Source: Bacteroidales bacterium (lineage in GTDB: Bacteria; Bacteroidota; Bacteroidia; Bacteroidales; VadinHA17). Taken from it: a stretch of 64,000 nucleotides of DNA. A program made the position numbers and the translations under genes. The notes beneath the pieces were generated by a model, which saw only the letters and a list, made by a program, of their open reading frames with translations, had not been told where the DNA came from and did not search any database. Shown here piece after piece: positions 1 to 64,000 of the stretch (positions within the stretch are counted from its first letter, which is position 1; each line of letters starts with the position of its first letter). The stretch is from NCBI GenBank assembly GCA_022865305.1, contig JALHSP010000018.1, forward strand, positions 1 to 64,000. The letters are read 5' to 3'.

Positions 1-150
1 TTTATCATAAATGCAAATATTTTTAACGGAATTTATGTTTTTATTTGCATTTTTACTATTTATTCAAGCTAAAGATATTAACATATATCGTTGATTATTA
101 ACATTATATGTGCATTAAAAGACTTCCTCAGCAAACCCTAAATAGTACTG

Positions 151-180
151 GATTTCAAGCCCCCTTCAGGGGGTTGGGGG
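151..180. repeat. C5/G5 extragenic palindrome at the 3' end of the reductase gene
   Basis: A C-tract and a G-tract (CCCCC TTCA GGGGG, then TTGGGGG) form a short hairpin immediately beyond the stop codon of the reductase gene. Two related elements lie at 18949-18973 and 19008-19040, so this is a dispersed extragenic palindrome. It could act as a transcript end or mRNA-stabilising hairpin, but there is no clear U-tract. The rest of bases 1-183 is AT-rich with nothing recognised. Confidence 0.6.
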
Positions 181-183
181 TCG

Positions 184-1617
184 TTATAGTCCTGATTCTT
201 TAACAATTCTTTCCACAATTGCCTCCCATCCCAGCGTCATCAGATGAATGCCATTAATGCCTTTTTTCCGTTTTACTGAATCAATCATTTCCAGAGCGAT
301 CTGAACTCCTTCTTCACTAGCTCCATCGCCCGCTTTCTCCATACGATTCAAAATATTTTCTGGCATGAATACACCCGGGACATTTTTTTGAAGATACTGC
401 GCAACCTTATAACTCTTAAGAGGAGATATGCCGATTAATATGAATACTTTATTCAACACATTCCTTTTATCCAGTTCTTCCAGCCACAGATCAATCCTTC
501 CAGGCTCAAAAATAATGTTTGTCTGGAAAAATTGTGCTCCGGCATTGATCTTTTTATGGTCCTTGATTGCCTGCAGTATCGGATCAGATGCGAATGGTGA
601 AGTTGCGGCACCCAGAAAAAACTCCGGAGGATTCTTTATCTTCCTTCCGTCAAGGTAGATGCCTTCATCTCTCATCCTTCTCAGTATCCATAACATCTGG
701 ACAGAATCTACATCAACAAAATTCATATCGCTTGTTGGTGAGGGTCCCACCACTGCACTGTCACCTGTAACACAAAGAACGTTCTTTATGCCCAACTGAT
801 TTATGCCAATAACAACTGACTGGAGACCTGTCCGAGTTGTATCACGGGCGGCGATCTGTAATACCGGTTCAGCATTCAGATCATACGCAATTTTGCAGCA
901 GGCTATGCTCGACATTTTAGGAATGGCCGATGCAGCATCAGTGAAGTTTATTGCTGTAACGTATGGCCTGACAAAATTTATTTCTTCAATCAGTTTGGCA
1001 GCTCTGGCTCCCAGAGGAGGAGACACTTCTGTTGCAACTACAAATTCACCATTCCTCAACCTGGTTTCCAGGATTGAGGCAGGTTGACTATATGCAGGAG
1101 GATGATAATCTGAATCTCCATTCCACCACTCAGGCTGACGTACAGGTTTAAAAACAGAGTTCCAGTTCCTTGTTCTCAACTCTCTGTCATTTGATAATGA
1201 ACCTTTAATAAAAGTACCTGTGCCAACGGTTCTAACCTGTTTTATCACATCAAGCCAGGTTTCAGTTCCGACTTTATTCCAGTCAAGAGGGGGAAGTATT
1301 TCAAGAAGCTTTTCCTGCCTTCCGGTTTTTAAAGCTCTCTTATAGATACAATACCAGACGCATTTACGGGTTTCATCGACATAGCAGTTTTTCTCAGGTG
1401 TAACTCCGCCACATGGTCCGTTCCTCATTCCTTTTGGGCATTCCATTGGACATATAAATGCCGTTTCCTGCAGCAGGCAGTTACCACACATACGACAACC
1501 ATATACAGGACCCTTTATTAATAATTCTATTTTAGCCCGGAATCGTTGGCTGAACTTTTCTTTTTTAAACGGGTAAAAGGCTGGTTGCCATCTGCGGGCG
1601 GGTTTAAGACCGAACAT
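184..1617 (-). CDS. MetV-MetF fusion: methylenetetrahydrofolate reductase with cysteine-rich N-terminal domain
   Basis: Predicted cytoplasmic 477-aa protein that interconverts 5,10-methylene- and 5-methyl-tetrahydrofolate. The first about 100 residues carry nine cysteines (C41, C44, C47, C56, C60, C69, C78, C86, C90), the pattern of the MTHFR_C/MetV zinc or Fe-S domain that is a separate subunit in acetogens. Residues from about 185 to the end are a MetF-type TIM barrel (EVSPPLGA near its start, LCVTGD in the middle). Standalone MetF is about 290 aa, so this is a two-domain fusion. It is the last gene of a three-gene minus-strand operon, 38 bp after the pterin methyltransferase, and would process the methyl-THF that enzyme makes. 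The electron donor cannot be read from the sequence. Start is ATG, with no good alternative. Confidence 0.85.
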   Translation of the reverse strand: MFGLKPARRWQPAFYPFKKEKFSQRFRAKIELLIKGPVYGCRMCGNCLLQETAFICPMECPKGMRNGPCGGVTPEKNCYVDETRKCVWYCIYKRALKTGRQEKLLEILPPLDWNKVGTETWLDVIKQVRTVGTGTFIKGSLSNDRELRTRNWNSVFKPVRQPEWWNGDSDYHPPAYSQPASILETRLRNGEFVVATEVSPPLGARAAKLIEEINFVRPYVTAINFTDAASAIPKMSSIACCKIAYDLNAEPVLQIAARDTTRTGLQSVVIGINQLGIKNVLCVTGDSAVVGPSPTSDMNFVDVDSVQMLWILRRMRDEGIYLDGRKIKNPPEFFLGAATSPFASDPILQAIKDHKKINAGAQFFQTNIIFEPGRIDLWLEELDKRNVLNKVFILIGISPLKSYKVAQYLQKNVPGVFMPENILNRMEKAGDGASEEGVQIALEMIDSVKRKKGINGIHLMTLGWEAIVERIVKESGL

Positions 1618-1655
1618 AAATAAGTATTATTCTGATAAATTATATAAATGTATTG

Positions 1656-2495
1656 TTACTGGTGACTCTGGAAGTATTCAACAAATCTGACAGCAAAATC
1701 ATCCCTGCCTAAAACCAGGTCGGCGGCTCGCACGGCTGCAGTTATTTTTTCAGGATTAGCTATCGGACATGTTAATCCATTATAAATTGACATCATCATA
1801 TAAGCTGCATTAAGTGATTCTCTGTCGGGTAATCCGAAAGAGATATTACTTGCACCCTGTGTTATATTATGACCTAATTTCTGATGGACCAGTCTGATAG
1901 TTTCAAGGGTAACCAGGCAGGCATTCGGATCTGCACTTACAGCCATGGCCAGAGGATCAACGATAACATCTTCAGCCTTTATACCGGTTTTAACAGCCCT
2001 GTTAATAATCTTTTCGGCAATTGCCAGTCTTTTTTCCGGATCATGAATTATACCTTCCTCATCCATACATAATCCGATTATTGCCGCACCAAAATCTTTT
2101 GCAATCGGTAAAAATGCTTTCATTGAAGCCTCTTCTCCATTTACTGAATTGATCAGACATTTGCCTTCGGCAACTTTAAGCGCAGCCTCGATCGCTTTCG
2201 GGTTCGGGGAATCAAGACATAATGGGATATCATATCTGGACTGGAGTTGTTTTACTGTTTCGGGCAGCAATTTTTCATCGTCTACACCCGGGAATCCAAC
2301 ATTAACATCAAGTACATCAGCGCCTGCTTTGATCTGGTTTCCTGCTAACTCCAGGACATATTCAAAATTACCCTCCTGTAAAGTAGATACCAGCTTCTTT
2401 CTTCTTGTCGGGTTTATGCTTTCTCCAATAATGATCACCGGACCGTCGGAATTAATAATAACTTCCCTTGTCCGGCCTTTAAGAATTGTTTTCAT
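1656..2495 (-). CDS. Methyltetrahydrofolate:corrinoid methyltransferase (AcsE/MtgA-like, pterin-binding TIM barrel)
   Basis: A 279-aa dihydropteroate-synthase-fold protein. Pterin-binding motifs are GESINPT at residues 24-30, DVLDVNVG at about 60, LCLDSPNPKAIEAAL at about 92-106 and INSVNGEE at about 116. Length and motifs fit the AcsE/MtgA/MtrH-type enzymes that move a methyl group between tetrahydrofolate and a corrinoid protein. It lies 15 bp downstream of the corrinoid-protein gene and 38 bp upstream of the MetV-MetF gene, so the operon could run corrinoid-CH3 to THF-CH3 to methylene-THF. The sequence does not reveal direction or original methyl donor. A true dihydropteroate synthase (FolP) is less likely given this neighbourhood. 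Confidence 0.85.
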   Translation of the reverse strand: MKTILKGRTREVIINSDGPVIIIGESINPTRRKKLVSTLQEGNFEYVLELAGNQIKAGADVLDVNVGFPGVDDEKLLPETVKQLQSRYDIPLCLDSPNPKAIEAALKVAEGKCLINSVNGEEASMKAFLPIAKDFGAAIIGLCMDEEGIIHDPEKRLAIAEKIINRAVKTGIKAEDVIVDPLAMAVSADPNACLVTLETIRLVHQKLGHNITQGASNISFGLPDRESLNAAYMMMSIYNGLTCPIANPEKITAAVRAADLVLGRDDFAVRFVEYFQSHQ

Positions 2496-2510
2496 TAAAA
2501 ATATTTTCCG

Positions 2511-3179
2511 CTAAGATACGAGTTGATTTAGATAATCTACTGCTCCCTGCGGATCGGGAGAATAAAAATCGGCTCCTATTCTTTCACAATAATCCATTGT
2601 AACAGGAGCTCCGCCAACAAGTATTTTTGATCCGGAATATTTTTCCCTGATTGCGGTAACAGTTTTCTTCATATTTTCCATTGTGGTGGTGAGCAATGCT
2701 GAAAGGCCTATTATTGCCCCGGGATTTTCATCGATGGCCTTCAGGAACTTATCTGTTCCCACATCAACACCCAGGTCTATCACTTCCCAACCACCTCCTT
2801 CTATCATCATTGCCACGAGGTTTTTGCCAATATCATGCAAATCGCCTGAGACAGTACCGATAATGAATTTCCCTTTTCGTGTTGCTTCACCAGACTGAAA
2901 AAAAGGTTTCAGATGCTTCATGGCGCTGTTCATTGCCTTTGCAGCCATAAGCATCTGGGGGACATAAATCTCTTTCCTGCTGAATTTGTTACCCACCACT
3001 GCCATTGCAGGAATAAGGGCATTCTCAAGTATGTCGTCAGGTCTGACACCGGATTCCAGTGCAAGTTTTGCAAGCTCATCAGCACCATCCTGACCTTTCA
3101 TATCAGGAGGATAAGGCGAGATCTTGTCTATTTTCCCAAATTCAACACATTTTGCCAGTTTTTGCAGAATTTCACTCAT
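2511..3179 (-). CDS. Corrinoid (B12-binding) protein of a methyltransferase system
   Basis: A 222-aa cytoplasmic protein with the two-domain layout of MtbC/MttC/MtgC corrinoid proteins: a helical cap (about residues 1-95), then a Rossmann-like B12 domain. The cobalt-ligand motif D113-L-H115-D-I-G118 is intact, followed by GLSALLTTT (about 158) and VGGAP (about 190), the usual DxHxxG...SxL...GG signature. First gene of the three-gene methyl-transfer operon. In other anaerobes a substrate-specific MtxB methyltransferase sits beside such a protein; none does here. The nearest candidate is the URO-D family gene at 28.5 kb, which is distant and speculative. Confidence 0.88.
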   Translation of the reverse strand: MSEILQKLAKCVEFGKIDKISPYPPDMKGQDGADELAKLALESGVRPDDILENALIPAMAVVGNKFSRKEIYVPQMLMAAKAMNSAMKHLKPFFQSGEATRKGKFIIGTVSGDLHDIGKNLVAMMIEGGGWEVIDLGVDVGTDKFLKAIDENPGAIIGLSALLTTTMENMKKTVTAIREKYSGSKILVGGAPVTMDYCERIGADFYSPDPQGAVDYLNQLVS

Positions 3180-3352
3180 ATATACTTTAATAATTTTATA
3201 ACACTCACTTAATTAATGATTACAGATCTATTCCAGAATACAATTATCAATAAATAATTCCATAAATTAAAAAGAAGTGTGCAGAGATCAACAAATTAAT
3301 TTTACATTAGTTTCTTGTATCCCATGAACTGTGAACCGATAATCAACCAGGA

Positions 3353-4438
3353 TTAAAAGTTAATGACTGTAAAATAAGCCTGTTTGGGTAAATAATTTTC
3401 ATCGAACAGGAAAGGATAGTTTTTTCTTCCTGCCACAGGAAAATTGTCCAGCCAGGAGTAATCATCGGCCAAACCCCAGAAGGTGATACCAGTAATGTCG
3501 CTTTTATAGTTCCGGAATGCAATGAAAAATCTCCCATAGGCAACAGCCTGTTTTAGTGCCAGCTCAGCAGTATAAAGACTTTCAGGATCAGAATTGGATC
3601 CATACACAGAAACATCAAACTCCGTTATCTGAAGCTCCAGTCCCAATGATTTGTATTTGTCGAATGCTGCCGTGATAAGATCATTGGATGGATAATTAAT
3701 GTTCCAGTGTCCCTGCAGGCCCATCCCGTCAACAAGGTTCTGGGCTTGTAGTTTTACCAGCAGGCTGTATATCTTATCTCTTTTAGTCGGATCAATTGCT
3801 GTATAATCGTTATAGAAAAGTATTGCATCGGGATCTGCTTCCCTCGCTGCCTTAAATGCCTCGAAAATATAGTCTTCACCGCATATTGTATACCATTTTG
3901 AAGCTCTGTAAGTTGAGCTGCCGTCATCAATAGCCTCATTGACAACATCCCAGGCATATACTTTACCTTTAAAATGGTTGACAACTGTCGTTATGTGTGT
4001 GCGCAGCCTTTGTAAAACAAGCTCTTTGGAAGCATCAGCTGTTCCATCATTGAAGATCCACGCCGGAATCTGGTTGTGCCAGCAAAGACAGTGACCCCTT
4101 ACTTTCATCTCGTTAGCCTGAGCAAAGGCAACAATTTTATCTGCATTCGTAAATGTGAAGGTTCCTTCCGTTGGCTGAAGTGAAGACCATTTCATGTCAT
4201 TTTCGGCTGTCACGCTGTTGAAATGACGCTTGATCAGATTTACCTTGACCTGATTATCAACAAAAGATGAAGGTATTGCTACACCCATGTAGAAATACTC
4301 AGCAGGAGTAAAATAATCCTTAAGACCCTCAGTTGCAAGTTTATATTCTTCTAGGTTCTTGTCCACGGGAGGTTCATCTTTGTCGCATGACATATCTCCA
4401 CATGAAATTGCCAACAGTATTATCCATAGCTTTTTCAT
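3353..4438 (-). CDS. Endo-1,4-beta-xylanase, GH10, lipoprotein
   Basis: Retaining glycoside hydrolase family 10 enzyme cutting internal beta-1,4-xylosidic bonds. I start it at the ATG at 4438 because the next residues form a lipoprotein signal (MKKLWIILLAISC, lipid-accepting Cys13); a longer reading frame to 4528 would put 30 unrelated residues before the signal peptide. In the 361-aa form the acid/base Glu is E168 (WDVVNEA) and the nucleophile is E273 (ELQITEFD). The conserved substrate-binding stretches (GHCLCWHNQ, FYNDY, GLQGHW) are also present. It lies 155 bp downstream of susD on the same strand, so it is probably the surface enzyme of a xylan utilisation locus. The catalytic residues look functional. 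Confidence 0.93.
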   Translation of the reverse strand: MKKLWIILLAISCGDMSCDKDEPPVDKNLEEYKLATEGLKDYFTPAEYFYMGVAIPSSFVDNQVKVNLIKRHFNSVTAENDMKWSSLQPTEGTFTFTNADKIVAFAQANEMKVRGHCLCWHNQIPAWIFNDGTADASKELVLQRLRTHITTVVNHFKGKVYAWDVVNEAIDDGSSTYRASKWYTICGEDYIFEAFKAAREADPDAILFYNDYTAIDPTKRDKIYSLLVKLQAQNLVDGMGLQGHWNINYPSNDLITAAFDKYKSLGLELQITEFDVSVYGSNSDPESLYTAELALKQAVAYGRFFIAFRNYKSDITGITFWGLADDYSWLDNFPVAGRKNYPFLFDENYLPKQAYFTVINF

Positions 4439-4593
4439 CCCGGCTTCCAACGTCATCGGTTTAACGATAATTTTCAATAAAGATAAAAAAGTGTCCGCTG
4501 GTTTAGCCGCGGACACTTTGAATTGCAACTTTTTAGTTAATTATAAACTTGATATTGTAAAACCAGCTATATTTCCTCCATCCTACCATCAGA

Positions 4594-6549
4594 CTATCTA
4601 TATGCGGGGTTCTGATAAGCAGCTTTTTCTTCTGCGGTCATTTCCATGCCATCAAGCTGGCTTTGCGGAATGGGGCGCAGATAGTAATTCACTCCAATGG
4701 TACGTGTTACTGTTACCGGAGTATGGTCTCCAACTGCAGTTCCGCAAATCTGGTAAGAGCCAGCAAGTTCTGCCCATTTTTGCGTACGCACCAAATCGTA
4801 CCAGCGATAACCTTCGCCAAATAATTCGCGCGAACGTTCTGCCAAAATATAGTTAATGGTTATAGTTGCCGGTGTGGCAGCGATCATAGCTGCGCTATTG
4901 TCTTCAGCTTTGGCGATTTTACCGTTGTTGTTCCAGCGCCATTTTCCGGCACGTGCACGAATAACATTAATCAAATCTAATGCGGTTTTACCCGCTGTAG
5001 TAGTTGCACCCTTCACAGCTGCTTCGGCCGCTATAAAGTAGAGCTCCGAGAATTTGGCAATGACGAAAGGACGGGTACTGCCGGCATTCGGTTGTCCCAA
5101 TGAGGCACCATTGTCGGTGCGGTAGGGATTAATCTTCCAAAGCCCCGGATATGCGTACCTGCTTATGCCGCTCGGCCCTACCACAAAATCGGCTCTTCCG
5201 GGTAATACACCTACCCCGACATTACTTTTATATACCGAATTAGAGTAATCAATAGTTGGATCATCATTGTCCAGGAAAGTAAGTATTGGATCACCCGGGT
5301 AAACCTGCAAATTGTTTGCATTATATAAAAACAAATTCAACTTATCACTTGCGCTACCTAAATTCCAGTTGCCTCGGTAAACGGTTGCAAAGGTGCCATC
5401 GTAACGGGAATCATTCGTCTTGTCGGCAAAGGTGGTTGTAAATATGGTGATAGGGGGGACCGTACCTGTCCACGGACGGCCCAATGGCTGTGATGCTTCA
5501 CGCTGAACAGAACTTAAAACAGTACTCCAGGCTGTATTAATAGCACTTCTGATGTTTGTATAGTTCCACGTGGTCATCCAACTTGCAAAGTTATCAGCGC
5601 TGCCACCACCGCTATATGTAAGGCTGGCTGCGTTATAAAGTTCGCTTGCCTGCGTGTGGTCGGCGTACAGCAGAATTTCCTTGTTGCGGTCGTTTGACCC
5701 CAGGTTGACGTCATAGTAATATGTCAGTAAGCCGAAAGGTCCCGGATCATCAATGGCGGCTGTTGCCACGCTGTATGCCTGCTGATAATACCACGCGGCA
5801 TTATGACCGTCAGGGTCGGTCCGGGCACACTCGGGATAAGTAGGAATGCTGTTTGGGTTTTCGAGCCACCAACCGTATGTCAGGTAAGCTTTTGCCAGAT
5901 AAAGGCGTGCAACCGTTTTGGTTACACCGCCGGTTACGCGTCCGGTTGCCGGCAAATCGTTTACCGCTGTCAGCAGGTCCGGGAATATGGCTTTGGTATA
6001 GACCTCAGGAACTGTGTTGCGAACAGAAGTTCGCGCCGTTGAGGTATTGAACTTCAGTTCCCCTGCGCCCAGATCCAATGGCACTCCGCCGAAAGTTTGT
6101 ACCAGCAGAAAGTAGTCGAACGCACGAAAGAATCTGGCTTCGGCAATCAGCGCATTCGAAATAGTTCCTACTGCTGTAGCATTTTCAATGATACCGCTGG
6201 CGGTGTTGATGTTTGGGAATACACCCCACACTCCAGCAGCAGGGTTTTGTTGGGAAGTAAGCGTCCCCTGGCCGGAATTGTCAAGCCATTTAGAGTCATT
6301 ATTCACATTCTGACCCCATGTTCCTTCATCTGTACCGGCCTGGCAGCTCTCATAGTAGTAGCCATTTCCGTAAAAATAGCGCAGGTGAGCGTACATTCCG
6401 GTTAATCCTCCCATAACACCTTTGTCGGTTTTGAAATATTCTGGGGTATAAATACTGCGCGGCTGTTCATCGAGAATATCAGTGCACGCCAGCATGAACA
6501 ACGCTAAAACTGCTGTTCCTATAAAGGTTTTTAAATGTATACGTTTCAT
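4594..6549 (-). CDS. SusD/RagB-family outer-membrane glycan-binding lipoprotein
   Basis: A 651-aa lipoprotein (lipobox ending LFMLAC) of the SusD/RagB family. It forms the hinged lid of the SusC transporter and binds oligosaccharides at the cell surface. Family features seen are the early DEQP segment after the lipid Cys, TPR-like helical repeats with Tyr/Trp-rich stretches, and a C-terminal half with LDLINVIRARAG and ILAERSRELFGEGYRWYDLVRTQ, which is very typical of SusD proteins. It lies 12 bp downstream of the SusC gene and upstream of the GH10 gene, which suggests xylan or arabinoxylan oligosaccharides as ligand. Codon use in this gene and SusC looks more GC-rich than in the flanking genes, though I have not measured it. 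Confidence 0.95.
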   Translation of the reverse strand: MKRIHLKTFIGTAVLALFMLACTDILDEQPRSIYTPEYFKTDKGVMGGLTGMYAHLRYFYGNGYYYESCQAGTDEGTWGQNVNNDSKWLDNSGQGTLTSQQNPAAGVWGVFPNINTASGIIENATAVGTISNALIAEARFFRAFDYFLLVQTFGGVPLDLGAGELKFNTSTARTSVRNTVPEVYTKAIFPDLLTAVNDLPATGRVTGGVTKTVARLYLAKAYLTYGWWLENPNSIPTYPECARTDPDGHNAAWYYQQAYSVATAAIDDPGPFGLLTYYYDVNLGSNDRNKEILLYADHTQASELYNAASLTYSGGGSADNFASWMTTWNYTNIRSAINTAWSTVLSSVQREASQPLGRPWTGTVPPITIFTTTFADKTNDSRYDGTFATVYRGNWNLGSASDKLNLFLYNANNLQVYPGDPILTFLDNDDPTIDYSNSVYKSNVGVGVLPGRADFVVGPSGISRYAYPGLWKINPYRTDNGASLGQPNAGSTRPFVIAKFSELYFIAAEAAVKGATTTAGKTALDLINVIRARAGKWRWNNNGKIAKAEDNSAAMIAATPATITINYILAERSRELFGEGYRWYDLVRTQKWAELAGSYQICGTAVGDHTPVTVTRTIGVNYYLRPIPQSQLDGMEMTAEEKAAYQNPAYR

Positions 6550-6561
6550 TTTTATCCTTTT

Positions 6562-9500
6562 TTAAAATGTTAAATTAATACCAATCAAGTAGTTGCGCGT
6601 TGAGGGCGTATTGGTGCCTAAAGTCAGCAGACGTCTCCTGTAAAAGCTGGTAGTCGCACTATTTTCATTGCCGTATGAGTTGGTTTCCGGATCCATACCT
6701 GATTCTTTGTGGTAAGGTGAGAACATCACCAATGGGTTCTGTAAAGTGATGTAAAGCCGCAGTTTGTCAATACCTGCTTTTTTAATCCAGTTGTTTTGGT
6801 CTAAATTATATGCAAGAGTAATGGTGCGGATCTTCAGAAACGATGCGTCGAAGTAGGAAAGGGACCTGAGATACTTTGGTTGATCGCCGCCAAGTCCCCC
6901 AGGTCTTGGAAACCTGGCGATGGTGTCTGTCGGTGTCCAGTAGTCTACCTTTATATTTCCCCTGCGGGCGGTCAGAATATTGAGGTAACTTTGATCTCCA
7001 TAGAGGGTGCTGATGAGGATACCACCTTTTTGAAAGGCGCCGACAACGCTCAGGTCAAATCCTTTATAGGTTACGCGTGTGTTGAACCCTCCCTGAAAAT
7101 CGGGCTCTACGTCAATAATCTGCCGGTCGGAGGCGTTAATTGCCCTGGACGGTGTAACACCATCGGCAGCGTAATCGCCGGTATATTTCACTTTAATCAT
7201 ACCTGCATTCCCACCCGGTTCCAGGATATTCAGATACGGATCTGACGCCTGCCAGAGTCCTGTGGCCTCCCAGTCATAGATTACATTAATGGGATGGCCT
7301 ACAAACCACCAGTTGAATTCGTCCTTCACTTGTCCCGAAGCAAGCGCTACCAGTTTATTGCGGTTGGCGTACAGGTTGATGCCGGCGTCCCATGTAAAAC
7401 CTCTGAGGTTGTTCAATATCACGCCGTTGAGTGCAATTTCCAACCCTTTGTTCTGGGTTTTGCCTATATTTGCCATATAGCTGTTCACACCTGATGTAGC
7501 AGGCAGATTAACACTCAGCAGGACATCGTTGGTATTCATTATATAATACTCTACCGTACCGGTCAAACGATTCTTCAGCAGGCCGAAGTCCAGGCCAAAG
7601 TTCCATGTCTTGGAGAATTCCCAACCCAAATTAGGATTAGGCAACGAAGATACATAGTAGCCTGTGGAGTACGCTGTGCCAAAATTGTAAGGACGAGTGG
7701 CTAAAAGTCCAAGCGTACTGTAAGGATTAACAGATTGGTTGGAGGTTTCTCCATAGCCCACACGCAGCTTCAACGAAGTTATGGGGGCGATATCCTTCAT
7801 AAACGATTCGTTTTTGATATTCCACCCGGCTGAAACAGCAGGATAAGAATGCCATTTATGCCCCGGCGCCAGCACTGAGGAGGCATCGGAGCGGTAGGAA
7901 ACGCTCAGCATATAGCGGTTGTCGTAAGAGTACATTACGCGTCCCATCCACGAAATCAAGCCGCTCATATTATAGCCCTGGTAATCAGGGTTAACCGCAA
8001 TTTCTCCGGCTGCCCGTCCCAGATTGTAGAACTGGAAGGCGTCGGCGGGAATATCCTTTGCCGAAACATATGAACTGTTGTACATGGATTGCTCGGCAGA
8101 GTACAACGCTACTACATTCACCTGATGCTTCCCAGCAAAGGTGCGGTCGTAGGTCAGCAGGTTTTCAATTGCCCAGTTGGTGGTAAGCGAATTGCTGATA
8201 GAAGCAGTTGAAACGGTTGTAGCAGTGGAACTATTTATTCCCTCTCCTGTGTAGCTGCCAGCGTTACTCATGCGGAAGTTCAAGCCAATGTTGACGCGAT
8301 ACTTTAAGCCCTCTACTCCCGGGATTTTCACTTCGCCGTATAGGCTGTTGTAGGAGCCATATGCCTTGGTTTGGCTTAACCATTTATCGCTTAAACTATC
8401 TGCTATTTCTCTTGTATTTGTCCAGTATTCATCTAACGGCATCTTTATGGTTCTTTTCCATGAGCCATCAGCGTTATACGGGTTGGCAATAGGCGTCAAG
8501 GCTAAAACAGCGCCCAAATCCAGCTGGGTGCCTTTAGTAATGTTATAGTTATTGTTTGTAGTGAAGCCGAAGCGGAAAAATTTGCCTATTTCCTGGTCAA
8601 GAGTACCGCGCATCGAAAAACGTTCGTATTGCTGCGTAGGAATTACGGCTTTATCCTGGAAGTAGCCAATGCCGAAGGTATAGCTGCCCTTTTCGGTGCC
8701 ACCCGAAATGCCTAAGTCGGTGCTTGTTACTGAACCGGTTCTATAAAACAAGTCCTGCCAATCGGTATTTACATCATCGGCTTCATCCAACGAGTTTGTG
8801 TAATTAGTTTTCCAAAAGGCTGCTTTACGAAGAGCAACAAATTCCGGCCCGTCCATCATGGGGTAAGGGGCAAAAACTGTTTTCAAGCCATAATAACTAT
8901 TTAAGGTCACCTGTGCTTTTTGTCCGATCTGCCCCTTGGTGGTTGTTATCAATATAACGCCATTGGCGCCGCGCGAGCCGTAAATGGCTGTTGCTGAGGC
9001 ATCCTTCAGGATGTCAAGGCTCTTGATGTCGTTGGGATTGAGATCGCCGAGTGACCCGGCAAAGGGGATACCGTCGACGACCACCAGCGGGTCGTTGATG
9101 GCATTCAACGAGCGAGTGCCGCGAACGCGGATCTGCATTGTGGAGCCCGGTTTGGATGATGTTTGCTCCATATCCACCCCTGGTATGCGTGCCTGCAAAG
9201 CCGTCGTGATATTACCCGATGGCACATCGCGCAACACATTTCCACTGATTGAAGCAACTGAACCTGTCACAGCTTCTTTCCTTTGAGTACCATAGCCTAT
9301 AACCACAACTTCCTCCAATCCTGTTACGGTTTCGGTAAGTGTCACGCTGATGACTGTTTGTGCTCCTACTGTGACATCCTTTGTTTCATAACCAATGAAT
9401 GAAAACGACAATACTGACTTTGGTGAAGCGACTGTGATTGAAAATTTACCATCAGCGCCTGTCATTACACCATTTATTGTACCTTTTTCCAGCACATTGA

Positions 9501-9708
9501 CCCCGGCCATGGGATTATTGCTGGCATCCACAACAGTACCTGTGATAACTTTCTGTTGCAGATCTTCAGACATCCTGATATCTGAACCGCTCAGGGCGAA
9601 AAGCTGAAAAGTGCCCTGTAGCAATAAGAGGCAAATAACTCCAGATATCAGAAAGATTTTTTTCAAGCATTTTTGACTCAAAATGCTTTTCGAAGGACTT
9701 TTTATCAT
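6562..9708 (-). CDS. SusC/RagA-family TonB-dependent outer-membrane transporter
   Basis: A 1048-aa TonB-dependent importer for oligosaccharides. Order: signal peptide/transmembrane segment (about 18-40), carboxypeptidase-regulatory-like beta-sandwich (GTVVDASNNPMAGVNV to about residue 130), TonB-box region (EEVVVIGYGTQ), plug domain with RGTRSLNAINDPLVVVDG and the ASATAIYGSRGANGVILI signature, then a 22-strand barrel ending in a hydrophobic terminal strand (YLIGINLTF). There is no N-terminal STN domain, so direct coupling to an anti-sigma factor is unlikely. Transcription appears to start about 200 bp upstream; the leader holds a candidate antisense RNA. First gene of the SusC-SusD-GH10 unit. 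No HTCS, SusR or ECF sigma regulator is encoded nearby. Confidence 0.96.
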   Translation of the reverse strand: MIKSPSKSILSQKCLKKIFLISGVICLLLLQGTFQLFALSGSDIRMSEDLQQKVITGTVVDASNNPMAGVNVLEKGTINGVMTGADGKFSITVASPKSVLSFSFIGYETKDVTVGAQTVISVTLTETVTGLEEVVVIGYGTQRKEAVTGSVASISGNVLRDVPSGNITTALQARIPGVDMEQTSSKPGSTMQIRVRGTRSLNAINDPLVVVDGIPFAGSLGDLNPNDIKSLDILKDASATAIYGSRGANGVILITTTKGQIGQKAQVTLNSYYGLKTVFAPYPMMDGPEFVALRKAAFWKTNYTNSLDEADDVNTDWQDLFYRTGSVTSTDLGISGGTEKGSYTFGIGYFQDKAVIPTQQYERFSMRGTLDQEIGKFFRFGFTTNNNYNITKGTQLDLGAVLALTPIANPYNADGSWKRTIKMPLDEYWTNTREIADSLSDKWLSQTKAYGSYNSLYGEVKIPGVEGLKYRVNIGLNFRMSNAGSYTGEGINSSTATTVSTASISNSLTTNWAIENLLTYDRTFAGKHQVNVVALYSAEQSMYNSSYVSAKDIPADAFQFYNLGRAAGEIAVNPDYQGYNMSGLISWMGRVMYSYDNRYMLSVSYRSDASSVLAPGHKWHSYPAVSAGWNIKNESFMKDIAPITSLKLRVGYGETSNQSVNPYSTLGLLATRPYNFGTAYSTGYYVSSLPNPNLGWEFSKTWNFGLDFGLLKNRLTGTVEYYIMNTNDVLLSVNLPATSGVNSYMANIGKTQNKGLEIALNGVILNNLRGFTWDAGINLYANRNKLVALASGQVKDEFNWWFVGHPINVIYDWEATGLWQASDPYLNILEPGGNAGMIKVKYTGDYAADGVTPSRAINASDRQIIDVEPDFQGGFNTRVTYKGFDLSVVGAFQKGGILISTLYGDQSYLNILTARRGNIKVDYWTPTDTIARFPRPGGLGGDQPKYLRSLSYFDASFLKIRTITLAYNLDQNNWIKKAGIDKLRLYITLQNPLVMFSPYHKESGMDPETNSYGNENSATTSFYRRRLLTLGTNTPSTRNYLIGINLTF

Positions 9709-9820
9709 AGATTTGCTTTTAAGGGGTTAATTATAAAAACAACATTAAAAAATGTTCACAACCTTTATTAGTTAACTTCTGACTACAGGAGATGCCGTCA
9801 CATCTCCTGTTAATTTTTTG
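9708..9820 (+). ncRNA. Candidate antisense small RNA opposite the SusC leader (promoter plus terminator)
   Basis: On the plus strand TAGATTTG (9708-9715) is an exact match to the Bacteroidetes -7 box TAnnTTTG; it overlaps the SusC start codon. About 70 bp downstream, a perfect 10-bp stem (ACAGGAGATG 9785-9794, CATCTCCTGT 9801-9810) is followed by TTAATTTTTT, a good intrinsic terminator for plus-strand transcription. Start near 9720 would give an RNA of about 100 nt, complementary to the SusC 5' leader. Cis-antisense RNAs of this design repress polysaccharide loci in Bacteroides (DonS type). Weak point: no convincing -33 TTTG box at the expected distance. The hairpin could instead be a leader structure of the SusC mRNA. 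Confidence 0.45.
9785..9820 (+). terminator. Intrinsic terminator-like hairpin in the SusC leader, plus strand
   Basis: A perfect 10-bp stem (ACAGGAGATG / CATCTCCTGT, 6-nt loop) is followed on the plus strand by TTAATTTTTT. The U-rich side faces away from SusC, so as a terminator it belongs to a plus-strand RNA, not to SusC. No plus-strand gene lies immediately upstream, which is why an antisense RNA is proposed. Confidence 0.65.
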
Positions 9821-9916
9821 AAAAATATTTTAAATCATAGGCATAACTATTTAATTTTCAAATACTAACTATCATATATTTTGAATTATATATCAGGTAT
9901 TACAAAGGCCAATTAC

Positions 9917-9947
9917 CAAATTTAAGAATATTTTTCATTTTTGCAAC
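9917..9947 (-). promoter_or_regulatory. Bacteroidetes-type promoter of the SusC-SusD-xylanase unit
   Basis: Reading leftward, GTTG (9947-9944) and TAAATTTG (9924-9917) are separated by 19 bp. The second box matches the TAnnTTTG consensus exactly and the first matches three of four bases of TTTG. Start of transcription would be near 9910, giving SusC a leader of about 200 nt that includes the antisense hairpin. The rest of the 9709-10042 gap is AT-rich and also holds the upstream region of the divergent TolB-like gene. Confidence 0.6.
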
Positions 9948-10042
9948 CGATTGCAGTAATATTTTTCGATATTTTTATTACAAAAGTTGATTACCTTTAA
10001 AAAATATCATCCATTTTCCATTTTATTAAATTGATCGCGCAT

Positions 10043-11566
10043 ATGAAATATTTTATGATCTTATTCTTTTGCATACTGAGCAATGTTACATTAGCCCAGA
10101 ACCTGCAAACAGGTGTTTTTCAATTCAATACCGATATCGGAAATCCCAAAAACCCTGGTTCTGCCATTTATGATAAGGCAGAACAGTCCTACTCACTCAA
10201 AGGATCAGGTTATAATATCTGGTTTGAAAGAGACGAATTTCATTATCTGTATAAAAGCATAAAAGGCGATTTTATCCTTACAGCTAATTTCAAATTCGAA
10301 GGTAAGGGCACAGAACCCCACAGGAAAACAGGGTGGATGCTGAGAGCTACAACAGATGATAATTCTCCACACATATCCGCAGTCCTTCATGGCGATGGAC
10401 TTACAGTAATGCAGTGGAGGGATTATGAAGGAGCCGCAATGAAAGATCCTGAAGATGAGGTATTTGCCAGAGGATCAAACTACGAAATTATCCAGATTGA
10501 ACGCTCAGGCAAGATCATATTTATGAGAGCTGCCCGCCAGGGAGAACCTCTTGAAGCTATAGGTTCATACGAAATGATCAACCTGCCTGATGAAATTCTT
10601 GCAGGCCCGTTTGTCTGTTCGCATAATCCTGAGGTCACTGAAGAAGCCAGGATATGGAACGTTCGTATCGACAGACCTGTTGGTGATAATTATAATCCGG
10701 GAAAAGAAGGATATCTGAGCTGCCGGCTCGAGACAATGAACGTATCTGATGGTAAGAGACTTGTAATCTTTGAAAAGCCTGGCAGATTTGAAGCTCCGAA
10801 CTGGATGCCGGATGGTAATAACCTGCTTTTTAACATGGATGGACTTCTTTATAAGATCCCTGCAATCGGTGGAGAACCAGAAAAACTTAATACAGGATTC
10901 GCTGACAGGAACAACAATGATCATGGGATTTCTTTTAATGGCAAGCTACTTGCTATAAGCCATCAAAGGGAAGGGATGGCTGGAGGAGGATCAACTGTGT
11001 ATGTCCTGCCGCTTAAAGGCGGAACACCAAGACTGGTGACAGAAAATACTCCTTCCTACTGGCACGGATGGGCACCCAATAATAAAGAGGTGTTGTACGT
11101 AGCTCAGCGGAATGGTATACCTATATATAATATATACAAAAATTCAATTAAAGGTGGTAAAGAGGTTGCCCTGACCAATATTAAAACCGGTCAGCATGTG
11201 GATGGCTGCGAATATTCACCTGACGGAAAATATATTTATTTTAACGGAAATTTAACCGGAACCATGCAAATATGGTGGATGAAGCCTGATGGTTCATCCA
11301 TGGAACAGATGACTTTTGATAATTACAATGACTGGTTTCCTCATATATCACCGGACGGGAAATGGATCGTCTTTATCTCCTTTCTGCCGGAAGTGAACCC
11401 GAATTCCCATCCTTCCTATAAAAGGGTAATGCTCAGATTAATGCCTGCGTCAGGAGGTGAGCCCAGGGTGATAGCATATCTCTTTGGAGGCCAGGGAACA
11501 ATTAATGTGCCCTCGTGGTCCCCTGACAGTAAACAGATTGCATTTGTAAGCAACTCGGGAAAATAG
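10043..11566 (+). CDS. Exported TolB-like beta-propeller protein with N-terminal concanavalin-like domain
   Basis: Start taken at ATG 10043, which gives a clean signal peptide (MKYFMILFFCILSNVTLAQ). About residues 20-200 look like a DUF1349-type beta-sandwich; residues from about 230 carry TolB/WD40-like propeller repeats (SPDGKYIYF, SPDGKWIVF, SWSPDSKQIAFV). Similar Bacteroidota proteins are secreted and lie near glycan loci; their biochemical role is uncertain. It is divergent from SusC. The protein ends abruptly after a propeller blade (NSGK). In the -1 frame an acidic/basic stretch runs on (EDPEDNEDEKPEKKK) past the stop, so a frameshift near 11560 is possible but unproven. Confidence 0.7.
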   Translation: MKYFMILFFCILSNVTLAQNLQTGVFQFNTDIGNPKNPGSAIYDKAEQSYSLKGSGYNIWFERDEFHYLYKSIKGDFILTANFKFEGKGTEPHRKTGWMLRATTDDNSPHISAVLHGDGLTVMQWRDYEGAAMKDPEDEVFARGSNYEIIQIERSGKIIFMRAARQGEPLEAIGSYEMINLPDEILAGPFVCSHNPEVTEEARIWNVRIDRPVGDNYNPGKEGYLSCRLETMNVSDGKRLVIFEKPGRFEAPNWMPDGNNLLFNMDGLLYKIPAIGGEPEKLNTGFADRNNNDHGISFNGKLLAISHQREGMAGGGSTVYVLPLKGGTPRLVTENTPSYWHGWAPNNKEVLYVAQRNGIPIYNIYKNSIKGGKEVALTNIKTGQHVDGCEYSPDGKYIYFNGNLTGTMQIWWMKPDGSSMEQMTFDNYNDWFPHISPDGKWIVFISFLPEVNPNSHPSYKRVMLRLMPASGGEPRVIAYLFGGQGTINVPSWSPDSKQIAFVSNSGK

Positions 11567-11620
11567 AAGATCCTGAAGACAACGAGGACGAAAAACCGGA
11601 GAAAAAAAAGCTAAGACAAT

Positions 11621-12376
11621 ATGAATCCTATATTCACCAGGCTGCTGATATTTTTTATTTTAACAGGTCTGTCATTGAATACATACGGGAGAACACTGCC
11701 TGAAGCAGAACAAAATAAAACTAAACATACAAAAGACCGGCCTCTGAAAATCCTTACCCTTGGCGATTCGAACGGAGCATTGCCTTATGGATGGGTGCAC
11801 CAGCTTAAAATGATCATGCCAGGTGATTCTATATTCAATATTTCAATATCCGGAAATACAATTGGTTTTAACAACCTGGGCCGCACTTCATTAAACACTT
11901 TATCCAATATAGGAACCTATATGGGAAAAGCTCATAACCAGCTTGGTAAGATTGATGCAGTTATTATCATGCTTGGAACCAATGATTGCAAGGCAGTTTT
12001 TAAGGATTCTCTTTCATTTGTACCAGGCAATATGAGAAAGCTAATAGTTGAAATTAAGAATGCTGCAAGGCTGCACAGAGGGAAACCAGTTATTTTAATT
12101 GTAACACCTCCACCATTCGGATCTGATGATATGCTTGAGGAAAAGTACAAAGGAGGATTGGAGAGGATTGCCTGGCTTAACAAGGAGTTGCTTAAAGTTG
12201 CTGATGCGGAAAAAACATATTCTATCAACTCCTTTAACATTCTGCTCCCGGTATTCAGAAATTTAACTACGGACGGAGTCCATTAAAATCCTGATGGACA
12301 GAGGATGATAGCTTATATTATTTGGGAGAATCTCAAATTCTTCAATGGTAATAGGATTTTAAAGCATAATGACTAA
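11621..12376 (+). pseudogene. SGNH/GDSL hydrolase with an in-frame stop right after the catalytic His
   Basis: Signal peptide followed by an SGNH esterase/lipase domain: block I LTLGDSN (catalytic Ser), block III LGTND, block V DGVH (catalytic Asp and His). A TAA at 12284-12286 ends the 221-aa product directly after that His. The same frame then continues NPDGQRMIAYIIWENL to a second TAA at 12374, matching the family's usual DGVHLNPxGxxxxA ending, so the TAA replaces an expected Leu codon such as TTA. The product may be a nonsense pseudogene, a recent single-base mutation or an assembly error. The truncated protein keeps the whole triad but lacks the last helix. Likely substrate class is an acetyl ester on glycans. 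Confidence 0.8.
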
Positions 12377-12437
12377 TTTTGATTTAAAGGGATCGTCGAA
12401 TAATCAATATAAATTATCAAATTAATCAATAATCCAG

Positions 12438-14552
12438 ATGACAAAACTATTTTATTTTGCAGCAGCAATAGCAGTATTATCTTCCTGCAGCAGTGGTACT
12501 AATAATTTATTGAATTATCCTGTGACTGAAAAGGGTAATGTTGTTGATACTATCTTCGGAACACCAGTACCTGATCCTTATCGCTGGCTTGAGGATGACA
12601 GGTCAGATGAAACGGCAGCATGGGTTAAGGAACAGAATGCTGTCACTTTCGGATATCTTGAAAAGATACCTTACAGGGAACAAATCAAGGAGCGTCTCAC
12701 AAAAATGTGGAATTACGAGAAGTTCAATATGCCTTTTAAAGAAGGGGAATATACCTATTTCGCAAAAAATGACGGCCTTCAGAATCAGAGTGTTTATTAC
12801 AGGCAAAAAGATGGTGGAAATCCCGAATTATTTCTTGATCCGAATACATTTTCTGCAGATGGTACAACTTCCCTTGGAGAAATGGGTTTTTCGAGGGATG
12901 GAAGCAAGGTTGCTTACTCAATCTCCGAAGGAGGATCCGACTGGCGGAAGGTAATTATAATGGATGCCATAACTAAAGAGACTATCGGAGATACACTTAT
13001 TGATATCAAGTTCAGCGGCATTTCCTGGCAGGCTAACGAAGGCTTTTATTACTCAAGCTATGATAAACCAAAAGGCAGCCAGCTATCAGCAATGACCGAT
13101 CAGCATAAGCTCTATTACCATAAACTAGGCACAAGTCAGTCTGAGGATAAGGTTATCTTCGGCGCAGATAAAAAAAGAAGATATGTTGGTGGCTATGTAA
13201 CTGAGGATGACAGGTATCTTGTGGTGACTGCATCTATATCCACAACAGGCAACGAATTGTATATCAAAGATCTGACAAAAAAATCAGGTGAATTCCAGGT
13301 TGTCGTTGCCAATTTCGATAACGATAATTATGTGCTCGATAACGAAGGTTCAAAGCTTTTTATATTCACCAATCTAAATGCTCCGAACTGGAGGATTGTG
13401 ACTGTTGATGCTGAAAAATCCGGAACAGAAAACTGGATTGATTTTATCCCGGAAACAGTAAATGTGCTTCAGCCTTCAACAGGTTCAGGATACATTTTTG
13501 CTAACTATCTGATAGACGCAATCTCCTCAGTAAAACAATACGACATCGCAGGCAAACTGGTGAGGGATATTACTCTTCCGGGCATAGGAACTGCAACAGG
13601 TTTATCAGGGAAAAAGAAAGATAAGGAAATCTATTATTCCTTCGCAAACCATACTACTCCAACTACAATATACAGGCTGGATCCCCCGACCGGAGAAACA
13701 CAGGTTTATAAAAAGCCCCAGGTTTTATTTAACGGTGATGATTATGTATCGGAACAGGTGTTTTACAATTCGAAAGACGGTACCCGTGTGCCAATGATAA
13801 TTACTTATAAGAAAAATACTTCCATGAACAGTAAGAATCCGACACTGCTTTATGGTTATGGAGGATTCAGCATAAGTGAGACACCCGTATTCTCAGTTTC
13901 TGTTGCATTATGGCTTGAAATGGGCGGTGTTTATGCAGTGCCAAATATCAGGGGAGGCGGTGAATACGGTGAAAAATGGCACCTGGCAGGTACTAAAATG
14001 AATAAACAGAATGTTTTTGATGATTTTATTTCTGCTGCTGAATACCTTATAAATAATAAATACACCTCTCCTGAGTACCTTGCGATCAGAGGAGGTTCAA
14101 ATGGCGGACTTCTGGTTGGTGCAATCATGACACAGAGGCCGGAGCTTTTCAGGGTGGCTCTTCCGGCTGTCGGTGTTCTTGACATGCTCAGATACCATAA
14201 GTTTACTGCCGGGGCAGGCTGGGCATATGATTACGGCACTTCTGATGACAGCCCGAAAATGTTCAGCTACCTGCTGAAATATTCTCCTGTACAGAACGTG
14301 AAAGAAGGGATTGAATACCCGGCCACTCTTGTTACAACAGCTGACCATGATGACAGGGTTGTTCCGGCACACTCATTCAAGTTTGCCGCACATCTCCAGG
14401 ATAAACATGCAGGTACTAATCCTGTCCTGATAAGAATAGAGACAAGTGCCGGTCATGGGGCAGGAACTCCAGTAAGCAAATCAATTGATCAATATACCGA
14501 TATCTACAGCTTCACTCTCTGGAATATGGGAATTAAGAAGCTGGCAAAATAA
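12438..14552 (+). CDS. Prolyl oligopeptidase, S9A family, lipoprotein
   Basis: A 704-aa serine peptidase cleaving after proline in short peptides. The N-terminal signal ends in a lipobox (VLSSC). The prolyl oligopeptidase start ([12 protein letters not shown]) leads into a seven-bladed propeller, then an alpha/beta-hydrolase domain with Ser554 in GGSNGG, Asp in DHDDRVVP (638-639) and His673 in AGHGAG. All family landmarks are intact and the length is standard (about 700). It lies 3 bp upstream of an oxidoreductase gene, so the two may be cotranscribed. Being a lipoprotein, it acts in the envelope, probably on peptides released during nutrient breakdown. Confidence 0.95.
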
Positions 14553-14555
14553 TTT

Positions 14556-15743
14556 ATGACCGAAAAAATTATCCGTTGCGGAATAGTCGGATCAGGATTT
14601 GCTGCAAGGTTTCATTATGATGCACTGCTACGTCTTTATTCCGTTAAAATTGAAATTGCAGGGTCATACTCTCCTACTGCTGAGCGGCTTAAACAATTTA
14701 CTGAACCTCGACACCTGAAAGCCTTCAAGGATCTGGAATCTTTAATTGATGATTCAGATGTTATCCACATCTGTACACCTCCTTCGACTCATGAACCGGT
14801 TGTTATTGCAGCCCTTGAGAAAAATAAACACGTGATTGTCGAAAAGCCATTTACAGGATATTTCGGAGATAAAAGCAATGATTTTAACGGCGATAAATTC
14901 CCGCGTGAAAAGGGACTTGAGGAGGCTCTTGAAAGCGTAAAAAGGATGATCGATGCTGAAAAGAAAAGCAAAGGGAAGATAATGTATGCTGAAAACTGGA
15001 TTTATGCACCAGCGGTACAGAAAGAACGTGGAATGCTTGAGAAAACAAAAGCTCAGATACTCTGGATGCATGGGGAGGAATCGCATTCAGGATCACATTC
15101 AATGACTTATGGCCAGTGGAAGTTTTCGGGTGGGGGTTCAATGATCGGTAAAGGGTGCCACCCGCTTTCAGCAGCACTCTATTTTAAGCAGACTGAAGGT
15201 AAAACCAGAAATGGGAAACCAATAAAGCCTGCAGCTATCTCTGCCCGTACACATGCAGTAACCCGAATGCCGGGCTATAAGAATGAAGGTCATCTAAGGA
15301 CGACTTATAAGGATATCGAGGACTTTGCCATGATGCATGTGGTTTTTGAGGATGGGACATTTGCAGATATTTTTGCCAGCGAGCTGGTGCTTGGCGGAGT
15401 TCATAACTGGATAGAAGTCAATACCAGTAACCACAGGACGATCTGCAATATCAATCCGAATAATTCGATGCAAACATATACACCTGATGAAAAACACTTC
15501 AGTGATGTTTATATAGTCGAAAAGACCGAAACAAGACAGGGCTGGTCATCTGTTTCACCTGATGAAAGCTGGTTTACAGGCTATCAGCACGAAATGGAGG
15601 CATTCTACCGGGCTGCCGCTTTCGGTGACCCGGTTGAAAGCAACAGCAGTCTCGCAGCTGATGTAACAGCTACTCTTTATGCAGGATATTTATCTGCAGA
15701 GCGTAAAGGTGCCGAAGTTCCTGTAACATTACTGGCAAATTGA
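14556..15743 (+). CDS. Gfo/Idh/MocA-family NAD(P)-dependent oxidoreductase, cytoplasmic
   Basis: A 395-aa protein with an N-terminal Rossmann fold (CGIVGSGFAARFHYDAL) and the EKPF motif at about residue 94 that carries the family's catalytic lysine region. No signal peptide, unlike three other proteins of this broad class in the window. An insertion of about 30 residues after EKPF (GYFGDKSNDFNGDKFPREKG) is unusual. The C-terminal part has GKGCHPL, matching the substrate-binding GxxxHPL/HxxD region of the family. It starts 3 bp after the peptidase stop. Substrate is unknown; sugars or inositols are typical. Confidence 0.85.
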   Translation: MTEKIIRCGIVGSGFAARFHYDALLRLYSVKIEIAGSYSPTAERLKQFTEPRHLKAFKDLESLIDDSDVIHICTPPSTHEPVVIAALEKNKHVIVEKPFTGYFGDKSNDFNGDKFPREKGLEEALESVKRMIDAEKKSKGKIMYAENWIYAPAVQKERGMLEKTKAQILWMHGEESHSGSHSMTYGQWKFSGGGSMIGKGCHPLSAALYFKQTEGKTRNGKPIKPAAISARTHAVTRMPGYKNEGHLRTTYKDIEDFAMMHVVFEDGTFADIFASELVLGGVHNWIEVNTSNHRTICNINPNNSMQTYTPDEKHFSDVYIVEKTETRQGWSSVSPDESWFTGYQHEMEAFYRAAAFGDPVESNSSLAADVTATLYAGYLSAERKGAEVPVTLLAN

Positions 15744-15775
15744 TCCCACCATCGTCAGGAGAAATCCCGGATAAA

Positions 15776-16258
15776 TTAAAATCTGTAATTATCAAAGTTA
15801 CCTATGTCAATATTATCAGGCAGTACCCCAATAGTAATAATAAAGAATGTAAGGGCTATTGTCCCCTTCTCGAGGTGGCCCCCAACCATACTGTTTTCAT
15901 CGGACAATGCAATATGAGCATGTACCTTTCCATTTAAGACATAACCCTGAACGGAGACCAGATCCATTGCTACTGAAGCTTTTGGAAATTCCTGCGCCGG
16001 CGGAAGATTCTTATCACTGACTACATGGTAATGATAATCTGTTACAGAACCAATACCGGCAAGAATAACGGCATTTTTAATCATATAATTCTTTACAGCC
16101 AGATTAAGACCGTCAAGCATATCTGTTCCCGGTTTCATCCGGATAATTTCAATCCGGTCAAAAGCAGTTGTTACATTTTGTATTTCCGGCGCCTTTTCCT
16201 GTGCCTGTAATGATAATTGCAGGACAGACAGCAGCAACAATAACATAAAAGTTTTCAT
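15776..16258 (-). CDS. Exported PPC-domain (DUF296) protein
   Basis: A 160-aa protein with a signal peptide (to about LQAQ, residue 20) and one PPC/DUF296 domain. Hallmarks are LAGIGSV, the metal-binding GKVHAHIALSDE and GGHL near the C-terminus. The same fold occurs in plant AT-hook proteins and in bacterial stand-alone trimers of unknown function. The signal peptide makes DNA binding improbable; a periplasmic small-molecule or metal role is more likely. It is convergent with the oxidoreductase gene and downstream of the GH116 gene on the same strand. Confidence 0.8.
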   Translation of the reverse strand: MKTFMLLLLLSVLQLSLQAQEKAPEIQNVTTAFDRIEIIRMKPGTDMLDGLNLAVKNYMIKNAVILAGIGSVTDYHYHVVSDKNLPPAQEFPKASVAMDLVSVQGYVLNGKVHAHIALSDENSMVGGHLEKGTIALTFFIITIGVLPDNIDIGNFDNYRF

Positions 16259-16352
16259 AATAATACATTTACGAACGATTTTCCGGATAAAATGGTTTAA
16301 ATACTCATAAAAGCGATTAAGTGTACTTTTTACACTTATTTTTATTTCCCGC

Positions 16353-18881
16353 CTATCTTATTACATAATTATTGACAACTATTTCTCCAAAAACTACATT
16401 TAAAAAAGGTTTGCCGTTTTCAAGTACGACATTTCCAAATCCGGTACCTGTTGAGATGAATGATGTAAAATCGCCAATTCTTGAATCAATGTACATAGTC
16501 TGATCCAGTGCATCATACCTGACACCTGTAAGCCCCTGCAACATTGCATAGCTCGACATAGCCCTTGCATACCAGTGACCGCATTCATATTCATTAAAAG
16601 GATTTCTGATCCTCCCATTGTACCTGTCACGGCAGGTACGGACAATGTCAAGACCTTTTTCGACTTCACCCATCATCATAAGGTGTGTTGCCACCTGGTA
16701 TTCAAAACCGGTCCATACCTCATCGCAATAAACAAACGGCAATGACAATTTACCGCCTTTAGGCCAGGTGCAAAGCAATAATCCTCCTTCATTACCAAGT
16801 GCATATGATGGCCGTTGCGGATTAGAATGATCCGTCAGGTCTTTCCTGAAATTATATTTATAGACAGAGTTCAGGTGGCTCCTTACTTTTGCAGAATCCA
16901 CAACGTTTTTAAGCCCGCATACTTCACCGATCCAGGCTCCAAGGATACCATCTGAGAGACAACCTGTACCGTACTGGTATTTGGGCCCCTCACGTTTGAG
17001 AAGTTCCCTGGCTTCCTCAGAGTATTCGGAGGACCATGAGCCTTCCGAAGCTTTTACCGGGTCCGGGGAATTCAGCCCCTCCCATTTTATTTTCTGAAAG
17101 AAATATTCACCGTCAAAAAGCTCAGATTCAATTGCCTGTTTACCTTTTAAATAGAGCTCTTCATATTTTGAAATATCCTGTCCAAGAAAACTGCCCATTT
17201 CGCAGAATGCCTTCAAAGCTCCGAGGTAGAAGCTTGTGCACATACCATCAGGTCCCCAGAATTCAATGTCATAGGTATTATGGTGGGGTTCCTCAAGTGT
17301 ACCGGTAGAACGGGGATCCCATGTTTTAATGCAGTAGTCCATGCTTTCGACCACTTTCGGAAATAGTTGCTTAAGCCATTCCGTATCACCGCTGATATGC
17401 CAGTCGCGGTAGACTTTCATGATTCCACCAAGCTGTCCATCGGATGCAGCATAGAAAGTAGTGGCAACAGGTCTTATCGGCAAAGCTGATCTGAAAGTCT
17501 GATGCCCTTCCTTATCCTGGCTGGGATAGAATTCCGTTTCGCGGAGAGTGCGCTCAAGCTTCGGGAATAGATGCGGCATAGCCTGAGCATAATTCCATAC
17601 ATGCGTACAGGAACCTGCACAACATCCGGAATTGTCGCTGCATCCCTCCCAGTTCCAAAGCTTTCCGTCACGCTGCCGTAAGACAGTCGGTGATTTCAGT
17701 ATAGTCAGGTTGGCGGCTATTGCTTCAATGACTTCGGGAGGAAGCGTACTCTTATAAAACGATTCACTGAACAGTTCAGATTTTCTCAGCAGATCATCGT
17801 AATTTGTTTTCCAGTAATCGGCTACTCCATTTATTGAGGAGAATTTCCCGGAATACCACGGTTTGTAGAAGGGATCTTTGCATGTGCAGTTGGGATCATC
17901 ACACTCTACATCATCAGGCTCAGCCGAATCCTGCCCGTACTTCATGTTTGTATCAGGAACATACCATGCCATATTTAACCTTATAGTTTTTGTCTCGCCC
18001 GGTTTTAACTGGAATGTTACAAAAAGTGACGCACCGGGAGCATCAGTATCCACAGGCAAAGTGTTCCTGGTCTCTCCTTTCAGAATCGTATTCCAGGTCA
18101 TAGTCAGGGGATCCCACCATCCTCCACGGAACCAGCAATGGTCCACGATTGTACCGGGCTCGCTGGTGAATATTGCAAAGTCTCCCTTTCTTTCAGGATT
18201 CTCCTTTGTCCCTTCTTCCGATAGTACAAATCCTCCGGCAATCGGTTTTACTCTTGCTTTTCCACCAGACTGCTTCATGAAGTTCTTTGAATTATATGAA
18301 AATACGGCTTCTACATCTGAGTTGCCGGTGTTTTTAAAAGAATACTCCAGAGAGCTTGCAGGAAGGCTGGAATTATCTGCATCCGTAGGGATGAACGGAC
18401 TCCAGCCTCTTATCGTTATATCAAAAGGGAGATCGTCATCCTTCAGTTCAATAAGGGCAAAAGGAAATCTTGCAAGGAACTTTGAGTTATTAAAACGTGG
18501 TAATCCCCAGCTAGCCCCGGAGGATCCGTTACCTGAACCCGGTTGTCCGAAATGCTTCCATTCCGGCACCTGGCCCTCAATTACTTTGACTCCGTTTTCA
18601 ATGCCTTTCACCGAAATGGCAGCGAACATACATGGTTCATTAAATACCTCGGGACGATTCCTTACCGACATATGAGAGATAGCGCCGGTTCCCTCCAGGC
18701 AAAACATACCTGCACCAATCCCTCCGATCGGAAATGCAATCCGGCTAAGATATTCGCCTGAATATGAATCGTTAAATTCATGTCCGGAATTTGTTTTTGA
18801 ATTTTGCTTTTCATTACAAGATGGTAAAAAATATACCGAAAATATCAGTATCACTAATACAATACATAAAAACCTTTTCAT
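16353..18881 (-). CDS. GH116-family beta-glycosidase (glucosylceramidase-like), lipoprotein
   Basis: An 842-aa lipoprotein (signal ending YFLPSC). It has the GH116 layout: an N-terminal beta-rich domain with GGIGAGMFCLEGTG and HWNFPE-like aromatic stretches, and an (alpha/alpha)6 barrel from about residue 390 with NWEGCSDNSGCCAGSCTHVW, DGQLGGIMKVYRDW, NTYDIEFWGPDG and a C-terminal EVWTGFEYQVA, all typical of bacterial and archaeal GH116 and of human GBA2. Likely acts on beta-glucosides or beta-xylosides in the periplasm or at the surface. It may be a separate unit from the upstream glycan genes, because a 205-bp gap with GC-rich palindromes intervenes. Confidence 0.9.
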   Translation of the reverse strand: MKRFLCIVLVILIFSVYFLPSCNEKQNSKTNSGHEFNDSYSGEYLSRIAFPIGGIGAGMFCLEGTGAISHMSVRNRPEVFNEPCMFAAISVKGIENGVKVIEGQVPEWKHFGQPGSGNGSSGASWGLPRFNNSKFLARFPFALIELKDDDLPFDITIRGWSPFIPTDADNSSLPASSLEYSFKNTGNSDVEAVFSYNSKNFMKQSGGKARVKPIAGGFVLSEEGTKENPERKGDFAIFTSEPGTIVDHCWFRGGWWDPLTMTWNTILKGETRNTLPVDTDAPGASLFVTFQLKPGETKTIRLNMAWYVPDTNMKYGQDSAEPDDVECDDPNCTCKDPFYKPWYSGKFSSINGVADYWKTNYDDLLRKSELFSESFYKSTLPPEVIEAIAANLTILKSPTVLRQRDGKLWNWEGCSDNSGCCAGSCTHVWNYAQAMPHLFPKLERTLRETEFYPSQDKEGHQTFRSALPIRPVATTFYAASDGQLGGIMKVYRDWHISGDTEWLKQLFPKVVESMDYCIKTWDPRSTGTLEEPHHNTYDIEFWGPDGMCTSFYLGALKAFCEMGSFLGQDISKYEELYLKGKQAIESELFDGEYFFQKIKWEGLNSPDPVKASEGSWSSEYSEEARELLKREGPKYQYGTGCLSDGILGAWIGEVCGLKNVVDSAKVRSHLNSVYKYNFRKDLTDHSNPQRPSYALGNEGGLLLCTWPKGGKLSLPFVYCDEVWTGFEYQVATHLMMMGEVEKGLDIVRTCRDRYNGRIRNPFNEYECGHWYARAMSSYAMLQGLTGVRYDALDQTMYIDSRIGDFTSFISTGTGFGNVVLENGKPFLNVVFGEIVVNNYVIR

Positions 18882-18948
18882 ATCATTTATTGATTAAAGT
18901 ATTGACTATAAAAAGATGAAAAACTTACATGAAGTCTACCTTTAACTA

Positions 18949-19040
18949 CCCCCTAACCCCCCTAAAGGGGGGCTTAAATCTCCCTTTTACGGGGTGGATA
19001 AACAGTTGATTTCAACCCCCCCTTAGGGGGGCAGGGGGGT
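18949..19040. repeat. Pair of C/G-tract palindromes, opposite orientation
   Basis: Two hairpin-forming elements: CCCCCCTAAAGGGGGG (18956-18971) with a C-tract to its left, and CCCCCCTTAGGGGGG (19015-19030) with a G-tract to its right. The first is the reverse complement of the type at 151-180, the second has the same orientation as it. They lie between GH116 and the sugar isomerase-like gene and probably act as extragenic palindromes or mRNA hairpins. Confidence 0.7.
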
Positions 19041-19086
19041 TGATGCTCCGGATTTCCTCAGTGTTAGTTTTTATTACTGAAGTCAC

Positions 19087-19983
19087 TTAACTTCCGATGA
19101 TCTTCACCAGCCTGTCGCACAGATCTTTCAGGCCCTCCGGTGTATCACCGCCTGGCATCTCAACAGTAGCCCAGTTACTGTAGCCGATATCATCCAGGGC
19201 TTTCATTACTGCCGGCCAGTTGACATCACCCTCCTGCAGCTTTACTTTGAATCCTGCTGATCTGCCCTGTGTGTCAGCAACCTTCCGGCTGTATTCCTTG
19301 ATGTGGATTTTCGCAATTCTGTTGCCAAGAATCTTTATCCATTGTTCAGGCCATCCGTATGCCAGGATATTGCCAATATCGAAATAAAACTTAATTACCG
19401 GACTTTGAAACTGATCCACATATTGTACTGCTTCCATCGGGCTGAGAAGAAAATTGTTCCAAACATTCTCAATGGCAATAATAACATTCAGTTTTTCAGC
19501 TAGCGGAATTGCTTTCCTGATTTCCGCTGTTGTTCGTGTCCAGCATTCGTCATAAGTTACAGCATCTGTTACCCGGGCAGGGACAAGGAGGATTGTATCA
19601 GCCCCGTAAGCTTTGGCGTCTTCAATGGTTACTTTAAGTGCCTCAACACCATTTTCTCTCACTTTGGGATCAGGATCAGACAAAAGAAATTTCCAGTGCA
19701 GTGCACCGCAAACACTGGGAATAGCAACGCCTGTTGCATCACGGGCTTTCAGTACTTCACTCCTGTCAAGATGACTGTTCACTTCAATCCCGTCGAAGCC
19801 GGCCTGTTTTGCTGACTGAAATTTTTCAGATATTGTGGTCCCTACCCTGTTACTGCCCCACATGATACCTTTCTTTAGTTTCCTTTGCGGTGGTACTTTA
19901 ATACCTGGAAAAACCGGCAACGTAGCTGCAGACATCATAGCTGATGCCATTAAAGATGTTTTTGCAAATTGTCTTCTGTTCAT
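19087..19983 (-). CDS. Tat-exported sugar isomerase/epimerase-like TIM barrel protein
   Basis: A 298-aa protein with a Tat-type signal (NRRQFAK followed by a hydrophobic stretch to about residue 28) and a xylose-isomerase-like TIM barrel (AP endonuclease family 2 fold). Metal-site residues expected for the fold are seen in IAIENVWNNFLLSP, FYFDIGN, IHIKEYS and ATVEMPGG. Homologues are hydroxypyruvate isomerase-like or ketosugar epimerases. It is 19 bp downstream of a Tat-exported oxidoreductase, a common pairing in Bacteroidota glycan clusters. The exact reaction cannot be assigned. Confidence 0.82.
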   Translation of the reverse strand: MNRRQFAKTSLMASAMMSAATLPVFPGIKVPPQRKLKKGIMWGSNRVGTTISEKFQSAKQAGFDGIEVNSHLDRSEVLKARDATGVAIPSVCGALHWKFLLSDPDPKVRENGVEALKVTIEDAKAYGADTILLVPARVTDAVTYDECWTRTTAEIRKAIPLAEKLNVIIAIENVWNNFLLSPMEAVQYVDQFQSPVIKFYFDIGNILAYGWPEQWIKILGNRIAKIHIKEYSRKVADTQGRSAGFKVKLQEGDVNWPAVMKALDDIGYSNWATVEMPGGDTPEGLKDLCDRLVKIIGS

Positions 19984-20002
19984 AATTTACAGTTTAATAA
20001 GA

Positions 20003-21349
20003 TTATTTCGGTTCAGCGCCTATAACAGGTATTGATTCAGGTATTCCAGGTACCGGGCCAAACGCATAGGTCTTAGGGCCAAGGTACATATCTGAATTCA
20101 TGACCTCTTCCCAGGTAACATCCTTACCGGTATAGGCTGACATCCTGCCCATTATTGTAACCAGGGTTGAATTTACCTGGGCTTCGGCATCATTTACAGT
20201 GTTTCCTGTACGTATTCCTGTTACAAGATTGATATGTTCCTGAACAAAAGGATCGGTTACTTTCCAGGTCTGATCTTCTGAATCCTCTTCAGGTTTCGGG
20301 TATTTCCATATCTCCTCTCCCTTAAGGTTAAAAAGAGTTCCCTTTGCTTCAGCAAATCCTTCTGTACCGACAATGAGCACTTTGGTCAGATTTGAACAGC
20401 CTGTTATTTGCCGTGCTGCACAATGGGTATGCATCCCGTTTTCATATAAATATTCAATGCTGAAAAAGTCATATTGATCTCCGGTTATTCTCCTCTGACG
20501 CCCACCCCAGCCAATAGTTTTGACAGGATTTCTACCTAAATACCAATTCATTACATCTACCTGATGTATGAACTGCTCAACAATATGATCTCCTGATAAC
20601 CAGCAGAAATTTCCCCAGTTACGGAGCATGTACTCCATATCTGTCCATTCGGGTTTTCTTGGATGTACCCAGAGAGAACCTCCGTTACGTATTACATGTG
20701 CGCTTACTATTTCGCCTATTTCGTCATTCATAACCCTTCGCCTTGTTTCCATATAATCCTTTGAAACCCTGTATATTGTACCGCTTACCATGCACAATCC
20801 TTTCTGTTTTGCCTTTTCAACAGAGACCAGTACCGACCTGGCACCAACAGGATCAACGGCACATGGTTTTTCGAGGAATATATGCTTGCCGGCATTAACA
20901 GCGGCTTCAATATGTAGCGGCCGGAAATGAGGCGGTGTGGTGAGAAGCACAAGGTCAACGCCGGAATCTATCACCTTCTGAAAGCTGTCAAAACCGGTGA
21001 AGCAGTTTTCCTCAGCTATCTCAACGTTGCGCTGTTTTTTAAGGTTTTCCCTGCACTGGTCAAGTTTGTCCCTGAAAACATCTCCAAGTGCGGTTATCTG
21101 AAGATTGGGACCCGCATCAAGAAAGTTAACAGCAGCTCCGGTGCCCCTTCCGCCGCAACCTATCAGTCCGGCTTTCAGCACCCTGCCGTCCGGGGCACTT
21201 GTAAGCAGCTCCGGCAATTTTTCCTTCTTCTTCTTACAAGCAGTTACGATTCCAATGGAACTTATTGCAGCTGCAGCAATTGCTGCATCAGAAATAAACT
21301 TCCGGCGGCCGATATTTTTACCTTTTTCTGATCCTCTCCCGTTTTTCAT
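20003..21349 (-). CDS. Tat-exported Gfo/Idh/MocA-family oxidoreductase
   Basis: Start taken at ATG 21349 so that the protein opens with a Tat-like signal (GRRKFISDAA, then an Ala/Ile-rich stretch ending IVTAC). The Cys followed by KKKK suggests it may also be lipidated. The mature part has a Rossmann fold (LKAGLIGCGGRGTGAAVNFL), catalytic EKPC and a C-terminal alpha/beta domain. The family oxidises sugars or uses tightly bound NAD(H) for redox glycosidase chemistry when exported. It lies between the GH172-like gene (46 bp) and the isomerase-like gene (19 bp), so it is probably part of one operon. Confidence 0.88.
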   Translation of the reverse strand: MKNGRGSEKGKNIGRRKFISDAAIAAAAISSIGIVTACKKKKEKLPELLTSAPDGRVLKAGLIGCGGRGTGAAVNFLDAGPNLQITALGDVFRDKLDQCRENLKKQRNVEIAEENCFTGFDSFQKVIDSGVDLVLLTTPPHFRPLHIEAAVNAGKHIFLEKPCAVDPVGARSVLVSVEKAKQKGLCMVSGTIYRVSKDYMETRRRVMNDEIGEIVSAHVIRNGGSLWVHPRKPEWTDMEYMLRNWGNFCWLSGDHIVEQFIHQVDVMNWYLGRNPVKTIGWGGRQRRITGDQYDFFSIEYLYENGMHTHCAARQITGCSNLTKVLIVGTEGFAEAKGTLFNLKGEEIWKYPKPEEDSEDQTWKVTDPFVQEHINLVTGIRTGNTVNDAEAQVNSTLVTIMGRMSAYTGKDVTWEEVMNSDMYLGPKTYAFGPVPGIPESIPVIGAEPK

Positions 21350-21395
21350 ACTATATAGTTTATAAAAGTATAAAGAATAATAAATCAATTAGAAA

Positions 21396-22595
21396 TTAAT
21401 AAACTTCAAGTTCCCTCCATCCAGGGATTACCGGGAATTTGGCATGGGGTTCAGCCTGGTACCAGTAACAGACTGAAGCAATGTCAGATTTCTGGGCAAG
21501 ATAACGTCCGCCCTGCCTCCAGCCCAGATCCTGGATAGTGATCTTCAGATCTTTTTCAAACCGGACAGGATCCATGATATGCCAGCGGTAGAGTCCAAAA
21601 CGCTGCATTACATTATAATGACCGTCGCCCCGTATTACCTGATGCAGGCCTGAATAGGGAGTGCAGAACGCGGTATAGTTCACCTCCTCAACTCCTGCTG
21701 CATTCTTTTTTCTGGTGTCAAAATCATACGATCCGCAGAAATAATCTTCAGTACCGGTACCGCATATTGTCGGGAATTTCGTGTCTCCGTCGATGAAGAA
21801 TTTTATTTCGCCTTCACCCCACCATCCATTATTTTGAACTTCCCAAGCCATATATACTCCCACATAATGGCCTTTCCCTTTGATCCCGTCAACAATGGTA
21901 TAGTCTGAGGTTATATTCGGATTCTGCCTGCGCCACTGTGCATGGAAATAACCGGCATCGGAAGGCACGTCGGTAAGTGTATAGTCGATCTGATAAAAGA
22001 GTGTCATCTGGTCGAGATCGCCTGTATTCTGCATTGTATTCTCCATTGTGATCCTGCATTTTTTCCTGAAAGGCATAGCCCAGTAGCAGTTAAAGGCGCT
22101 GCCCGGGTTCACGCAAATGGCGAGTGACGTAAGGTGGGCATATGTTCCCCAGCCCATGGCGAAGAAGTCGCCAACGGGACATTCTACGGATGGCTCCGTT
22201 TCACCGTCCCAATAAATGCGAAGGATCGAATAACGCCAGTTTCCTGCAGGAGTCATCCATATATGCTGAATAGCACCAGGACCTTCAATATCCGCAAGTG
22301 TAAAAGTCTCACCTGCTTTTATCCTGATATAAGGATTTACTTTCCATCCCTGTCCCAGGTCGCGTGCTGCATTGAAAGCATTAGCAGTGTTTGGTTTGTC
22401 TTTATCAGCAGGATCTGCCATACCGGCTTTACCCTTTTCACCCGTGAAGTTTTCAGGGCTGATTGAACGGGTTTTAGCATCGGATAACCTGTAGAGATTA
22501 CCCATGTTCATGTCAAGTCCGTTAAATTTACTTTGAGAAAACGCAAATAAAGGCAAAAAGCAGATAACAAGAATAAGAGTCAGATTCTTCTTCAT
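21396..22595 (-). CDS. DUF2961/GH172-family exported glycosidase
   Basis: A 399-aa protein with a signal peptide (to about FAFSQ, residue 21). The DUF2961 signature is clear: GPGAIQHIWMTP, ILRIYWDGETEPSVECPVGDFFAMGWG, and GTGTEDYFCGSYDF. DUF2961 is now glycoside hydrolase family 172, whose studied members act on alpha-linked fructofuranosides or arabinofuranosides. The two acidic stretches (EPSVECPVGDF and GTEDYF) include the likely catalytic carboxylates. First gene of the minus-strand group with the exported oxidoreductase and isomerase-like protein. The sugar specificity here is inferred only from the family. Confidence 0.88.
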   Translation of the reverse strand: MKKNLTLILVICFLPLFAFSQSKFNGLDMNMGNLYRLSDAKTRSISPENFTGEKGKAGMADPADKDKPNTANAFNAARDLGQGWKVNPYIRIKAGETFTLADIEGPGAIQHIWMTPAGNWRYSILRIYWDGETEPSVECPVGDFFAMGWGTYAHLTSLAICVNPGSAFNCYWAMPFRKKCRITMENTMQNTGDLDQMTLFYQIDYTLTDVPSDAGYFHAQWRRQNPNITSDYTIVDGIKGKGHYVGVYMAWEVQNNGWWGEGEIKFFIDGDTKFPTICGTGTEDYFCGSYDFDTRKKNAAGVEEVNYTAFCTPYSGLHQVIRGDGHYNVMQRFGLYRWHIMDPVRFEKDLKITIQDLGWRQGGRYLAQKSDIASVCYWYQAEPHAKFPVIPGWRELEVY

Positions 22596-22681
22596 ATTAT
22601 TAATTTTTAGGTTGATATTAACAATTCAACCTAAAATTAATAAATAGACAGGAATTGTATGGGGTTTTTTGAATGAATCTG

Positions 22682-22713
22682 AAAAAAAAATGGGACGTTG
22701 CATGCAACGTCCC
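22682..22713 (-). terminator. Intrinsic terminator of the outer-membrane barrel genes
   Basis: A perfect 22-bp palindrome (22692-22713, arm GGGACGTTGCA) is preceded on the plus strand by nine A residues. Read leftward this is a strong hairpin followed by a T-run, positioned 26 bp beyond the stop of the barrel gene at 22739. With almost no loop the real hairpin would open a few central pairs. Confidence 0.85.
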
Positions 22714-22738
22714 TATAATTAAAAATAATATCAGTATA

Positions 22739-23212
22739 TCAGAAAATATATCTTATCGAAAGTGCACCTCCATCGCCCCAGAACTTGGAATATCCTACAA
22801 GATTGAATGCCGGTTTCCAGTCGACGCTGATATTTATGGGAACTTCTGCAAAGTTATATTCAAGTCCCAGAATACCATCAATACCAATTACAGTATAATT
22901 CGTACCTACTTCTCCCCATGTAGTATTATCACCATTATAAAAACCAATATGTCCTCCAAAACCGAAGTACCAGTTGAGTCTGTCAATATTATCGGTAAGC
23001 CGGTTATGTATTTCATATAATCCTGTGATTTCAAAGCCTCTCCATCTTGTTGCCAATATACCCTCTAATGCAGACTTATCCGTTATAAAATGTTTAACAG
23101 TCAGGCCGTTATACAAACCGCCTCTTAGTCCGATACCTGTTGAATAATCCTGGGCATTTGCAAATGCCACGAAACAAACAGCAAGTGTTAATGTTAATAA
23201 AAGCTTTTTCAT
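22739..23212 (-). CDS. Small outer-membrane beta-barrel protein, tandem paralogue 1
   Basis: A 157-aa protein with a signal peptide ending FANAQ and alternating amphipathic strands ending in an aromatic residue (IRYIF), the pattern of 8-stranded outer-membrane barrels of the OmpA-like/porin-family type. It is a close paralogue of the upstream gene at 23343, sharing long blocks such as GLTVKHF, LYEIHNR, WYFGFGGHIGF, DGILGLEYNF and NISVDWKPAFN. Function is unknown. Followed by a strong terminator. Confidence 0.8.
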   Translation of the reverse strand: MKKLLLTLTLAVCFVAFANAQDYSTGIGLRGGLYNGLTVKHFITDKSALEGILATRWRGFEITGLYEIHNRLTDNIDRLNWYFGFGGHIGFYNGDNTTWGEVGTNYTVIGIDGILGLEYNFAEVPINISVDWKPAFNLVGYSKFWGDGGALSIRYIF

Positions 23213-23280
23213 AATAATAAATTTTAATATTAGACGTAAAATTAATAAAACATCAAAAAGGGCCAGGCAAAACCTGATTG

Positions 23281-23310
23281 TAAAAAGGGACTTATAAAAG
23301 AATCCCTTTT
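23281..23310 (-). terminator. Weaker terminator between the two barrel genes
   Basis: AAAAGGGA (23283-23290) and TCCCTTTT (23303-23310) form an 8-bp stem with a 12-nt loop. Read leftward the stem runs straight into T-rich sequence. It could partially terminate transcription from the first barrel gene, giving unequal expression of the two paralogues. Confidence 0.55.
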
Positions 23311-23342
23311 AACGTATCAAAGATAGTTATAATTCTGTAAAG

Positions 23343-23810
23343 CTAAAAAACATACCTTATTGAAAAAGCGCCTCCAAGAGGCCAGAATTCAGAATATCCG
23401 ATAATATTAAATGCAGGTTTCCAGTCAACGCTGATGTTTATGGGTACTTCTGAAAAGTTATATTCAAGTCCTAAGATACCATCAAGACCAATTATGGTAT
23501 AATTAGTGCCTGCTGTTCCATTATTTAAGTGACTTCCTTCCCAGAAACCAATATGACCTCCTAAACCGAAATACCAGTCGAGCCTGTTCACATCAAATAC
23601 CCTGTTATGTATTTCATATAAGATTGTAATATCAATGCCACTCCATCTGGTTAAAAGTCCTTCAATAGCAGTTTTGCTTCCGGTAAAATGCTTGACTGTT
23701 AAACCATAATACGGACCGGCTCTTAATCCAATACCTGTTCTGTAATCCTGAGCATCAATAAAAGCAGTAAGGCATACAGCAAAAGTAAATATCAATACAA
23801 GTTTTTTCAT
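23343..23810 (-). CDS. Small outer-membrane beta-barrel protein, tandem paralogue 2
   Basis: A 155-aa protein with a signal peptide ending FIDAQ and a barrel-like strand pattern ending IRYVF. It is strongly similar over its full length to the next gene downstream (22739-23212), and even the leader peptides are alike (MKKLVLIFTFAVC / MKKLLLTLTLAVC), so this is a recent tandem duplication. The main differences cluster in the stretches after WRGF/WSGI and between HIGF and GTNYT, which would be surface loops. Role unknown. Confidence 0.8.
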   Translation of the reverse strand: MKKLVLIFTFAVCLTAFIDAQDYRTGIGLRAGPYYGLTVKHFTGSKTAIEGLLTRWSGIDITILYEIHNRVFDVNRLDWYFGLGGHIGFWEGSHLNNGTAGTNYTIIGLDGILGLEYNFSEVPINISVDWKPAFNIIGYSEFWPLGGAFSIRYVF

Positions 23811-23851
23811 GCAAATTCAAATTAAGTAAGTTGTAAAATTAGTAAATGTCA

Positions 23852-24724
23852 TTAAATGATATTGTAGTTCTCATAGAAAGTGTTTATCCCAAGATATTTC
23901 CTTAAAAATATCTTCCCTTTATATTTGAGGGATAATTTATTGAATGAAATATCATGGTCAAAATGCCAGTTTTTGCGGTCAATATGCTCCTTCATAACCC
24001 GGGGATGTATTCCGGTGAATAATTTCAGGGCATCAATCGAGGAATAATCAAATTTCTGGCCGGAGCTGATTTTCTTTACCCAGTCGAGATCCTCATATAA
24101 TGATGATGCGTTCTTCAGTTTATTCATCATGACTTCAGGTTCCTTCACCCAGCCATAGTGGTAAACATAAGCATCAACCGGCTTTACATTAAGCTTCTTG
24201 TCTTCTTCTTTTCTAAAACCCTGGGCATCCCTGTAAGAATAGATTGATTTATCATTTCTGATCACCCTGATCTCATGTCTGTACCACCTTGGAGAAATGC
24301 CGACATAATCATAAGAGCCGTAAAAATGCAGATAATTGAAAAGCAAACCATCAATCATATGATTATCTTTCCATTTTTCCATAGCCGAACAGATAGTATC
24401 GAGATATTTTTCATGGATCACCTCATCGCCCTGGATATAAAATGCCCAGTCAGAATCAGGAGGAACAGACTGAAATGCTTTATCAGTTTCAACGGCAAAA
24501 ACCTTTCCCCCCTTTTTCATCGCGGGAGAATCGTCCCAAACAGTATTTATTATCTTAATCTTTTGTTTATCAATACTCTGAATCAGTTCTTCAGTATTAT
24601 CATCGGAGTTCCCTACTGCAACGACAAAATCATTACATAAGGGTAATATTGATCGTATGGCTTCTGCAACGGGATAATCAAATATGACCGCGTTACGTAT
24701 GAAGGTGAAACCGGTTACTTTCAT
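23852..24724 (-). CDS. Family 2 glycosyltransferase (GT-A fold)
   Basis: A 290-aa cytoplasmic protein with an N-terminal GT-A start (VTGFTFIRNAVIFDYPVAEAIRSILPLCNDFVVAVGNSDDNT) and a DxD-like acceptor region around WAFYIQGDEVIHE, as in GT2 enzymes that transfer sugars to surface glycans or lipids. The C-terminus has basic/aromatic segments but no membrane span. It is alone on its strand here, with no capsule or LPS cluster around it, so the acceptor cannot be suggested. Confidence 0.82.
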   Translation of the reverse strand: MKVTGFTFIRNAVIFDYPVAEAIRSILPLCNDFVVAVGNSDDNTEELIQSIDKQKIKIINTVWDDSPAMKKGGKVFAVETDKAFQSVPPDSDWAFYIQGDEVIHEKYLDTICSAMEKWKDNHMIDGLLFNYLHFYGSYDYVGISPRWYRHEIRVIRNDKSIYSYRDAQGFRKEEDKKLNVKPVDAYVYHYGWVKEPEVMMNKLKNASSLYEDLDWVKKISSGQKFDYSSIDALKLFTGIHPRVMKEHIDRKNWHFDHDISFNKLSLKYKGKIFLRKYLGINTFYENYNII

Positions 24725-24868
24725 GCTGTTAAATCAATTTTAGTCTTTTGATAATTGCAGTTCATTGATTACAAATTTAAAACAAAATTTTATGACTTTT
24801 ATTACTATATTTAAGGACCATAAATCAGCAATAACTGCAATTGAGGGTATTAAATAATTATTAGCCTC

Positions 24869-25531
24869 ATGAAAACAAAAGTACTGGCCATTCTATATTT
24901 CCTTACCGGATTATTGTACATTCTCATCGAAAATCACTCCTCCTTCCTCACAGAGGTTATAATAAAAGCATTAATCATTCCGGTTTTAATTTTAATTTTC
25001 ATTATCAACTTAAAACCTTTTAGAAACCTGCTTACCGGTCTTATGTTTTCAGGGCTCCTTTTTTCCTGGGCAGGAGATGTGGTTCTTCAGTTTAATTTTA
25101 TTCCGGGGCTTGCCTGCTTTCTGATTGCCCAGATAATGTATCTCACTGCCTTCCTTATGATTCCGGGGAAAAACATCATCCTCAGTCGTCGTTTTTATTT
25201 ACTAATACCGGTGGTTTTATATGGTATAGGTCTGGTGTCGTTACTGTATAATGATCTGGCCGCAATGCGTATCCCGGTAATCCTCTATGCCGTTGTGATA
25301 CTCTCAATGCTTGGTGCAGCTATTAACAGGCTGGAAAAAGTGAACAAATCCAGCTATTACCTGGTCCTTGCCGGTGCCATGTTATTTGTTATCTCCGATT
25401 CTGCTATAGCTGTCAGTAAGTTCACTTACCAGTTTGAATTATCCAGTATTGTAATCATGTCGACCTATGTCACCGCACAATTTCTTATTGTTATTGGATT
25501 CATTAAACAGATCCGGGGGGATTTTGAATGA
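24869..25531 (+). CDS. YhhN/TMEM86-family membrane protein (lysoplasmalogenase-like)
   Basis: A 220-aa integral membrane protein with about seven or eight hydrophobic helices. Motifs match the YhhN family: FSWAGDVVL, FLIAQIMYLTAF, and LVLAGAMLFVISDSAIAVSKF. The conserved Asp residues in the second and last motifs are the putative catalytic carboxylates. Human TMEM86B in this family hydrolyses the vinyl-ether bond of lysoplasmalogens; plasmalogens occur in some anaerobes, so a lipid role is plausible but untested. It is followed 51 bp later by an exported oxidoreductase gene. Confidence 0.82.
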   Translation: MKTKVLAILYFLTGLLYILIENHSSFLTEVIIKALIIPVLILIFIINLKPFRNLLTGLMFSGLLFSWAGDVVLQFNFIPGLACFLIAQIMYLTAFLMIPGKNIILSRRFYLLIPVVLYGIGLVSLLYNDLAAMRIPVILYAVVILSMLGAAINRLEKVNKSSYYLVLAGAMLFVISDSAIAVSKFTYQFELSSIVIMSTYVTAQFLIVIGFIKQIRGDFE

Positions 25532-25582
25532 CAGAACTGAAAGAATTTCATAACTTTAACAGTGTAAATCAAAAAAAATCAT

Positions 25583-26941
25583 ATGAATAAAAAATCATCT
25601 CGTAAAATCAGCCGCAGGGGATTTATCGGAACATCCTCCGCTGCAGTGGCCGGATTTACAATTGTTCCCGGTTACGCTGTCTCAGGTTTGGGGCACAGAG
25701 CTCCAAGCGATACGTTAAATATTGCCGGGATAGGCATCGGTGGTATGGGCAGAAATAATGTCGCCAATGTCGCAAAGACAGAAAATATCGTTGCTTTATG
25801 CGACGTGGATTGGGGTGATGCAAGTGCCACAGTTTTTAAGACCTATCCAGGTGCAAATCAGTATAAAGATTACAGGATTATGCTTGATAAACAGAAAGAT
25901 ATTGATGCGGTAATTGTAGCAACTTCCGATCATACTCATGCAGTGATAAGCATGGATGCTATGAAACGCGGGAAGCATGCATTCACTCAAAAGCCTCTTA
26001 CCCATACTGTCTATGAAGCCAGGGCTCTGGCAAAAGCTGCATGGGACAACAAGGTAGCAACGCAGATGGGCAACCAGGGTCAGGCAGGAGATGGTCCCAG
26101 GCGATTAAGAGAAATGATATGGGATGGTGTTATTGGCCCTGTACGCGAAGTACATGTCTGGACTGACCGGCCGAACAACGGACTCTTCAGAACTTACTGG
26201 CCGCAGGGAGTCAATCGTCCGGAAGGTACTCCGCCAACTCCTGAAACTCTCGACTGGGATCTGTTTGTGGGACCTGCTCCCATGCGGCCTTACCACCCTG
26301 CTTATCATCCCTTCAAATGGAGAGGCTGGTGGGACTTCGGCTGCGGGGCACTCGGAGATATCGGCTGCCATTCGTTCGATCCTGTTTTCCGCGCACTGAA
26401 ACTTAAATATCCGGTTTCGGTCCAGGCGGTCTCCACACTTGTTAACGAAGAGACTTATCCCCTTGGTTCCATGGTGAGGTATGAGTTTCCGGCCAGGGAG
26501 GGAATGCCGGCATTAACTCTGACATGGTATGACGGGGGTATTCGTCCCTTTAATTTACCCGATCTTGAGGAAGGTATGCAGATGGGAGCCGGAGGGACTC
26601 TTTTTATCGGTGACAAAGGGAAAATTCTCGATGACAAAATCCTGCCACTATCATTACGTAATTCTTACACTCCTCCTATACCGTACATTCCCTCCTCTCC
26701 GGGTCATGAGGAAGAATGGATACGGGCATGCAAGGGCGGAGAGCCGGCCGGTTCCAGTTTCGACTGGGCTGGTCCTCTGACGGAAACTGTACTCCTGGGA
26801 AATATCGCGCTTCGTAAAGCACTCAAAGAAAAGCTCAGCGGTCAGATACTAAAATTTGATCCTGAAAAGTTCGCTTTCCCGAATATGCCTGAAGCCGATC
26901 AATACCTGCACTGTATGTACAGGGAAGGATGGAGCTTATAA
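25583..26941 (+). CDS. Tat-exported Gfo/Idh/MocA-family oxidoreductase
   Basis: A 452-aa protein with a Tat signal (SRRGFIG, then a hydrophobic stretch to about residue 35). The mature part has a Rossmann fold (LNIAGIGIGGMGRNNVANV), the QKPL motif where the family usually has EKP(L/F/C), and the Bacteroidota subfamily feature RRLREMIWDGVIGPVREVHVWTDRP. The C-terminal domain has DIGCHSFDPVF, carrying the conserved His. Substitution of Glu by Gln in the EKP motif is common in this secreted branch. Probably acts on sugars or glycosides in the periplasm with bound NAD(P). Confidence 0.88.
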   Translation: MNKKSSRKISRRGFIGTSSAAVAGFTIVPGYAVSGLGHRAPSDTLNIAGIGIGGMGRNNVANVAKTENIVALCDVDWGDASATVFKTYPGANQYKDYRIMLDKQKDIDAVIVATSDHTHAVISMDAMKRGKHAFTQKPLTHTVYEARALAKAAWDNKVATQMGNQGQAGDGPRRLREMIWDGVIGPVREVHVWTDRPNNGLFRTYWPQGVNRPEGTPPTPETLDWDLFVGPAPMRPYHPAYHPFKWRGWWDFGCGALGDIGCHSFDPVFRALKLKYPVSVQAVSTLVNEETYPLGSMVRYEFPAREGMPALTLTWYDGGIRPFNLPDLEEGMQMGAGGTLFIGDKGKILDDKILPLSLRNSYTPPIPYIPSSPGHEEEWIRACKGGEPAGSSFDWAGPLTETVLLGNIALRKALKEKLSGQILKFDPEKFAFPNMPEADQYLHCMYREGWSL

Positions 26942-27056
26942 ACTACTGGTCTTAAGTCAGGTCTAAGATCATCTTATCAAATTTCTCCACAGCTATTGCT
27001 TCGGAGGTTGTGAAAGCAATACCGGTTTGCTTGCTTAAAGCAATGGAAACCAATAG

Positions 27057-28421
27057 TTACTGGTTTTCTGCCTGTCGTTTTGAAGGTCTCTCTCCCGTAT
27101 TTTTCATTACCCGGTTTATAGCACTAAAAATCTTATCTTCAATATTATCTGCAAAAGGTCCGGGAAGACCGTAGTATATCATGCTGATGTCAGGTTCATA
27201 ACCACCTTCCATAAGTATTCTGCGGGATGGGATATAGCACTGCACCTTAGTACAATAACCGGCTACGAACAGGTTTACATCAGGATATTTCTTTTTCATT
27301 GCAAGTGAATAGTCAACAACCACTTCACCGCTCAACGCCAGAATTGTCAGATCATTATTGAATCGTACTGCCTGAACCGGATAAGTAAGTCGGGTGACAT
27401 TCCATCCTTTATCGTATGCTTCGAGCAGCAGGCTGGCTCTCTGCTGCCTGAACCGGTCATCACCTAATATTTCATCCTGGTATTTAGCAGGATCGAATGG
27501 ACGAAATTCCAGTCCGATTTCCGTATAATCTGTCCGGATTGGGGATCGTACCGGTAGCATTTCATCGTGCAGAACCTTTTGAACTGCACCGGCGAGTGAT
27601 TTTCCGTGTTGCATTGCTAATTCAACCGTTCTCCGTGGCTCCGGATTCTGATCAGCACCGCAGCCAGCCAGAAACATTGCCGTTGTACCGGGATATGCCT
27701 TTTCCAGCTCGATCTGAGCAAAGCCTGCATAATCGCCATTTATTGAATATTCACTTAATGTTGTGTTGTGGCAGGCATAGCCAAATAAAACTGCAAGAAG
27801 TCTTCCGTCGGGAGCAGCGACCTTTAGCACCGGGACATCATGATCAACAGGGCCATTGCGATTTATGCCGATAATAAAACCTTTCTCTGTGGATTCACGG
27901 CGGTTTATAGCAAAATCTGCTATACCATGACCAACAGATAATTGCCCGGGTGAAAGGTTGATCATTGCTGAATCTATTACTTCCACTATAGCGTCAGTCA
28001 GTTTCCGGCTGTATTTTACCAGGTTCTGGAGGTCAGATATGCTGAGGTCGTACATGACATTCAGAGAAGGCCAGATGACAGGACCTGAATGTGTATGAGA
28101 GGAGTTTAAAAGTAACTGGGAGCGATCGATTCCGTATTTTGTAATTATCCGCCTTGTAACATCTTCCGATACATCGTGCGAAAATCCTATAATATCAGTC
28201 GTGACAATTATTATCCTTCTGCTTTTACTCTCTTCAATCACAAGCGCTTTTGCCCAGAGATCATGGAGAATCTCTGAGGAAGGCTTATTGCGGCTTGCAT
28301 AGCCTGACAACCATATCGGTGTTTCAGGAGTTATAACCTTGCGTGCCACTCCTACCCTTATTTCAGCACCCGATAAAGTGCAGCCGGCTAAAAGAAATGC
28401 CAGTATAAAAATTCTTTTCAT
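27057..28421 (-). CDS. Neutral/alkaline ceramidase-like exported hydrolase (N-terminal domain only)
   Basis: A 454-aa protein with a signal peptide (MKRIFILAFLLAGC, possible lipoprotein) matching the neutral/alkaline non-lysosomal ceramidase N-terminal domain: GVARKVITPETPIWLSGYASR, LNSSHTHSGP with zinc-type His residues, FGYACHNTTLS, and FLAGCGADQNP. Full ceramidases have an extra C-terminal Ig-like domain (total about 650-700 aa) that is missing here, as in many Bacteroidota homologues, so ceramide may not be the substrate. It is divergent from the URO-D family gene, 106 bp away. Confidence 0.82.
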   Translation of the reverse strand: MKRIFILAFLLAGCTLSGAEIRVGVARKVITPETPIWLSGYASRNKPSSEILHDLWAKALVIEESKSRRIIIVTTDIIGFSHDVSEDVTRRIITKYGIDRSQLLLNSSHTHSGPVIWPSLNVMYDLSISDLQNLVKYSRKLTDAIVEVIDSAMINLSPGQLSVGHGIADFAINRRESTEKGFIIGINRNGPVDHDVPVLKVAAPDGRLLAVLFGYACHNTTLSEYSINGDYAGFAQIELEKAYPGTTAMFLAGCGADQNPEPRRTVELAMQHGKSLAGAVQKVLHDEMLPVRSPIRTDYTEIGLEFRPFDPAKYQDEILGDDRFRQQRASLLLEAYDKGWNVTRLTYPVQAVRFNNDLTILALSGEVVVDYSLAMKKKYPDVNLFVAGYCTKVQCYIPSRRILMEGGYEPDISMIYYGLPGPFADNIEDKIFSAINRVMKNTGERPSKRQAENQ

Positions 28422-28527
28422 CTTTCAATTAATGACCTGAAATTATGATTTACAATTTACCAAAAATTTTTATAATTTTAAATGAAGCAAAATGTCAGTT
28501 AAAATTTCAAATGACACCCTGTAAGGT

Positions 28528-29601
28528 ATGAATCCAAAAGAAAGGATTATCAATATACTGCAAAGAAAGACTGTAGACAGGATCCCGGTAGATATCTGGC
28601 ATACACCCGAGGTGGAAGATGCGTTAAAACAATTTGTAAATGCTGAAGACAATTTTGAAATGTGGAAAAAGCTGGGGGTGGATAAAATAGTCTGGGTTTT
28701 TATGGATTATAAGACACCGGAAGGGGAGAGTACCGGCTCACAGCCTGGGGCAAATGCAACAGGCATCCGCACAATGTGGGGAGTTCCGCTCAGGGATGTA
28801 AAAGCAGGTGCAGCACATTACCAGGAATTTGTGGAACCTCCTATGAGAGGATATACCACCCCTCATGAAGCAGATAATTACCCTTTCTGGCCTGATCCTG
28901 ATCTGTTTGATTATGAATCAGCTTTAAACCTTGCAAAACGGGCTTCATCCGACTTTGCCGTCATAGGACCATGGGTTTCGTTCTTTGAAATTTACTGTCA
29001 GCTTAGGGGCATTGAACAGGGATTGATGGATATTCTTGCATATCCCGATCTTGTATCAGCCACCCTCGACAAAATAGAGGCTATCCAGACCGAGATGCTC
29101 ATAAGGTTCCTGGATAACGCTGCAAAATATCTTGACCTGGTATTCATAAGTGATGATATCGGCGGTCAGAATAATCTGCTTATTTCACCTGAAAGCTGGG
29201 AATTTTTCCTCAAGCCACGAATGGAAAGATGGTGCGCACTGATACATTCTTACGGACTGAAGGTCTTCTACCATACAGATGGTGCCTCGGAAAAACTGAT
29301 AGCTCCTCTGATAGAATGTGGCATCGATGTTCTGAATCCTGTGCAGCATGTCTGTCCTGGTATGGAAATGGCATCTTTGAAAAAGAAGTATGGGAATAAG
29401 GTTATTTTTCACGGGGGTGTTGATAATCAACATGCACTTCCATTTGGCTCGGTAAGAGAAGTCCAAAAAGAAACTTTAAACTGTCTTGAAACGCTCGGGA
29501 AAGGTCGTGAAGGCTTTATTTGCTGCTCATGTCATAACATACAGGCAGGAACACCGGTTGAAAATATTATAGCAATGATTGAAACAGTCAAAAACTGGTG
29601 A
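28528..29601 (+). CDS. Uroporphyrinogen decarboxylase (URO-D) superfamily protein, methyltransferase-like
   Basis: A 357-aa URO-D-fold protein. It is unlike true HemE, which starts with a conserved FLRAL...RQAGR motif absent here. The start NPKERIINILQRKTVDRIPVD and the VFYHTDGASEKLIAPLIECGIDVLNPVQ and KVIFHGGVDNQ segments match the MtaA/CmuA-like branch that handles methyl-corrinoid chemistry or is uncharacterised. A zinc site could come from H in FYHTDG and Cys in CCSCHN. It might be the methyl donor partner of the corrinoid operon at 0.2-3.2 kb, but that is inference and the genes are 25 kb apart. Confidence 0.75.
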   Translation: MNPKERIINILQRKTVDRIPVDIWHTPEVEDALKQFVNAEDNFEMWKKLGVDKIVWVFMDYKTPEGESTGSQPGANATGIRTMWGVPLRDVKAGAAHYQEFVEPPMRGYTTPHEADNYPFWPDPDLFDYESALNLAKRASSDFAVIGPWVSFFEIYCQLRGIEQGLMDILAYPDLVSATLDKIEAIQTEMLIRFLDNAAKYLDLVFISDDIGGQNNLLISPESWEFFLKPRMERWCALIHSYGLKVFYHTDGASEKLIAPLIECGIDVLNPVQHVCPGMEMASLKKKYGNKVIFHGGVDNQHALPFGSVREVQKETLNCLETLGKGREGFICCSCHNIQAGTPVENIIAMIETVKNW

Positions 29602-29702
29602 ATAATTTCATTCCCGTCTTTCGCCCGCGATCTCCTTATATATCATAATATAGCGCCATAATATCATTTTTACTGCAAATCCATAAACTTAACTACTGAA
29701 AA

Positions 29703-30533
29703 ATGAAGATCCCTCTGCTGAAAATAGTCGCTGCCCCGCTGGTATTTACAACTGCTGTGACATCCGCATATTCAAAAGACAGGAAAATGAATGTCCTGTT
29801 TATCTCGGTGGATGACATGAATAATGACCTTGGTTGTTATGGTCATCCATTCGTGAAATCACCAAATATTGACCGGCTTGCCTCAAAAGGAATTGCATTT
29901 GCCAATGCCTATTGCCAATTCCCCCTCAGCAGCCCCAGCCGCAGTTCGTTATTAACCGGTTTGTATCCTGACAGAACAAGGGTATTTGATCTGACATATC
30001 ATTTCAGACAGGACCTGCCTGATATTACAACACTTCCCCAGATGTTTATAAAAAATGACTATTATGTTGCCCGGGTAGGTAAAATGTACCATTATGGAAA
30101 TCCCGGAGACATAGGTACCAACGGCCTGGATGATAAAGCATCCTGGATTGAACGTATAAATCCGGCCGGTCGTGATAAAACATCACTTAAACTTGATATA
30201 ATAAATTATACTCCGAAGAGGGGATTGGGCTCCTCTATGAGCTTTTATTCCGATAAATGGAACCATCCGGCATATACCCAGGTTCAAAGGGGAAATACCC
30301 CGGGTCATAGTGTACGCACTGAGAGATGGCGTTATACCGAATGGGGATTCGGGCAAATGGGGACAGAATTATATAATGAAAAAACTGATCCATTGGAACT
30401 GAATAATCTGGCAGGTGATCCCAAATATGCAGATATTGTGAAGGAAATGAAGGCTCTCCTTAAGATCGTTCATCCTGCACCTGTCACTGGAGGCAAGGCA
30501 GTACCTGATACCAGGGCAAGGTTTAGTAATTAA
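29703..30533 (+). pseudogene. S-type sulfatase with an internal in-frame deletion
   Basis: Signal peptide, then the N-terminal sulfatase core: [13 protein letters not shown] (metal Asp pair) and [11 protein letters not shown], the S-type formylglycine motif. Near residue 185 (about 30245) the sequence jumps from GLGSSMSFY to [12 protein letters not shown], normally several hundred residues apart in iduronate-2-sulfatase-like enzymes, and continues to a normal C-terminus ([30 protein letters not shown]). The protein is 276 aa against about 480 expected. The missing middle would carry the second metal-binding DH/N and catalytic His/Lys residues, so it is almost certainly inactive. No recognisable direct repeat marks the junction by eye. 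Confidence 0.85.
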
Positions 30534-30724
30534 AATGGGATAACTCTATAATCTGATCAATCTTAAGATAATACCTTTTACAATCATTTAAGCTGGATAC
30601 ATTAAGATTACTGACTTTACTGGCAGGTCCTATTTTAATACAAAGAACCTGATAGATTTTCCCAGTTATATTTTCAGAAGGTTGTTACATAATATCATGG
30701 ATGCTCTTTATCCGGTAATTTTGT

Positions 30725-31885
30725 TCAGTCCTCAAAATATTTATGAATAGGCTGATTTAAAAAAGTATGCCTGAACCATAATTCAAAGGCTGGATCGACA
30801 AATTCAAATCCCTCTTTCTTTTCCTGTATTATATCATTATTCATGAGTATCGTTTTATTTTTGCTCGCATTCCGTGGTGTTCCGAGACGGTATGTAGTCA
30901 TTGCTGACACTGAAGTGAGCCTGCTTTCTCCATTTAATACAGCTATTAACAGATTGAGCTGTGTGGTACTCAGTGTTTCGGTTTCCTTCTGATAAAAGGG
31001 TGTATTGGCATTTATCAGTTCGGAAAGAGCTTTTTTAATTATATCTTTCGTTGCTCTGTCAGTTGTAAGGTTCCATGTGTAGTGAGCCAGTTGCTGAACA
31101 TACCAGGAATGACATTGCATTAAATCTGTGATCAGTGCAGCATCATCATTGGTTATTTGCTTGTCTGTCCGTGTAAAGCTTCTGGATATGAACCTGATCC
31201 ATTCATCTCTTGCTATTTTTTGAAGAAGCACTATATCACCAAACCGGTAAAAGGGTTTTGAGGGGTTGTTAAAGATATCTTTCATCATGTGCCTGCGGCT
31301 CCCATAAATACAATAAGTGACATCCTGCTGCCTTTGCCATATTGCTCTTAACTTTTTCTCAAACGACTCAAAATTGTTGAAATTTGCAATATTCTGGAAT
31401 TCATCAATACATACAATCATTTTTATCTTCTTCTGCTTTGCTATTGTCTCTGCCAGGTCGAGTATTTCATCTTCGTTTTTCTTTATATCCTCCCAGTTAA
31501 AGCTGATACTGAAATCATTCACGGGATCAATACCTATTTGTATTTTGGGCAGCAGCATTTTAAAAAATGTCCGGGCATTCCTTGCCCATTCCTGCCATTT
31601 TGAAGAAGATGCTTTGATCAGCTCACGGGCAAATTTTTCCATAAACTGCTCTTCTGAACTAACAGTGAACAGGTCTATTACTGCTATCCGGATCTTTTTA
31701 TTGTTTTTGCCGATCTTGGCAACTGTTTTTTCCACCAAGGAAGATTTTCCCCATCTTCTGGGAGAAATCAACGCTGTATTAATTCCGCCTGTTAAATTAT
31801 CGGATAGTTTCCTGATTTCATCCTTTCTGTTGATGAATGCATCATTAATGACCGTCGTTCCGTAAATAAAAGGAGAGTTTTTCAT
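30725..31885 (-). CDS. AAA ATPase of the archaeal-type ATPase_2 (STAND-like) family
   Basis: A 386-aa protein. N-terminal NR-KDEI anchor (AFINRKDEIRKLSDNL), Walker A SPRRWGKSS, Walker B MIVCIDEFQNI, sensor-like CIYGSRRHMM and a C-terminal winged-helix-like part (TTYRLGTPRNASKNKTILMNNDI). This matches the ATPase_2 family common in Bacteroidetes and archaea, often next to DUF234 or mobile DNA. Function is unknown; roles in mobile-element maintenance or stress are usually guessed. It sits alone with a candidate promoter and leader hairpin. Not an obvious toxin or defence gene. Confidence 0.85.
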   Translation of the reverse strand: MKNSPFIYGTTVINDAFINRKDEIRKLSDNLTGGINTALISPRRWGKSSLVEKTVAKIGKNNKKIRIAVIDLFTVSSEEQFMEKFARELIKASSSKWQEWARNARTFFKMLLPKIQIGIDPVNDFSISFNWEDIKKNEDEILDLAETIAKQKKIKMIVCIDEFQNIANFNNFESFEKKLRAIWQRQQDVTYCIYGSRRHMMKDIFNNPSKPFYRFGDIVLLQKIARDEWIRFISRSFTRTDKQITNDDAALITDLMQCHSWYVQQLAHYTWNLTTDRATKDIIKKALSELINANTPFYQKETETLSTTQLNLLIAVLNGESRLTSVSAMTTYRLGTPRNASKNKTILMNNDIIQEKKEGFEFVDPAFELWFRHTFLNQPIHKYFED

Positions 31886-31917
31886 GTGTAAATAATTTAT
31901 TTTTAAAGGTCACATGG

Positions 31918-31976
31918 AACCCACATGTCTATATAAGTATTTTCATTATTGATTGTGTTTGAAAAACATGTGGGTT
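31918..31976. repeat. 11-bp inverted repeat in the leader of the ATPase gene
   Basis: AACCCACATGT (31918-31928) is repeated inverted as ACATGTGGGTT (31966-31976) with a 37-bp loop. It lies in the leader of the ATPase gene, 33 bp upstream of its start codon. It could be an operator or an mRNA hairpin; nothing decides between these. Confidence 0.55.
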
Positions 31977-32030
31977 TCATAATAGAAATTTTTAAATACC
32001 ATTTAATATTATACCATATAGTATTATACT

Positions 32031-32064
32031 CAAAGGTATAAATATTAGATCGAATTCTAGCAAA
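32031..32064 (-). promoter_or_regulatory. Candidate promoter of the ATPase gene
   Basis: On the minus strand TTTG (32064-32061) and TACCTTTG (32038-32031) match both Bacteroidetes promoter boxes exactly. The spacing is 22 bp, slightly long against the usual 19-21. Start near 32024 would give a leader of about 140 nt containing the inverted repeat. The remaining part of the 31886-32199 gap is AT-rich plus a short CCCTTGCG tandem repeat at about 32119-32158. Confidence 0.45.
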
Positions 32065-32118
32065 TATTTTGTTAATTCCATACATGACGGAGTGAAATCT
32101 TACGCCCCATGCCATATT

Positions 32119-32158
32119 GCCCTTACGCCTTTGTGCCCTTGCGCCCTTGCGCCGTTAC
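32119..32158. repeat. Short tandem repeat with CCCTTGCG/CCCTTACG units
   Basis: Imperfect tandem copies of a roughly 9-bp unit (CCCTTACGC, GCCCTTGCG, CCCTTGCGCC) give a C-rich patch in otherwise AT-rich DNA between the ATPase promoter and the propeller fragment. The reading frame through it (LRLCALAPLR) is an artefact of the repeat. Confidence 0.5.
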
Positions 32159-32199
32159 ACCTTTCATATATTTTGCCATGACAAAATTTTGGGAACTCC

Positions 32200-32434
32200 C
32201 ATAGTTCCAAAATTCACAAAGATTCAAATACCAACAATGCTTTCATGGTCAGTATGCATGTCTCCGGATGGGAAAAATCTTGCATTTTCATCAGTTGAAA
32301 ATAATGAACAACATATTTACACTACACAGGTTGATGGAGGTTCGCCAAAACAAATGGCAGAAATCCAGGCGCAGGAACCGGTTTTTTCCCCTGACGGAAA
32401 AATGATTGCTTATGTTAAAGATAAAGACCTTGGC
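32200..32434 (+). pseudogene. Fragment of a TolB/WD40-like propeller protein
   Basis: About 75 residues resemble two TolB-type blades (CMSPDGKNLAFSS, VFSPDGKMIAYVKD). The frame opens without a signal peptide and runs on out of homology before the SMP-30-like gene begins at 32487 in another frame. It resembles the propeller part of the protein at 10043-11566. Best read as a remnant of a larger gene, not an expressed protein. Confidence 0.6.
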
Positions 32435-32486
32435 AGCTTTTACCAGCAATTCCTATATTTGATGTATAAAAATAACTCAGATTACT

Positions 32487-33374
32487 ATGAACAAGATCCT
32501 ATTCACCAGCCTGATCATTATTGCTTTGGTCTCCTGCAAATCAGGAACCAGAAAATCATCAGATCAGAAAAAGGAAGAAACCTTAAAACAATTTGAAATT
32601 GTTGAAGCATGGAGGACTGATACTGCACTGCTGACACCTGAATCAGTAATCTACGATAGAGAGCGTGACATCCTGTACGTGTCAAATCTGAATTTTGAAC
32701 CCCGTAAGAAAGATGGCAACGGATTTATCTCCAGACTTGGGAAAGACGGGAAAATTCTGGATCTGCACTGGATTGACGGACTCAGTTCTCCAAAGGGATT
32801 AGCCATTAAAGGAGATACACTGTTTGCCACAGATGTCGATGAGATAGTCGTTATGGATATTACTAAAGGAGAAATCGTCCGTAAAATCCCAATTAAAGGG
32901 GCTAAAATGTTAAATGATATTACATGCGACAATGAGGAAAATCTTTACTTTGCAGATACAGATGCCAGCAAAATTCATAAATACAGCGATGGAAAGATCA
33001 GTGACTGGCTGACTGAAGGGCTGAACGGACCCAATGGTCTTCTGGCTGATGGAGAAAGGCTGCTTGTAGCATCGCAGGGCAGTATGGATTTTGCGTCTGT
33101 TGATTTCAAAACGAAAAGCAGGACACTCCTTTCTGAAGGTATCGGACGGGGAGACGGAATTGCCTATACAGGAATTCCCGGTTATTATATTGTTACCGAC
33201 TGGTCGGGAGAAATATTCCTGATCAATCCGGATTATACAAAGGTTTCATTGCTAAATACAAAGGAACAGCAAAGCAATACAGCTGATATTGAATTTATTC
33301 CTGAATTGAACCTCCTGCTTGTCCCGACTTTCTTTAAAAATTGCATTGTTGCATATAAACTGTTGGAGAAATAG
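32487..33374 (+). CDS. SMP-30/gluconolactonase-like propeller lipoprotein
   Basis: A 295-aa lipoprotein (signal ending IIIALVSC). Six-bladed propeller features of the SMP-30/LRE/NHL kind are visible: ESVIYDRERDILYVSNL at the start, SPKGLAIKGDTLFATDVDEIVVMD, MLNDITCDNEENLYFADT, LNGPNGLLADGERLLVA and TADIEFIPELNLLLVPTF. SMP-30 relatives hydrolyse sugar lactones, but many are non-enzymatic and metal ligands cannot be confirmed by eye. It is followed 14 bp later by a beta-helix lipoprotein gene, probably the same operon. Confidence 0.78.
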   Translation: MNKILFTSLIIIALVSCKSGTRKSSDQKKEETLKQFEIVEAWRTDTALLTPESVIYDRERDILYVSNLNFEPRKKDGNGFISRLGKDGKILDLHWIDGLSSPKGLAIKGDTLFATDVDEIVVMDITKGEIVRKIPIKGAKMLNDITCDNEENLYFADTDASKIHKYSDGKISDWLTEGLNGPNGLLADGERLLVASQGSMDFASVDFKTKSRTLLSEGIGRGDGIAYTGIPGYYIVTDWSGEIFLINPDYTKVSLLNTKEQQSNTADIEFIPELNLLLVPTFFKNCIVAYKLLEK

Positions 33375-33388
33375 AACATAATAAGGAA

Positions 33389-34756
33389 ATGAAAACAATA
33401 AAATTGATTCTTGCTTTGTTGATTTTAAATGCGGGTTGTTCTTCAGAGAACAGAACTTCTTCTGACAAGGTCACTTCCGATCTGAAATCTGTGAGGAATA
33501 ACGCTCTTCAATTCCGGGACAGTACCCGGAAAGTTGAAATTATCTCGGTTGTCCATCCTGTCATTCCAAATACGACAATTACTGTCGGAGGTGATAATGC
33601 TGATATAAAGGGATATACATCGGAAGCTATCCAGACAGCAGTTGATGCACTACGCTTAACGGGTGCCGGAGGTACGGTAAAGCTTCTGCCCGGAAATTAT
33701 GACATTATCGCCCCGGTAAAGCTCTATGATAATATTGCCCTTTCAGGATCCGGAATAAAAACAGTACTTAAAAAGTGCAAAGGTGTACGTGCTGGTTTTG
33801 CTGTGGATGCTGATTATGGCGAACTGCAGGTAACGGTGGCCGATGCATCCGGCTTCAAGCCGGGAATGGGTGTGGCTGTATATGACGAAAAACAACGTTC
33901 CGGATGGGATCTGACAACCGCAAAAATTACTTCGATAACAGATAATACAATTTATATTGATGATTTCCTGGTTCGTGATTATCATTCGGGTGACAGAGGT
34001 ACAATCTCAAATGCCTGTTCTGTAATTTCTGCAGTTAATGCCGATAATGTAAGGATTTCTGATCTCGTTGTTGATGGCAGCAGGGAAAGCAATGACCTGA
34101 TTGACGGTTGCCGGGCGGGAGGTATTTACCTGCATAAAGTCCACAAAGCTATAGTTGAAAACGTCATAGTCAGGAATTTTAACAGTGATGGAATCAGCTG
34201 GCAAATCACAGAATATGTAACGGTGAGGAATTGTGAAGTATACGGATGTGCTAACAGCGGATTACATCCCGGTACAGGATCGCCCTTCACTACAATTGAA
34301 GGAAACAACAGCCATGATAATGACAGTTACGGACTATTCGTCTGCTGGCGTGTCAGAGATGGAGTTGTCAGGGGAAATAATTTCCATCACAATGGCAGAA
34401 ACGGGATCAGCACAGGCCATAAGGATACTGACATGCTGTATGCTGAAAACCATATATACGAAAACGGATCCGATGGGATTTATCTGCGTGATGACGGACT
34501 TCTGAACGAGCCACACAGGAGTATCTTTAAAAACAACCTGATTGAAAACAATGGTGTAAAAAAAAGCGGATACGGTCTATCGGTGAACTGTCCTGCAGAG
34601 GGGATCGTTCTTGAAGAAAATATCATCAGGGATACTAAGGATGGAAAACAGGTAGCTGCAATATTTTTATCTGCCAAAAGTCTGCCAGTCGTATTGAAAA
34701 ACAATAAAATAAGTGGTCATCCCGAAGGAGAAGTGATCAGCGAAAAAAATGAGTGA
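33389..34756 (+). CDS. Right-handed parallel beta-helix lipoprotein (pectate-lyase-like fold)
   Basis: A 455-aa lipoprotein (signal ending LILNAGC). An N-terminal segment (IQTAVDALRLTGAGGTVKLLPGNYDI) is the usual pectate-lyase-superfamily start, followed by PbH1-type coils rich in Asn ladders (NCEVYGCANSGLHPGTG, GNNFHHNGRNGISTG, NHIYENGSDGIYL, NLIENNGV). The fold occurs in polysaccharide lyases, GH28-like enzymes and epimerases; I cannot pick the catalytic residues, so only polysaccharide binding or cleavage can be suggested. Cotranscription with the SMP-30-like gene is likely. Confidence 0.82.
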   Translation: MKTIKLILALLILNAGCSSENRTSSDKVTSDLKSVRNNALQFRDSTRKVEIISVVHPVIPNTTITVGGDNADIKGYTSEAIQTAVDALRLTGAGGTVKLLPGNYDIIAPVKLYDNIALSGSGIKTVLKKCKGVRAGFAVDADYGELQVTVADASGFKPGMGVAVYDEKQRSGWDLTTAKITSITDNTIYIDDFLVRDYHSGDRGTISNACSVISAVNADNVRISDLVVDGSRESNDLIDGCRAGGIYLHKVHKAIVENVIVRNFNSDGISWQITEYVTVRNCEVYGCANSGLHPGTGSPFTTIEGNNSHDNDSYGLFVCWRVRDGVVRGNNFHHNGRNGISTGHKDTDMLYAENHIYENGSDGIYLRDDGLLNEPHRSIFKNNLIENNGVKKSGYGLSVNCPAEGIVLEENIIRDTKDGKQVAAIFLSAKSLPVVLKNNKISGHPEGEVISEKNE

Positions 34757-34820
34757 TTTCACAGGCAGATACTTTATCATGTCAGGACTGGCCGGAAGGC
34801 TTATATTTTGGTTTTTATAA

Positions 34821-35921
34821 TTACCGTTTGATATTCAATAAATTCAGAAATCCGTTCAGGAAGAAAGTATTCTCATGTATTCCGGAAAATATCTCTGCTG
34901 AAGGACCATATGAAAATATCGGAACCATTACTGCTGTGTGGCTTCCTGTCTGAATAAAATTACCTGTCACTTTATGTTCCTGAATATTACCACTGACAAG
35001 TGTAAGTCCACCTGTTTCATGATCGGCGGTAACAACAATCAATGTTTCACCATTTTTACCGGCAAATTCTTTAGCAACTGCTATCGCATTATCCAGATCA
35101 ATAACTTCAGCTGCTGTATAGTCAAAGTTCTTTTCATGAGCTCCCCAGTCGATCATTGAACCTTCTACCATCATGAAGAAGCCATCCTTATCTTTGCTTA
35201 AAGTCTCGATTGCTTTCCTTGTCATTTCTGCCAGCATTCCTGATCTGCCTTCATTTGATTTAAGCATATGTTCCTTTGCAAGAAAACCGGCAATTTTCAG
35301 AGAACCTGAATTCTTCAAGTCATCTAAATTATATACGACATCATATCCCTGTTCTTTAAATTTCACTGTCAGGTCTGTGCTGTCTGCACGTTTACGGAAA
35401 TGATCCTCACCACCGCCGATCAAAACATCGACTGTGCCATTCAGAAAATCTTTTGCAATATCTTCATAATTACCCCTGCCGGAATTGTGAGCAATAAAAG
35501 AAGCCGGAGTTGCATGTGTTAGAGTGGAAGTGCTCAGCACTCCTGTAGCTAATCCATTTTTATGTGCGATTTCAACAATTGAACTTACGACAGCAGAATC
35601 AGGACCCATTCCAATCATTCCGTTTTTGGTCTTTACACCACAGGCGATAGCCGTGCCACCTGCAGCTGAATCAGTAATATAATTATTTGAAGAATAGGTT
35701 TTGCTAAGGCCCGCAAATGGAAAAGATTCCAACGACAGAGTATGAGTACTGACTGTCATTCCTGCATACACCTGTGCGACTCCCATACCATCACCAATAA
35801 ACAAAATAATATTTCTGACTTTTGGTTTCGGAAGCTGTGTTCTGTTAATATTCTGCATTGAACAACCTGCCAATACAAGGAAAAGTAACAGAACTGCGGT
35901 TTTGAAAAACTTAATCCTCAT
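34821..35921 (-). CDS. Alkaline phosphatase family lipoprotein
   Basis: Start at ATG 35921 gives a lipoprotein signal (MRIKFFKTAVLLLFLVLAGC). Alkaline phosphatase landmarks are intact: NIILFIGDGMG (metal Asp), YITDSAAGGTAIACGVKT (catalytic Ser), a MMVEGSMIDWGAHEKN segment (metal and His residues) and VVTADHETGGL (metal Asp/His). Length (366 aa) is on the short side of the PhoA range and fits the Bacteroidota periplasmic or surface form. It releases phosphate from organic esters. No pho box could be recognised and no other phosphate gene is adjacent. Confidence 0.92.
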   Translation of the reverse strand: MRIKFFKTAVLLLFLVLAGCSMQNINRTQLPKPKVRNIILFIGDGMGVAQVYAGMTVSTHTLSLESFPFAGLSKTYSSNNYITDSAAGGTAIACGVKTKNGMIGMGPDSAVVSSIVEIAHKNGLATGVLSTSTLTHATPASFIAHNSGRGNYEDIAKDFLNGTVDVLIGGGEDHFRKRADSTDLTVKFKEQGYDVVYNLDDLKNSGSLKIAGFLAKEHMLKSNEGRSGMLAEMTRKAIETLSKDKDGFFMMVEGSMIDWGAHEKNFDYTAAEVIDLDNAIAVAKEFAGKNGETLIVVTADHETGGLTLVSGNIQEHKVTGNFIQTGSHTAVMVPIFSYGPSAEIFSGIHENTFFLNGFLNLLNIKR

Positions 35922-36120
35922 TATAATCACTTTAAATTTTTTAAATATAGCTGTTTAAAATTAAATTAAAAGGTTGTTTTACATTTAAGGTCTAAATCTT
36001 AAAATGCCATTCTATAGGTATGCTATCATTACATAGTCTGCCTTTGAGAAAAGATCTGTCAGGATCAGCTATCAGGCGCTTTTATATGTCAGGTAAAATT
36101 CAGGAACAGGAAGTAACAGT

Positions 36121-37188
36121 CTATTTACTTTCTTTATACTCCTTTAGCAAAGATTGGAAGATCTCCTTTACTGATGATATTTTAGTTGCTCTGAATGCAT
36201 TGCTTCCGGCAAAAGCAAATCCATTTTCAAAATTTCCCTTGAATGCATTTATAAGGGCAATTATAATGCAATAAGGACTTTTAGTAATGTCACAGGTTCT
36301 GATACATTTAAAGGGACATTTTTTCGGTTGTTTTTTCCCATCTTTCACTTTTTGGATAAAACTCGAAAGAATAGCTCGCCCCGGCATGCCCACAGGACTC
36401 TTTATAATTTCAATATCCTTTTCATCCGCATCAATGTATGCCTGTTTAAAGCCTTGAGAGGCATCACATTCATCGGTGGTTACGAATCTGGTTCCCATCT
36501 GAACACCGGATGCCCCCAGCTTCATTATGTTATTAATATCCTCACCCGTATATATACCCCCTGCAGCAATAAGCGGTATAGACTGATTGTATTTATCTTC
36601 AAAAAGTTTCAGCTCACTGACGATTTCCGGAACAAGCTTTTCAAGTGCATAATTATTATCCCCGATTTGTTCCTCCTTAAAGCCCAGATGACCACCTGCC
36701 TTAGGTCCTTCAACAATAACGGCATCGGGCAGATAATCGTAGTTTGTCTTCCACTTTTCACAGATTATCTTAGCCGCTCTGGCCGATGAGACTATAGGTA
36801 TGAGTTTTGTAGTACTGTCTTTTTTCAAAAAGGAGGGTAAATCAAGAGGAAGGCCCGCACCTGCGATAATGATATCTACCTTTTCAGAAATGGAAGTCTT
36901 TATCATATCCACAAAATTTGTCATGGCAACCAGAACGTTAACGCCAATGACACCAAGCGTTTTCTCCCTTGCTTTGCGTATCTCCTCCTTGAGTCCGTGA
37001 ATGCTGGCCTCAAGAAAGTTTTCAGAAAAATCTTTGTATAAAAGCCCAAGCCCGGCACTTGATATTACTCCAATTCCACCTTCATTTGCAACTGCGGCTG
37101 CCAGTCCGGAAAGAGAAATACCAACTCCCATTCCACCCTGAATGACCGGAACAGCAATTGAAAGATTCCCAATTTTCAATGCCTTCAT
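36121..37188 (-). CDS. Nitronate monooxygenase/2-nitropropane dioxygenase-like FMN protein
   Basis: A 355-aa cytoplasmic TIM-barrel flavoprotein. The start IAVPVIQGGMGVGISLSGLAAAVANEGGIGVISSAG is the family signature for FMN binding, with VIVEGPKAGGHLG and the phosphate-binding IAAGGIYTGEDI, GVQMGTRFV. Related proteins are nitronate monooxygenases or FabK-type enoyl-ACP reductases; the former is preferred by the motif set. A Cys-rich segment near the C-terminus (KKCPFKCIRTCDITKSPYC) is an extra seen in anaerobe homologues and could bind Fe-S or zinc. Confidence 0.85.
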   Translation of the reverse strand: MKALKIGNLSIAVPVIQGGMGVGISLSGLAAAVANEGGIGVISSAGLGLLYKDFSENFLEASIHGLKEEIRKAREKTLGVIGVNVLVAMTNFVDMIKTSISEKVDIIIAGAGLPLDLPSFLKKDSTTKLIPIVSSARAAKIICEKWKTNYDYLPDAVIVEGPKAGGHLGFKEEQIGDNNYALEKLVPEIVSELKLFEDKYNQSIPLIAAGGIYTGEDINNIMKLGASGVQMGTRFVTTDECDASQGFKQAYIDADEKDIEIIKSPVGMPGRAILSSFIQKVKDGKKQPKKCPFKCIRTCDITKSPYCIIIALINAFKGNFENGFAFAGSNAFRATKISSVKEIFQSLLKEYKESK

Positions 37189-37287
37189 TAATTCTTTTTA
37201 AACATTTTGCAAATTTAAATAATTGTACAGACCTGCATCTTAAAAACAGACAATTAACTCAGGTTGCTATTTCTAAAAAAATTTCAT

Positions 37288-39018
37288 TTATTCAATAAAC
37301 ACGCTTCTCTGTCTTCTTTTTTCAGGACTCCTGTTGGACCATTTGGCCGGCTTTCTTCCGGAATATTCACCATTTCTTGGTTTATCGGTCTTTTCCTGGG
37401 CAATCTCCACTGTAACTCTTCTTTCTTTAAACTTTGCATTATTCAATGCTCCGATAAGGTCATCAGCATGACCGGCTTCAACTTCAAAAAAGGAGAAGGT
37501 CTTTAAAAGATCTATCTTTCCTATTGGAATTTTTCTTCCTCTTGTGTTGATGTTTACAAGATCAATGAGTTGTTCCGGGTAAAAGCCGTCAGATTTTCCA
37601 AGATTTATGAACAGCCTTTTATAATTGCCGGGGTATTGTTCACGGGAACCTTTTCTGCCAGTTCTGCCAAAGCTGCTATCTTTTTCAGGGACAGGATCAA
37701 CAAGATCATCACCATGGCGGTAATCATCGAGAAACCTGTTAAATTCGAGTGAAATAACACGTTTAAGAAGCTCTTCCCTGTCGAGCCCTTCCAGTTTCAT
37801 TTTTATTTCAGGCAGGAATTTTTCAATCTCCTGGTGATCAGTTGCAACAGTTTCAATCTTATTGACCCAGTTGAAAAGCTGTTTTCCGCAGATCTCACTT
37901 CCAGTCGGGATGGATAATGCTTTAAAAGGTTTTTTTACCAGTCTCTCTATCTTCTGAAGTTCCTGTCTTTCTCTCAGGTGAACAAGTGAAATAGATATCC
38001 CCGTTTTCCCGGCTCTTCCCGTACGGCCGCATCTGTGTGTATAAATCTCCGGATCATCAGGCAGGCTGAAATTAATTACATGAGTAAGGTCGTCCACATC
38101 CAGCCCGCGTGCGGCAACATCAGTTGCCACCAGCATATTAAGGTTCTTTGACCTGAACTTTTGCATTACGGCGTCGCGCTGTGACTGCGACAGATCGCCA
38201 TGCAGTGCATCAACATTGTAACCGTCATTTATAAGTTTTGATGCCACCTCCTGGGTATCCTTACGGGTGCGGCAAAAGACAATCGCGTAAATATCCGGTT
38301 CAAAATCTACAATGCGTTTAAGTACCTTGTACTTGTCTTTTGCGTGGACAAAATAATAAGCGTGACTTACATTTTCGGCAGATGAATTTTTTGTTCCGAT
38401 GGTAATTTCAGCTGGATTGTTCATGTATTTCCTTGCAATTGATGCAATTTCCGATGACATGGTTGCTGAAAACAGGAGTGTTCTTCTACCTTCCGGAATC
38501 TCCTCAAGAATTTCATTTATACTGTCAAGAAATCCCATGTTAAGCATTTCGTCAGCTTCATCGAGAATTACAGTGTTGACATTAGAAAGCTTTGCCGCTC
38601 CTCTTCCGATCAGGTCGATCAGCCTTCCGGGTGTTGCAACGATAATATGTACACCTTTTTTCAATCCCCTTATCTGATTATCAATGCTTGCACCTCCATA
38701 TACTGCAAGTATTTTCAACTTACCTGTAAATCTGGCATAATCTGTAAGGTCCCCTGTGATCTGAATGCATAGCTCACGGGTGGGACAAAGTATAAGTGCC
38801 TGAGTGCTGTTTATTTCTGTATCTGTTGCCTGGACCAAAGGCAGTCCGAAGGCTGCTGTCTTTCCTGTTCCTGTTTGTGCCAGGGCGATAATATCACTCT
38901 CATCTCCGAGCATTAGCGGGATTACTTTTTTCTGTACCGGCATGGGTTGTTCAAATCCAAGTTCCTGAATTGCTTTCAGAATACCGGGAGTGAATCCCAT
39001 TTCTTCAAAATTTATCAT
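37288..39018 (-). CDS. DEAD-box RNA helicase with DbpA-type RNA-binding domain
   Basis: A 576-aa cold-shock-type helicase (DeaD/CsdA-like). All core motifs are intact: AQTGTGKT (I), PTRELCIQ (Ia), TPGR (Ib), DEAD (II), SAT (III), HRCGRTGR (VI). After the RecA-like domains (to about 370) comes a linker and a DbpA/CsdA RNA-binding domain (about 465-545: RLFINLGKSDGFYPEQLIDLVN, KIDLLKTFSFFEV), then a basic tail. It unwinds structured RNA during ribosome assembly and in the cold. It lies head to head with the cold-shock protein gene, with 277 bp between them. Confidence 0.95.
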   Translation of the reverse strand: MINFEEMGFTPGILKAIQELGFEQPMPVQKKVIPLMLGDESDIIALAQTGTGKTAAFGLPLVQATDTEINSTQALILCPTRELCIQITGDLTDYARFTGKLKILAVYGGASIDNQIRGLKKGVHIIVATPGRLIDLIGRGAAKLSNVNTVILDEADEMLNMGFLDSINEILEEIPEGRRTLLFSATMSSEIASIARKYMNNPAEITIGTKNSSAENVSHAYYFVHAKDKYKVLKRIVDFEPDIYAIVFCRTRKDTQEVASKLINDGYNVDALHGDLSQSQRDAVMQKFRSKNLNMLVATDVAARGLDVDDLTHVINFSLPDDPEIYTHRCGRTGRAGKTGISISLVHLRERQELQKIERLVKKPFKALSIPTGSEICGKQLFNWVNKIETVATDHQEIEKFLPEIKMKLEGLDREELLKRVISLEFNRFLDDYRHGDDLVDPVPEKDSSFGRTGRKGSREQYPGNYKRLFINLGKSDGFYPEQLIDLVNINTRGRKIPIGKIDLLKTFSFFEVEAGHADDLIGALNNAKFKERRVTVEIAQEKTDKPRNGEYSGRKPAKWSNRSPEKRRQRSVFIE

Positions 39019-39295
39019 TAAATAGTTTATGGTGTGCTTCCGGGAGCGAAGGATTTGTTATCCCGGCTGAAATGAACTCAAATACAGACTGGGCAAAATG
39101 CCTGACAACGCTTATGGAAATCACTTTGTTAATTAAGGGGGCGAAGATAATTAAATTATCCTGATAATAAAATTAAAACAAAATCTACTTCAGGCATGAC
39201 TTCAAGGTAAATGTTAAATAAAAATAATTTATTGAAAATAAATGTATTATTCCGATATTAAAGCGTACCTTGCACCAAATTAATAAAATCAAATT

Positions 39296-39487
39296 ATGAG
39301 TAAAGGAACCGTAAAATTCTATAATGAATTCAAAGGATTCGGATTCATTAAAGAGGAGAATTCACCAAAAGAGTATTTTGTGCATTCATCGGGATTAAAG
39401 GAAAATATCAAAGAGAATGATGTAGTGACCTTTGATCTGGAACAGGGTAAAAAAGGATTAAATGCAGTAAATGTTAAACTTGCTTAG
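39296..39487 (+). CDS. Cold-shock protein (CspA family)
   Basis: A 63-aa single cold-shock domain with RNP1 (KGFGFI) and RNP2 (YFVHSSG) motifs for binding single-stranded RNA/DNA. Slightly shorter than E. coli CspA (70 aa), normal for Bacteroidota. It is followed 30 bp later by an intrinsic terminator. The neighbouring DEAD-box helicase and second CSD protein suggest a cold or RNA-structure response locus. Confidence 0.95.
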   Translation: MSKGTVKFYNEFKGFGFIKEENSPKEYFVHSSGLKENIKENDVVTFDLEQGKKGLNAVNVKLA

Positions 39488-39517
39488 TTTATCTATTATA
39501 ATCATTTAAAATTTTTG

Positions 39518-39543
39518 GTCCCGCCAAAAGCGGGACTTTTTAT
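39518..39543 (+). terminator. Intrinsic terminator of the cold-shock gene
   Basis: GTCCCGC (39518-39524), loop CAAAA, GCGGGAC (39530-39536), then TTTTTATT. Textbook Rho-independent terminator 30 bp after the cold-shock stop codon. Confidence 0.9.
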
Positions 39544-39559
39544 TGAAATTCAAAGAATT

Positions 39560-39718
39560 ATGTTCGAAAAAAAGTTAAATATTATTAAATCACCCGATCT
39601 GTCGAAATTGAAGGAAGTTATAATTGACCACAGAACAAAGATATATATAGCTCCCGAAGCAGATATTGAGGAGGCCAGAAACCGTTACTTATCCCGGATC
39701 AAAACCAGGAAACCATAA
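39560..39718 (+). CDS. Small protein of unknown function behind the cold-shock gene
   Basis: A 52-aa predicted soluble charged peptide (MFEKKLNIIKSPDLSKLKE...) beginning 17 bp after the last base of the terminator stem. It has a credible start and no signal peptide or membrane helix. Its Lys/Glu-rich composition and KIYIAPEADIEEARNRYLSR ending look like coding sequence, but I recognise no family. Expression would need read-through or its own promoter. Confidence 0.5.
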   Translation: MFEKKLNIIKSPDLSKLKEVIIDHRTKIYIAPEADIEEARNRYLSRIKTRKP

Positions 39719-39751
39719 TAACGTAATAGAATACATTCCTCCCCTGCCTGG

Positions 39752-40207
39752 TCATTCCTTAAACAGTTTAACCTTCATGGCAGAAGGTCCTTTGGGTCCT
39801 TTGCCGATTTCAAAAATGACTACATTATTTTCCTTTACAGGTTCCAGCAGGTTATTCGCATGAACGAAAACGCTCTGATGTGATTCCAGGTCGCGGATAA
39901 AACCATAACCTTTTGATTCATTAAAGAATGTAACAACTCCCTTCCGTACGAAATCAGGAGCAGTTTCAGGATTATTTTTAGTTATCTTAAGTTCAATACT
40001 TTCAGCAAGAATAACTGTTTTCTTATCAGGGTCGGGAGGCGTTGCGGTGATCATTCCGAATTCATCGACATAGGCGATCATATCGTCGAAGCTTCTCTTT
40101 TTCCCCTCACTTTTTTTCTTTGCACGCTTTTGCTCTTTTTCTTTTCTCTTTTTCTCTTTCTTGTTTCTTACTTCCTTTTTACTGAATGTTTCCTGCGATC
40201 GGCCCAT
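39752..40207 (-). CDS. Cold-shock-domain protein with long basic N-terminal extension
   Basis: A 151-aa protein. Residues 1-40 are almost entirely Lys/Glu/Arg (KKEKKRKEKEQKRAKKK), probably a disordered or coiled nucleic-acid-binding tail. A middle segment (DDMIAYVDEFGMITATPPDP) follows, and the last about 65 residues are a cold-shock domain with RNP1 KGYGFI and RNP2 VFVHANN. Bacteroidota commonly carry this KE-tailed form beside a short Csp. Likely an RNA chaperone. It is convergent with the small ORF. Confidence 0.9.
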   Translation of the reverse strand: MGRSQETFSKKEVRNKKEKKRKEKEQKRAKKKSEGKKRSFDDMIAYVDEFGMITATPPDPDKKTVILAESIELKITKNNPETAPDFVRKGVVTFFNESKGYGFIRDLESHQSVFVHANNLLEPVKENNVVIFEIGKGPKGPSAMKVKLFKE

Positions 40208-40654
40208 AAATTGAATTTACCTTAATTAATGATTTAAATATTTAATCAGCTCCGGAAACTGATGGTGAGCAGTAAAAAACTAACCGGATGTATGATTAGC
40301 AGAATAATGCACAAAATCGCGAAGCTGAATCTATCGTCAAAGGTACAATAAAATCCCGGGAAAAACACTCTCTTATTTTTTGTCGCGCAGGCATTGCCCT
40401 GCCTACTGGCAGGCAGGCAGCAGGCAGGCAGGCCTGCAAATCACTGATCCTGAAAGTTTTGATAAATATACTTTTTGGGAGGTGAGCGTGGATTTAAGAG
40501 TGAGAATTTTAAAAGAGAAAAAATCAATTGCCAACAGTTTTAGTTTTGTAAATTTACTTTTCAGGTATGCGACTGTTAAGGCATGTTTTGATTTAATGTT
40601 AAAATATACCGGCAGGTTGAAGGAGATGAATTATTGATTGTGATAATAGTGACT
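40208..40654. other. Intergenic region with GGCAGGCAGG palindromic repeat
   Basis: AT-rich apart from 40396-40436, where CCTGCCTACTGGCAGGCAGG is followed by further GGCAGGCAGG units. The element matches the palindromic core found at 46436 and 56616. A reading frame through the region (85 codons) has no recognisable homology and runs through the repeat, so I do not call it a gene. Confidence 0.6.
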
Positions 40655-41839
40655 ATGAATAAAATTGATTTCAGAAACGCAATAATTGTTTTTCTGGCAG
40701 GGATTGTTGTTTTATCTGGTCTTCAGGGAAAATCAAAAAATGATGACTTGGTCAGGGCTAAATCGATTCTTAAGCAAATATTCAGTTTATATGACGCCGG
40801 GCATGATCATCTCTTCAATGAAACTTACCCGGACAAACCTGATAATAAGATTAGTTATCTGGCAGATGATGATACTGTAACCGTCCGGCGTGTCGCCTAT
40901 CTGTGGCCCACATCGGGGATTTTTTCAGGAGTGAATGCTTTACTGAAAGCAACCCATGATAAACAATATCTGCATTTGCTTGAAGAAAAAGTCTTACCCG
41001 GGCTTGAGCAATATTTTGATTCGCTTCGAAAACCTGCCTGTTATCAATCCTACATTTCACTGGCAGGTAAGTCTGACCGTTATTATGATGACAATATATG
41101 GCTGGCACTTGATTTCTGTGAAACATACATGTTGACCAGGAAACCTGAATATCTGAATAAGTCAATTAATACATGGCAGTTTGTGATCAGTGGCTGGGAC
41201 GACGAGCTTGGAGGCGGTATTTACTGGTGCGAGCAGAAGAAAAGATCCAAGAATACCTGCTCAAATGCGCCTGCCTCAGTGCTGGCTTTCAAACTTTTTG
41301 AAGCAACCAGAGACAGCTCTTATTTAAAATGGGGATTACGAATCTATGATTGGACAAAAGTCAACCTGCAGGATTCGACAGATTATCTTTACTTCGACAA
41401 CAAAAATCTTACAGGAAGAATTGACAGAAAAAAATACACCTATAACAGCGGACAGATGTTACAGTCTGCGGCAATGCTTTACAGACTGACAGGAGAAAAA
41501 GCCTACCTTGATGAAGCTCAGCACATCGCAAAATCTGCAATTGATTATTTTACTGAGGAATATACGACAACCGAAGGGAAAAAGATAAGATTATTTAAAA
41601 ACACAGGCAACTGGTTTAATTCTGTTCTGTTAAGAGGTTATATTGAATTATACAGGCTCGACAGGAATAATCAGTACATAACCATTTTCAGGGATAATAT
41701 GGACCAGCTGTGGAACCACGTCCGTAACAAAGATGGTTTATTCAGCAAAGACTGGACAGGGCAAAAGGAGGATGAGTTCAAGTGGCTTCTCGATCAGGCC
41801 AGCCTTGTGGAAATATGGGCAAATCTTGCGACAATCTGA
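40655..41839 (+). CDS. GH76-family alpha-1,6-mannanase-like exported enzyme
   Basis: Start at ATG 40655, giving a signal-like hydrophobic N-terminus (to about VVLSG). (alpha/alpha)6-barrel features of GH76: the catalytic Asp pair D145-D146 in YYDDNIW, GWDDELGGGIYWCEQ and YNSGQMLQSAAMLYRLTGE. Length (395 aa) is typical. GH76 enzymes cut alpha-1,6-mannan backbones, such as fungal mannan, in the periplasm or at the surface. No mannan-specific SusC/D pair or GH92 is nearby, so its role is isolated here. Confidence 0.88.
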   Translation: MNKIDFRNAIIVFLAGIVVLSGLQGKSKNDDLVRAKSILKQIFSLYDAGHDHLFNETYPDKPDNKISYLADDDTVTVRRVAYLWPTSGIFSGVNALLKATHDKQYLHLLEEKVLPGLEQYFDSLRKPACYQSYISLAGKSDRYYDDNIWLALDFCETYMLTRKPEYLNKSINTWQFVISGWDDELGGGIYWCEQKKRSKNTCSNAPASVLAFKLFEATRDSSYLKWGLRIYDWTKVNLQDSTDYLYFDNKNLTGRIDRKKYTYNSGQMLQSAAMLYRLTGEKAYLDEAQHIAKSAIDYFTEEYTTTEGKKIRLFKNTGNWFNSVLLRGYIELYRLDRNNQYITIFRDNMDQLWNHVRNKDGLFSKDWTGQKEDEFKWLLDQASLVEIWANLATI

Positions 41840-41873
41840 CAGCTAGATGTTTAGACTATCCTCATTTTAAAAT

Positions 41874-42557
41874 TTACCAGATGAACGGGAAAAGTCTATA
41901 TTTCACTTTCTTCATGTACTCATCATATCCCTTCAATCCGTTTACCAGAACTTTTTCTTCGTTCTTAATTCTAATTATTAGAAGTACCGGGAAAAATACC
42001 ATCGGGATAAGAGCATAAAAAGAACCTAAAACTAAAGGTGCAAATCCATAAAGAATTGTGGCACCTAAATACATCGGATGTCTTACAAATGAATATAATC
42101 CGGTATCAATCAGTCTTTGTTCATCCTGAATTTCAATCACCCTTGAAGCATAGGTATTTTGCTTCATTACGATAAAAAACATCAAATATCCTGACATCAT
42201 TATAAGGGTTGAAATTAAAACAACTGAAAGAGGAACATCTGACCAGTTAAATCTGAAATCTAAACCAGGCATAATAAAAGTGAAAAGAAGAAAAATTATT
42301 GAAAGGATCAGGTATATTTTTTGAGTTTTCTCCTTTTCCTTTGTTTTCAGTCTTTTGGCAAGCAGATCCGGATCTTTTGCAAGAAGATAGATCAATACAC
42401 AGAACATTGAAATGAATAACACGCCCATAAATAACCATCCGTTCCAGAATTTCAGGGAGCCGGCAGGAAGGAATATCAATAGTCCTGCAAGGAATAATGA
42501 CAAGAGATACAGTAATAATGCCCTGATAATTAATAAACTTCGGTTTTTTAACCTCAT
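41874..42557 (-). CDS. Isoprenylcysteine carboxyl methyltransferase-like (ICMT/PEMT) membrane protein
   Basis: A 227-aa protein with five or so transmembrane helices and the C-terminal ICMT-like SAM-binding region: YASRVIEIQDEQRLIDTGLYSFVRHPMYLG, then a NEEKVLVNGLKGYDEYMKKVKYRLFPF tail. Bacteria lack prenylated CaaX proteins, so the substrate is probably a small lipid or hydrophobic metabolite. Overall motif order is standard for the family. Confidence 0.85.
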   Translation of the reverse strand: MRLKNRSLLIIRALLLYLLSLFLAGLLIFLPAGSLKFWNGWLFMGVLFISMFCVLIYLLAKDPDLLAKRLKTKEKEKTQKIYLILSIIFLLFTFIMPGLDFRFNWSDVPLSVVLISTLIMMSGYLMFFIVMKQNTYASRVIEIQDEQRLIDTGLYSFVRHPMYLGATILYGFAPLVLGSFYALIPMVFFPVLLIIRIKNEEKVLVNGLKGYDEYMKKVKYRLFPFIW

Positions 42558-42723
42558 TAATTTTTAAAGTTTAATATATCCAAAATTAAATAGAGATTTA
42601 TTCATTAAAATTACGACAGGAAGAAGCCAAAGTCAAATCTTTTTTTGCAGGTGAATAATTAATCCAAGTTGCTAGTTACTTGTTGCTTGTTGCTAGTTGT
42701 TTGAAAATGAGAATCATGATTAT

Positions 42724-43467
42724 TCAAAAAGTCAAATTACACGCTATATTTAATTTTTTGCAGACATATGCAAGCTCGCGACCTGTCCTTTGAAAGAAAT
42801 CATCAGAAAGTTTATCTTCCAATCTATATTTTGTGTAAATCCAGTCGGCATAGTGATAATTCATGCGGTCAACTATTACGTAGTCAACTTTCCCTTCCAG
42901 AGCATTTACCAGAGTTTCAGCTCCCGGAAGAATTGGAGCAATCATAGCATAAGTCTTGATACCAGATCGGTGTAATTCATCGAGTGTACTTAGCCGCTCT
43001 TTTATCGGTGGCGCATTTGGTTCAAATAATTTCCTTATCTCATCGTCTGCTGTAGTGATTGTAAGTCCGACTTCAAAATCATTTGCACCTTTGAGAATAT
43101 CCATATCCCGAAGAACTAATGAAGAACGTGTCTGAATTGTCACTGGCCAGTTATTATAAGCCAGTATTTCCAAACATTTTCTGCTTAACTTATATTTAGC
43201 TTCCAAAGGCTGGTAGGGATCGCATAATCCACTTATCCATACTCTTGCACATTTTTTCTTATTTACTTCAACTCGTAATAAATCAGCTGCGTTTATTTTT
43301 ATATCGACAAACATACCCCAGGGTTCTTTATGTCCGCTGAACCTTTTTATAAAGCGAGCATAACAGTAATGACAAGCATGCTGGCATCCGACATAAGGAT
43401 TGATAACATAGTTATAAACCTTTGATGCAGAGAGAATAGTTTTTGACTGGATTTCTTTTACATTCAT
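42724..43467 (-). CDS. Radical SAM protein (SPL-like family)
   Basis: A 247-aa protein from ATG 43467 (preceded by GGTGAGGTA). The Fe-S cluster motif CQHACHYC (Cx3Cx2C) near residue 27 follows NPYVG, and WISGLCDPYQPLE, TIQTRSSLVLRDMDIL and VGLTITTADDE match the radical SAM group annotated as spore photoproduct lyase-like or PA0069 family. Conserved across anaerobes and of unknown substrate. No neighbour suggests the modified target. Confidence 0.85.
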   Translation of the reverse strand: MNVKEIQSKTILSASKVYNYVINPYVGCQHACHYCYARFIKRFSGHKEPWGMFVDIKINAADLLRVEVNKKKCARVWISGLCDPYQPLEAKYKLSRKCLEILAYNNWPVTIQTRSSLVLRDMDILKGANDFEVGLTITTADDEIRKLFEPNAPPIKERLSTLDELHRSGIKTYAMIAPILPGAETLVNALEGKVDYVIVDRMNYHYADWIYTKYRLEDKLSDDFFQRTGRELAYVCKKLNIACNLTF

Positions 43468-43853
43468 TACCTCACCAGCCAATTTTTAATAATTGTATAT
43501 TCAGGTACATTATGGCTTAGCAATTAAAGGTAGGAATAAAATATTTATCTACTGTTTTTCTTTAAAAGGTCTATTTAATATTTGTGTACAAACTTTATTA
43601 TCTAAAAAAGTATGAAAACGAATATTATATAATCGTGCATGTATCTGATTTTGTTAATGTAGCAAAATCCTCATCAATTTCGTCAACAGGAAATTTAAAA
43701 ACCCTTGTAGCTCATTGATCTACAAGGGTCTGCGATTTAAGATTTTGTGTTAGTGAGAATTAAACCAGGATTTATACTTTTAGTAATGAAAATATTATTA
43801 ATCCATTAACTGATTCGGATGGGACAAAGAATTACAATTAGCTGTTTGAATTA
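43468..43853. other. Intergenic region with a perfect 10-bp hairpin
   Basis: ACCCTTGTAG (43701-43710) and CTACAAGGGT (43720-43729) make a perfect stem with the loop CTCATTGAT. It has no U-tract on either side. Related but decayed stems with the core CAnnnnTTGATCT occur at 46480-46500 and 56654-56675. Otherwise AT-rich with nothing coding seen. Confidence 0.6.
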
Positions 43854-44726
43854 TTAGCCGTCTTTTTTCTTTCTCTCTAATGGAATTATTCCTGCCATCT
43901 CTCCAATGATATTTACCAATTCGGTTCCTGTTGGAATAACAATTTTAGCATTATTCCCGAGTGATGCTTCAAGAGCCTCTAACTTCCTCAATAATTGGGC
44001 ATTTCCGACAAAATATTTATCTGCCGCTTCATTTACCAGTTTAATGGCTTCAGCTTCTCCTTCAGCATGCAATATTTTCGATTGCCTATAACCTTCAGCT
44101 TCTTTGATCTTAGCGCGTTTTATACCATCGGCAACAGTTTCTGCAGCTGTAGCAGAATCTATGGCCGCTATTTTTTCATTTTCAGCTTTTACCACTTTAT
44201 TCATGGTTTCCTGCACATCACTTGGCGGGTCAATTTCTTTCAACTCTGTCCGGACAATTTCAATACCCCAGGTTTGGGTTTCGTTATGAAGTGTTTTATA
44301 GAGTTCGGCATTAATTTTCCCTCGTTCGCTGTTGGCCGATTTAAGCGTGAGTGTACCGATAATATTACGCAGTGTAGTGCGTGCCAGATTAACGATCTGC
44401 CATTTGTAATTATTAACATTGTATATTGATCCCTTAACGCTATCCTCATCGGATTTCACCCTGAAATAAACCTGGGCGTCAACGCTTGCATTCAGATTAT
44501 CGTTTGTGATTATTTCCTGTGGCTGGGCATCTACCATCTGTTCAGTCACATTTACCGGGTATAATTTGTCGATAATCGGAATAATCCAGTGAAATCCCGG
44601 ATTGGCAAAATTATGATACTTTCCCAGCCTCTCAATTAACCCTCGTTGAGTTGGCCGTACAATTCTGATTCCTGCGAAGAATATCACTACAACAGAAATT
44701 ATCAGATACAAATACCAATAGTTCAT
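43854..44726 (-). CDS. SPFH/Band 7 (stomatin-like) membrane protein
   Basis: A 290-aa protein with one N-terminal transmembrane helix (residues about 3-22), followed by the SPFH domain (IVRPTQRGLIERLGKYHNFANPGFHWIIPIIDKLYPVNV), conserved YNVNNYKWQIVNLARTTLRNIIG and a coiled-coil C-terminus rich in Ala/Glu (AAETVADGIKRAKIKEAEGYRQS). It forms membrane-associated oligomers; slipin or HflC-like. An NfeD-family partner, usual for one class, is not adjacent, so this is the free stomatin type. Confidence 0.93.
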   Translation of the reverse strand: MNYWYLYLIISVVVIFFAGIRIVRPTQRGLIERLGKYHNFANPGFHWIIPIIDKLYPVNVTEQMVDAQPQEIITNDNLNASVDAQVYFRVKSDEDSVKGSIYNVNNYKWQIVNLARTTLRNIIGTLTLKSANSERGKINAELYKTLHNETQTWGIEIVRTELKEIDPPSDVQETMNKVVKAENEKIAAIDSATAAETVADGIKRAKIKEAEGYRQSKILHAEGEAEAIKLVNEAADKYFVGNAQLLRKLEALEASLGNNAKIVIPTGTELVNIIGEMAGIIPLERKKKDG

Positions 44727-44946
44727 TTCAATTTCCTTTCTTTTTATTAATAATTATGTTTCAAAATGAAAACAGCGAGCTCGCAAGCTCGGTTGTGCTT
44801 AAAATACAATGACTTAACTCAATATATCATATTTCTTATAAAGATAACTAATAATTATCTGAAAGTCAATAGGTATTGATTGGAATATAACCAGAGTAGC
44901 ATTCTGCTATAAAGAATATACTTCCCTGCCTGGAGATGGATTTTGT

Positions 44947-45318
44947 TCATTTACCCGTGGGCAGGGTTGCATCTTCATCCCTTTCAACATGTAAAATATG
45001 TAATAACCTGTGAACTATGGGAGCAAAAAAGACTGCTGTAATGCTTAAGAACGCCACACCGCTGTACAAAGCAAAAAATGAAGAAAACATTTTTGCACCA
45101 TCTGTTTTCATCTCTGCTACAGGTCCCATTCCTGTTAAAATCATACAGGACATATGAAAACTATCCAGCCATTTTAATTGTCCAAAATGATGATAACCCA
45201 GAGTCCCAATACACACTGATAAGATAATCAGCATTGCGGAAACTAATGCATAACGTCCAACCCTGAATAAGAATTGAGGGAAGGAAGCAACTTTCTGTTT
45301 GCGGTGTTCTAATTTCAT
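44947..45318 (-). CDS. Small two-helix membrane protein resembling an ion-channel pore
   Basis: A 123-aa protein with two hydrophobic helices (about 22-45 and 78-103) and a short re-entrant-like segment between them: WLDSFHMSCMILTGMGPV followed by GAKMFSSFFALYSGVAFLSI. This parallels the pore helix, filter and second helix of 2TM potassium channels, but the selectivity filter reads TGMGP in place of TVGYG. Family is uncertain; a pore-type role is inference. Its ATG overlaps (ATGA) the stop of a decayed upstream small gene, indicating former translational coupling. Confidence 0.6.
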   Translation of the reverse strand: MKLEHRKQKVASFPQFLFRVGRYALVSAMLIILSVCIGTLGYHHFGQLKWLDSFHMSCMILTGMGPVAEMKTDGAKMFSSFFALYSGVAFLSITAVFFAPIVHRLLHILHVERDEDATLPTGK

Positions 45319-45461
45319 TTCTTTATCAATTTATTCATCAGATCTTCTAAATAATCAGTTTGAATTTCCTGTATCTCAAGTCATTTTTCGTCAGGATCAA
45401 TTACCCCGGCATCACGTGCCAGAGAATCGGGAATAGTAACTTTAAAATGTGATTTTATTAC
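45315..45461 (-). pseudogene. Remnant of a small gene cut by repeat copy A
   Basis: Downstream of repeat copy A, one minus-strand frame reads VIKSHFKVTIPDSLARDAG...DEK, a stop TGA at 45383-45381, then LEIQEIQTDYLEDLMNKL to a second stop TGA at 45317-45315. That last stop overlaps the ATG of the pore-like gene. The first codons abut the repeat boundary, so the true 5' end is missing. It looks like the C-terminal half of a short protein; the family is not recognised. Confidence 0.55.
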
Positions 45462-45595
45462 AAAAGCCGGACAATCTGACCATATTTGGCCGGTCAGATT
45501 ACACATAGCATATATAACTAAACAACAAGTATTTAACTCCGGCTTTAAATGGTCAATTTATTCTGGCCAACTATGGTCAAGGTCACTGGTTTTTT
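45462..45595 (+). repeat. 133-bp palindromic repeat, copy A
   Basis: One of three nearly colinear copies (others at 54679 and 56681). Each opens with AAGCCGG, then TTGACCA-like and TTGGCCGGTC, runs through a common ATATAACTAAACAACAAGTA core, has a central ACTCCGGCTTT and ends CCAACTATGGTCAAGG..ACTGGTTTT. The ends are inverted repeats of about 30 bp (AAAAGCC...TTGACCA / TGGTCAA...GGCTTTT), so the unit is palindromic and MITE- or REP-like. This copy is the most diverged, with a CTGACC in its left arm and GGTTTT at its right end. Confidence 0.8.
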
Positions 45596-45625
45596 CAAAT
45601 CAGCTCATTATCTGAAGAATCTCCT

Positions 45626-45940
45626 CTATTTTTTTGCCTTAACTTTAATAGACATTGTGGTAAGAATACCGCCCGTCAATCCTGAAATTGCGAAATCGAA
45701 AAAATTATGTTTTGTGATTACCTCGCATGCACCATTTGTAGGAGTTGCCGTATTGGTCCTGCCGATAGGAACAAGGCCCCAGAATAACCACCATTGTTTG
45801 GATTTTGAATAAGTGTATTCAGATCCTTTTGTCTCTCTGAAAGTACCAACGCTGGTTTTAGTCATCATACAGGAAGATAGAAAAGCTGTCAGTGTCAGTG
45901 CCGCCGTAAATAGCAGCAATTTGTGTTTAATATGTTTCAT
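45626..45940 (-). CDS. Bor-like small lipoprotein
   Basis: A 104-aa lipoprotein (signal ending TAFLSSC). The following residues MMTKTSVG, an aromatic WWLFWGLVPIGRTN segment, one internal Cys (NGACEV) and the hydrophobic stretch ISGLTGGILTTMSIKV resemble Bor-family proteins, which in lambda are outer-membrane serum-resistance lipoproteins. In Bacteroidota their role is unknown. Similarity is judged by pattern only. Confidence 0.55.
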   Translation of the reverse strand: MKHIKHKLLLFTAALTLTAFLSSCMMTKTSVGTFRETKGSEYTYSKSKQWWLFWGLVPIGRTNTATPTNGACEVITKHNFFDFAISGLTGGILTTMSIKVKAKK

Positions 45941-46164
45941 TGCATTCTTAATTAATATTTCCTACTCTTAAGGCTTTTCGGTAACGCCCCGTTTTTAAAG
46001 TGGATTCTGGTCTTCACTTGTTATGTTAACTGATCAGTTTAATCTGATAATAAAAAAAGATCAAACCAAATTTAAACTATATATGAACTCAACGCAAATT
46101 TTTTTCTTGTCGAAAAGTCCAGATAGTTATGTTGATTTATATCGTAAGGACCGTGGAAAAAATA

Positions 46165-46241
46165 AACAGGGTGCTTTGTACAACTGGTATGCGGTAAATA
46201 CAAGTAAATTATGTCCAATCGGTTGGCATGTACCAATTTGA
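46165..46241 (+). pseudogene. Fragment of a FISUMP domain protein
   Basis: The short segment NKQGALYNWYAVNTSKLCPIGWHVP is the characteristic repeat of the Fibrobacter succinogenes major paralogous (FISUMP) domain, usually part of long secreted proteins. A stop follows immediately and no upstream signal peptide or repeat is present, so it is a decayed fragment. Confidence 0.7.
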
Positions 46242-46311
46242 GTAATGTAGCCACGTGGCGGACTCCAAACGCTTACAATCTAAATAACATTCACATGTTT
46301 ACTATAATTTC

Positions 46312-46336
46312 CAATGGTCAAATTGTCCGGCTTATG
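46312..46336 (-). repeat. Partial inverted copy of the 133-bp repeat terminus
   Basis: On the minus strand CATAAGCCGGACAATTTGAC then CATTGG matches the left end of copies A and C, but the sequence past the arm is unrelated. It is a solo terminus, opposite in orientation to the three full copies. Confidence 0.6.
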
Positions 46337-46435
46337 GAATCTAACTCCTGAATTCTTATTAAGGCCTTAATATAGCTTAATAGTTTATGTATATAGCTGT
46401 TTATGTGTACGTTACAAAATCTATCGTCAATCCCC

Positions 46436-46451
46436 TGCCTGCCGGCAGGCA
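46436..46451. repeat. GCCTGCCGGCAGGC palindrome
   Basis: TGCCTGCCGGCAGGCA is a perfect 16-bp palindrome. Versions recur at 40396-40415 (TGCCCTGCCTACTGGCAGGC context) and at 56616-56632 (TGCCTGCCGGCAGTCAG). GC-rich palindromes like this are a dispersed, probably host-encoded, repeat class. Confidence 0.7.
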
Positions 46452-46512
46452 AGCGTTATCTTCTTAAAAACAAAAACCCGCAAGACGTTGATCTTAAGTG
46501 ATGTAGTAAATA

Positions 46513-46554
46513 AGTGTGAGTGTGAGAGTGCTCGCTCTCGCTCACACTCTCACT
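46513..46554. repeat. Imperfect inverted repeat of GTGTGAG units
   Basis: AGTGTGAGTGTGAG (46513-46526) pairs with CTCACACTCTCACT (46541-46554) with one mismatch and a 14-nt loop of similar CTC/GAG sequence, making a long GAG/CTC hairpin about 300 bp upstream of the AbiE genes. Confidence 0.6.
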
Positions 46555-46861
46555 CAGTTTTAAGTGGTGCCACCAGCCTCCAAAGATTCTTTATGCAGGT
46601 TGCTGATTGACCGGGAAGACGGCCGTTTGCGTATATATTTAATGTAGCCATACAATCCATACAATTAACATTTTACTCATATAAGTTGAAAGTTTTATGT
46701 GATTGATATAGAAGATTTTAGTGAAGGTAAAATGAAAGAAAAAAGCGTCAACGAAAACGTCATCACGAGAAAACTTGAAGTCTCAAATTAAAACAAATTA
46801 AAAGTTTTGCTATTTTTATTTCTATTTTTCCGTATATTTACGGAAAAATTGGAATATAATA

Positions 46862-47467
46862 ATGAATTTTCAGGAGTTTAGAAATAAATGGTTTGATCTG
46901 GGATGCATCAGTTCTAATCAGATCTATACATGGCGACCAAACTTTGACAAAAACAATGTAAGTAATTGGTCAAAGAAGGGTTTAATTATAAAACTTCGTA
47001 ATGGATTTTACATATTTCCTGAATATAAGGCAAAATCAGGCTTCGCCTTTTATATAGCTAACAGAATATATCGCCCATCATATATTAGCCTTCACTCAGC
47101 TCTGGCTTTTTATGGAATGATACCGGAGTCTGTAGTACAAATAACGAGCGTAACTTCTATGAAAACAGCTACTTTTTCAAATGCTATTGGAGAGTTTTCA
47201 TATAAGACTGTAAGACCTGATCTGATGTTTGGTTATGATATTAAGCCCATAACTGAAGGACATTCATTCCTTTTGGCAAAACCAGAAAAAGCACTTATTG
47301 ACTTATTTTATCTCTATCCATTCTATAATACCAAATCTGAAATAGAGGAATTACGATTGGACATGGATTTTATTCACAATGACCTTAATATAAGTCTATT
47401 AAAAGAATATTCAGGACAGATTAATTGTAATGCACTTGAAAAGAGGCTGAAACTGATCTTTTATTGA
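46862..47467 (+). CDS. AbiEi-family antitoxin/transcriptional regulator (type IV TA system)
   Basis: A 201-aa protein with an N-terminal winged-helix-like region (ISSNQIYTWRPNFDKNNVSNWSKKGLIIKLRNGFYIFPE) and the antitoxin C-terminal segment beginning YISLHSALAFYGMIPESV and LAKPEKALIDLFYLYP, both typical of AbiEi proteins. These bind promoter repeats to autorepress and neutralise the AbiEii nucleotidyltransferase. It is intact and 24 bp upstream of the toxin gene, which is broken. The upstream AT-rich sequence holds no repeat I can pick as an operator. Confidence 0.82.
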   Translation: MNFQEFRNKWFDLGCISSNQIYTWRPNFDKNNVSNWSKKGLIIKLRNGFYIFPEYKAKSGFAFYIANRIYRPSYISLHSALAFYGMIPESVVQITSVTSMKTATFSNAIGEFSYKTVRPDLMFGYDIKPITEGHSFLLAKPEKALIDLFYLYPFYNTKSEIEELRLDMDFIHNDLNISLLKEYSGQINCNALEKRLKLIFY

Positions 47468-47491
47468 TTTCCCACAAATTACTTATGTGAT

Positions 47492-48277
47492 ATGTTAAAT
47501 ATAGATCAAATAGCGAATTTCTTTCCGCTAAATCTTCGGGAGAATCCAATCTATCGTAAGTACATGCTGAAAGAATATTTGCAGTTGGTGATCCTTGATT
47601 TTTTATCAACAACTAAATATATAAGAAAAATCATCTTTATCGGGGGAACAAACCTGAGATTGATTAAAGGGATTGACCGGTTTTCAGAAAACCCGGATTT
47701 CGATTGTAAACAGTTGTAGAAACAAGAGTTTGTGGAAATGACAGATTCCATTCTTGAATTTCTTTTGAAATCAGGCATAAAAGCTGAGACACAGGACAAA
47801 GCAAATGATAAATTGAAAGCTTTCCGTCGAAATTTCTATTTTCCTTCATTGCTTTTTGACTTAGGTTTGTCGGGATATAAAGAGGAGCGGTTCCTGATAA
47901 AAGTAGAATGTCAGGATCAACAGATAGAATATCAGCGTGATATGGTCAATATAAAAGGTTGTGGGTTATATTTTCCATTACCGGCACCAGCTGATGATGT
48001 GCTATGCGCAATGAAACTTTCGGCTTTACTTTCAAGGCAAAAAGGTAGAGATTTCTATGATGCAATGTTTCTATTGGGTCAAACCTCTCCTGCCTACTCT
48101 TACCTTTCCTCGAAGTATGGAATTAAAAATTTGTCTGATTTGAAAACTGCGATTGCAGAGCTAATGCCAAAAGTTGATTTGAAACATAAGTCAATAGATT
48201 TTGAACACTTGCTTTTTTCAAAAGGGAATAGCCAGAGAATTCTCGCTTTCGGGGAATTCATCAAACAACTCAAATGA
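47492..48277 (+). pseudogene. AbiEii-type nucleotidyltransferase toxin, interrupted by TAG and with altered active site
   Basis: One continuous frame encodes an AbiEii/AbiGii-family toxin except for a TAG at 47717-47719. Before it comes IGGTNLRLIKGIDRFSENPDFDC (nucleotidyltransferase G51-G52-T53 motif); after it EFVEMTDSILEFLL and APADDVLCAMKLSALLSRQKGRDFYDAMFLL, typical of the family. The usual SEDLDF metal motif reads SENPDF here (N67, P68), losing the first catalytic Asp. So the toxin is disabled twice, by a nonsense codon and by the active-site change. A restart at GTG 47732 could make only a C-terminal fragment. Confidence 0.8.
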
Positions 48278-48307
48278 ATTTTCTGAATAAATCTTAAATA
48301 TGCATCT

Positions 48308-49534
48308 ATGAAGGATTTTAAAACAATTAAGCTTATTTGTGAAGAAAACAGTAAAATTTCGGCGAAAGTGATTGACGAATTTTTACTTTACTATGCTGCA
48401 GAACGCAATAATCTGGAACATGAAATGAACCAGAAATTTGCAGCTTACAAGCATATAACTCATAAATTCCAGAAAGAATGGATAAATAGACTGAAGTCTC
48501 AATACATTGTACACAAGGTTTTCAAAAAAGATGGACTTATCAAAAGTTTCCTGAACCATTCAGCCTTGAAAAACCTTAATATAAAAGAGAGGAATTACCT
48601 TGAGTTTCAGGCAGAACACCCATGGAGATTTAGTTTCAGTGTAATCAAAAACCGTCCGGCTGAAAGTTTTTTTATTATGGAAGATGTGTTTTCAGACCAG
48701 GAGTTTCTTTTATATTCACCTGGTGTGACAAAAACACTTCAAGATCAATCGATAATCCTATGGTTCAACCTTATTTCTTATAACGGTTCATGCTGGCAGA
48801 GTTTTGGCCCCATTGGAGCTTATAAGTCTTTTGAACCTGATGATATTTTCTTTTTCGCAACTGAGCTAAAACCTGAAATTGCAGATGAAGGGGATCTTCT
48901 GGCAAACCTGGAATACAATCCTATACCATATATGATGCTCCTATCCGGTGCCAATTACCCAATGATTTTTAATAAAGAAGATCAGGTAGTAAACGTGATG
49001 GCAGAATATGAACTTGATGAGATAAATACAAAAAGCCTTACCAAAAGTTTTAAAACAGAATATAATAAAGGGGTTTACCGGCTGTCATTGAAGAACTGGA
49101 GTGAGCCACCGCACTTCTCACAGGCTTTTTTTGATGAAAATAAAAAAATCATTTTGCTTTCATCTATGACTGACAGGGGATTTAAGGCACTTGCAGAAGG
49201 TTTAAATGATTATGGGTTGAACTTTTCTGCTTATCCATTTCTACGGGTTAACCTTACAATGTTAACCACTGCTTCAGATATTCTGAAAAGAAAAATCAAA
49301 TTAAATGAATATGAACATTTATTTACAAAAGAAACCTCCCCTGCTGAAAGGGAAAATCTTGATAAACTTAATACTCTTTTAAAGTTCGTTATGCCAGATA
49401 TCAATGCCGGCCGTGAACCGGATATTGAGGCATTGGCAGTAAAAGCCGGAGTTGATATTAAGACTGCACGAGATCTTATTAAACAAATTATGGGGAAGTT
49501 TAATGATATGGATAACCGTAAAAAAAACAGATAA
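48308..49534 (+). CDS. Uncharacterised 408-aa protein downstream of the AbiE pair
   Basis: No family recognised. Predicted soluble, cytoplasmic, AT-rich in codon use. The N-terminal third is helical and charged (KVIDEFLLYYAAERNNLEHEMNQ), the middle contains mixed strands with several Trp/Phe, and the last about 40 residues (IEALAVKAGVDIKTARDLIKQIMGKF) look like a helix-turn-helix. It begins 30 bp after the toxin's stop and could belong to the same unit. It may be a conserved Bacteroidota protein of unknown role. No enzymatic motif is visible. Confidence 0.7.
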   Translation: MKDFKTIKLICEENSKISAKVIDEFLLYYAAERNNLEHEMNQKFAAYKHITHKFQKEWINRLKSQYIVHKVFKKDGLIKSFLNHSALKNLNIKERNYLEFQAEHPWRFSFSVIKNRPAESFFIMEDVFSDQEFLLYSPGVTKTLQDQSIILWFNLISYNGSCWQSFGPIGAYKSFEPDDIFFFATELKPEIADEGDLLANLEYNPIPYMMLLSGANYPMIFNKEDQVVNVMAEYELDEINTKSLTKSFKTEYNKGVYRLSLKNWSEPPHFSQAFFDENKKIILLSSMTDRGFKALAEGLNDYGLNFSAYPFLRVNLTMLTTASDILKRKIKLNEYEHLFTKETSPAERENLDKLNTLLKFVMPDINAGREPDIEALAVKAGVDIKTARDLIKQIMGKFNDMDNRKKNR

Positions 49535-49589
49535 GAATTATTAACTTAAAGCGTTACCTATATAATTTAATGATTCTTCCAGGTTACTT

Positions 49590-49629
49590 ATCCCATCCCA
49601 AATTTTTCCGTCATTTTTTGGGATGGGAT
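49590..49629. repeat. 13-bp perfect inverted repeat
   Basis: ATCCCATCCCAAA (49590-49602) and its reverse complement (49617-49629), 14-nt loop. It is a very stable stem positioned 55 bp after the stop of the unknown 408-aa gene. No poly-T tract follows on the plus strand. Confidence 0.65.
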
Positions 49630-49785
49630 GTTAATTTGTCTGCGAATCCGTCAACACTAGCCGATAATTATATTGTAGAATATTGAATACTAGCACATTA
49701 ATTAAAAGAGTTCAGGTGCTATTAAACCCAAAGAGCCTTTAGATTGTTCTAGTGATAGCCTAATTAAATTTTAATATAATTTTTG

Positions 49786-49828
49786 TTGTAATATTTAATT
49801 TCTTAGTTTTATGGCACGATTATTACAA
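49786..49828. promoter_or_regulatory. Inverted repeat upstream of nikR (possible operator)
   Basis: TTGTAATA (49786-49793) and TATTACAA (49821-49828) are perfect inverted half-sites 27 bp apart, 11 bp before the nikR start codon. NikR recognises inverted half-sites, so an autoregulatory role is plausible, but known NikR operators have shorter spacing and other sequences. Confidence 0.3.
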
Positions 49829-49839
49829 AAGATAACACT

Positions 49840-50241
49840 ATGCCTTTAGCTCGATTCGGAGTTAGTTTAGATAAAGACCTTCTTAAAGCCTTAGATGACT
49901 TTGTTATTGAGAATAATTTACCTAATCGTTCGCAGGCAATTCGGCATTTAGTAGAAAAAAATCTGGTAGAGAAAAAATGGAATTGCAATCAAATTGTTGC
50001 CGGAGCAGTTGTAATGCTTTATGGCCATCATAAGGGAGATGTGACGACCAAATCAAACGATATTCAACACGAATATTTTGATGTAATCCTATCATCTCAG
50101 CATTTTCATTTAAGTCATGATAACTGTCTTGAAATCATTGCAGTAAAAGGCAAGGCAAACAGGTTAACAGAACTGTCTGATAAATTAATCGGAATTAAAG
50201 GGATTATTCATGGTAAACTAGTGATGAGCCGAGCTGAATGA
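49840..50241 (+). CDS. nikR: NikR nickel-responsive transcriptional regulator
   Basis: A 133-aa ribbon-helix-helix repressor. N-terminal RHH (LARFGVSLDKDLLKALDDFV...RSQAIRHLV) and C-terminal ACT-like metal domain with the nickel ligands H77, H88, H90 and C96 (IQHEYF, SQHFHLSHDNC), matching H76/H87/H89/C95 of E. coli NikR. It is 113 bp upstream of the nickel transporter genes and probably represses them when nickel is sufficient. All ligands are intact. Confidence 0.95.
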   Translation: MPLARFGVSLDKDLLKALDDFVIENNLPNRSQAIRHLVEKNLVEKKWNCNQIVAGAVVMLYGHHKGDVTTKSNDIQHEYFDVILSSQHFHLSHDNCLEIIAVKGKANRLTELSDKLIGIKGIIHGKLVMSRAE

Positions 50242-50354
50242 CATTTTTTTTGAGTAAATAGTAACACGAAATTAAGAATAAGTAACATCAGTAAAAATCT
50301 TCATGAAAGAATTAGTTTTTTGATTAACATCTTATTAAGAAGTAAAAAAGGAAC

Positions 50355-51053
50355 ATGCATATCCCCGATGGTTATCTCAGCCCACAAACCTATATTCCGT
50401 TGATTGGAGTATTTGTAACAGTTGCCGCAGTAGCTGTAAAAAAAGTAAAAGATGAAGTTTCTGCGCGCGATATTCCATATCTTGGAATGGCGGCAGCTTT
50501 CTCGTTTATTATAATGATGTTTAATCTTCCTATACCCGGTGGAACAACGGGTCACGCAGTTGGCTCTGCTGTTATTACAATTCTCTTTGGTCCGTGGGCT
50601 GCTACTATTGCCGTATCGGTGGCACTAATTATACAAGCGCTTATTTTTGGTGATGGGGGAATTACTGCTATTGGAGCAAACTGCTTTAATATGGCAGTGT
50701 TTATGCCATTTATAGCTTATTACATTTTCAAGCTATTCTGCAAAATTCCCTTTGGAAAACACAGAGTCTCTTTCGCTGCATTTATTTCGGGATATTTTAG
50801 TCTGGTTTTAGCTGCAATACTTACAGCAGTTGAATTTGGAATACAACCAATGATAGCATCTACTGCCGATGGGAAAGCCCTGTATTGCCCTTATGACCTT
50901 AGTATTGCGATTCCTGCAATGGCTATTGAACATCTCTTACTTTTTGGCATTGTTGAGGGAATCATTACTGCAATAATCGTAAGTTATTTTTTGAGAAACG
51001 AACCCGGACTAATTTATGCTTTCAGGAAAGGAGGTAAAAATGAAATTAGATAA
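50355..51053 (+). CDS. nikM: Nickel ECF transporter S-component NikM (CbiM family)
   Basis: A 232-aa membrane protein beginning MHIPDGYLSP, the CbiM/NikM signature where His2 and the N-terminal Met coordinate Ni/Co. About six or seven transmembrane helices follow, with GHAVGSAVITILFGPWAA, FGDGGITAIGANCFNMA. Context (NikR upstream, NikN/Q/O downstream) argues for nickel over cobalt. It overlaps NikN by 14 bp, so the two are translationally coupled. Confidence 0.93.
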   Translation: MHIPDGYLSPQTYIPLIGVFVTVAAVAVKKVKDEVSARDIPYLGMAAAFSFIIMMFNLPIPGGTTGHAVGSAVITILFGPWAATIAVSVALIIQALIFGDGGITAIGANCFNMAVFMPFIAYYIFKLFCKIPFGKHRVSFAAFISGYFSLVLAAILTAVEFGIQPMIASTADGKALYCPYDLSIAIPAMAIEHLLLFGIVEGIITAIIVSYFLRNEPGLIYAFRKGGKNEIR

Positions 51054-51381
51054 ACTTCAGAAGAAAATTTTTATCGTACTTCTTTTACTATGTCTAATAA
51101 CCCCGGCAGGGATTTTGCTTCCTGTGTTTTTTAATGCCGGTGATGCCTGGGGTGAATGGTCTGCGCAGACAGTAAAGGATCTCATAGGTTATGTACCTCA
51201 GGGACTGGCAAAATATTCAGATGTATGGGAAGCGCCCCTGCCTGATTATACAATCAATAGCCAGGACACATCGGTTGTTCATCAATCCGGATATTATTTT
51301 GTTTCAGGTTTAATAGGAGCCACTGTGACGTATGTTGTCATGTTTTTAATTTCCAGATTAATTGTCAGACGTGGAAAATAA
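51040..51381 (+). CDS. nikN: Nickel ECF accessory protein NikN (PDGLE-type)
   Basis: A 113-aa protein with two transmembrane helices flanking an extracytoplasmic segment of about 60 residues, the layout of NikN/PDGLE-domain proteins. I start it at ATG 51040, preceded by a rare clear Shine-Dalgarno, AGGAGG, 6 bp upstream; earlier in-frame codons lie within NikM. The N-terminal helix is followed by GDAWGEWSAQTVKDLIGYVPQGL, and the C-terminal helix ends RLIVRRGK. It stabilises the NikM-NikQO complex. Confidence 0.82.
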   Translation: MKLDKLQKKIFIVLLLLCLITPAGILLPVFFNAGDAWGEWSAQTVKDLIGYVPQGLAKYSDVWEAPLPDYTINSQDTSVVHQSGYYFVSGLIGATVTYVVMFLISRLIVRRGK

Positions 51382-52297
51382 GATTCCTTCATATTTGCTC
51401 CAAACAGTTCATGATCAACATGAGCTGGCAAATGTAAAAAGAGCAAAACTTTCCTTTCTTGATAAGACTATACTAAATTCAGCAAGCGCTGTAAAATCCA
51501 TTTATCTGCAGGCAGAAAATGCAGCAAAAGAGAATTTCATCCAGAAGATCAATCCGCATGTCAAACTTATTTCGCTGATTTATCTTGTAATAGTGATAAG
51601 TATTGTCAGTAATCTGTATGAACAAGTACTTATGACAGTTTTTATTTTTTTACTATATCTGTTAGCCAGGTTTAAGGTCTTCCAGGTTTACTGGAAAATA
51701 TTCTTTCTGGCGTTTATATTTGGTTTTCTTGTCGTCTTACCGGCTTCTCTCAATATTATAACCCCTGGTAAAATTATTTTTAATCTTATTACATTTGATA
51801 AACCTTCACATTTCTGGATCTATGAAATTCCTCAAAATATAGGGTTTACTGAAAATGGATTTCAGGTAGTATTGTTGGTTTTTCTCAGAGTACTTAATTC
51901 TGTTTCATTTGCTATGCTGATTGTTTTTACCACACCTTTTTCGTCTTTTATCAAGTCTTTTAAAATAATCGGTGTGCCTGATACTTTCCTGATGATCATT
52001 TCACTCGCTTACAAATATATTTTTATTCTTTCACGAACTATTGAAGAAACTTATTTTGCTTTAAAATCAAGGCTTGCTGGCAATATTAAAAGCAAGAACA
52101 TCAGGACCCTTATCAGCGGCCGGATATTTTTTATTTTTAAAAAATCGAGGATGATTTATGAGAACACTTATTTTGCAATGGTTTCAAGAGGTTACAATGG
52201 AAAAGTTAAGCTGAATTCAAAGTATCAGTTTACTTTTACGGATTTTGTTTCTCTGATAATTATTGTTGCAGCAGGAATAACCATTATCCTATTCTAA
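51362..52297 (+). CDS. nikQ: ECF transporter T-component NikQ (CbiQ family)
   Basis: A membrane protein of about 308-311 aa. The N-terminus is non-hydrophobic (NKIPSYLLQTVHDQHELANVKRAKLSF), followed by about five helices. The cytoplasmic coupling motif A-R-G (here SRLAGN, and AMVSRGYNGK later) that docks on the ATPase is present. The start is uncertain: TTG 51362 or GTG 51371, both overlapping NikN; no ribosome site decides. It transmits ATP energy from NikO to NikM. Confidence 0.88.
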   Translation: MSDVENKIPSYLLQTVHDQHELANVKRAKLSFLDKTILNSASAVKSIYLQAENAAKENFIQKINPHVKLISLIYLVIVISIVSNLYEQVLMTVFIFLLYLLARFKVFQVYWKIFFLAFIFGFLVVLPASLNIITPGKIIFNLITFDKPSHFWIYEIPQNIGFTENGFQVVLLVFLRVLNSVSFAMLIVFTTPFSSFIKSFKIIGVPDTFLMIISLAYKYIFILSRTIEETYFALKSRLAGNIKSKNIRTLISGRIFFIFKKSRMIYENTYFAMVSRGYNGKVKLNSKYQFTFTDFVSLIIIVAAGITIILF

Positions 52298-52304
52298 AAG
52301 AATC

Positions 52305-53114
52305 ATGGAGGATATTATTACATTAAAGAATATTGATTATTCATATTACGGCAAAATTCCTGCGCTAAAGGATATTAACTTTTCTGTAAAGAAAGGTGAA
52401 ATGTTTTCTATCATCGGACTTAATGGAAGCGGTAAAACAACCTTGCTGCATATCATCAATGCACTGATTTTTCCTGATGCAGGTGACATTTTGTTTGAAG
52501 GAAATGCCGTAACCGAAAAATCACTGAAAGAAAAAAGTCCCGGAATGCAGTTCCGGCAAAGGGTGGGCTATATTTTCCAGAATTCCGACATACAATTATT
52601 TTGTCCTACAGTTTTTGATGAACTTTTATTTGGCCCTCTGCAGCTCAACCTTCCTCTTGAAACTGCACAGGAAAGAGCAGAACAGACTTTATCATATCTC
52701 GGCATAGGATACCTGAAAGATCGTCCTGTATATATGCTTTCAGGCGGTGAAAAAAAAAGGGTCGCTATTGCATCTGTTCTTACAATGAATCCTGATGTCC
52801 TGCTTGTTGACGAACCCCTTTCAAATCTTGATCCAAAAACACAAACATTTTTCATCGAACTTCTCCTGGAGCTTAATCAGGCAGGGAAGACTATTATTTT
52901 CACTACTCATCAACTTGATTTAATTGACCATATGCAGCCCAGAGTTGCGGTACTTACTGATGAACATACCATCCGAAAAACCGGAACTGCTTCGGAAATA
53001 CTTAGTGATGAAGAGCTTCTGATAAGTGTGAACCTGATCCATGAACATGCTCATAAACACGGGAATGAAGAGCATAAACATTATCATTCACATTATGTCT
53101 TTCACAAACATTGA
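52305..53114 (+). CDS. nikO: ECF transporter ATPase NikO with His-rich C-terminus
   Basis: A 269-aa ABC ATPase. Walker A GLNGSGKTT at about 40, Q-loop IFQNSDIQLF, signature LSGGEKKR, Walker B VLLVDEPLSNLDP, and H-loop TTHQLD are intact. The last about 25 residues are His-rich (HEHAHKHGNEEHKHYHSHY...), with about nine histidines, suggesting a nickel-binding tail that stores or senses the substrate. It follows NikQ by 7 bp. The gene set nikR-nikM-nikN-nikQ-nikO is complete. Confidence 0.94.
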   Translation: MEDIITLKNIDYSYYGKIPALKDINFSVKKGEMFSIIGLNGSGKTTLLHIINALIFPDAGDILFEGNAVTEKSLKEKSPGMQFRQRVGYIFQNSDIQLFCPTVFDELLFGPLQLNLPLETAQERAEQTLSYLGIGYLKDRPVYMLSGGEKKRVAIASVLTMNPDVLLVDEPLSNLDPKTQTFFIELLLELNQAGKTIIFTTHQLDLIDHMQPRVAVLTDEHTIRKTGTASEILSDEELLISVNLIHEHAHKHGNEEHKHYHSHYVFHKH

Positions 53115-53153
53115 ATTCAGATCCAGGGTTTAATACAGATAAATAAAAAATCA

Positions 53154-54620
53154 ATGAAGAAAGTTATTGTTTTCATGCTGGCTCTCTTTTTCACTGCAGG
53201 TATATGGGCACAACCATTGCCTGTTAAATTAAAACATACAATCATTATTGATACAGATTGTGGAATAGACGATATGCGTGCCATAAGTTTATTATTAGCC
53301 CGCACTGAGATAACCATAAAAGCAATATTGGTATCTGATGGTTCATTATCTCCAAACGAGGGTGCTGAAAAGGTTGGCTCTTTATTACATGATTTCAATC
53401 GTGATAGTATTCCTATAGGATATGGTGAAGTTCTAAAAGGTGTTAACCCTCCCTGGCGTCAGTTCAACAAAGAGATAAATTGGGGTAAAGGAACCGGTAG
53501 TGGTGTGACTGGCATAAATGCGATGGATTGTCTTTCAGAAAAATTAAATAATGCAAATGAAAAAATAATACTTGTTTGTCTTGGTTCGCTTACGAATATT
53601 GGACAACTTATTAATAAAAACGCAAACCTTTTGTCTAAAATTAAACGGATTATCTGGTATAACGAATCAGTAAAACCATTGCTGGGATTTAATTATGAAT
53701 GTAATAAAGACGCTGCAGACATTGTTTTTAAATCAGGTGTGAGGATTGATGTTATTTCCAATCTGAATAATGAAGAGGCTTCATTCGATTCACCCATGTT
53801 TGAGGTTTGCAAACAATCGAAGACACAACTTGCATCAATCTTATATTATGTTCATAGTCAACAGGGAGTTCTGGAAAAATTGAAACAAAACCATTTCAGA
53901 CTATGCGATGACCTTGTGGCTCTTTATATAACAAATCCCGAACTTTTTGGCATTAATATTATGACAGATAGATTAAATGTCAGATATACCAAAGATTATA
54001 ACGTTCAGGGAGTCAAAGAAGCAATAAGCGATATGATAAATGGCACTTATGTTTCGGAGCGAAACGTTGTATTCAACAGGTTTCCTGTTCAGCGTGAAAT
54101 GTTTAACTATGATGTTCGCCCGATTATAGATTCTGCAATTGCCCGCTATGGATTAGAGGAATGGAAGGCTAATGTTATGACTGATGAGTTTCATGGACAC
54201 TTAGGAGTATTCTCCATAGTTGGGGCCAAAATGGGTATTAAAGCGCGTGAATTATTCGGAGTTGGACCTGACATGCTTGATGTGATGACATATGCAGGAA
54301 CTAAACCACCCTACAGCTGTCTGAATGATGGCATACAGGTAAGTACTGGCGCAACTTTAGGCATGGGGACAATTCATCTTGCTCCCGATATCATAACCCA
54401 GCCATCGGCTGTTTTTACATACAAAGGTCATTCCATCCGAATCAGCCTTAAAAAGGAATATTTTGAAAAAGTTGATGCTGATATCAACGAGGGTATTTTA
54501 AAATTCGGATTGATGGATGACGGCTATTGGAAACTTATCAGGCACAATGCTTTAAAATACTGGGTTGAATGGGACAGAAATAAAATTTTCGATATTCTAG
54601 AAATCAGTCCAAATGAATGA
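53154..54620 (+). CDS. Exported nucleoside hydrolase-FmdE domain fusion
   Basis: A 488-aa protein with a signal peptide (to about WAQ, residue 20). Residues about 25-320 are an inosine/uridine-preferring nucleoside hydrolase domain with the calcium-binding D33-T-D35-CGI-D39-D40 motif. Residues about 330-470 resemble the FmdE domain (TDEFHGHLGVFSIVGAKMG, SCLNDGIQVSTGATLG). FmdE usually has a Cys in GHxCPG and a second in TGCT, here Leu and Ala, so metal binding may be altered. It lies 39 bp after NikO, same strand, so it may be part of the nickel operon. Function of the fusion is unknown; the periplasmic location is inferred from the signal. Confidence 0.82.
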   Translation: MKKVIVFMLALFFTAGIWAQPLPVKLKHTIIIDTDCGIDDMRAISLLLARTEITIKAILVSDGSLSPNEGAEKVGSLLHDFNRDSIPIGYGEVLKGVNPPWRQFNKEINWGKGTGSGVTGINAMDCLSEKLNNANEKIILVCLGSLTNIGQLINKNANLLSKIKRIIWYNESVKPLLGFNYECNKDAADIVFKSGVRIDVISNLNNEEASFDSPMFEVCKQSKTQLASILYYVHSQQGVLEKLKQNHFRLCDDLVALYITNPELFGINIMTDRLNVRYTKDYNVQGVKEAISDMINGTYVSERNVVFNRFPVQREMFNYDVRPIIDSAIARYGLEEWKANVMTDEFHGHLGVFSIVGAKMGIKARELFGVGPDMLDVMTYAGTKPPYSCLNDGIQVSTGATLGMGTIHLAPDIITQPSAVFTYKGHSIRISLKKEYFEKVDADINEGILKFGLMDDGYWKLIRHNALKYWVEWDRNKIFDILEISPNE

Positions 54621-54678
54621 AGTTAAAGTAAATAATATTAACTCAAACTGTTTTTTAATTTGATTACGTGTACGTTGC

Positions 54679-54811
54679 AAAAGCCGGGTTTATTGACCAC
54701 ACTTGGCCGGTCAGATTTCATTTAACATATATAACTAAACAACAAGTACATAACTCCGGCTTTTGGTGGTCAATGTGACCCGACCAACTATGGTCAAGGC
54801 TACTGGCTTTT
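54679..54811 (+). repeat. 133-bp palindromic repeat, copy B
   Basis: Same unit as copy A, with left arm AAAAGCCGGGTTTATTGACC and right arm ATGGTCAAGG then CTGGCTTTT. The terminal inverted repeats are the most complete here. Preceded by GTGTACGTTGCAAAA, a motif also seen at 46404. Confidence 0.8.
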
Positions 54812-54871
54812 CTAGGTGCCCTCGCCCCGGGGAAAATTGTAGTAATCGGGCCAAAATCCTTTATAAATATT

Positions 54872-56404
54872 CTACAGGCCAGAGCCGGGAGCGCTCAGTA
54901 TCTCCTGGACCATTCTTGTAACGCTGCGAAAATCTATCTTCCCTGTGCTCATCATAGGTAACTCCTTAATAACTATAAATTGCCTTGGGAGAGCGATAAT
55001 GGGTAACTCATTTAACATCCTCCTGAGTATTTCTGTCTTGTTTACCTCCATAGAGACTGTTGCCACAATATATGATCCCTTTTTTTCATCCGATACCTCA
55101 ACAACACAGCAGGATACTCCCTCTGGAACAAACTTCTCCAAAATATTCTCTACCTTGACCAGTGAGACCATCTCTCCTCCGACCTTCGCAAACCTTTTAA
55201 AACGACCTGCATGCCATAGAAAGCCATCTTCATCGAAGAATCCCATGTCACCGGTATTATACCAGCCGTCAACCAGGGCCTCAGCAGTAAGCTCCGGGTC
55301 ATCATAATATCCTTTCATTACAGAGTCTCCTTTTACCATGATCTTCCCGACTTCCCTGGTCGCACACTCTTTTCCGGTCTCAAAATTCTCAATCCTGACC
55401 AGAACATTCGGAATAACTTTCCCCGTACTGCCGGGTCTGTTAAACTCAAGTGAGTTAACGGATATGACCGGAGATGTTTCAGTCGCTCCATAACCCTCAA
55501 GAAGTGTGACCCCATGCTTTTTCATATACCCATCCCTCAGGGCATCAGGACATTTATCAGCGCCTGCAACCATTAACCTGAGTGATTTAAAATCGCCGGG
55601 TTCGGATTTATTAAGATAGCCCCAGAAGAAACTGGGAGTACCAACCATTATTGTCGGCTTCTCATCACGCGCAATATTGCTGATAGTCTGGAAATCAAGA
55701 GGATTGGCATAAGATACCATTGTCATACCGTAATAAAATGACACCCATAGATTTACAGTTAACCCGAATACATGGAAGAAAACCAGATTTGCCAGAAGGA
55801 TATCTGACTCATTAATTTCAATATACCCGCCAAAATTCTCAATATTTGAAGCAATATTACGGTGTGTCAGCTGGACCGCTTTCGGGTCTTTTTCACTTCC
55901 GCTGGTAAATAAGATAACAGCAGTGTCATGTTCATCCCCTCTATGAATCAGGTTAAGGATCATATTAACAGGAAGCTTCGTTTTCAAAGCAGCTTTTAGC
56001 TTATCGCCTGTTGTAACACCTGCCATTATATCCTCAATCAATACCATGCCGTCAATTACAGGACAGTTGATCTTTTCCAGTAATGCTCTGGAAGTAATTA
56101 TCGTTTTGAATTTGCATTTTTTCTGAGCATACTTTGCATTCGCCTCAGCGCCTGTTGAATAGTTTATCATCACAGGTATTCTGCCACTCATCAGTGCTCC
56201 GACTGTAGCCAGAGCACAACCGGCGGAGGTAGGAATCATTATACCAATGAATCCCTCGTCATACTTCTGAAATTTTGAGCTCAGGATCAAAGATCCGATC
56301 AAAGCCCTGGAATAAGTAACATTCTTCCCGGTTGCCTTATCAATAACTGCTAACTTTTTGGCATGTTCCTTTGCCATGCGGACAAATTGCTGATGAAGTA
56401 TCAT
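54872..56404 (-). CDS. Adenylate-forming acyl-CoA/acyl-ACP synthetase-like enzyme
   Basis: A 510-aa ANL-superfamily enzyme. Core motifs: phosphate loop ILFTSGSEKDPKA, LLEGYGATETSPV, the aspartate hinge DGWYNTGDMGFFDEDGFLWHAGRFKRFAKVGGE, and the C-terminal catalytic Lys in STGKIDFR. Overall similarity is to acyl-ACP synthetase/Aas-like proteins, suggesting fatty-acid or lysophospholipid activation; the acid cannot be read from sequence. It lies between copies B and C of the 133-bp repeat and stands alone on its strand. Confidence 0.88.
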   Translation of the reverse strand: MILHQQFVRMAKEHAKKLAVIDKATGKNVTYSRALIGSLILSSKFQKYDEGFIGIMIPTSAGCALATVGALMSGRIPVMINYSTGAEANAKYAQKKCKFKTIITSRALLEKINCPVIDGMVLIEDIMAGVTTGDKLKAALKTKLPVNMILNLIHRGDEHDTAVILFTSGSEKDPKAVQLTHRNIASNIENFGGYIEINESDILLANLVFFHVFGLTVNLWVSFYYGMTMVSYANPLDFQTISNIARDEKPTIMVGTPSFFWGYLNKSEPGDFKSLRLMVAGADKCPDALRDGYMKKHGVTLLEGYGATETSPVISVNSLEFNRPGSTGKVIPNVLVRIENFETGKECATREVGKIMVKGDSVMKGYYDDPELTAEALVDGWYNTGDMGFFDEDGFLWHAGRFKRFAKVGGEMVSLVKVENILEKFVPEGVSCCVVEVSDEKKGSYIVATVSMEVNKTEILRRMLNELPIIALPRQFIVIKELPMMSTGKIDFRSVTRMVQEILSAPGSGL

Positions 56405-56680
56405 AATGATAGTATTAATTACATCTTCAATGAAAAGAATTAGCGTCCCAATATAAGTAAATTATATCATGATTCAATTAGTATTGAAATATATTCGAAA
56501 AATGTATATTATTTTAGATCTATGGACATCCCTGATTTAGTGATATTTATCAGCTCTGCAGAGAGAATTGTCGAAAAGGAAATGCCATCCGGTCGAAAAT
56601 TCGTGACCCATTCCCTGCCTGCCGGCAGTCAGGCTTCACCCGTCAAAGCTCAAAATCCGCAGATCATTGATCTTGTACAT

Positions 56681-56811
56681 AAGCCGGACATCTTGACCAC
56701 ATTTGGCCGGTCTGATTAAAATTAACATACATAACTAAATAACAAGTATTTAACTCCGGCTTTTAGGGGTCAATATGATCCAGCCAACTATGGTCAAGGT
56801 CATTGGCTTTT
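56681..56811 (+). repeat. 133-bp palindromic repeat, copy C
   Basis: Third copy, same orientation as A and B. It begins AAGCCGGACATCTTGACCAC and ends CCAACTATGGTCAAGG.CATTGGCTTTT. The central ACATACATAACTAAATAACAAG segment differs from A and B by a few bases. Confidence 0.8.
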
Positions 56812-56847
56812 CCACATAAGCGACGATTGCCTTTTATATTGGGATCA

Positions 56848-56950
56848 AGCCACCCGTGCAAATCTGGCTCCTTCGCTAAAATGATCCACCGGATCATTTT
56901 TTAACGCTCGGTCCTATTTGCGCCAGGGTTGAGCCAGGTTTAAGGTGGCT
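56848..56950. repeat. 103-bp nested inverted repeat, terminator-like
   Basis: Arms AGCCACC (56848-56854) / GGTGGCT (56944-56950), AAATCTGGCTC / GAGCCAGGTTT and GCAAAT / ATTTGC enclose a central hairpin AAATGATCC-ACC-GGATCATTT (56879-56899). A run ATTTTTTG follows at the right end. The overall shape is a multi-stem palindrome with a terminator-like centre that could act in both directions. It may be a structured RNA or another repeat family; a single copy is seen here. Confidence 0.65.
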
Positions 56951-57144
56951 ATTTTTTGAACAGATGCAATTTTATTTTGATTCTGTAATTTTATTATATT
57001 GCTACAGGGAACATTCAAGGGGAGCATCTGAATTGGAGTACCATGTTCAGTTAGGAAAAGTGATTTTTTTTCGCATTAAAATAATAGTTATCTATCCTGC
57101 TAATGGTATCTCAATCAATATATTAAATTATTTCAGGAATCAAT

Positions 57145-59886
57145 ATGAAGGAACAGGTTAAAAACGATAATTCCGGGGAAAGAGATAAAGGTATTACCAG
57201 AAGGCATTTTGTCAAATTAACCGGGATTACTACACTCGGGGTATCTTCCATAGGATTCCCTGAATTCTATCCCAGGGCAGTTTCCTTAATTACAGATCCG
57301 GCTGATCCCGTGGCAGGGTCTCTTCCCGTTCAGTGGGCAGTGAAGGAGCTTGAGGGCTCCCTGCAAGCGCATGGGATAATTGTCAAAAGATATGAAAAAC
57401 CGGGTAAGGCTAAAACAGGCGATATAAACATTGTCGTTGCAGGCTCTGATTCCCCTTTAGCCCTGAAACTGCTTAATGAGGTAAAGGCAAATATCCCTTC
57501 TGTTCCAGAAGCTCTTGGCCTGCTGCCTGTAAAATCGGGGGGCAAACAATTTTTATTAGCCTGTGGATATGATCAACGGGGACTTGTTTACGCGTTGCTT
57601 GAACTTACTGATCGTGTGCAAAACTCAGTTCATCCGTTTGACTCACTGAATATCCGGAAACCTGTCATTGAGCGACCGGCCAATGTTATCCGCAGCCTCA
57701 ACAGGTTATTTGTCAGCGAGGTGGAAGATAAGCCATGGTACAATGACCGTGAGATGTGGCCAAAGTACCTCACAATGCTGACTACCCAGCGTTTTAACCG
57801 TTTCAACCTGAGCCTTGGCATAGGTTATGATTTCCTCCAGAATGTGACTGACGGTTATTTCCTTTTTGCATATCCTTTTCTTCTGTCTGTACCCGGGTAT
57901 AATGTAAGAGTGCCACAGCTGCCTGATTCCGAGCGTGACCGAAATCTCGAAATGCTCAAATTTATCAGTGAGGAGACTCTGTCCAGAGGTATCCAGTTTC
58001 AATTGGGGATCTGGATGCACGGGTACCAATGGCTTAACAGTCCGAATCCAAATTATACTGTTGAGGGTTTGACACCGGATACCCACGCTCCATATTGCCG
58101 CGATGCCTTAAGGGAATTGTTGAAAGCCTGCCCTGCTATAAGCGGCATTACGTTTCGCATCCACGGGGAGAGTGGGGTAAATGAAGGAAGTTACAGTTTC
58201 TGGAAAACGATATTTGATGGTGTGACTACCTGCGGCCGGAAGGTAGAGATAGATATGCATGCCAAGGGGATAGATTACACAATGATTGAAACAGCACTGG
58301 CCACCGGTATGCCTGTAAATGTTTCACCCAAATACTGGGGAGAGTTCCTGGGTATGCCCTATCATCAGGCTGACATCCGGGAGCTTGAAATCCCCGGACC
58401 GGGAAAACAGAGTTCCGGCTTAATGAACCTTAGCTCCGGGTCACGCAGCTTTACAAGGTACGGTTACGGAGACCTCTTACGTGAAGACAGGCGGTTTGGA
58501 GTATTACATCGGATCTGGCCAGGCACTCAGCGTCTTCTGGTATGGGGCGATCCGATGGTAAGTGCCGCACACTCAAAAGCGTTCAGTTTCTGCGGAAGTG
58601 CAGGAGTTGAACTGATGGAACCGCTCTCTTTCAAAGGCCGCCGTGGATCAGGCATTGCCGGAGACAGGTGCGGTTATCTGGATACGACCCTGAAGCCGAG
58701 ATGGGATTGGGAAAAATATAAATACAGCCTCAGAATTTTTGGCAGACTGACATACAATCCTGATACTGATCCGGATGTATGGCGCCGTTACCTGAAAATG
58801 CAGTACGGTTCCGGTGCCGAAGCTGTCGAAAAAGCACTGGCAAATTCCACCCGGATCCTTCCGGTTGTGTTGACTTCACATGCTGCTTCGGCAGGAAACA
58901 ATACCTACTGGCCCGAAATGTATTTAAACCAGTCTATACCTGATCCAGCAAAAAGGAATCCGTACAGTGACAGCCCTTCACCCAAGGTATTCGGAAATGT
59001 AAGCCCTCTTGATCCTCAACTGTTCCTGCGGATCAATGATTTTGCAGCGGAATTGCTTAAAGGACAGAGGAGCGGTAAATATACACCGGTTGAGGTTGCA
59101 CAATGGATAGAAGATTATGCCGACGCTGCAGCCAGGTATCTCATGCAGGCGGATGCACTGGCCGAAGGAAAGAAATGGTCGGAATACAGGAGAATTTCTT
59201 TTGATGTTGCTATGGTTATTGGCCTGGGACGTTTCTTTGCTGCAAAATTCCGATCAGGAGTGTTATATGGAATATTTCAACAGAGTAACAATAGAAATGC
59301 ACTGGAGGAATCCCTGAAATATTATAGAAAAGCACGGGACTTCTGGGCAGAACTTGCTTACAAGGCACGCGATATCTATATGCCAGATATTACTATAGGA
59401 GAAAATGAAGTAATACGTGGTCACTGGCTCAAGAGATTGCCTGCAATAGATGAGGACATCGCATATATGGACTGTTTATTGGAAAAGACACAGACCGGTA
59501 CTGTAATACAGCAGGGTAATGTCAGTTTGGCAATTCAGGAAGCCACAGGACGACCTGTCCGTATTACTGCAGTTTGCCGGCATACGCCGCCAGAAGGACT
59601 TAGAGCCGGAGAACCCCTGAATGTTGAACTGACAATTGATATAAAACTTGTATCGGTACGGTTATATTATCGTCATGTGAATCATGCTGAAAGGTACGAA
59701 ACAGTGGAGATGCAATTGCAGGGTAACCGTTACATGGCGTCTGTACCACCGGCTTATACCGATTCTCCATACCCTCTTCAGTATTACTTTGAAATGAAGG
59801 AGGAACCGGATAAAGCAAGGTTGTATCCGGGTTTTAATGCAGATTTAATGAATCAACCCTATTTCGTGATTAGTCATATTGCATAA
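57145..59886 (+). CDS. Tat-exported GH67-like (alpha-glucuronidase-related) protein
   Basis: A 913-aa protein with a Tat signal (TRRHFVK at about residue 19). An N-terminal domain resembles the alpha-glucuronidase N-terminal/GH20-type domain (VQWAVKELEGSLQAHGIIVK...ACGYDQRGLVYALLEL). A TIM-barrel-like middle part (NRFNLSLGIGYDFL, GIWMHGYQWLN, ITFRIHGESGVNEGSY) follows. A C-terminal helical region of over 250 residues has a beta-sandwich-like end (YYRHVNHAERYETVEMQ). The GH67 family acts on 4-O-methylglucuronic acid on xylan, which would suit the xylanase here. Overall family is tentative; catalytic residues are not verified. Confidence 0.65.
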   Translation: MKEQVKNDNSGERDKGITRRHFVKLTGITTLGVSSIGFPEFYPRAVSLITDPADPVAGSLPVQWAVKELEGSLQAHGIIVKRYEKPGKAKTGDINIVVAGSDSPLALKLLNEVKANIPSVPEALGLLPVKSGGKQFLLACGYDQRGLVYALLELTDRVQNSVHPFDSLNIRKPVIERPANVIRSLNRLFVSEVEDKPWYNDREMWPKYLTMLTTQRFNRFNLSLGIGYDFLQNVTDGYFLFAYPFLLSVPGYNVRVPQLPDSERDRNLEMLKFISEETLSRGIQFQLGIWMHGYQWLNSPNPNYTVEGLTPDTHAPYCRDALRELLKACPAISGITFRIHGESGVNEGSYSFWKTIFDGVTTCGRKVEIDMHAKGIDYTMIETALATGMPVNVSPKYWGEFLGMPYHQADIRELEIPGPGKQSSGLMNLSSGSRSFTRYGYGDLLREDRRFGVLHRIWPGTQRLLVWGDPMVSAAHSKAFSFCGSAGVELMEPLSFKGRRGSGIAGDRCGYLDTTLKPRWDWEKYKYSLRIFGRLTYNPDTDPDVWRRYLKMQYGSGAEAVEKALANSTRILPVVLTSHAASAGNNTYWPEMYLNQSIPDPAKRNPYSDSPSPKVFGNVSPLDPQLFLRINDFAAELLKGQRSGKYTPVEVAQWIEDYADAAARYLMQADALAEGKKWSEYRRISFDVAMVIGLGRFFAAKFRSGVLYGIFQQSNNRNALEESLKYYRKARDFWAELAYKARDIYMPDITIGENEVIRGHWLKRLPAIDEDIAYMDCLLEKTQTGTVIQQGNVSLAIQEATGRPVRITAVCRHTPPEGLRAGEPLNVELTIDIKLVSVRLYYRHVNHAERYETVEMQLQGNRYMASVPPAYTDSPYPLQYYFEMKEEPDKARLYPGFNADLMNQPYFVISHIA

Positions 59887-59963
59887 ACAGGCTACTCTTG
59901 GTCAGGATCGCTTGCTTTTCCAACTGATAGCTGAACCTTTCAATTTGCGTCGTCCAAAATCTT

Positions 59964-60935
59964 TCACATCATTAGATTTTCAAGATTAATTTGATCTTTT
60001 CTCTTTAACGGCTTCATATCCCTGGCTGCAGTCACATTTATTTCCAATTCTTTTAGTGATTTCATCCCAATGTCTGCACACGAAATTGGCAAGCCGAGAA
60101 CATAACGTATCAGGATTGCTGCCTCAACCTGGTGAGGTGTCTCATCCCAATACCAATTTCCATTTACCGGTTTTTTAGAAGGATTTCCGATAGCGAGTGC
60201 GCCCTCTCCACCACCCATTACTTTCATGGCAATGATGCCCATATTTTTTTTAAGCGCGTTAGGAAGCACGAGTTCCCTGAATGGCTTCCGCCTGAGTACC
60301 GGGTTGAAAGTGGTTAAGATAGTATCAAATTGGTACATATCGATTGCAAGGTTCATTGCTTCAGCTGATTCGTGACCTGTTACCCCAATGAAACGGGTGA
60401 CCTTTTCATCCCTCAATTTGTATAAAGCTTTCATCACTCCATCCGGCTTATCCCACAATGTAATGTCCTCCTTAGCACTTACACCGTTAACCTGGTAAAG
60501 GTCAAGGTGATCTGTTTGCAGCCGTTTAAGACTTTCTTCCACTTCACGCATGGCACCATCGTATGTTCGGTTACCGGTTTTTGTGGCAAGAAAAACCTCA
60601 TTCCTTCTTTTAGCTAGAACAGCTCCATAATTAAGCTCAGATTGACCGGCACCATAAGATGCAGCAGTGTCGAAGTAATTTATTCCTGCATCCAGCGCAG
60701 CATTTGCCAGTTCAGCAGGATGGAAATCTGTCATGGGCTTTTGCATCATCCCCGAAACACCTCCAAGAATCAAAGTAGTCACTTCAACTCCCGTTTTTCC
60801 AAGAATACGCTTTGGGATTCCATTTATTTTTACCTCTGGTTTATTATCTGTACCCTCTGCAAAATTTAAATGTAGACCAGCAGTTCCAGCAACTGTAATT
60901 GTAGCCAAATTTCCCAAGAATATGCGTCTATCCAT
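59964..60935 (-). CDS. Tat-exported aldo/keto reductase
   Basis: A 323-aa protein with a Tat-type signal (DRRIFLGN, then TITVAGTAGL). AKR core: GKTGVEVTTLILGGVSG, FDTAASYGAGQSE with catalytic Asp and Tyr, ATKTGNRT with Lys. In the HLDLYQVNGV segment the usual catalytic His (as in DLYQLHG) reads Asn, so hydride chemistry may be altered. C-terminal half contains the NADPH-binding barrel end. It is convergent with the GH67-like gene. Export with a bound cofactor fits the Tat pathway. Confidence 0.85.
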   Translation of the reverse strand: MDRRIFLGNLATITVAGTAGLHLNFAEGTDNKPEVKINGIPKRILGKTGVEVTTLILGGVSGMMQKPMTDFHPAELANAALDAGINYFDTAASYGAGQSELNYGAVLAKRRNEVFLATKTGNRTYDGAMREVEESLKRLQTDHLDLYQVNGVSAKEDITLWDKPDGVMKALYKLRDEKVTRFIGVTGHESAEAMNLAIDMYQFDTILTTFNPVLRRKPFRELVLPNALKKNMGIIAMKVMGGGEGALAIGNPSKKPVNGNWYWDETPHQVEAAILIRYVLGLPISCADIGMKSLKELEINVTAARDMKPLKRKDQINLENLMM

Positions 60936-61147
60936 TCTATTAATTTTTAACCGATATATAAATATTCAATTTAAAATATTTTAACCGGATAATAACCCGT
61001 ACATAGGCAAAAACTTACCTGTACCTTGTTTTAAACTATCCGCATGATTGTGCTTACAGATATAAACCTTATGGTATAAGTGTTTTGTTAAAGCGTGGTA
61101 TTAATAAAGGATAAATCTATCATGATTTTCATTACTTTTATAATTAT

Positions 61148-63538
61148 ATGATCATGAAATCGCTTTTTAAACAGGAAAAATTCAAGCCTATGAGCAACTC
61201 TGACACCGTATATGGTAAAAGCACTAATAAAGCTTTAAGAGAAAGTGAAAGCCGTCGTTCATTTTTGAAAAAAGCCTGTGCTGCTACAATTACTATTGCC
61301 ACACATGATTTTGTTATCCCGGCAGATCCTGAATCAGAAGACCGGCAAAGTACCAAGGGAGTTGTGCCATGGTACCGGCGTATTACCAGATGGGGGCAGA
61401 CAAATATAACAGAAACTGATCCTGCCACTTACGATATTAAATGGTGGAGAAGTTATTGGAAACGGACTCATATCCAAGGTATAATTGTTAATGCAGGGGG
61501 TATAGTGGCTTATTATCCCAGCAAGATACCTCTTCATCGTCAGGCAGAGTCCCTGGGAGGACGTGATCTGTTTGGAGAACTTTGCATGAGTGCTCATGAA
61601 GATGGTCTGGTAGTTTTTGCCAGGATGGACTCAAACCGTGCTCATGAAGAATTCTATAATGCTCATCCCGACTGGTTTGCCGTTGATACATCGGGGAAAC
61701 CATATAAAGCCGGTGAACTGTTTATAACATGCGTAAACAGCCCTTATTATAATGATCATATTCCTTCCGTCATAAAAGAGATTATAGAGCTGTATCATCC
61801 TGAAGGATTCACTGATAACAGCTGGAGTGGTCTCGGCCGTGATTCGATCTGTTATTGTGATAATTGCAGGAAAAGCTTTCGGGAAAAGCATGGATTGGAG
61901 ATACCCCCTAAAGCAGACTGGGATGACCAGGCCTACAGACAATGGATACGATGGAATTACAACCGCCGGCTTGAAATATGGGAGCTGAATAACCGGGTAT
62001 CAAAATCGACAGGAGGAAAGGATTGCATATGGGCAGGAATGAACAGCGGTTCGATAAGTGGCCAGAGCAGAAGCTTCAGGGATTATAAGGAGATATGTGC
62101 CAGGGCTGAGATAATTATGCTTGACAGTCAGGCCAGAAATGATGCTGAGGGATTTCAGCAGAACGGGATCTCCGGTAAGATGATACATAACTTGTTGGGA
62201 TGGGAAAAACTTATTCCGGAAAGTATGGCGATGTACCAGGCGGGACGACCTACATTCCGTTTATCGTCCAAACCTGTAAATGAAGCAAGGATGTGGATGA
62301 CCGAAGGAATAGCAGGAGGTATTCAGCCATGGTGGCATCATGTAGGCGCTTACCATGAGGACAGGCGTATGTACAATACAGCTGCACCGGTAATGACCTG
62401 GCATAAAGCAAACGAAAAATATCTTATTGACAGGCATCCAATAAGTAATGTAGGTGTAGTTTGGTCACAGCAAAATATGGATTTCTATGGTCGCGATGCA
62501 ACAGAACAAGTGGTTGAGCTTCCATGGCGTGGGATAACCCAGACACTTATCCAGTCAAGGATACCTTTTCTCCCGGTTCATGCCGACCATATTGAGCGGG
62601 ATTCGAAAAAATTTTCCCTTTTGATCCTTCCGAATCTGGGTGTTATTACTGACGACCAGGTAGCTTCTGTTAGAAGATACGTCGCTGGTGGCGGTAATCT
62701 TATGGCTACAGGTGAAAGTAGTTTGTACAATGAGTGGGGTGATCCAAGATCCGATTATGCACTGTCCGACCTTTTTGGTGCACATATAATTGAAAAAGTT
62801 CCTGCTTTATCGGAAAATAAAAACACAAGACTGACATTGGAAACTTCACATACTTATTTGAGAATTCTTCCTGAAATTAGAAGCAGGATCGATGGTCCTC
62901 ACAATAGCTCTGAACCTCCTGTAAGTGGAGAACGCCATCCTGTTTTCAGGGGTTTTGAGGAAACCGATATTCTTCCCTTTGGAGGGACTCTAAATCCTCT
63001 TAAAACAGACAAAGGAACAGAAATCCTGATGACCTTTATTCCTGCCTTTCCCATATATCCACCTGAGACGTCCTGGATGCGGGTTCCAAAAACCAATATT
63101 CCGGGACTGATATTGAACAGATTACATCAGGGGAGCCGTGTAGTATTCCTTCCGGCTGATATCGACAGACAATTTGGCCGTCACAACCTTCCTGACCATT
63201 GTAATCTTCTGGCAAACATTATACGCTGGACATCATATGATGATTTCCCTCTGTTAGTCGATGGTCCCGGGTTGATAGATTGTCATATTTACCAGCAGGT
63301 AGAACGGCTTGTTTTACATTTTATTAATCTTACAAATGCCGGAACATGGCGTCAGCCTGTTAATGAATTGGTACCTGTCGGTCCGTTGAATATCAGAGTG
63401 CGAATCCCGGAAGGTATTGCTGGCAATGATATTAATTTGCTGGTATCGGGCAAAAAGCTGACTGCTATTAAAAATGAAGGATGGAGCAGATTTGAGATCA
63501 ACGCTGTTTTGGATCATGAAGTAGCTGTGATACTTTGA
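61148..63538 (+). CDS. Tat-exported GHL6-type hypothetical glycoside hydrolase
   Basis: A 796-aa protein. Residues about 35-60 carry a Tat signal (SRRSFLKKACAATITIATH). The next part matches the hypothetical glycosyl hydrolase 6/beta-galactosidase-like TIM barrel: IQGIIVNAGGIVAYYPSK, FARMDSNRAHEEFYNAHPDWFAVD, GFTDNSWSGLGRDSICYCDNCRKSFREKHG. A flavodoxin-like domain (LLILPNLGVITDDQVASVRRYVAGGGNLMATGESS) and a C-terminal beta part follow, as in GH42-type trimerisation domains. Substrate unknown. Alternate start at the ATG 6 bp downstream. Confidence 0.78.
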   Translation: MIMKSLFKQEKFKPMSNSDTVYGKSTNKALRESESRRSFLKKACAATITIATHDFVIPADPESEDRQSTKGVVPWYRRITRWGQTNITETDPATYDIKWWRSYWKRTHIQGIIVNAGGIVAYYPSKIPLHRQAESLGGRDLFGELCMSAHEDGLVVFARMDSNRAHEEFYNAHPDWFAVDTSGKPYKAGELFITCVNSPYYNDHIPSVIKEIIELYHPEGFTDNSWSGLGRDSICYCDNCRKSFREKHGLEIPPKADWDDQAYRQWIRWNYNRRLEIWELNNRVSKSTGGKDCIWAGMNSGSISGQSRSFRDYKEICARAEIIMLDSQARNDAEGFQQNGISGKMIHNLLGWEKLIPESMAMYQAGRPTFRLSSKPVNEARMWMTEGIAGGIQPWWHHVGAYHEDRRMYNTAAPVMTWHKANEKYLIDRHPISNVGVVWSQQNMDFYGRDATEQVVELPWRGITQTLIQSRIPFLPVHADHIERDSKKFSLLILPNLGVITDDQVASVRRYVAGGGNLMATGESSLYNEWGDPRSDYALSDLFGAHIIEKVPALSENKNTRLTLETSHTYLRILPEIRSRIDGPHNSSEPPVSGERHPVFRGFEETDILPFGGTLNPLKTDKGTEILMTFIPAFPIYPPETSWMRVPKTNIPGLILNRLHQGSRVVFLPADIDRQFGRHNLPDHCNLLANIIRWTSYDDFPLLVDGPGLIDCHIYQQVERLVLHFINLTNAGTWRQPVNELVPVGPLNIRVRIPEGIAGNDINLLVSGKKLTAIKNEGWSRFEINAVLDHEVAVIL

Positions 63539-63551
63539 TCTTCAGTCAATT

Positions 63552-64000
63552 TTAATATTTAGGAGGTACCATGTCGAACTGGTCTAATTTTTGGACGCGT
63601 CTGCGAAACTGCTCTTCTGTACTAAACCTGGCGTTCAGATAATTTGTTAAGATCTCCTCAGCGACACTTGGTCCGATGATTTGGGCACCTATGCAAAGAA
63701 CATTGACATTGTCGTGTTCAACGCACTGATGAGCTGAGTAAGTATCATGACATAGAGCTGCCCTGATACCCTGAATCTTATTGCAGGCTATAGCTGCTCC
63801 AACACCGGTGCCGCAAACCATTATACCTCGTTCAGCACGACCGCTTTTAATCTCATCAGCTAAAAGAAGGGCGATGTCAGGGAAGTCAACAGGATCAGGA
63901 GTAAATGATCCTACATCTTTCACACTGTAATTCCATGACTGCAATAACTTGAGCAATGGACCTTTCAGAGGGAATCCTGCATGATCGCTTCCGATAACAA
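63552..64000 (-). CDS. rpiB: Ribose-5-phosphate isomerase B (RpiB/LacAB family), 5' end beyond window
   Basis: The RpiB/LacAB fold is clear: MVCGTGVGAAIACNKIQGIRAALCHDTYSAHQCVEHDNVNVLCIGA, with the active-site Cys in CGTGVG and His in HDTYSA. The frame stays open to the window edge (63998 reads IGSDHAGFPLKGP, the family start), so the first few residues of this minus-strand gene are missing. Interconverts ribose-5-P and ribulose-5-P, or allose-6-P. Only the 5' end is outside. Confidence 0.9.
   Translation of the reverse strand, partial: VIGSDHAGFPLKGPLLKLLQSWNYSVKDVGSFTPDPVDFPDIALLLADEIKSGRAERGIMVCGTGVGAAIACNKIQGIRAALCHDTYSAHQCVEHDNVNVLCIGAQIIGPSVAEEILTNYLNARFSTEEQFRRRVQKLDQFDMVPPKY

Follow-up and report, generated by a model that had tools for sequence, protein, structure and literature searches.

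Which elements set the expression of the SusC gene in a xylan-type locus of a Bacteroidales bacterium, and does an RNA encoded opposite the SusC leader take part in it? The locus lies in the window, i.e. the whole stretch of 64,000 nucleotides analysed here (G000:C119), which comes from a genome of 4.98 Mb. SusC (6562-9708), SusD (4594-6549) and a GH10 (endoxylanase-type) gene (3353-4528) are all located on the minus strand, and a divergent PD40-type gene begins at position 10043. Two other gene sets of the window are mentioned in passing: a methyl-transfer set composed of MTHFR, pterin-binding and corrinoid-binding genes (184-3179) is present 3′ of the GH10 gene, on the same strand and beside the xylan locus, and a URO-D family gene is located at 28528-29601. 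An earlier note on this DNA had proposed that a cis-antisense small RNA controls the SusC gene. From the sequence evidence presented below we consider it likely that a DonS-like cis-antisense RNA of ∼99 nt covers the SusC leader, ends at a terminator and would lower SusC, and that sense transcription would be under LacI-type control.

Several RNAs of this kind have been described. Excerpts of PMC7366714 present DonS as one member of a family of 78-128 nt cis-antisense RNAs that are divergent to susC and reduce its expression, give as consensus promoter boxes TAnnTTTG at -7 and TTTG at -33, and tie the family to PULs for mucosa-derived glycans. For B. thetaiotaomicron, 32 PUL-associated antisense RNAs are reported, both correlated and anti-correlated with susC, and the SusC antisense RNAs covered there are those of gut Bacteroides, one of which, in B. 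fragilis, has been validated as a repressor (excerpts of PMC10994844). A trans-acting RNA control of SusC mRNAs near their start codon is exerted in B. thetaiotaomicron by FopS/GibS together with RbpB (excerpts of PMC11697453). FopS RNAs form a multicopy family, share a seed and target susC mRNAs elsewhere, whereas the RNA predicted here would be encoded opposite its presumed target. A scan of positions 9400-10300 against Rfam (E up to 10) gave three hits with E values of 0.25, 4.9 and 8.8, far under the gathering scores, and FopS/GibS was not among them, although the Rfam copy used may not include FopS.

The predicted antisense unit begins on the SusC start codon. A -7 box of the sigma-ABfr type TAnnTTTG, TAGATTTG, is located on the plus strand at 9708-9715, where it overlaps the start codon, and this is the position given in the earlier note. 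That note had called the antisense -33 box poor; the box is in fact absent from the window, the nearest TTTG (9672-9675) being located 32 nt before the -7 box. In the relatives no -33 box stands out either, and no consistent position of CAA or CAAA was found in the SusC coding start. Downstream of the -7 box the plus strand contains the hairpin sequence ACAGGAGATG-N6-CATCTCCTGT (9785-9810), in which 9785-9794 and 9801-9810 form a 10-bp stem, followed by TAATTTTTT with a T-run at 9811-9819. The expected hairpin with T-run thus exists, and as measured the intrinsic terminator spans 9785-9819 (plus strand).

How exceptional is this pair of signals? A simple scan of 901 bp returned two terminator-like sites against 0.3 expected, one of which is the site at 9785-9819. 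When no fewer than 9 stem pairs and at least 5 T in 8 were required, a single terminator per strand was found in the 64-kb window. Boxes matching TAnnTTTG number 18 on the plus and 28 on the minus strand. Just one of them, that at the SusC start codon, has a strong terminator 50-125 nt downstream, and none of 24 shuffled strands contained such a pair. We also considered that the hairpin is part of a genome repeat and rejected this, as its 8-bp core has no second exact match in the genome and the next best match has 2 mismatches.

With a start 6-8 nt past the -7 box, the predicted RNA would extend from about 9721 to 9819 on the plus strand; its ∼99 nt, calculated from the positions of box and terminator, agree with the approximately 100 nt proposed before. 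This RNA has a predicted fold of -27.1 kcal/mol (z -5.34), which was equalled by none of 200 shuffled sequences. The fold consists of a 5′ stem-loop (9722-9780), in which 9722-9737 would pair with 9764-9767 and 9769-9780 (arms AAGGGGUUAAUU... and ...GUUAACUUCU), and of the terminator hairpin as second stem. Across the 40 units that have both box and hairpin (see below) the predicted lengths range from 64 to 117 nt, with a median of 96 nt.

A hairpin in front of a gene may function in either strand, and we therefore compared 155 distinct SusC leaders, a sample that was partly picked for hairpins and in which the leaders are not independent. Their sources include 80 stretches among the SusC matches listed and 30 supplied loci; L012, L024 and L111 (contig edge) and L184 (no start) were dropped, L173 is a duplicate of L171, and L279, L282, L287, L291, L298, L305, L306 and L307 stayed outside the set. 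A strong hairpin is present 38-95 nt ahead of the ATG in 69 of the 155 leaders. For the comparisons the leaders were split into 58 with a hairpin flanked by at least 4 A in 8 positions, 86 with no strong hairpin at 38-95 nt (counting L005, whose start was wrongly chosen), and 11 that belong to neither group, since their hairpin is present but its flank is not A-rich.

One alternative to be weighed here places the hairpin in the SusC mRNA leader, for instance as a 5′ stabiliser, an attenuator or a protein site, where it would work together with an upstream ORF (uORF) on the sense strand. In the window this short uORF, ATGCCTATGATTTAA, is located at 9830-9844 (minus strand) with an inner start motif GCCTATG at 9842-9836, and its stop lies ∼11 nt past the predicted 3′ end of the antisense RNA. 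GCCTATG was the top-ranked 7-mer, present in 16 of 42 leaders against 0.42 expected, and it is followed by an A-rich spacer and then by the hairpin. The spacing speaks for a joint function on the mRNA: GCC[TA]ATG is located 23-46 nt before the hairpin in 40 of the 42 leaders with both elements. So does the reading frame, because the uORF frame stops ahead of the hairpin in 38 of 51 cases, against 15 of 51 and 21 of 51 for the other frames (p = 6e-6). The sense leader of the window, moreover, has a fold with a z of -3.11.

In ten g14 orthologs the leader contains an 8-codon ORF (MRxNDNSx type), for which pairwise differences number 73, 56 and 165 at codon positions 1, 2 and 3, respectively. Together, the frame bias for a stop before the hairpin and the excess of third-position changes point to translation of the uORF. 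The uORF and the hairpin also tend to occur together (42/58 vs 20/86, a comparison that includes loci chosen by a model containing both elements; 31/46 vs 18/84 when the model-selected loci are left out). Two observations on the uORF itself may be added. The MRxNDNSx leader ORF (L067-L073, L077-L079) precedes an orthologous SusC in a sister genus, and an antisense unit is not evident there. The uORF peptide varies between paralogs, and many SusC leaders of the genus have a uORF at the corresponding position.

The features of the hairpin itself, however, argue for the other strand. An A-run (at least 5 of 8) adjoins its 5′ side in 53 of the 69 leaders, whereas a sense T-run (at least 5 of 8, 3′ side) was found in 2 of 69; an A-run beside the hairpin on the sense strand is a T-run on the antisense strand. 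When the 58 A-flanked hairpins were read on the sense strand, the mismatches were mostly A.C (57), with 14 G.T and 7 others, so that they break the stem of an mRNA and become G.U pairs in an antisense RNA. As A.C on one strand equals G.U on the other, it is apparently in an antisense-strand RNA that the hairpin is maintained. For 26 non-redundant hairpins the asymmetry was modest (A.C 20 vs G.T 7, p = 0.019). As a control we used 300 ORF ends, where 14 sense terminators had 9 G.T and 1 A.C, and 14 hairpins that carried an A-run in place of the T-run had 6 G.T and 10 A.C.

Predicted stability agrees with this. The antisense strand folds more stably than the sense strand in 55 of the 58 hairpin leaders, and it does so in 48 of 58 when only the part from start to terminator is taken, with a mean difference of -4.2 kcal/mol. 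Leaders without hairpin have the same lean to a smaller extent (antisense better in 49 of 84, -1.2 kcal/mol, p = 0.011). The eight hairpins used as model seeds are 90% paired on the sense strand with 6 pairs that have two-sided changes, which indicates that the stem is conserved and does not tell the strand. A hairpin of the sense leader had been our initial reading, and it was dropped in view of the A-run that adjoins the hairpin on its 5′ side, and of mismatches that are A.C and not G.T. Taken together, the comparative tests support a transcription unit on the antisense strand rather than a hairpin of the sense leader, and in spite of the uORF data we regard the latter as quite unlikely. Conservation of the hairpin only as a leader structure of the SusC mRNA was the outcome that the earlier note had named as contrary to its proposal, and this is not what the comparison gave.

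If the antisense unit is real, its promoter box should accompany the hairpin. We searched for CAAANNTATG, the form of the start context on the sense strand that is the complement of the antisense TAnnTTTG. It is present in 40 of the 58 leaders with an antisense-type hairpin and in 8 of the 86 without hairpin (p = 6e-14). The association was retained when the model-selected loci were omitted (33/46 vs 7/84), and also when the ortholog group of the window was omitted in addition (29/39 vs 6/72). The value of 40/58 may be an undercount, because the starts of at least L288, L290 and L295 seem to be placed too far upstream; conversely, shared descent may inflate the association between box and hairpin, since both accompany STN-type SusC (see below).

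These data bear on a second alternative, namely that the plus-strand unit is noise and that the terminator only halts stray antisense transcription before the upstream gene. A TAnnTTTG box could arise from the A-rich context that precedes an ATG, and according to the excerpts of PMC7366714, the transcripts from 73% of the antisense starts in B. thetaiotaomicron were short and weakly expressed. Against this stands the base at -7, which is C with a frequency of 0.83 in the 58 hairpin leaders and of 0.23 in the 86 others. Furthermore, in 6 of 8 leaders there is a stem in the 5′ half of the predicted RNA, a feature that would be superfluous in an element serving only as an insulator. We therefore judge the noise explanation to be unlikely, and the antisense unit, given its recurrence ahead of similar genes of related genomes, looks like a real switch of the kind found in gut Bacteroides rather than a chance pattern. 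As far as sequence can tell, the box, the terminator, their strand, their joint recurrence and the fold are supported. The cis-antisense proposal of the earlier note is thus backed by the side of the T-run, the wobble asymmetry, the association with the -7 box and the stability of the antisense fold.

Within the ortholog group of the window the unit is variable. An exact antisense -7 box is present in 5 of 10 close leaders (L093, which is that of the window, L005, L007, L009 and L046) and a degenerate one in L004, L006, L008 and L287. L046 has the box and no strong hairpin, L003 has neither box nor hairpin, and L009 has a hairpin from which the T-run is absent. On the antisense strand, the terminator stem of eight ortholog leaders including the window displays 6 one-sided and 2 two-sided changes and 4 broken cells; on the sense strand of the same leaders, 4 cells are A.C and 1 cell is G.U (which is A.C on the antisense strand), the stems predicted for the two strands differing in their end pairs. 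The antisense 5′ stem forms in six of these eight leaders (the window and L005-L009); it is absent in L287, and L004 folds differently.

All eight aligned ortholog leaders contain the 26-bp inverted repeat with a 6-nt centre, an arrangement that would also suit a DNA operator for a regulator. The arm sequences vary, however, between SusC leaders of the own genome (L083, L093, L096), the mismatches are strand-asymmetric, and a separate LacI-type operator is already present (see below), so that an operator function of the repeat is very improbable.

To what extent does the unit recur? A covariance model of uORF start plus hairpin, built from eight leaders, was searched in 56 genomes of the genus and 30 loci were kept. 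Twenty-five of them are located 84-142 nt before a SusC-like ORF; among these 25, 7 are seeds of the model and 3 more were known SusC leaders beforehand. Among the 20 new loci, 15 precede a SusC-like ORF, L287 precedes a SusC cut by the contig end, and L298, L305, L306 and L307 are weak matches without SusC. The cut-off of the SusC signature TIGR04057 was passed by all 10 ORFs tested of those 15. Both parts, i.e. start box and antisense terminator, are present in 40 of the 155 leaders, and in the own genome in 2 of 22 SusC leaders, that of the window (L093) and L096.

The recurring partner, SusC in 15 of 20 new loci, also bears on the possibility that the divergent PD40-type gene, which is located ∼220 nt downstream on the same strand, has an attenuated leader made up of the plus-strand promoter and terminator. 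Moreover, a like unit is found at the STN-type loci L074 and L075, where the gene directly upstream is of the FecR type and oriented in the SusC direction, and where there is no divergent gene. We consider such a leader highly improbable.

DonS-type RNAs accompany sigma/anti-sigma PULs. In the genus, an STN domain (PF07660, Pfam scan) was found in 44 of 54 SusC proteins with an antisense-type hairpin and in 3 of 61 without; 54 of the 58 and 61 of the 86 leaders were covered, the rest having less than 60 aa of sequence. The SusC of the window has no STN match though the hairpin is present, and thus is an exception in its genus.

Outside the family, 2 of 57 readable leaders from ten genomes look complete (L219 and L253) and the others have hairpin or box only; this sample comprised 60 leaders minus L249, L251 and L264, and L190-L218 were left out. 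In L231 (G137, another family) we observed a possible uORF, then a hairpin with A-run before SusC, and no start-codon box. Among the best 30 SusC loci of a longer list for Bacteroides luti, L340 has an antisense-type terminator 53 nt before the start and no start-codon box, and L334 has a start-codon box and no strong hairpin. An antisense promoter fused to the SusC start is therefore not general.

How is sense transcription controlled? The SusC promoter of the earlier note was recovered on the minus strand, with its -7 box TAAATTTG at 9924-9917 and a probable mRNA start near 9910. Positioned 17 nt before this box, and covering the sense -33 position, is a palindrome, TGCAATCGGTTGCA (9942-9955, minus strand), which constitutes a putative LacI-type operator. 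It is exact in 9 of 10 close leaders including that of the window, and has 2 mismatches in L046. The only other exact copy in the genome (L310, 1726-1739) is located between a LacI-family gene, followed by a GH67 gene, and a divergent GH115 gene. As the operator is common to the SusC promoter and the LacI/GH67/GH115 site, the SusC-SusD-GH10 locus is most likely part of a glucuronoxylan regulon with its regulator gene at another site. The earlier statement that the locus is without its own regulator gene hence holds locally but not genome-wide, since the operator copy adjoins a LacI gene flanked by GH67/GH115. What the locus has in common with LacI-family control of xylan genes is the 14-bp site, present at the SusC promoter as well as between LacI (with GH67) and GH115; it differs in that the leader also carries a predicted antisense RNA.

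For antisense transcription, the RNA ends, repression, its condition and LacI binding we infer the following course of events. The antisense RNA would start at the TAnnTTTG promoter on the SusC start codon, head away from the gene through the leader and stop at the intrinsic terminator 9785-9819, folding as a 5′ stem-loop plus terminator hairpin. Its pairing with the leader directly 5′ of the SusC start codon, or else a collision of the two promoters, would most likely lower SusC expression in the absence of xylan or in the presence of a better sugar, and a LacI-type repressor bound at the operator over the -33 position would most likely set sense transcription.

The predicted RNA resembles DonS in being antisense and divergent to a susC homolog within its leader, in its length, which with its predicted ends is within the published range (excerpts of PMC7366714), and in the sigma-ABfr -7 box TAGATTTG. 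It lacks the -33 TTTG box of the DonS family, and it differs in its locus, which is xylan-type (GH10) and not a PUL for mucosa-derived glycans, in a SusC without STN domain and in the LacI-type operator at the sense promoter. Because of the GH10 locus and the operator shared with GH67/GH115 we propose that it probably works like DonS, and do not claim membership of the family; its xylan locus under presumed LacI control, its SusC without STN domain and the uORF next to it would make it a variant of the DonS kind. The promoter placed exactly on the start codon and the uORF beyond the terminator may also set it apart from DonS. In the limited set of literature excerpts covered here, neither a uORF in SusC leaders nor a fusion of an antisense promoter with the SusC start was found described.

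A broader interpretation, which we put forward tentatively, is that these elements form a three-part module of the SusC leader: a translated uORF, an antisense RNA that ends just past it, and a promoter fused to the start. Competition for the leader between the antisense RNA and ribosomes translating the uORF might then act as a translation-sensitive switch, which in the genus would occur mostly with SusC of the STN type (sigma/anti-sigma signalling) and would here be joined to a LacI-controlled xylan regulon.

The results raise the question of why a LacI-controlled xylan locus should have an antisense unit, and of the role of the uORF. They also indicate that the unit is recognisable from sequence alone in another genus, by CAAANNTATG at the SusC start and an antisense terminator 38-95 nt upstream, a signature that would let candidate antisense-controlled glycan loci be listed in uncultured genomes.
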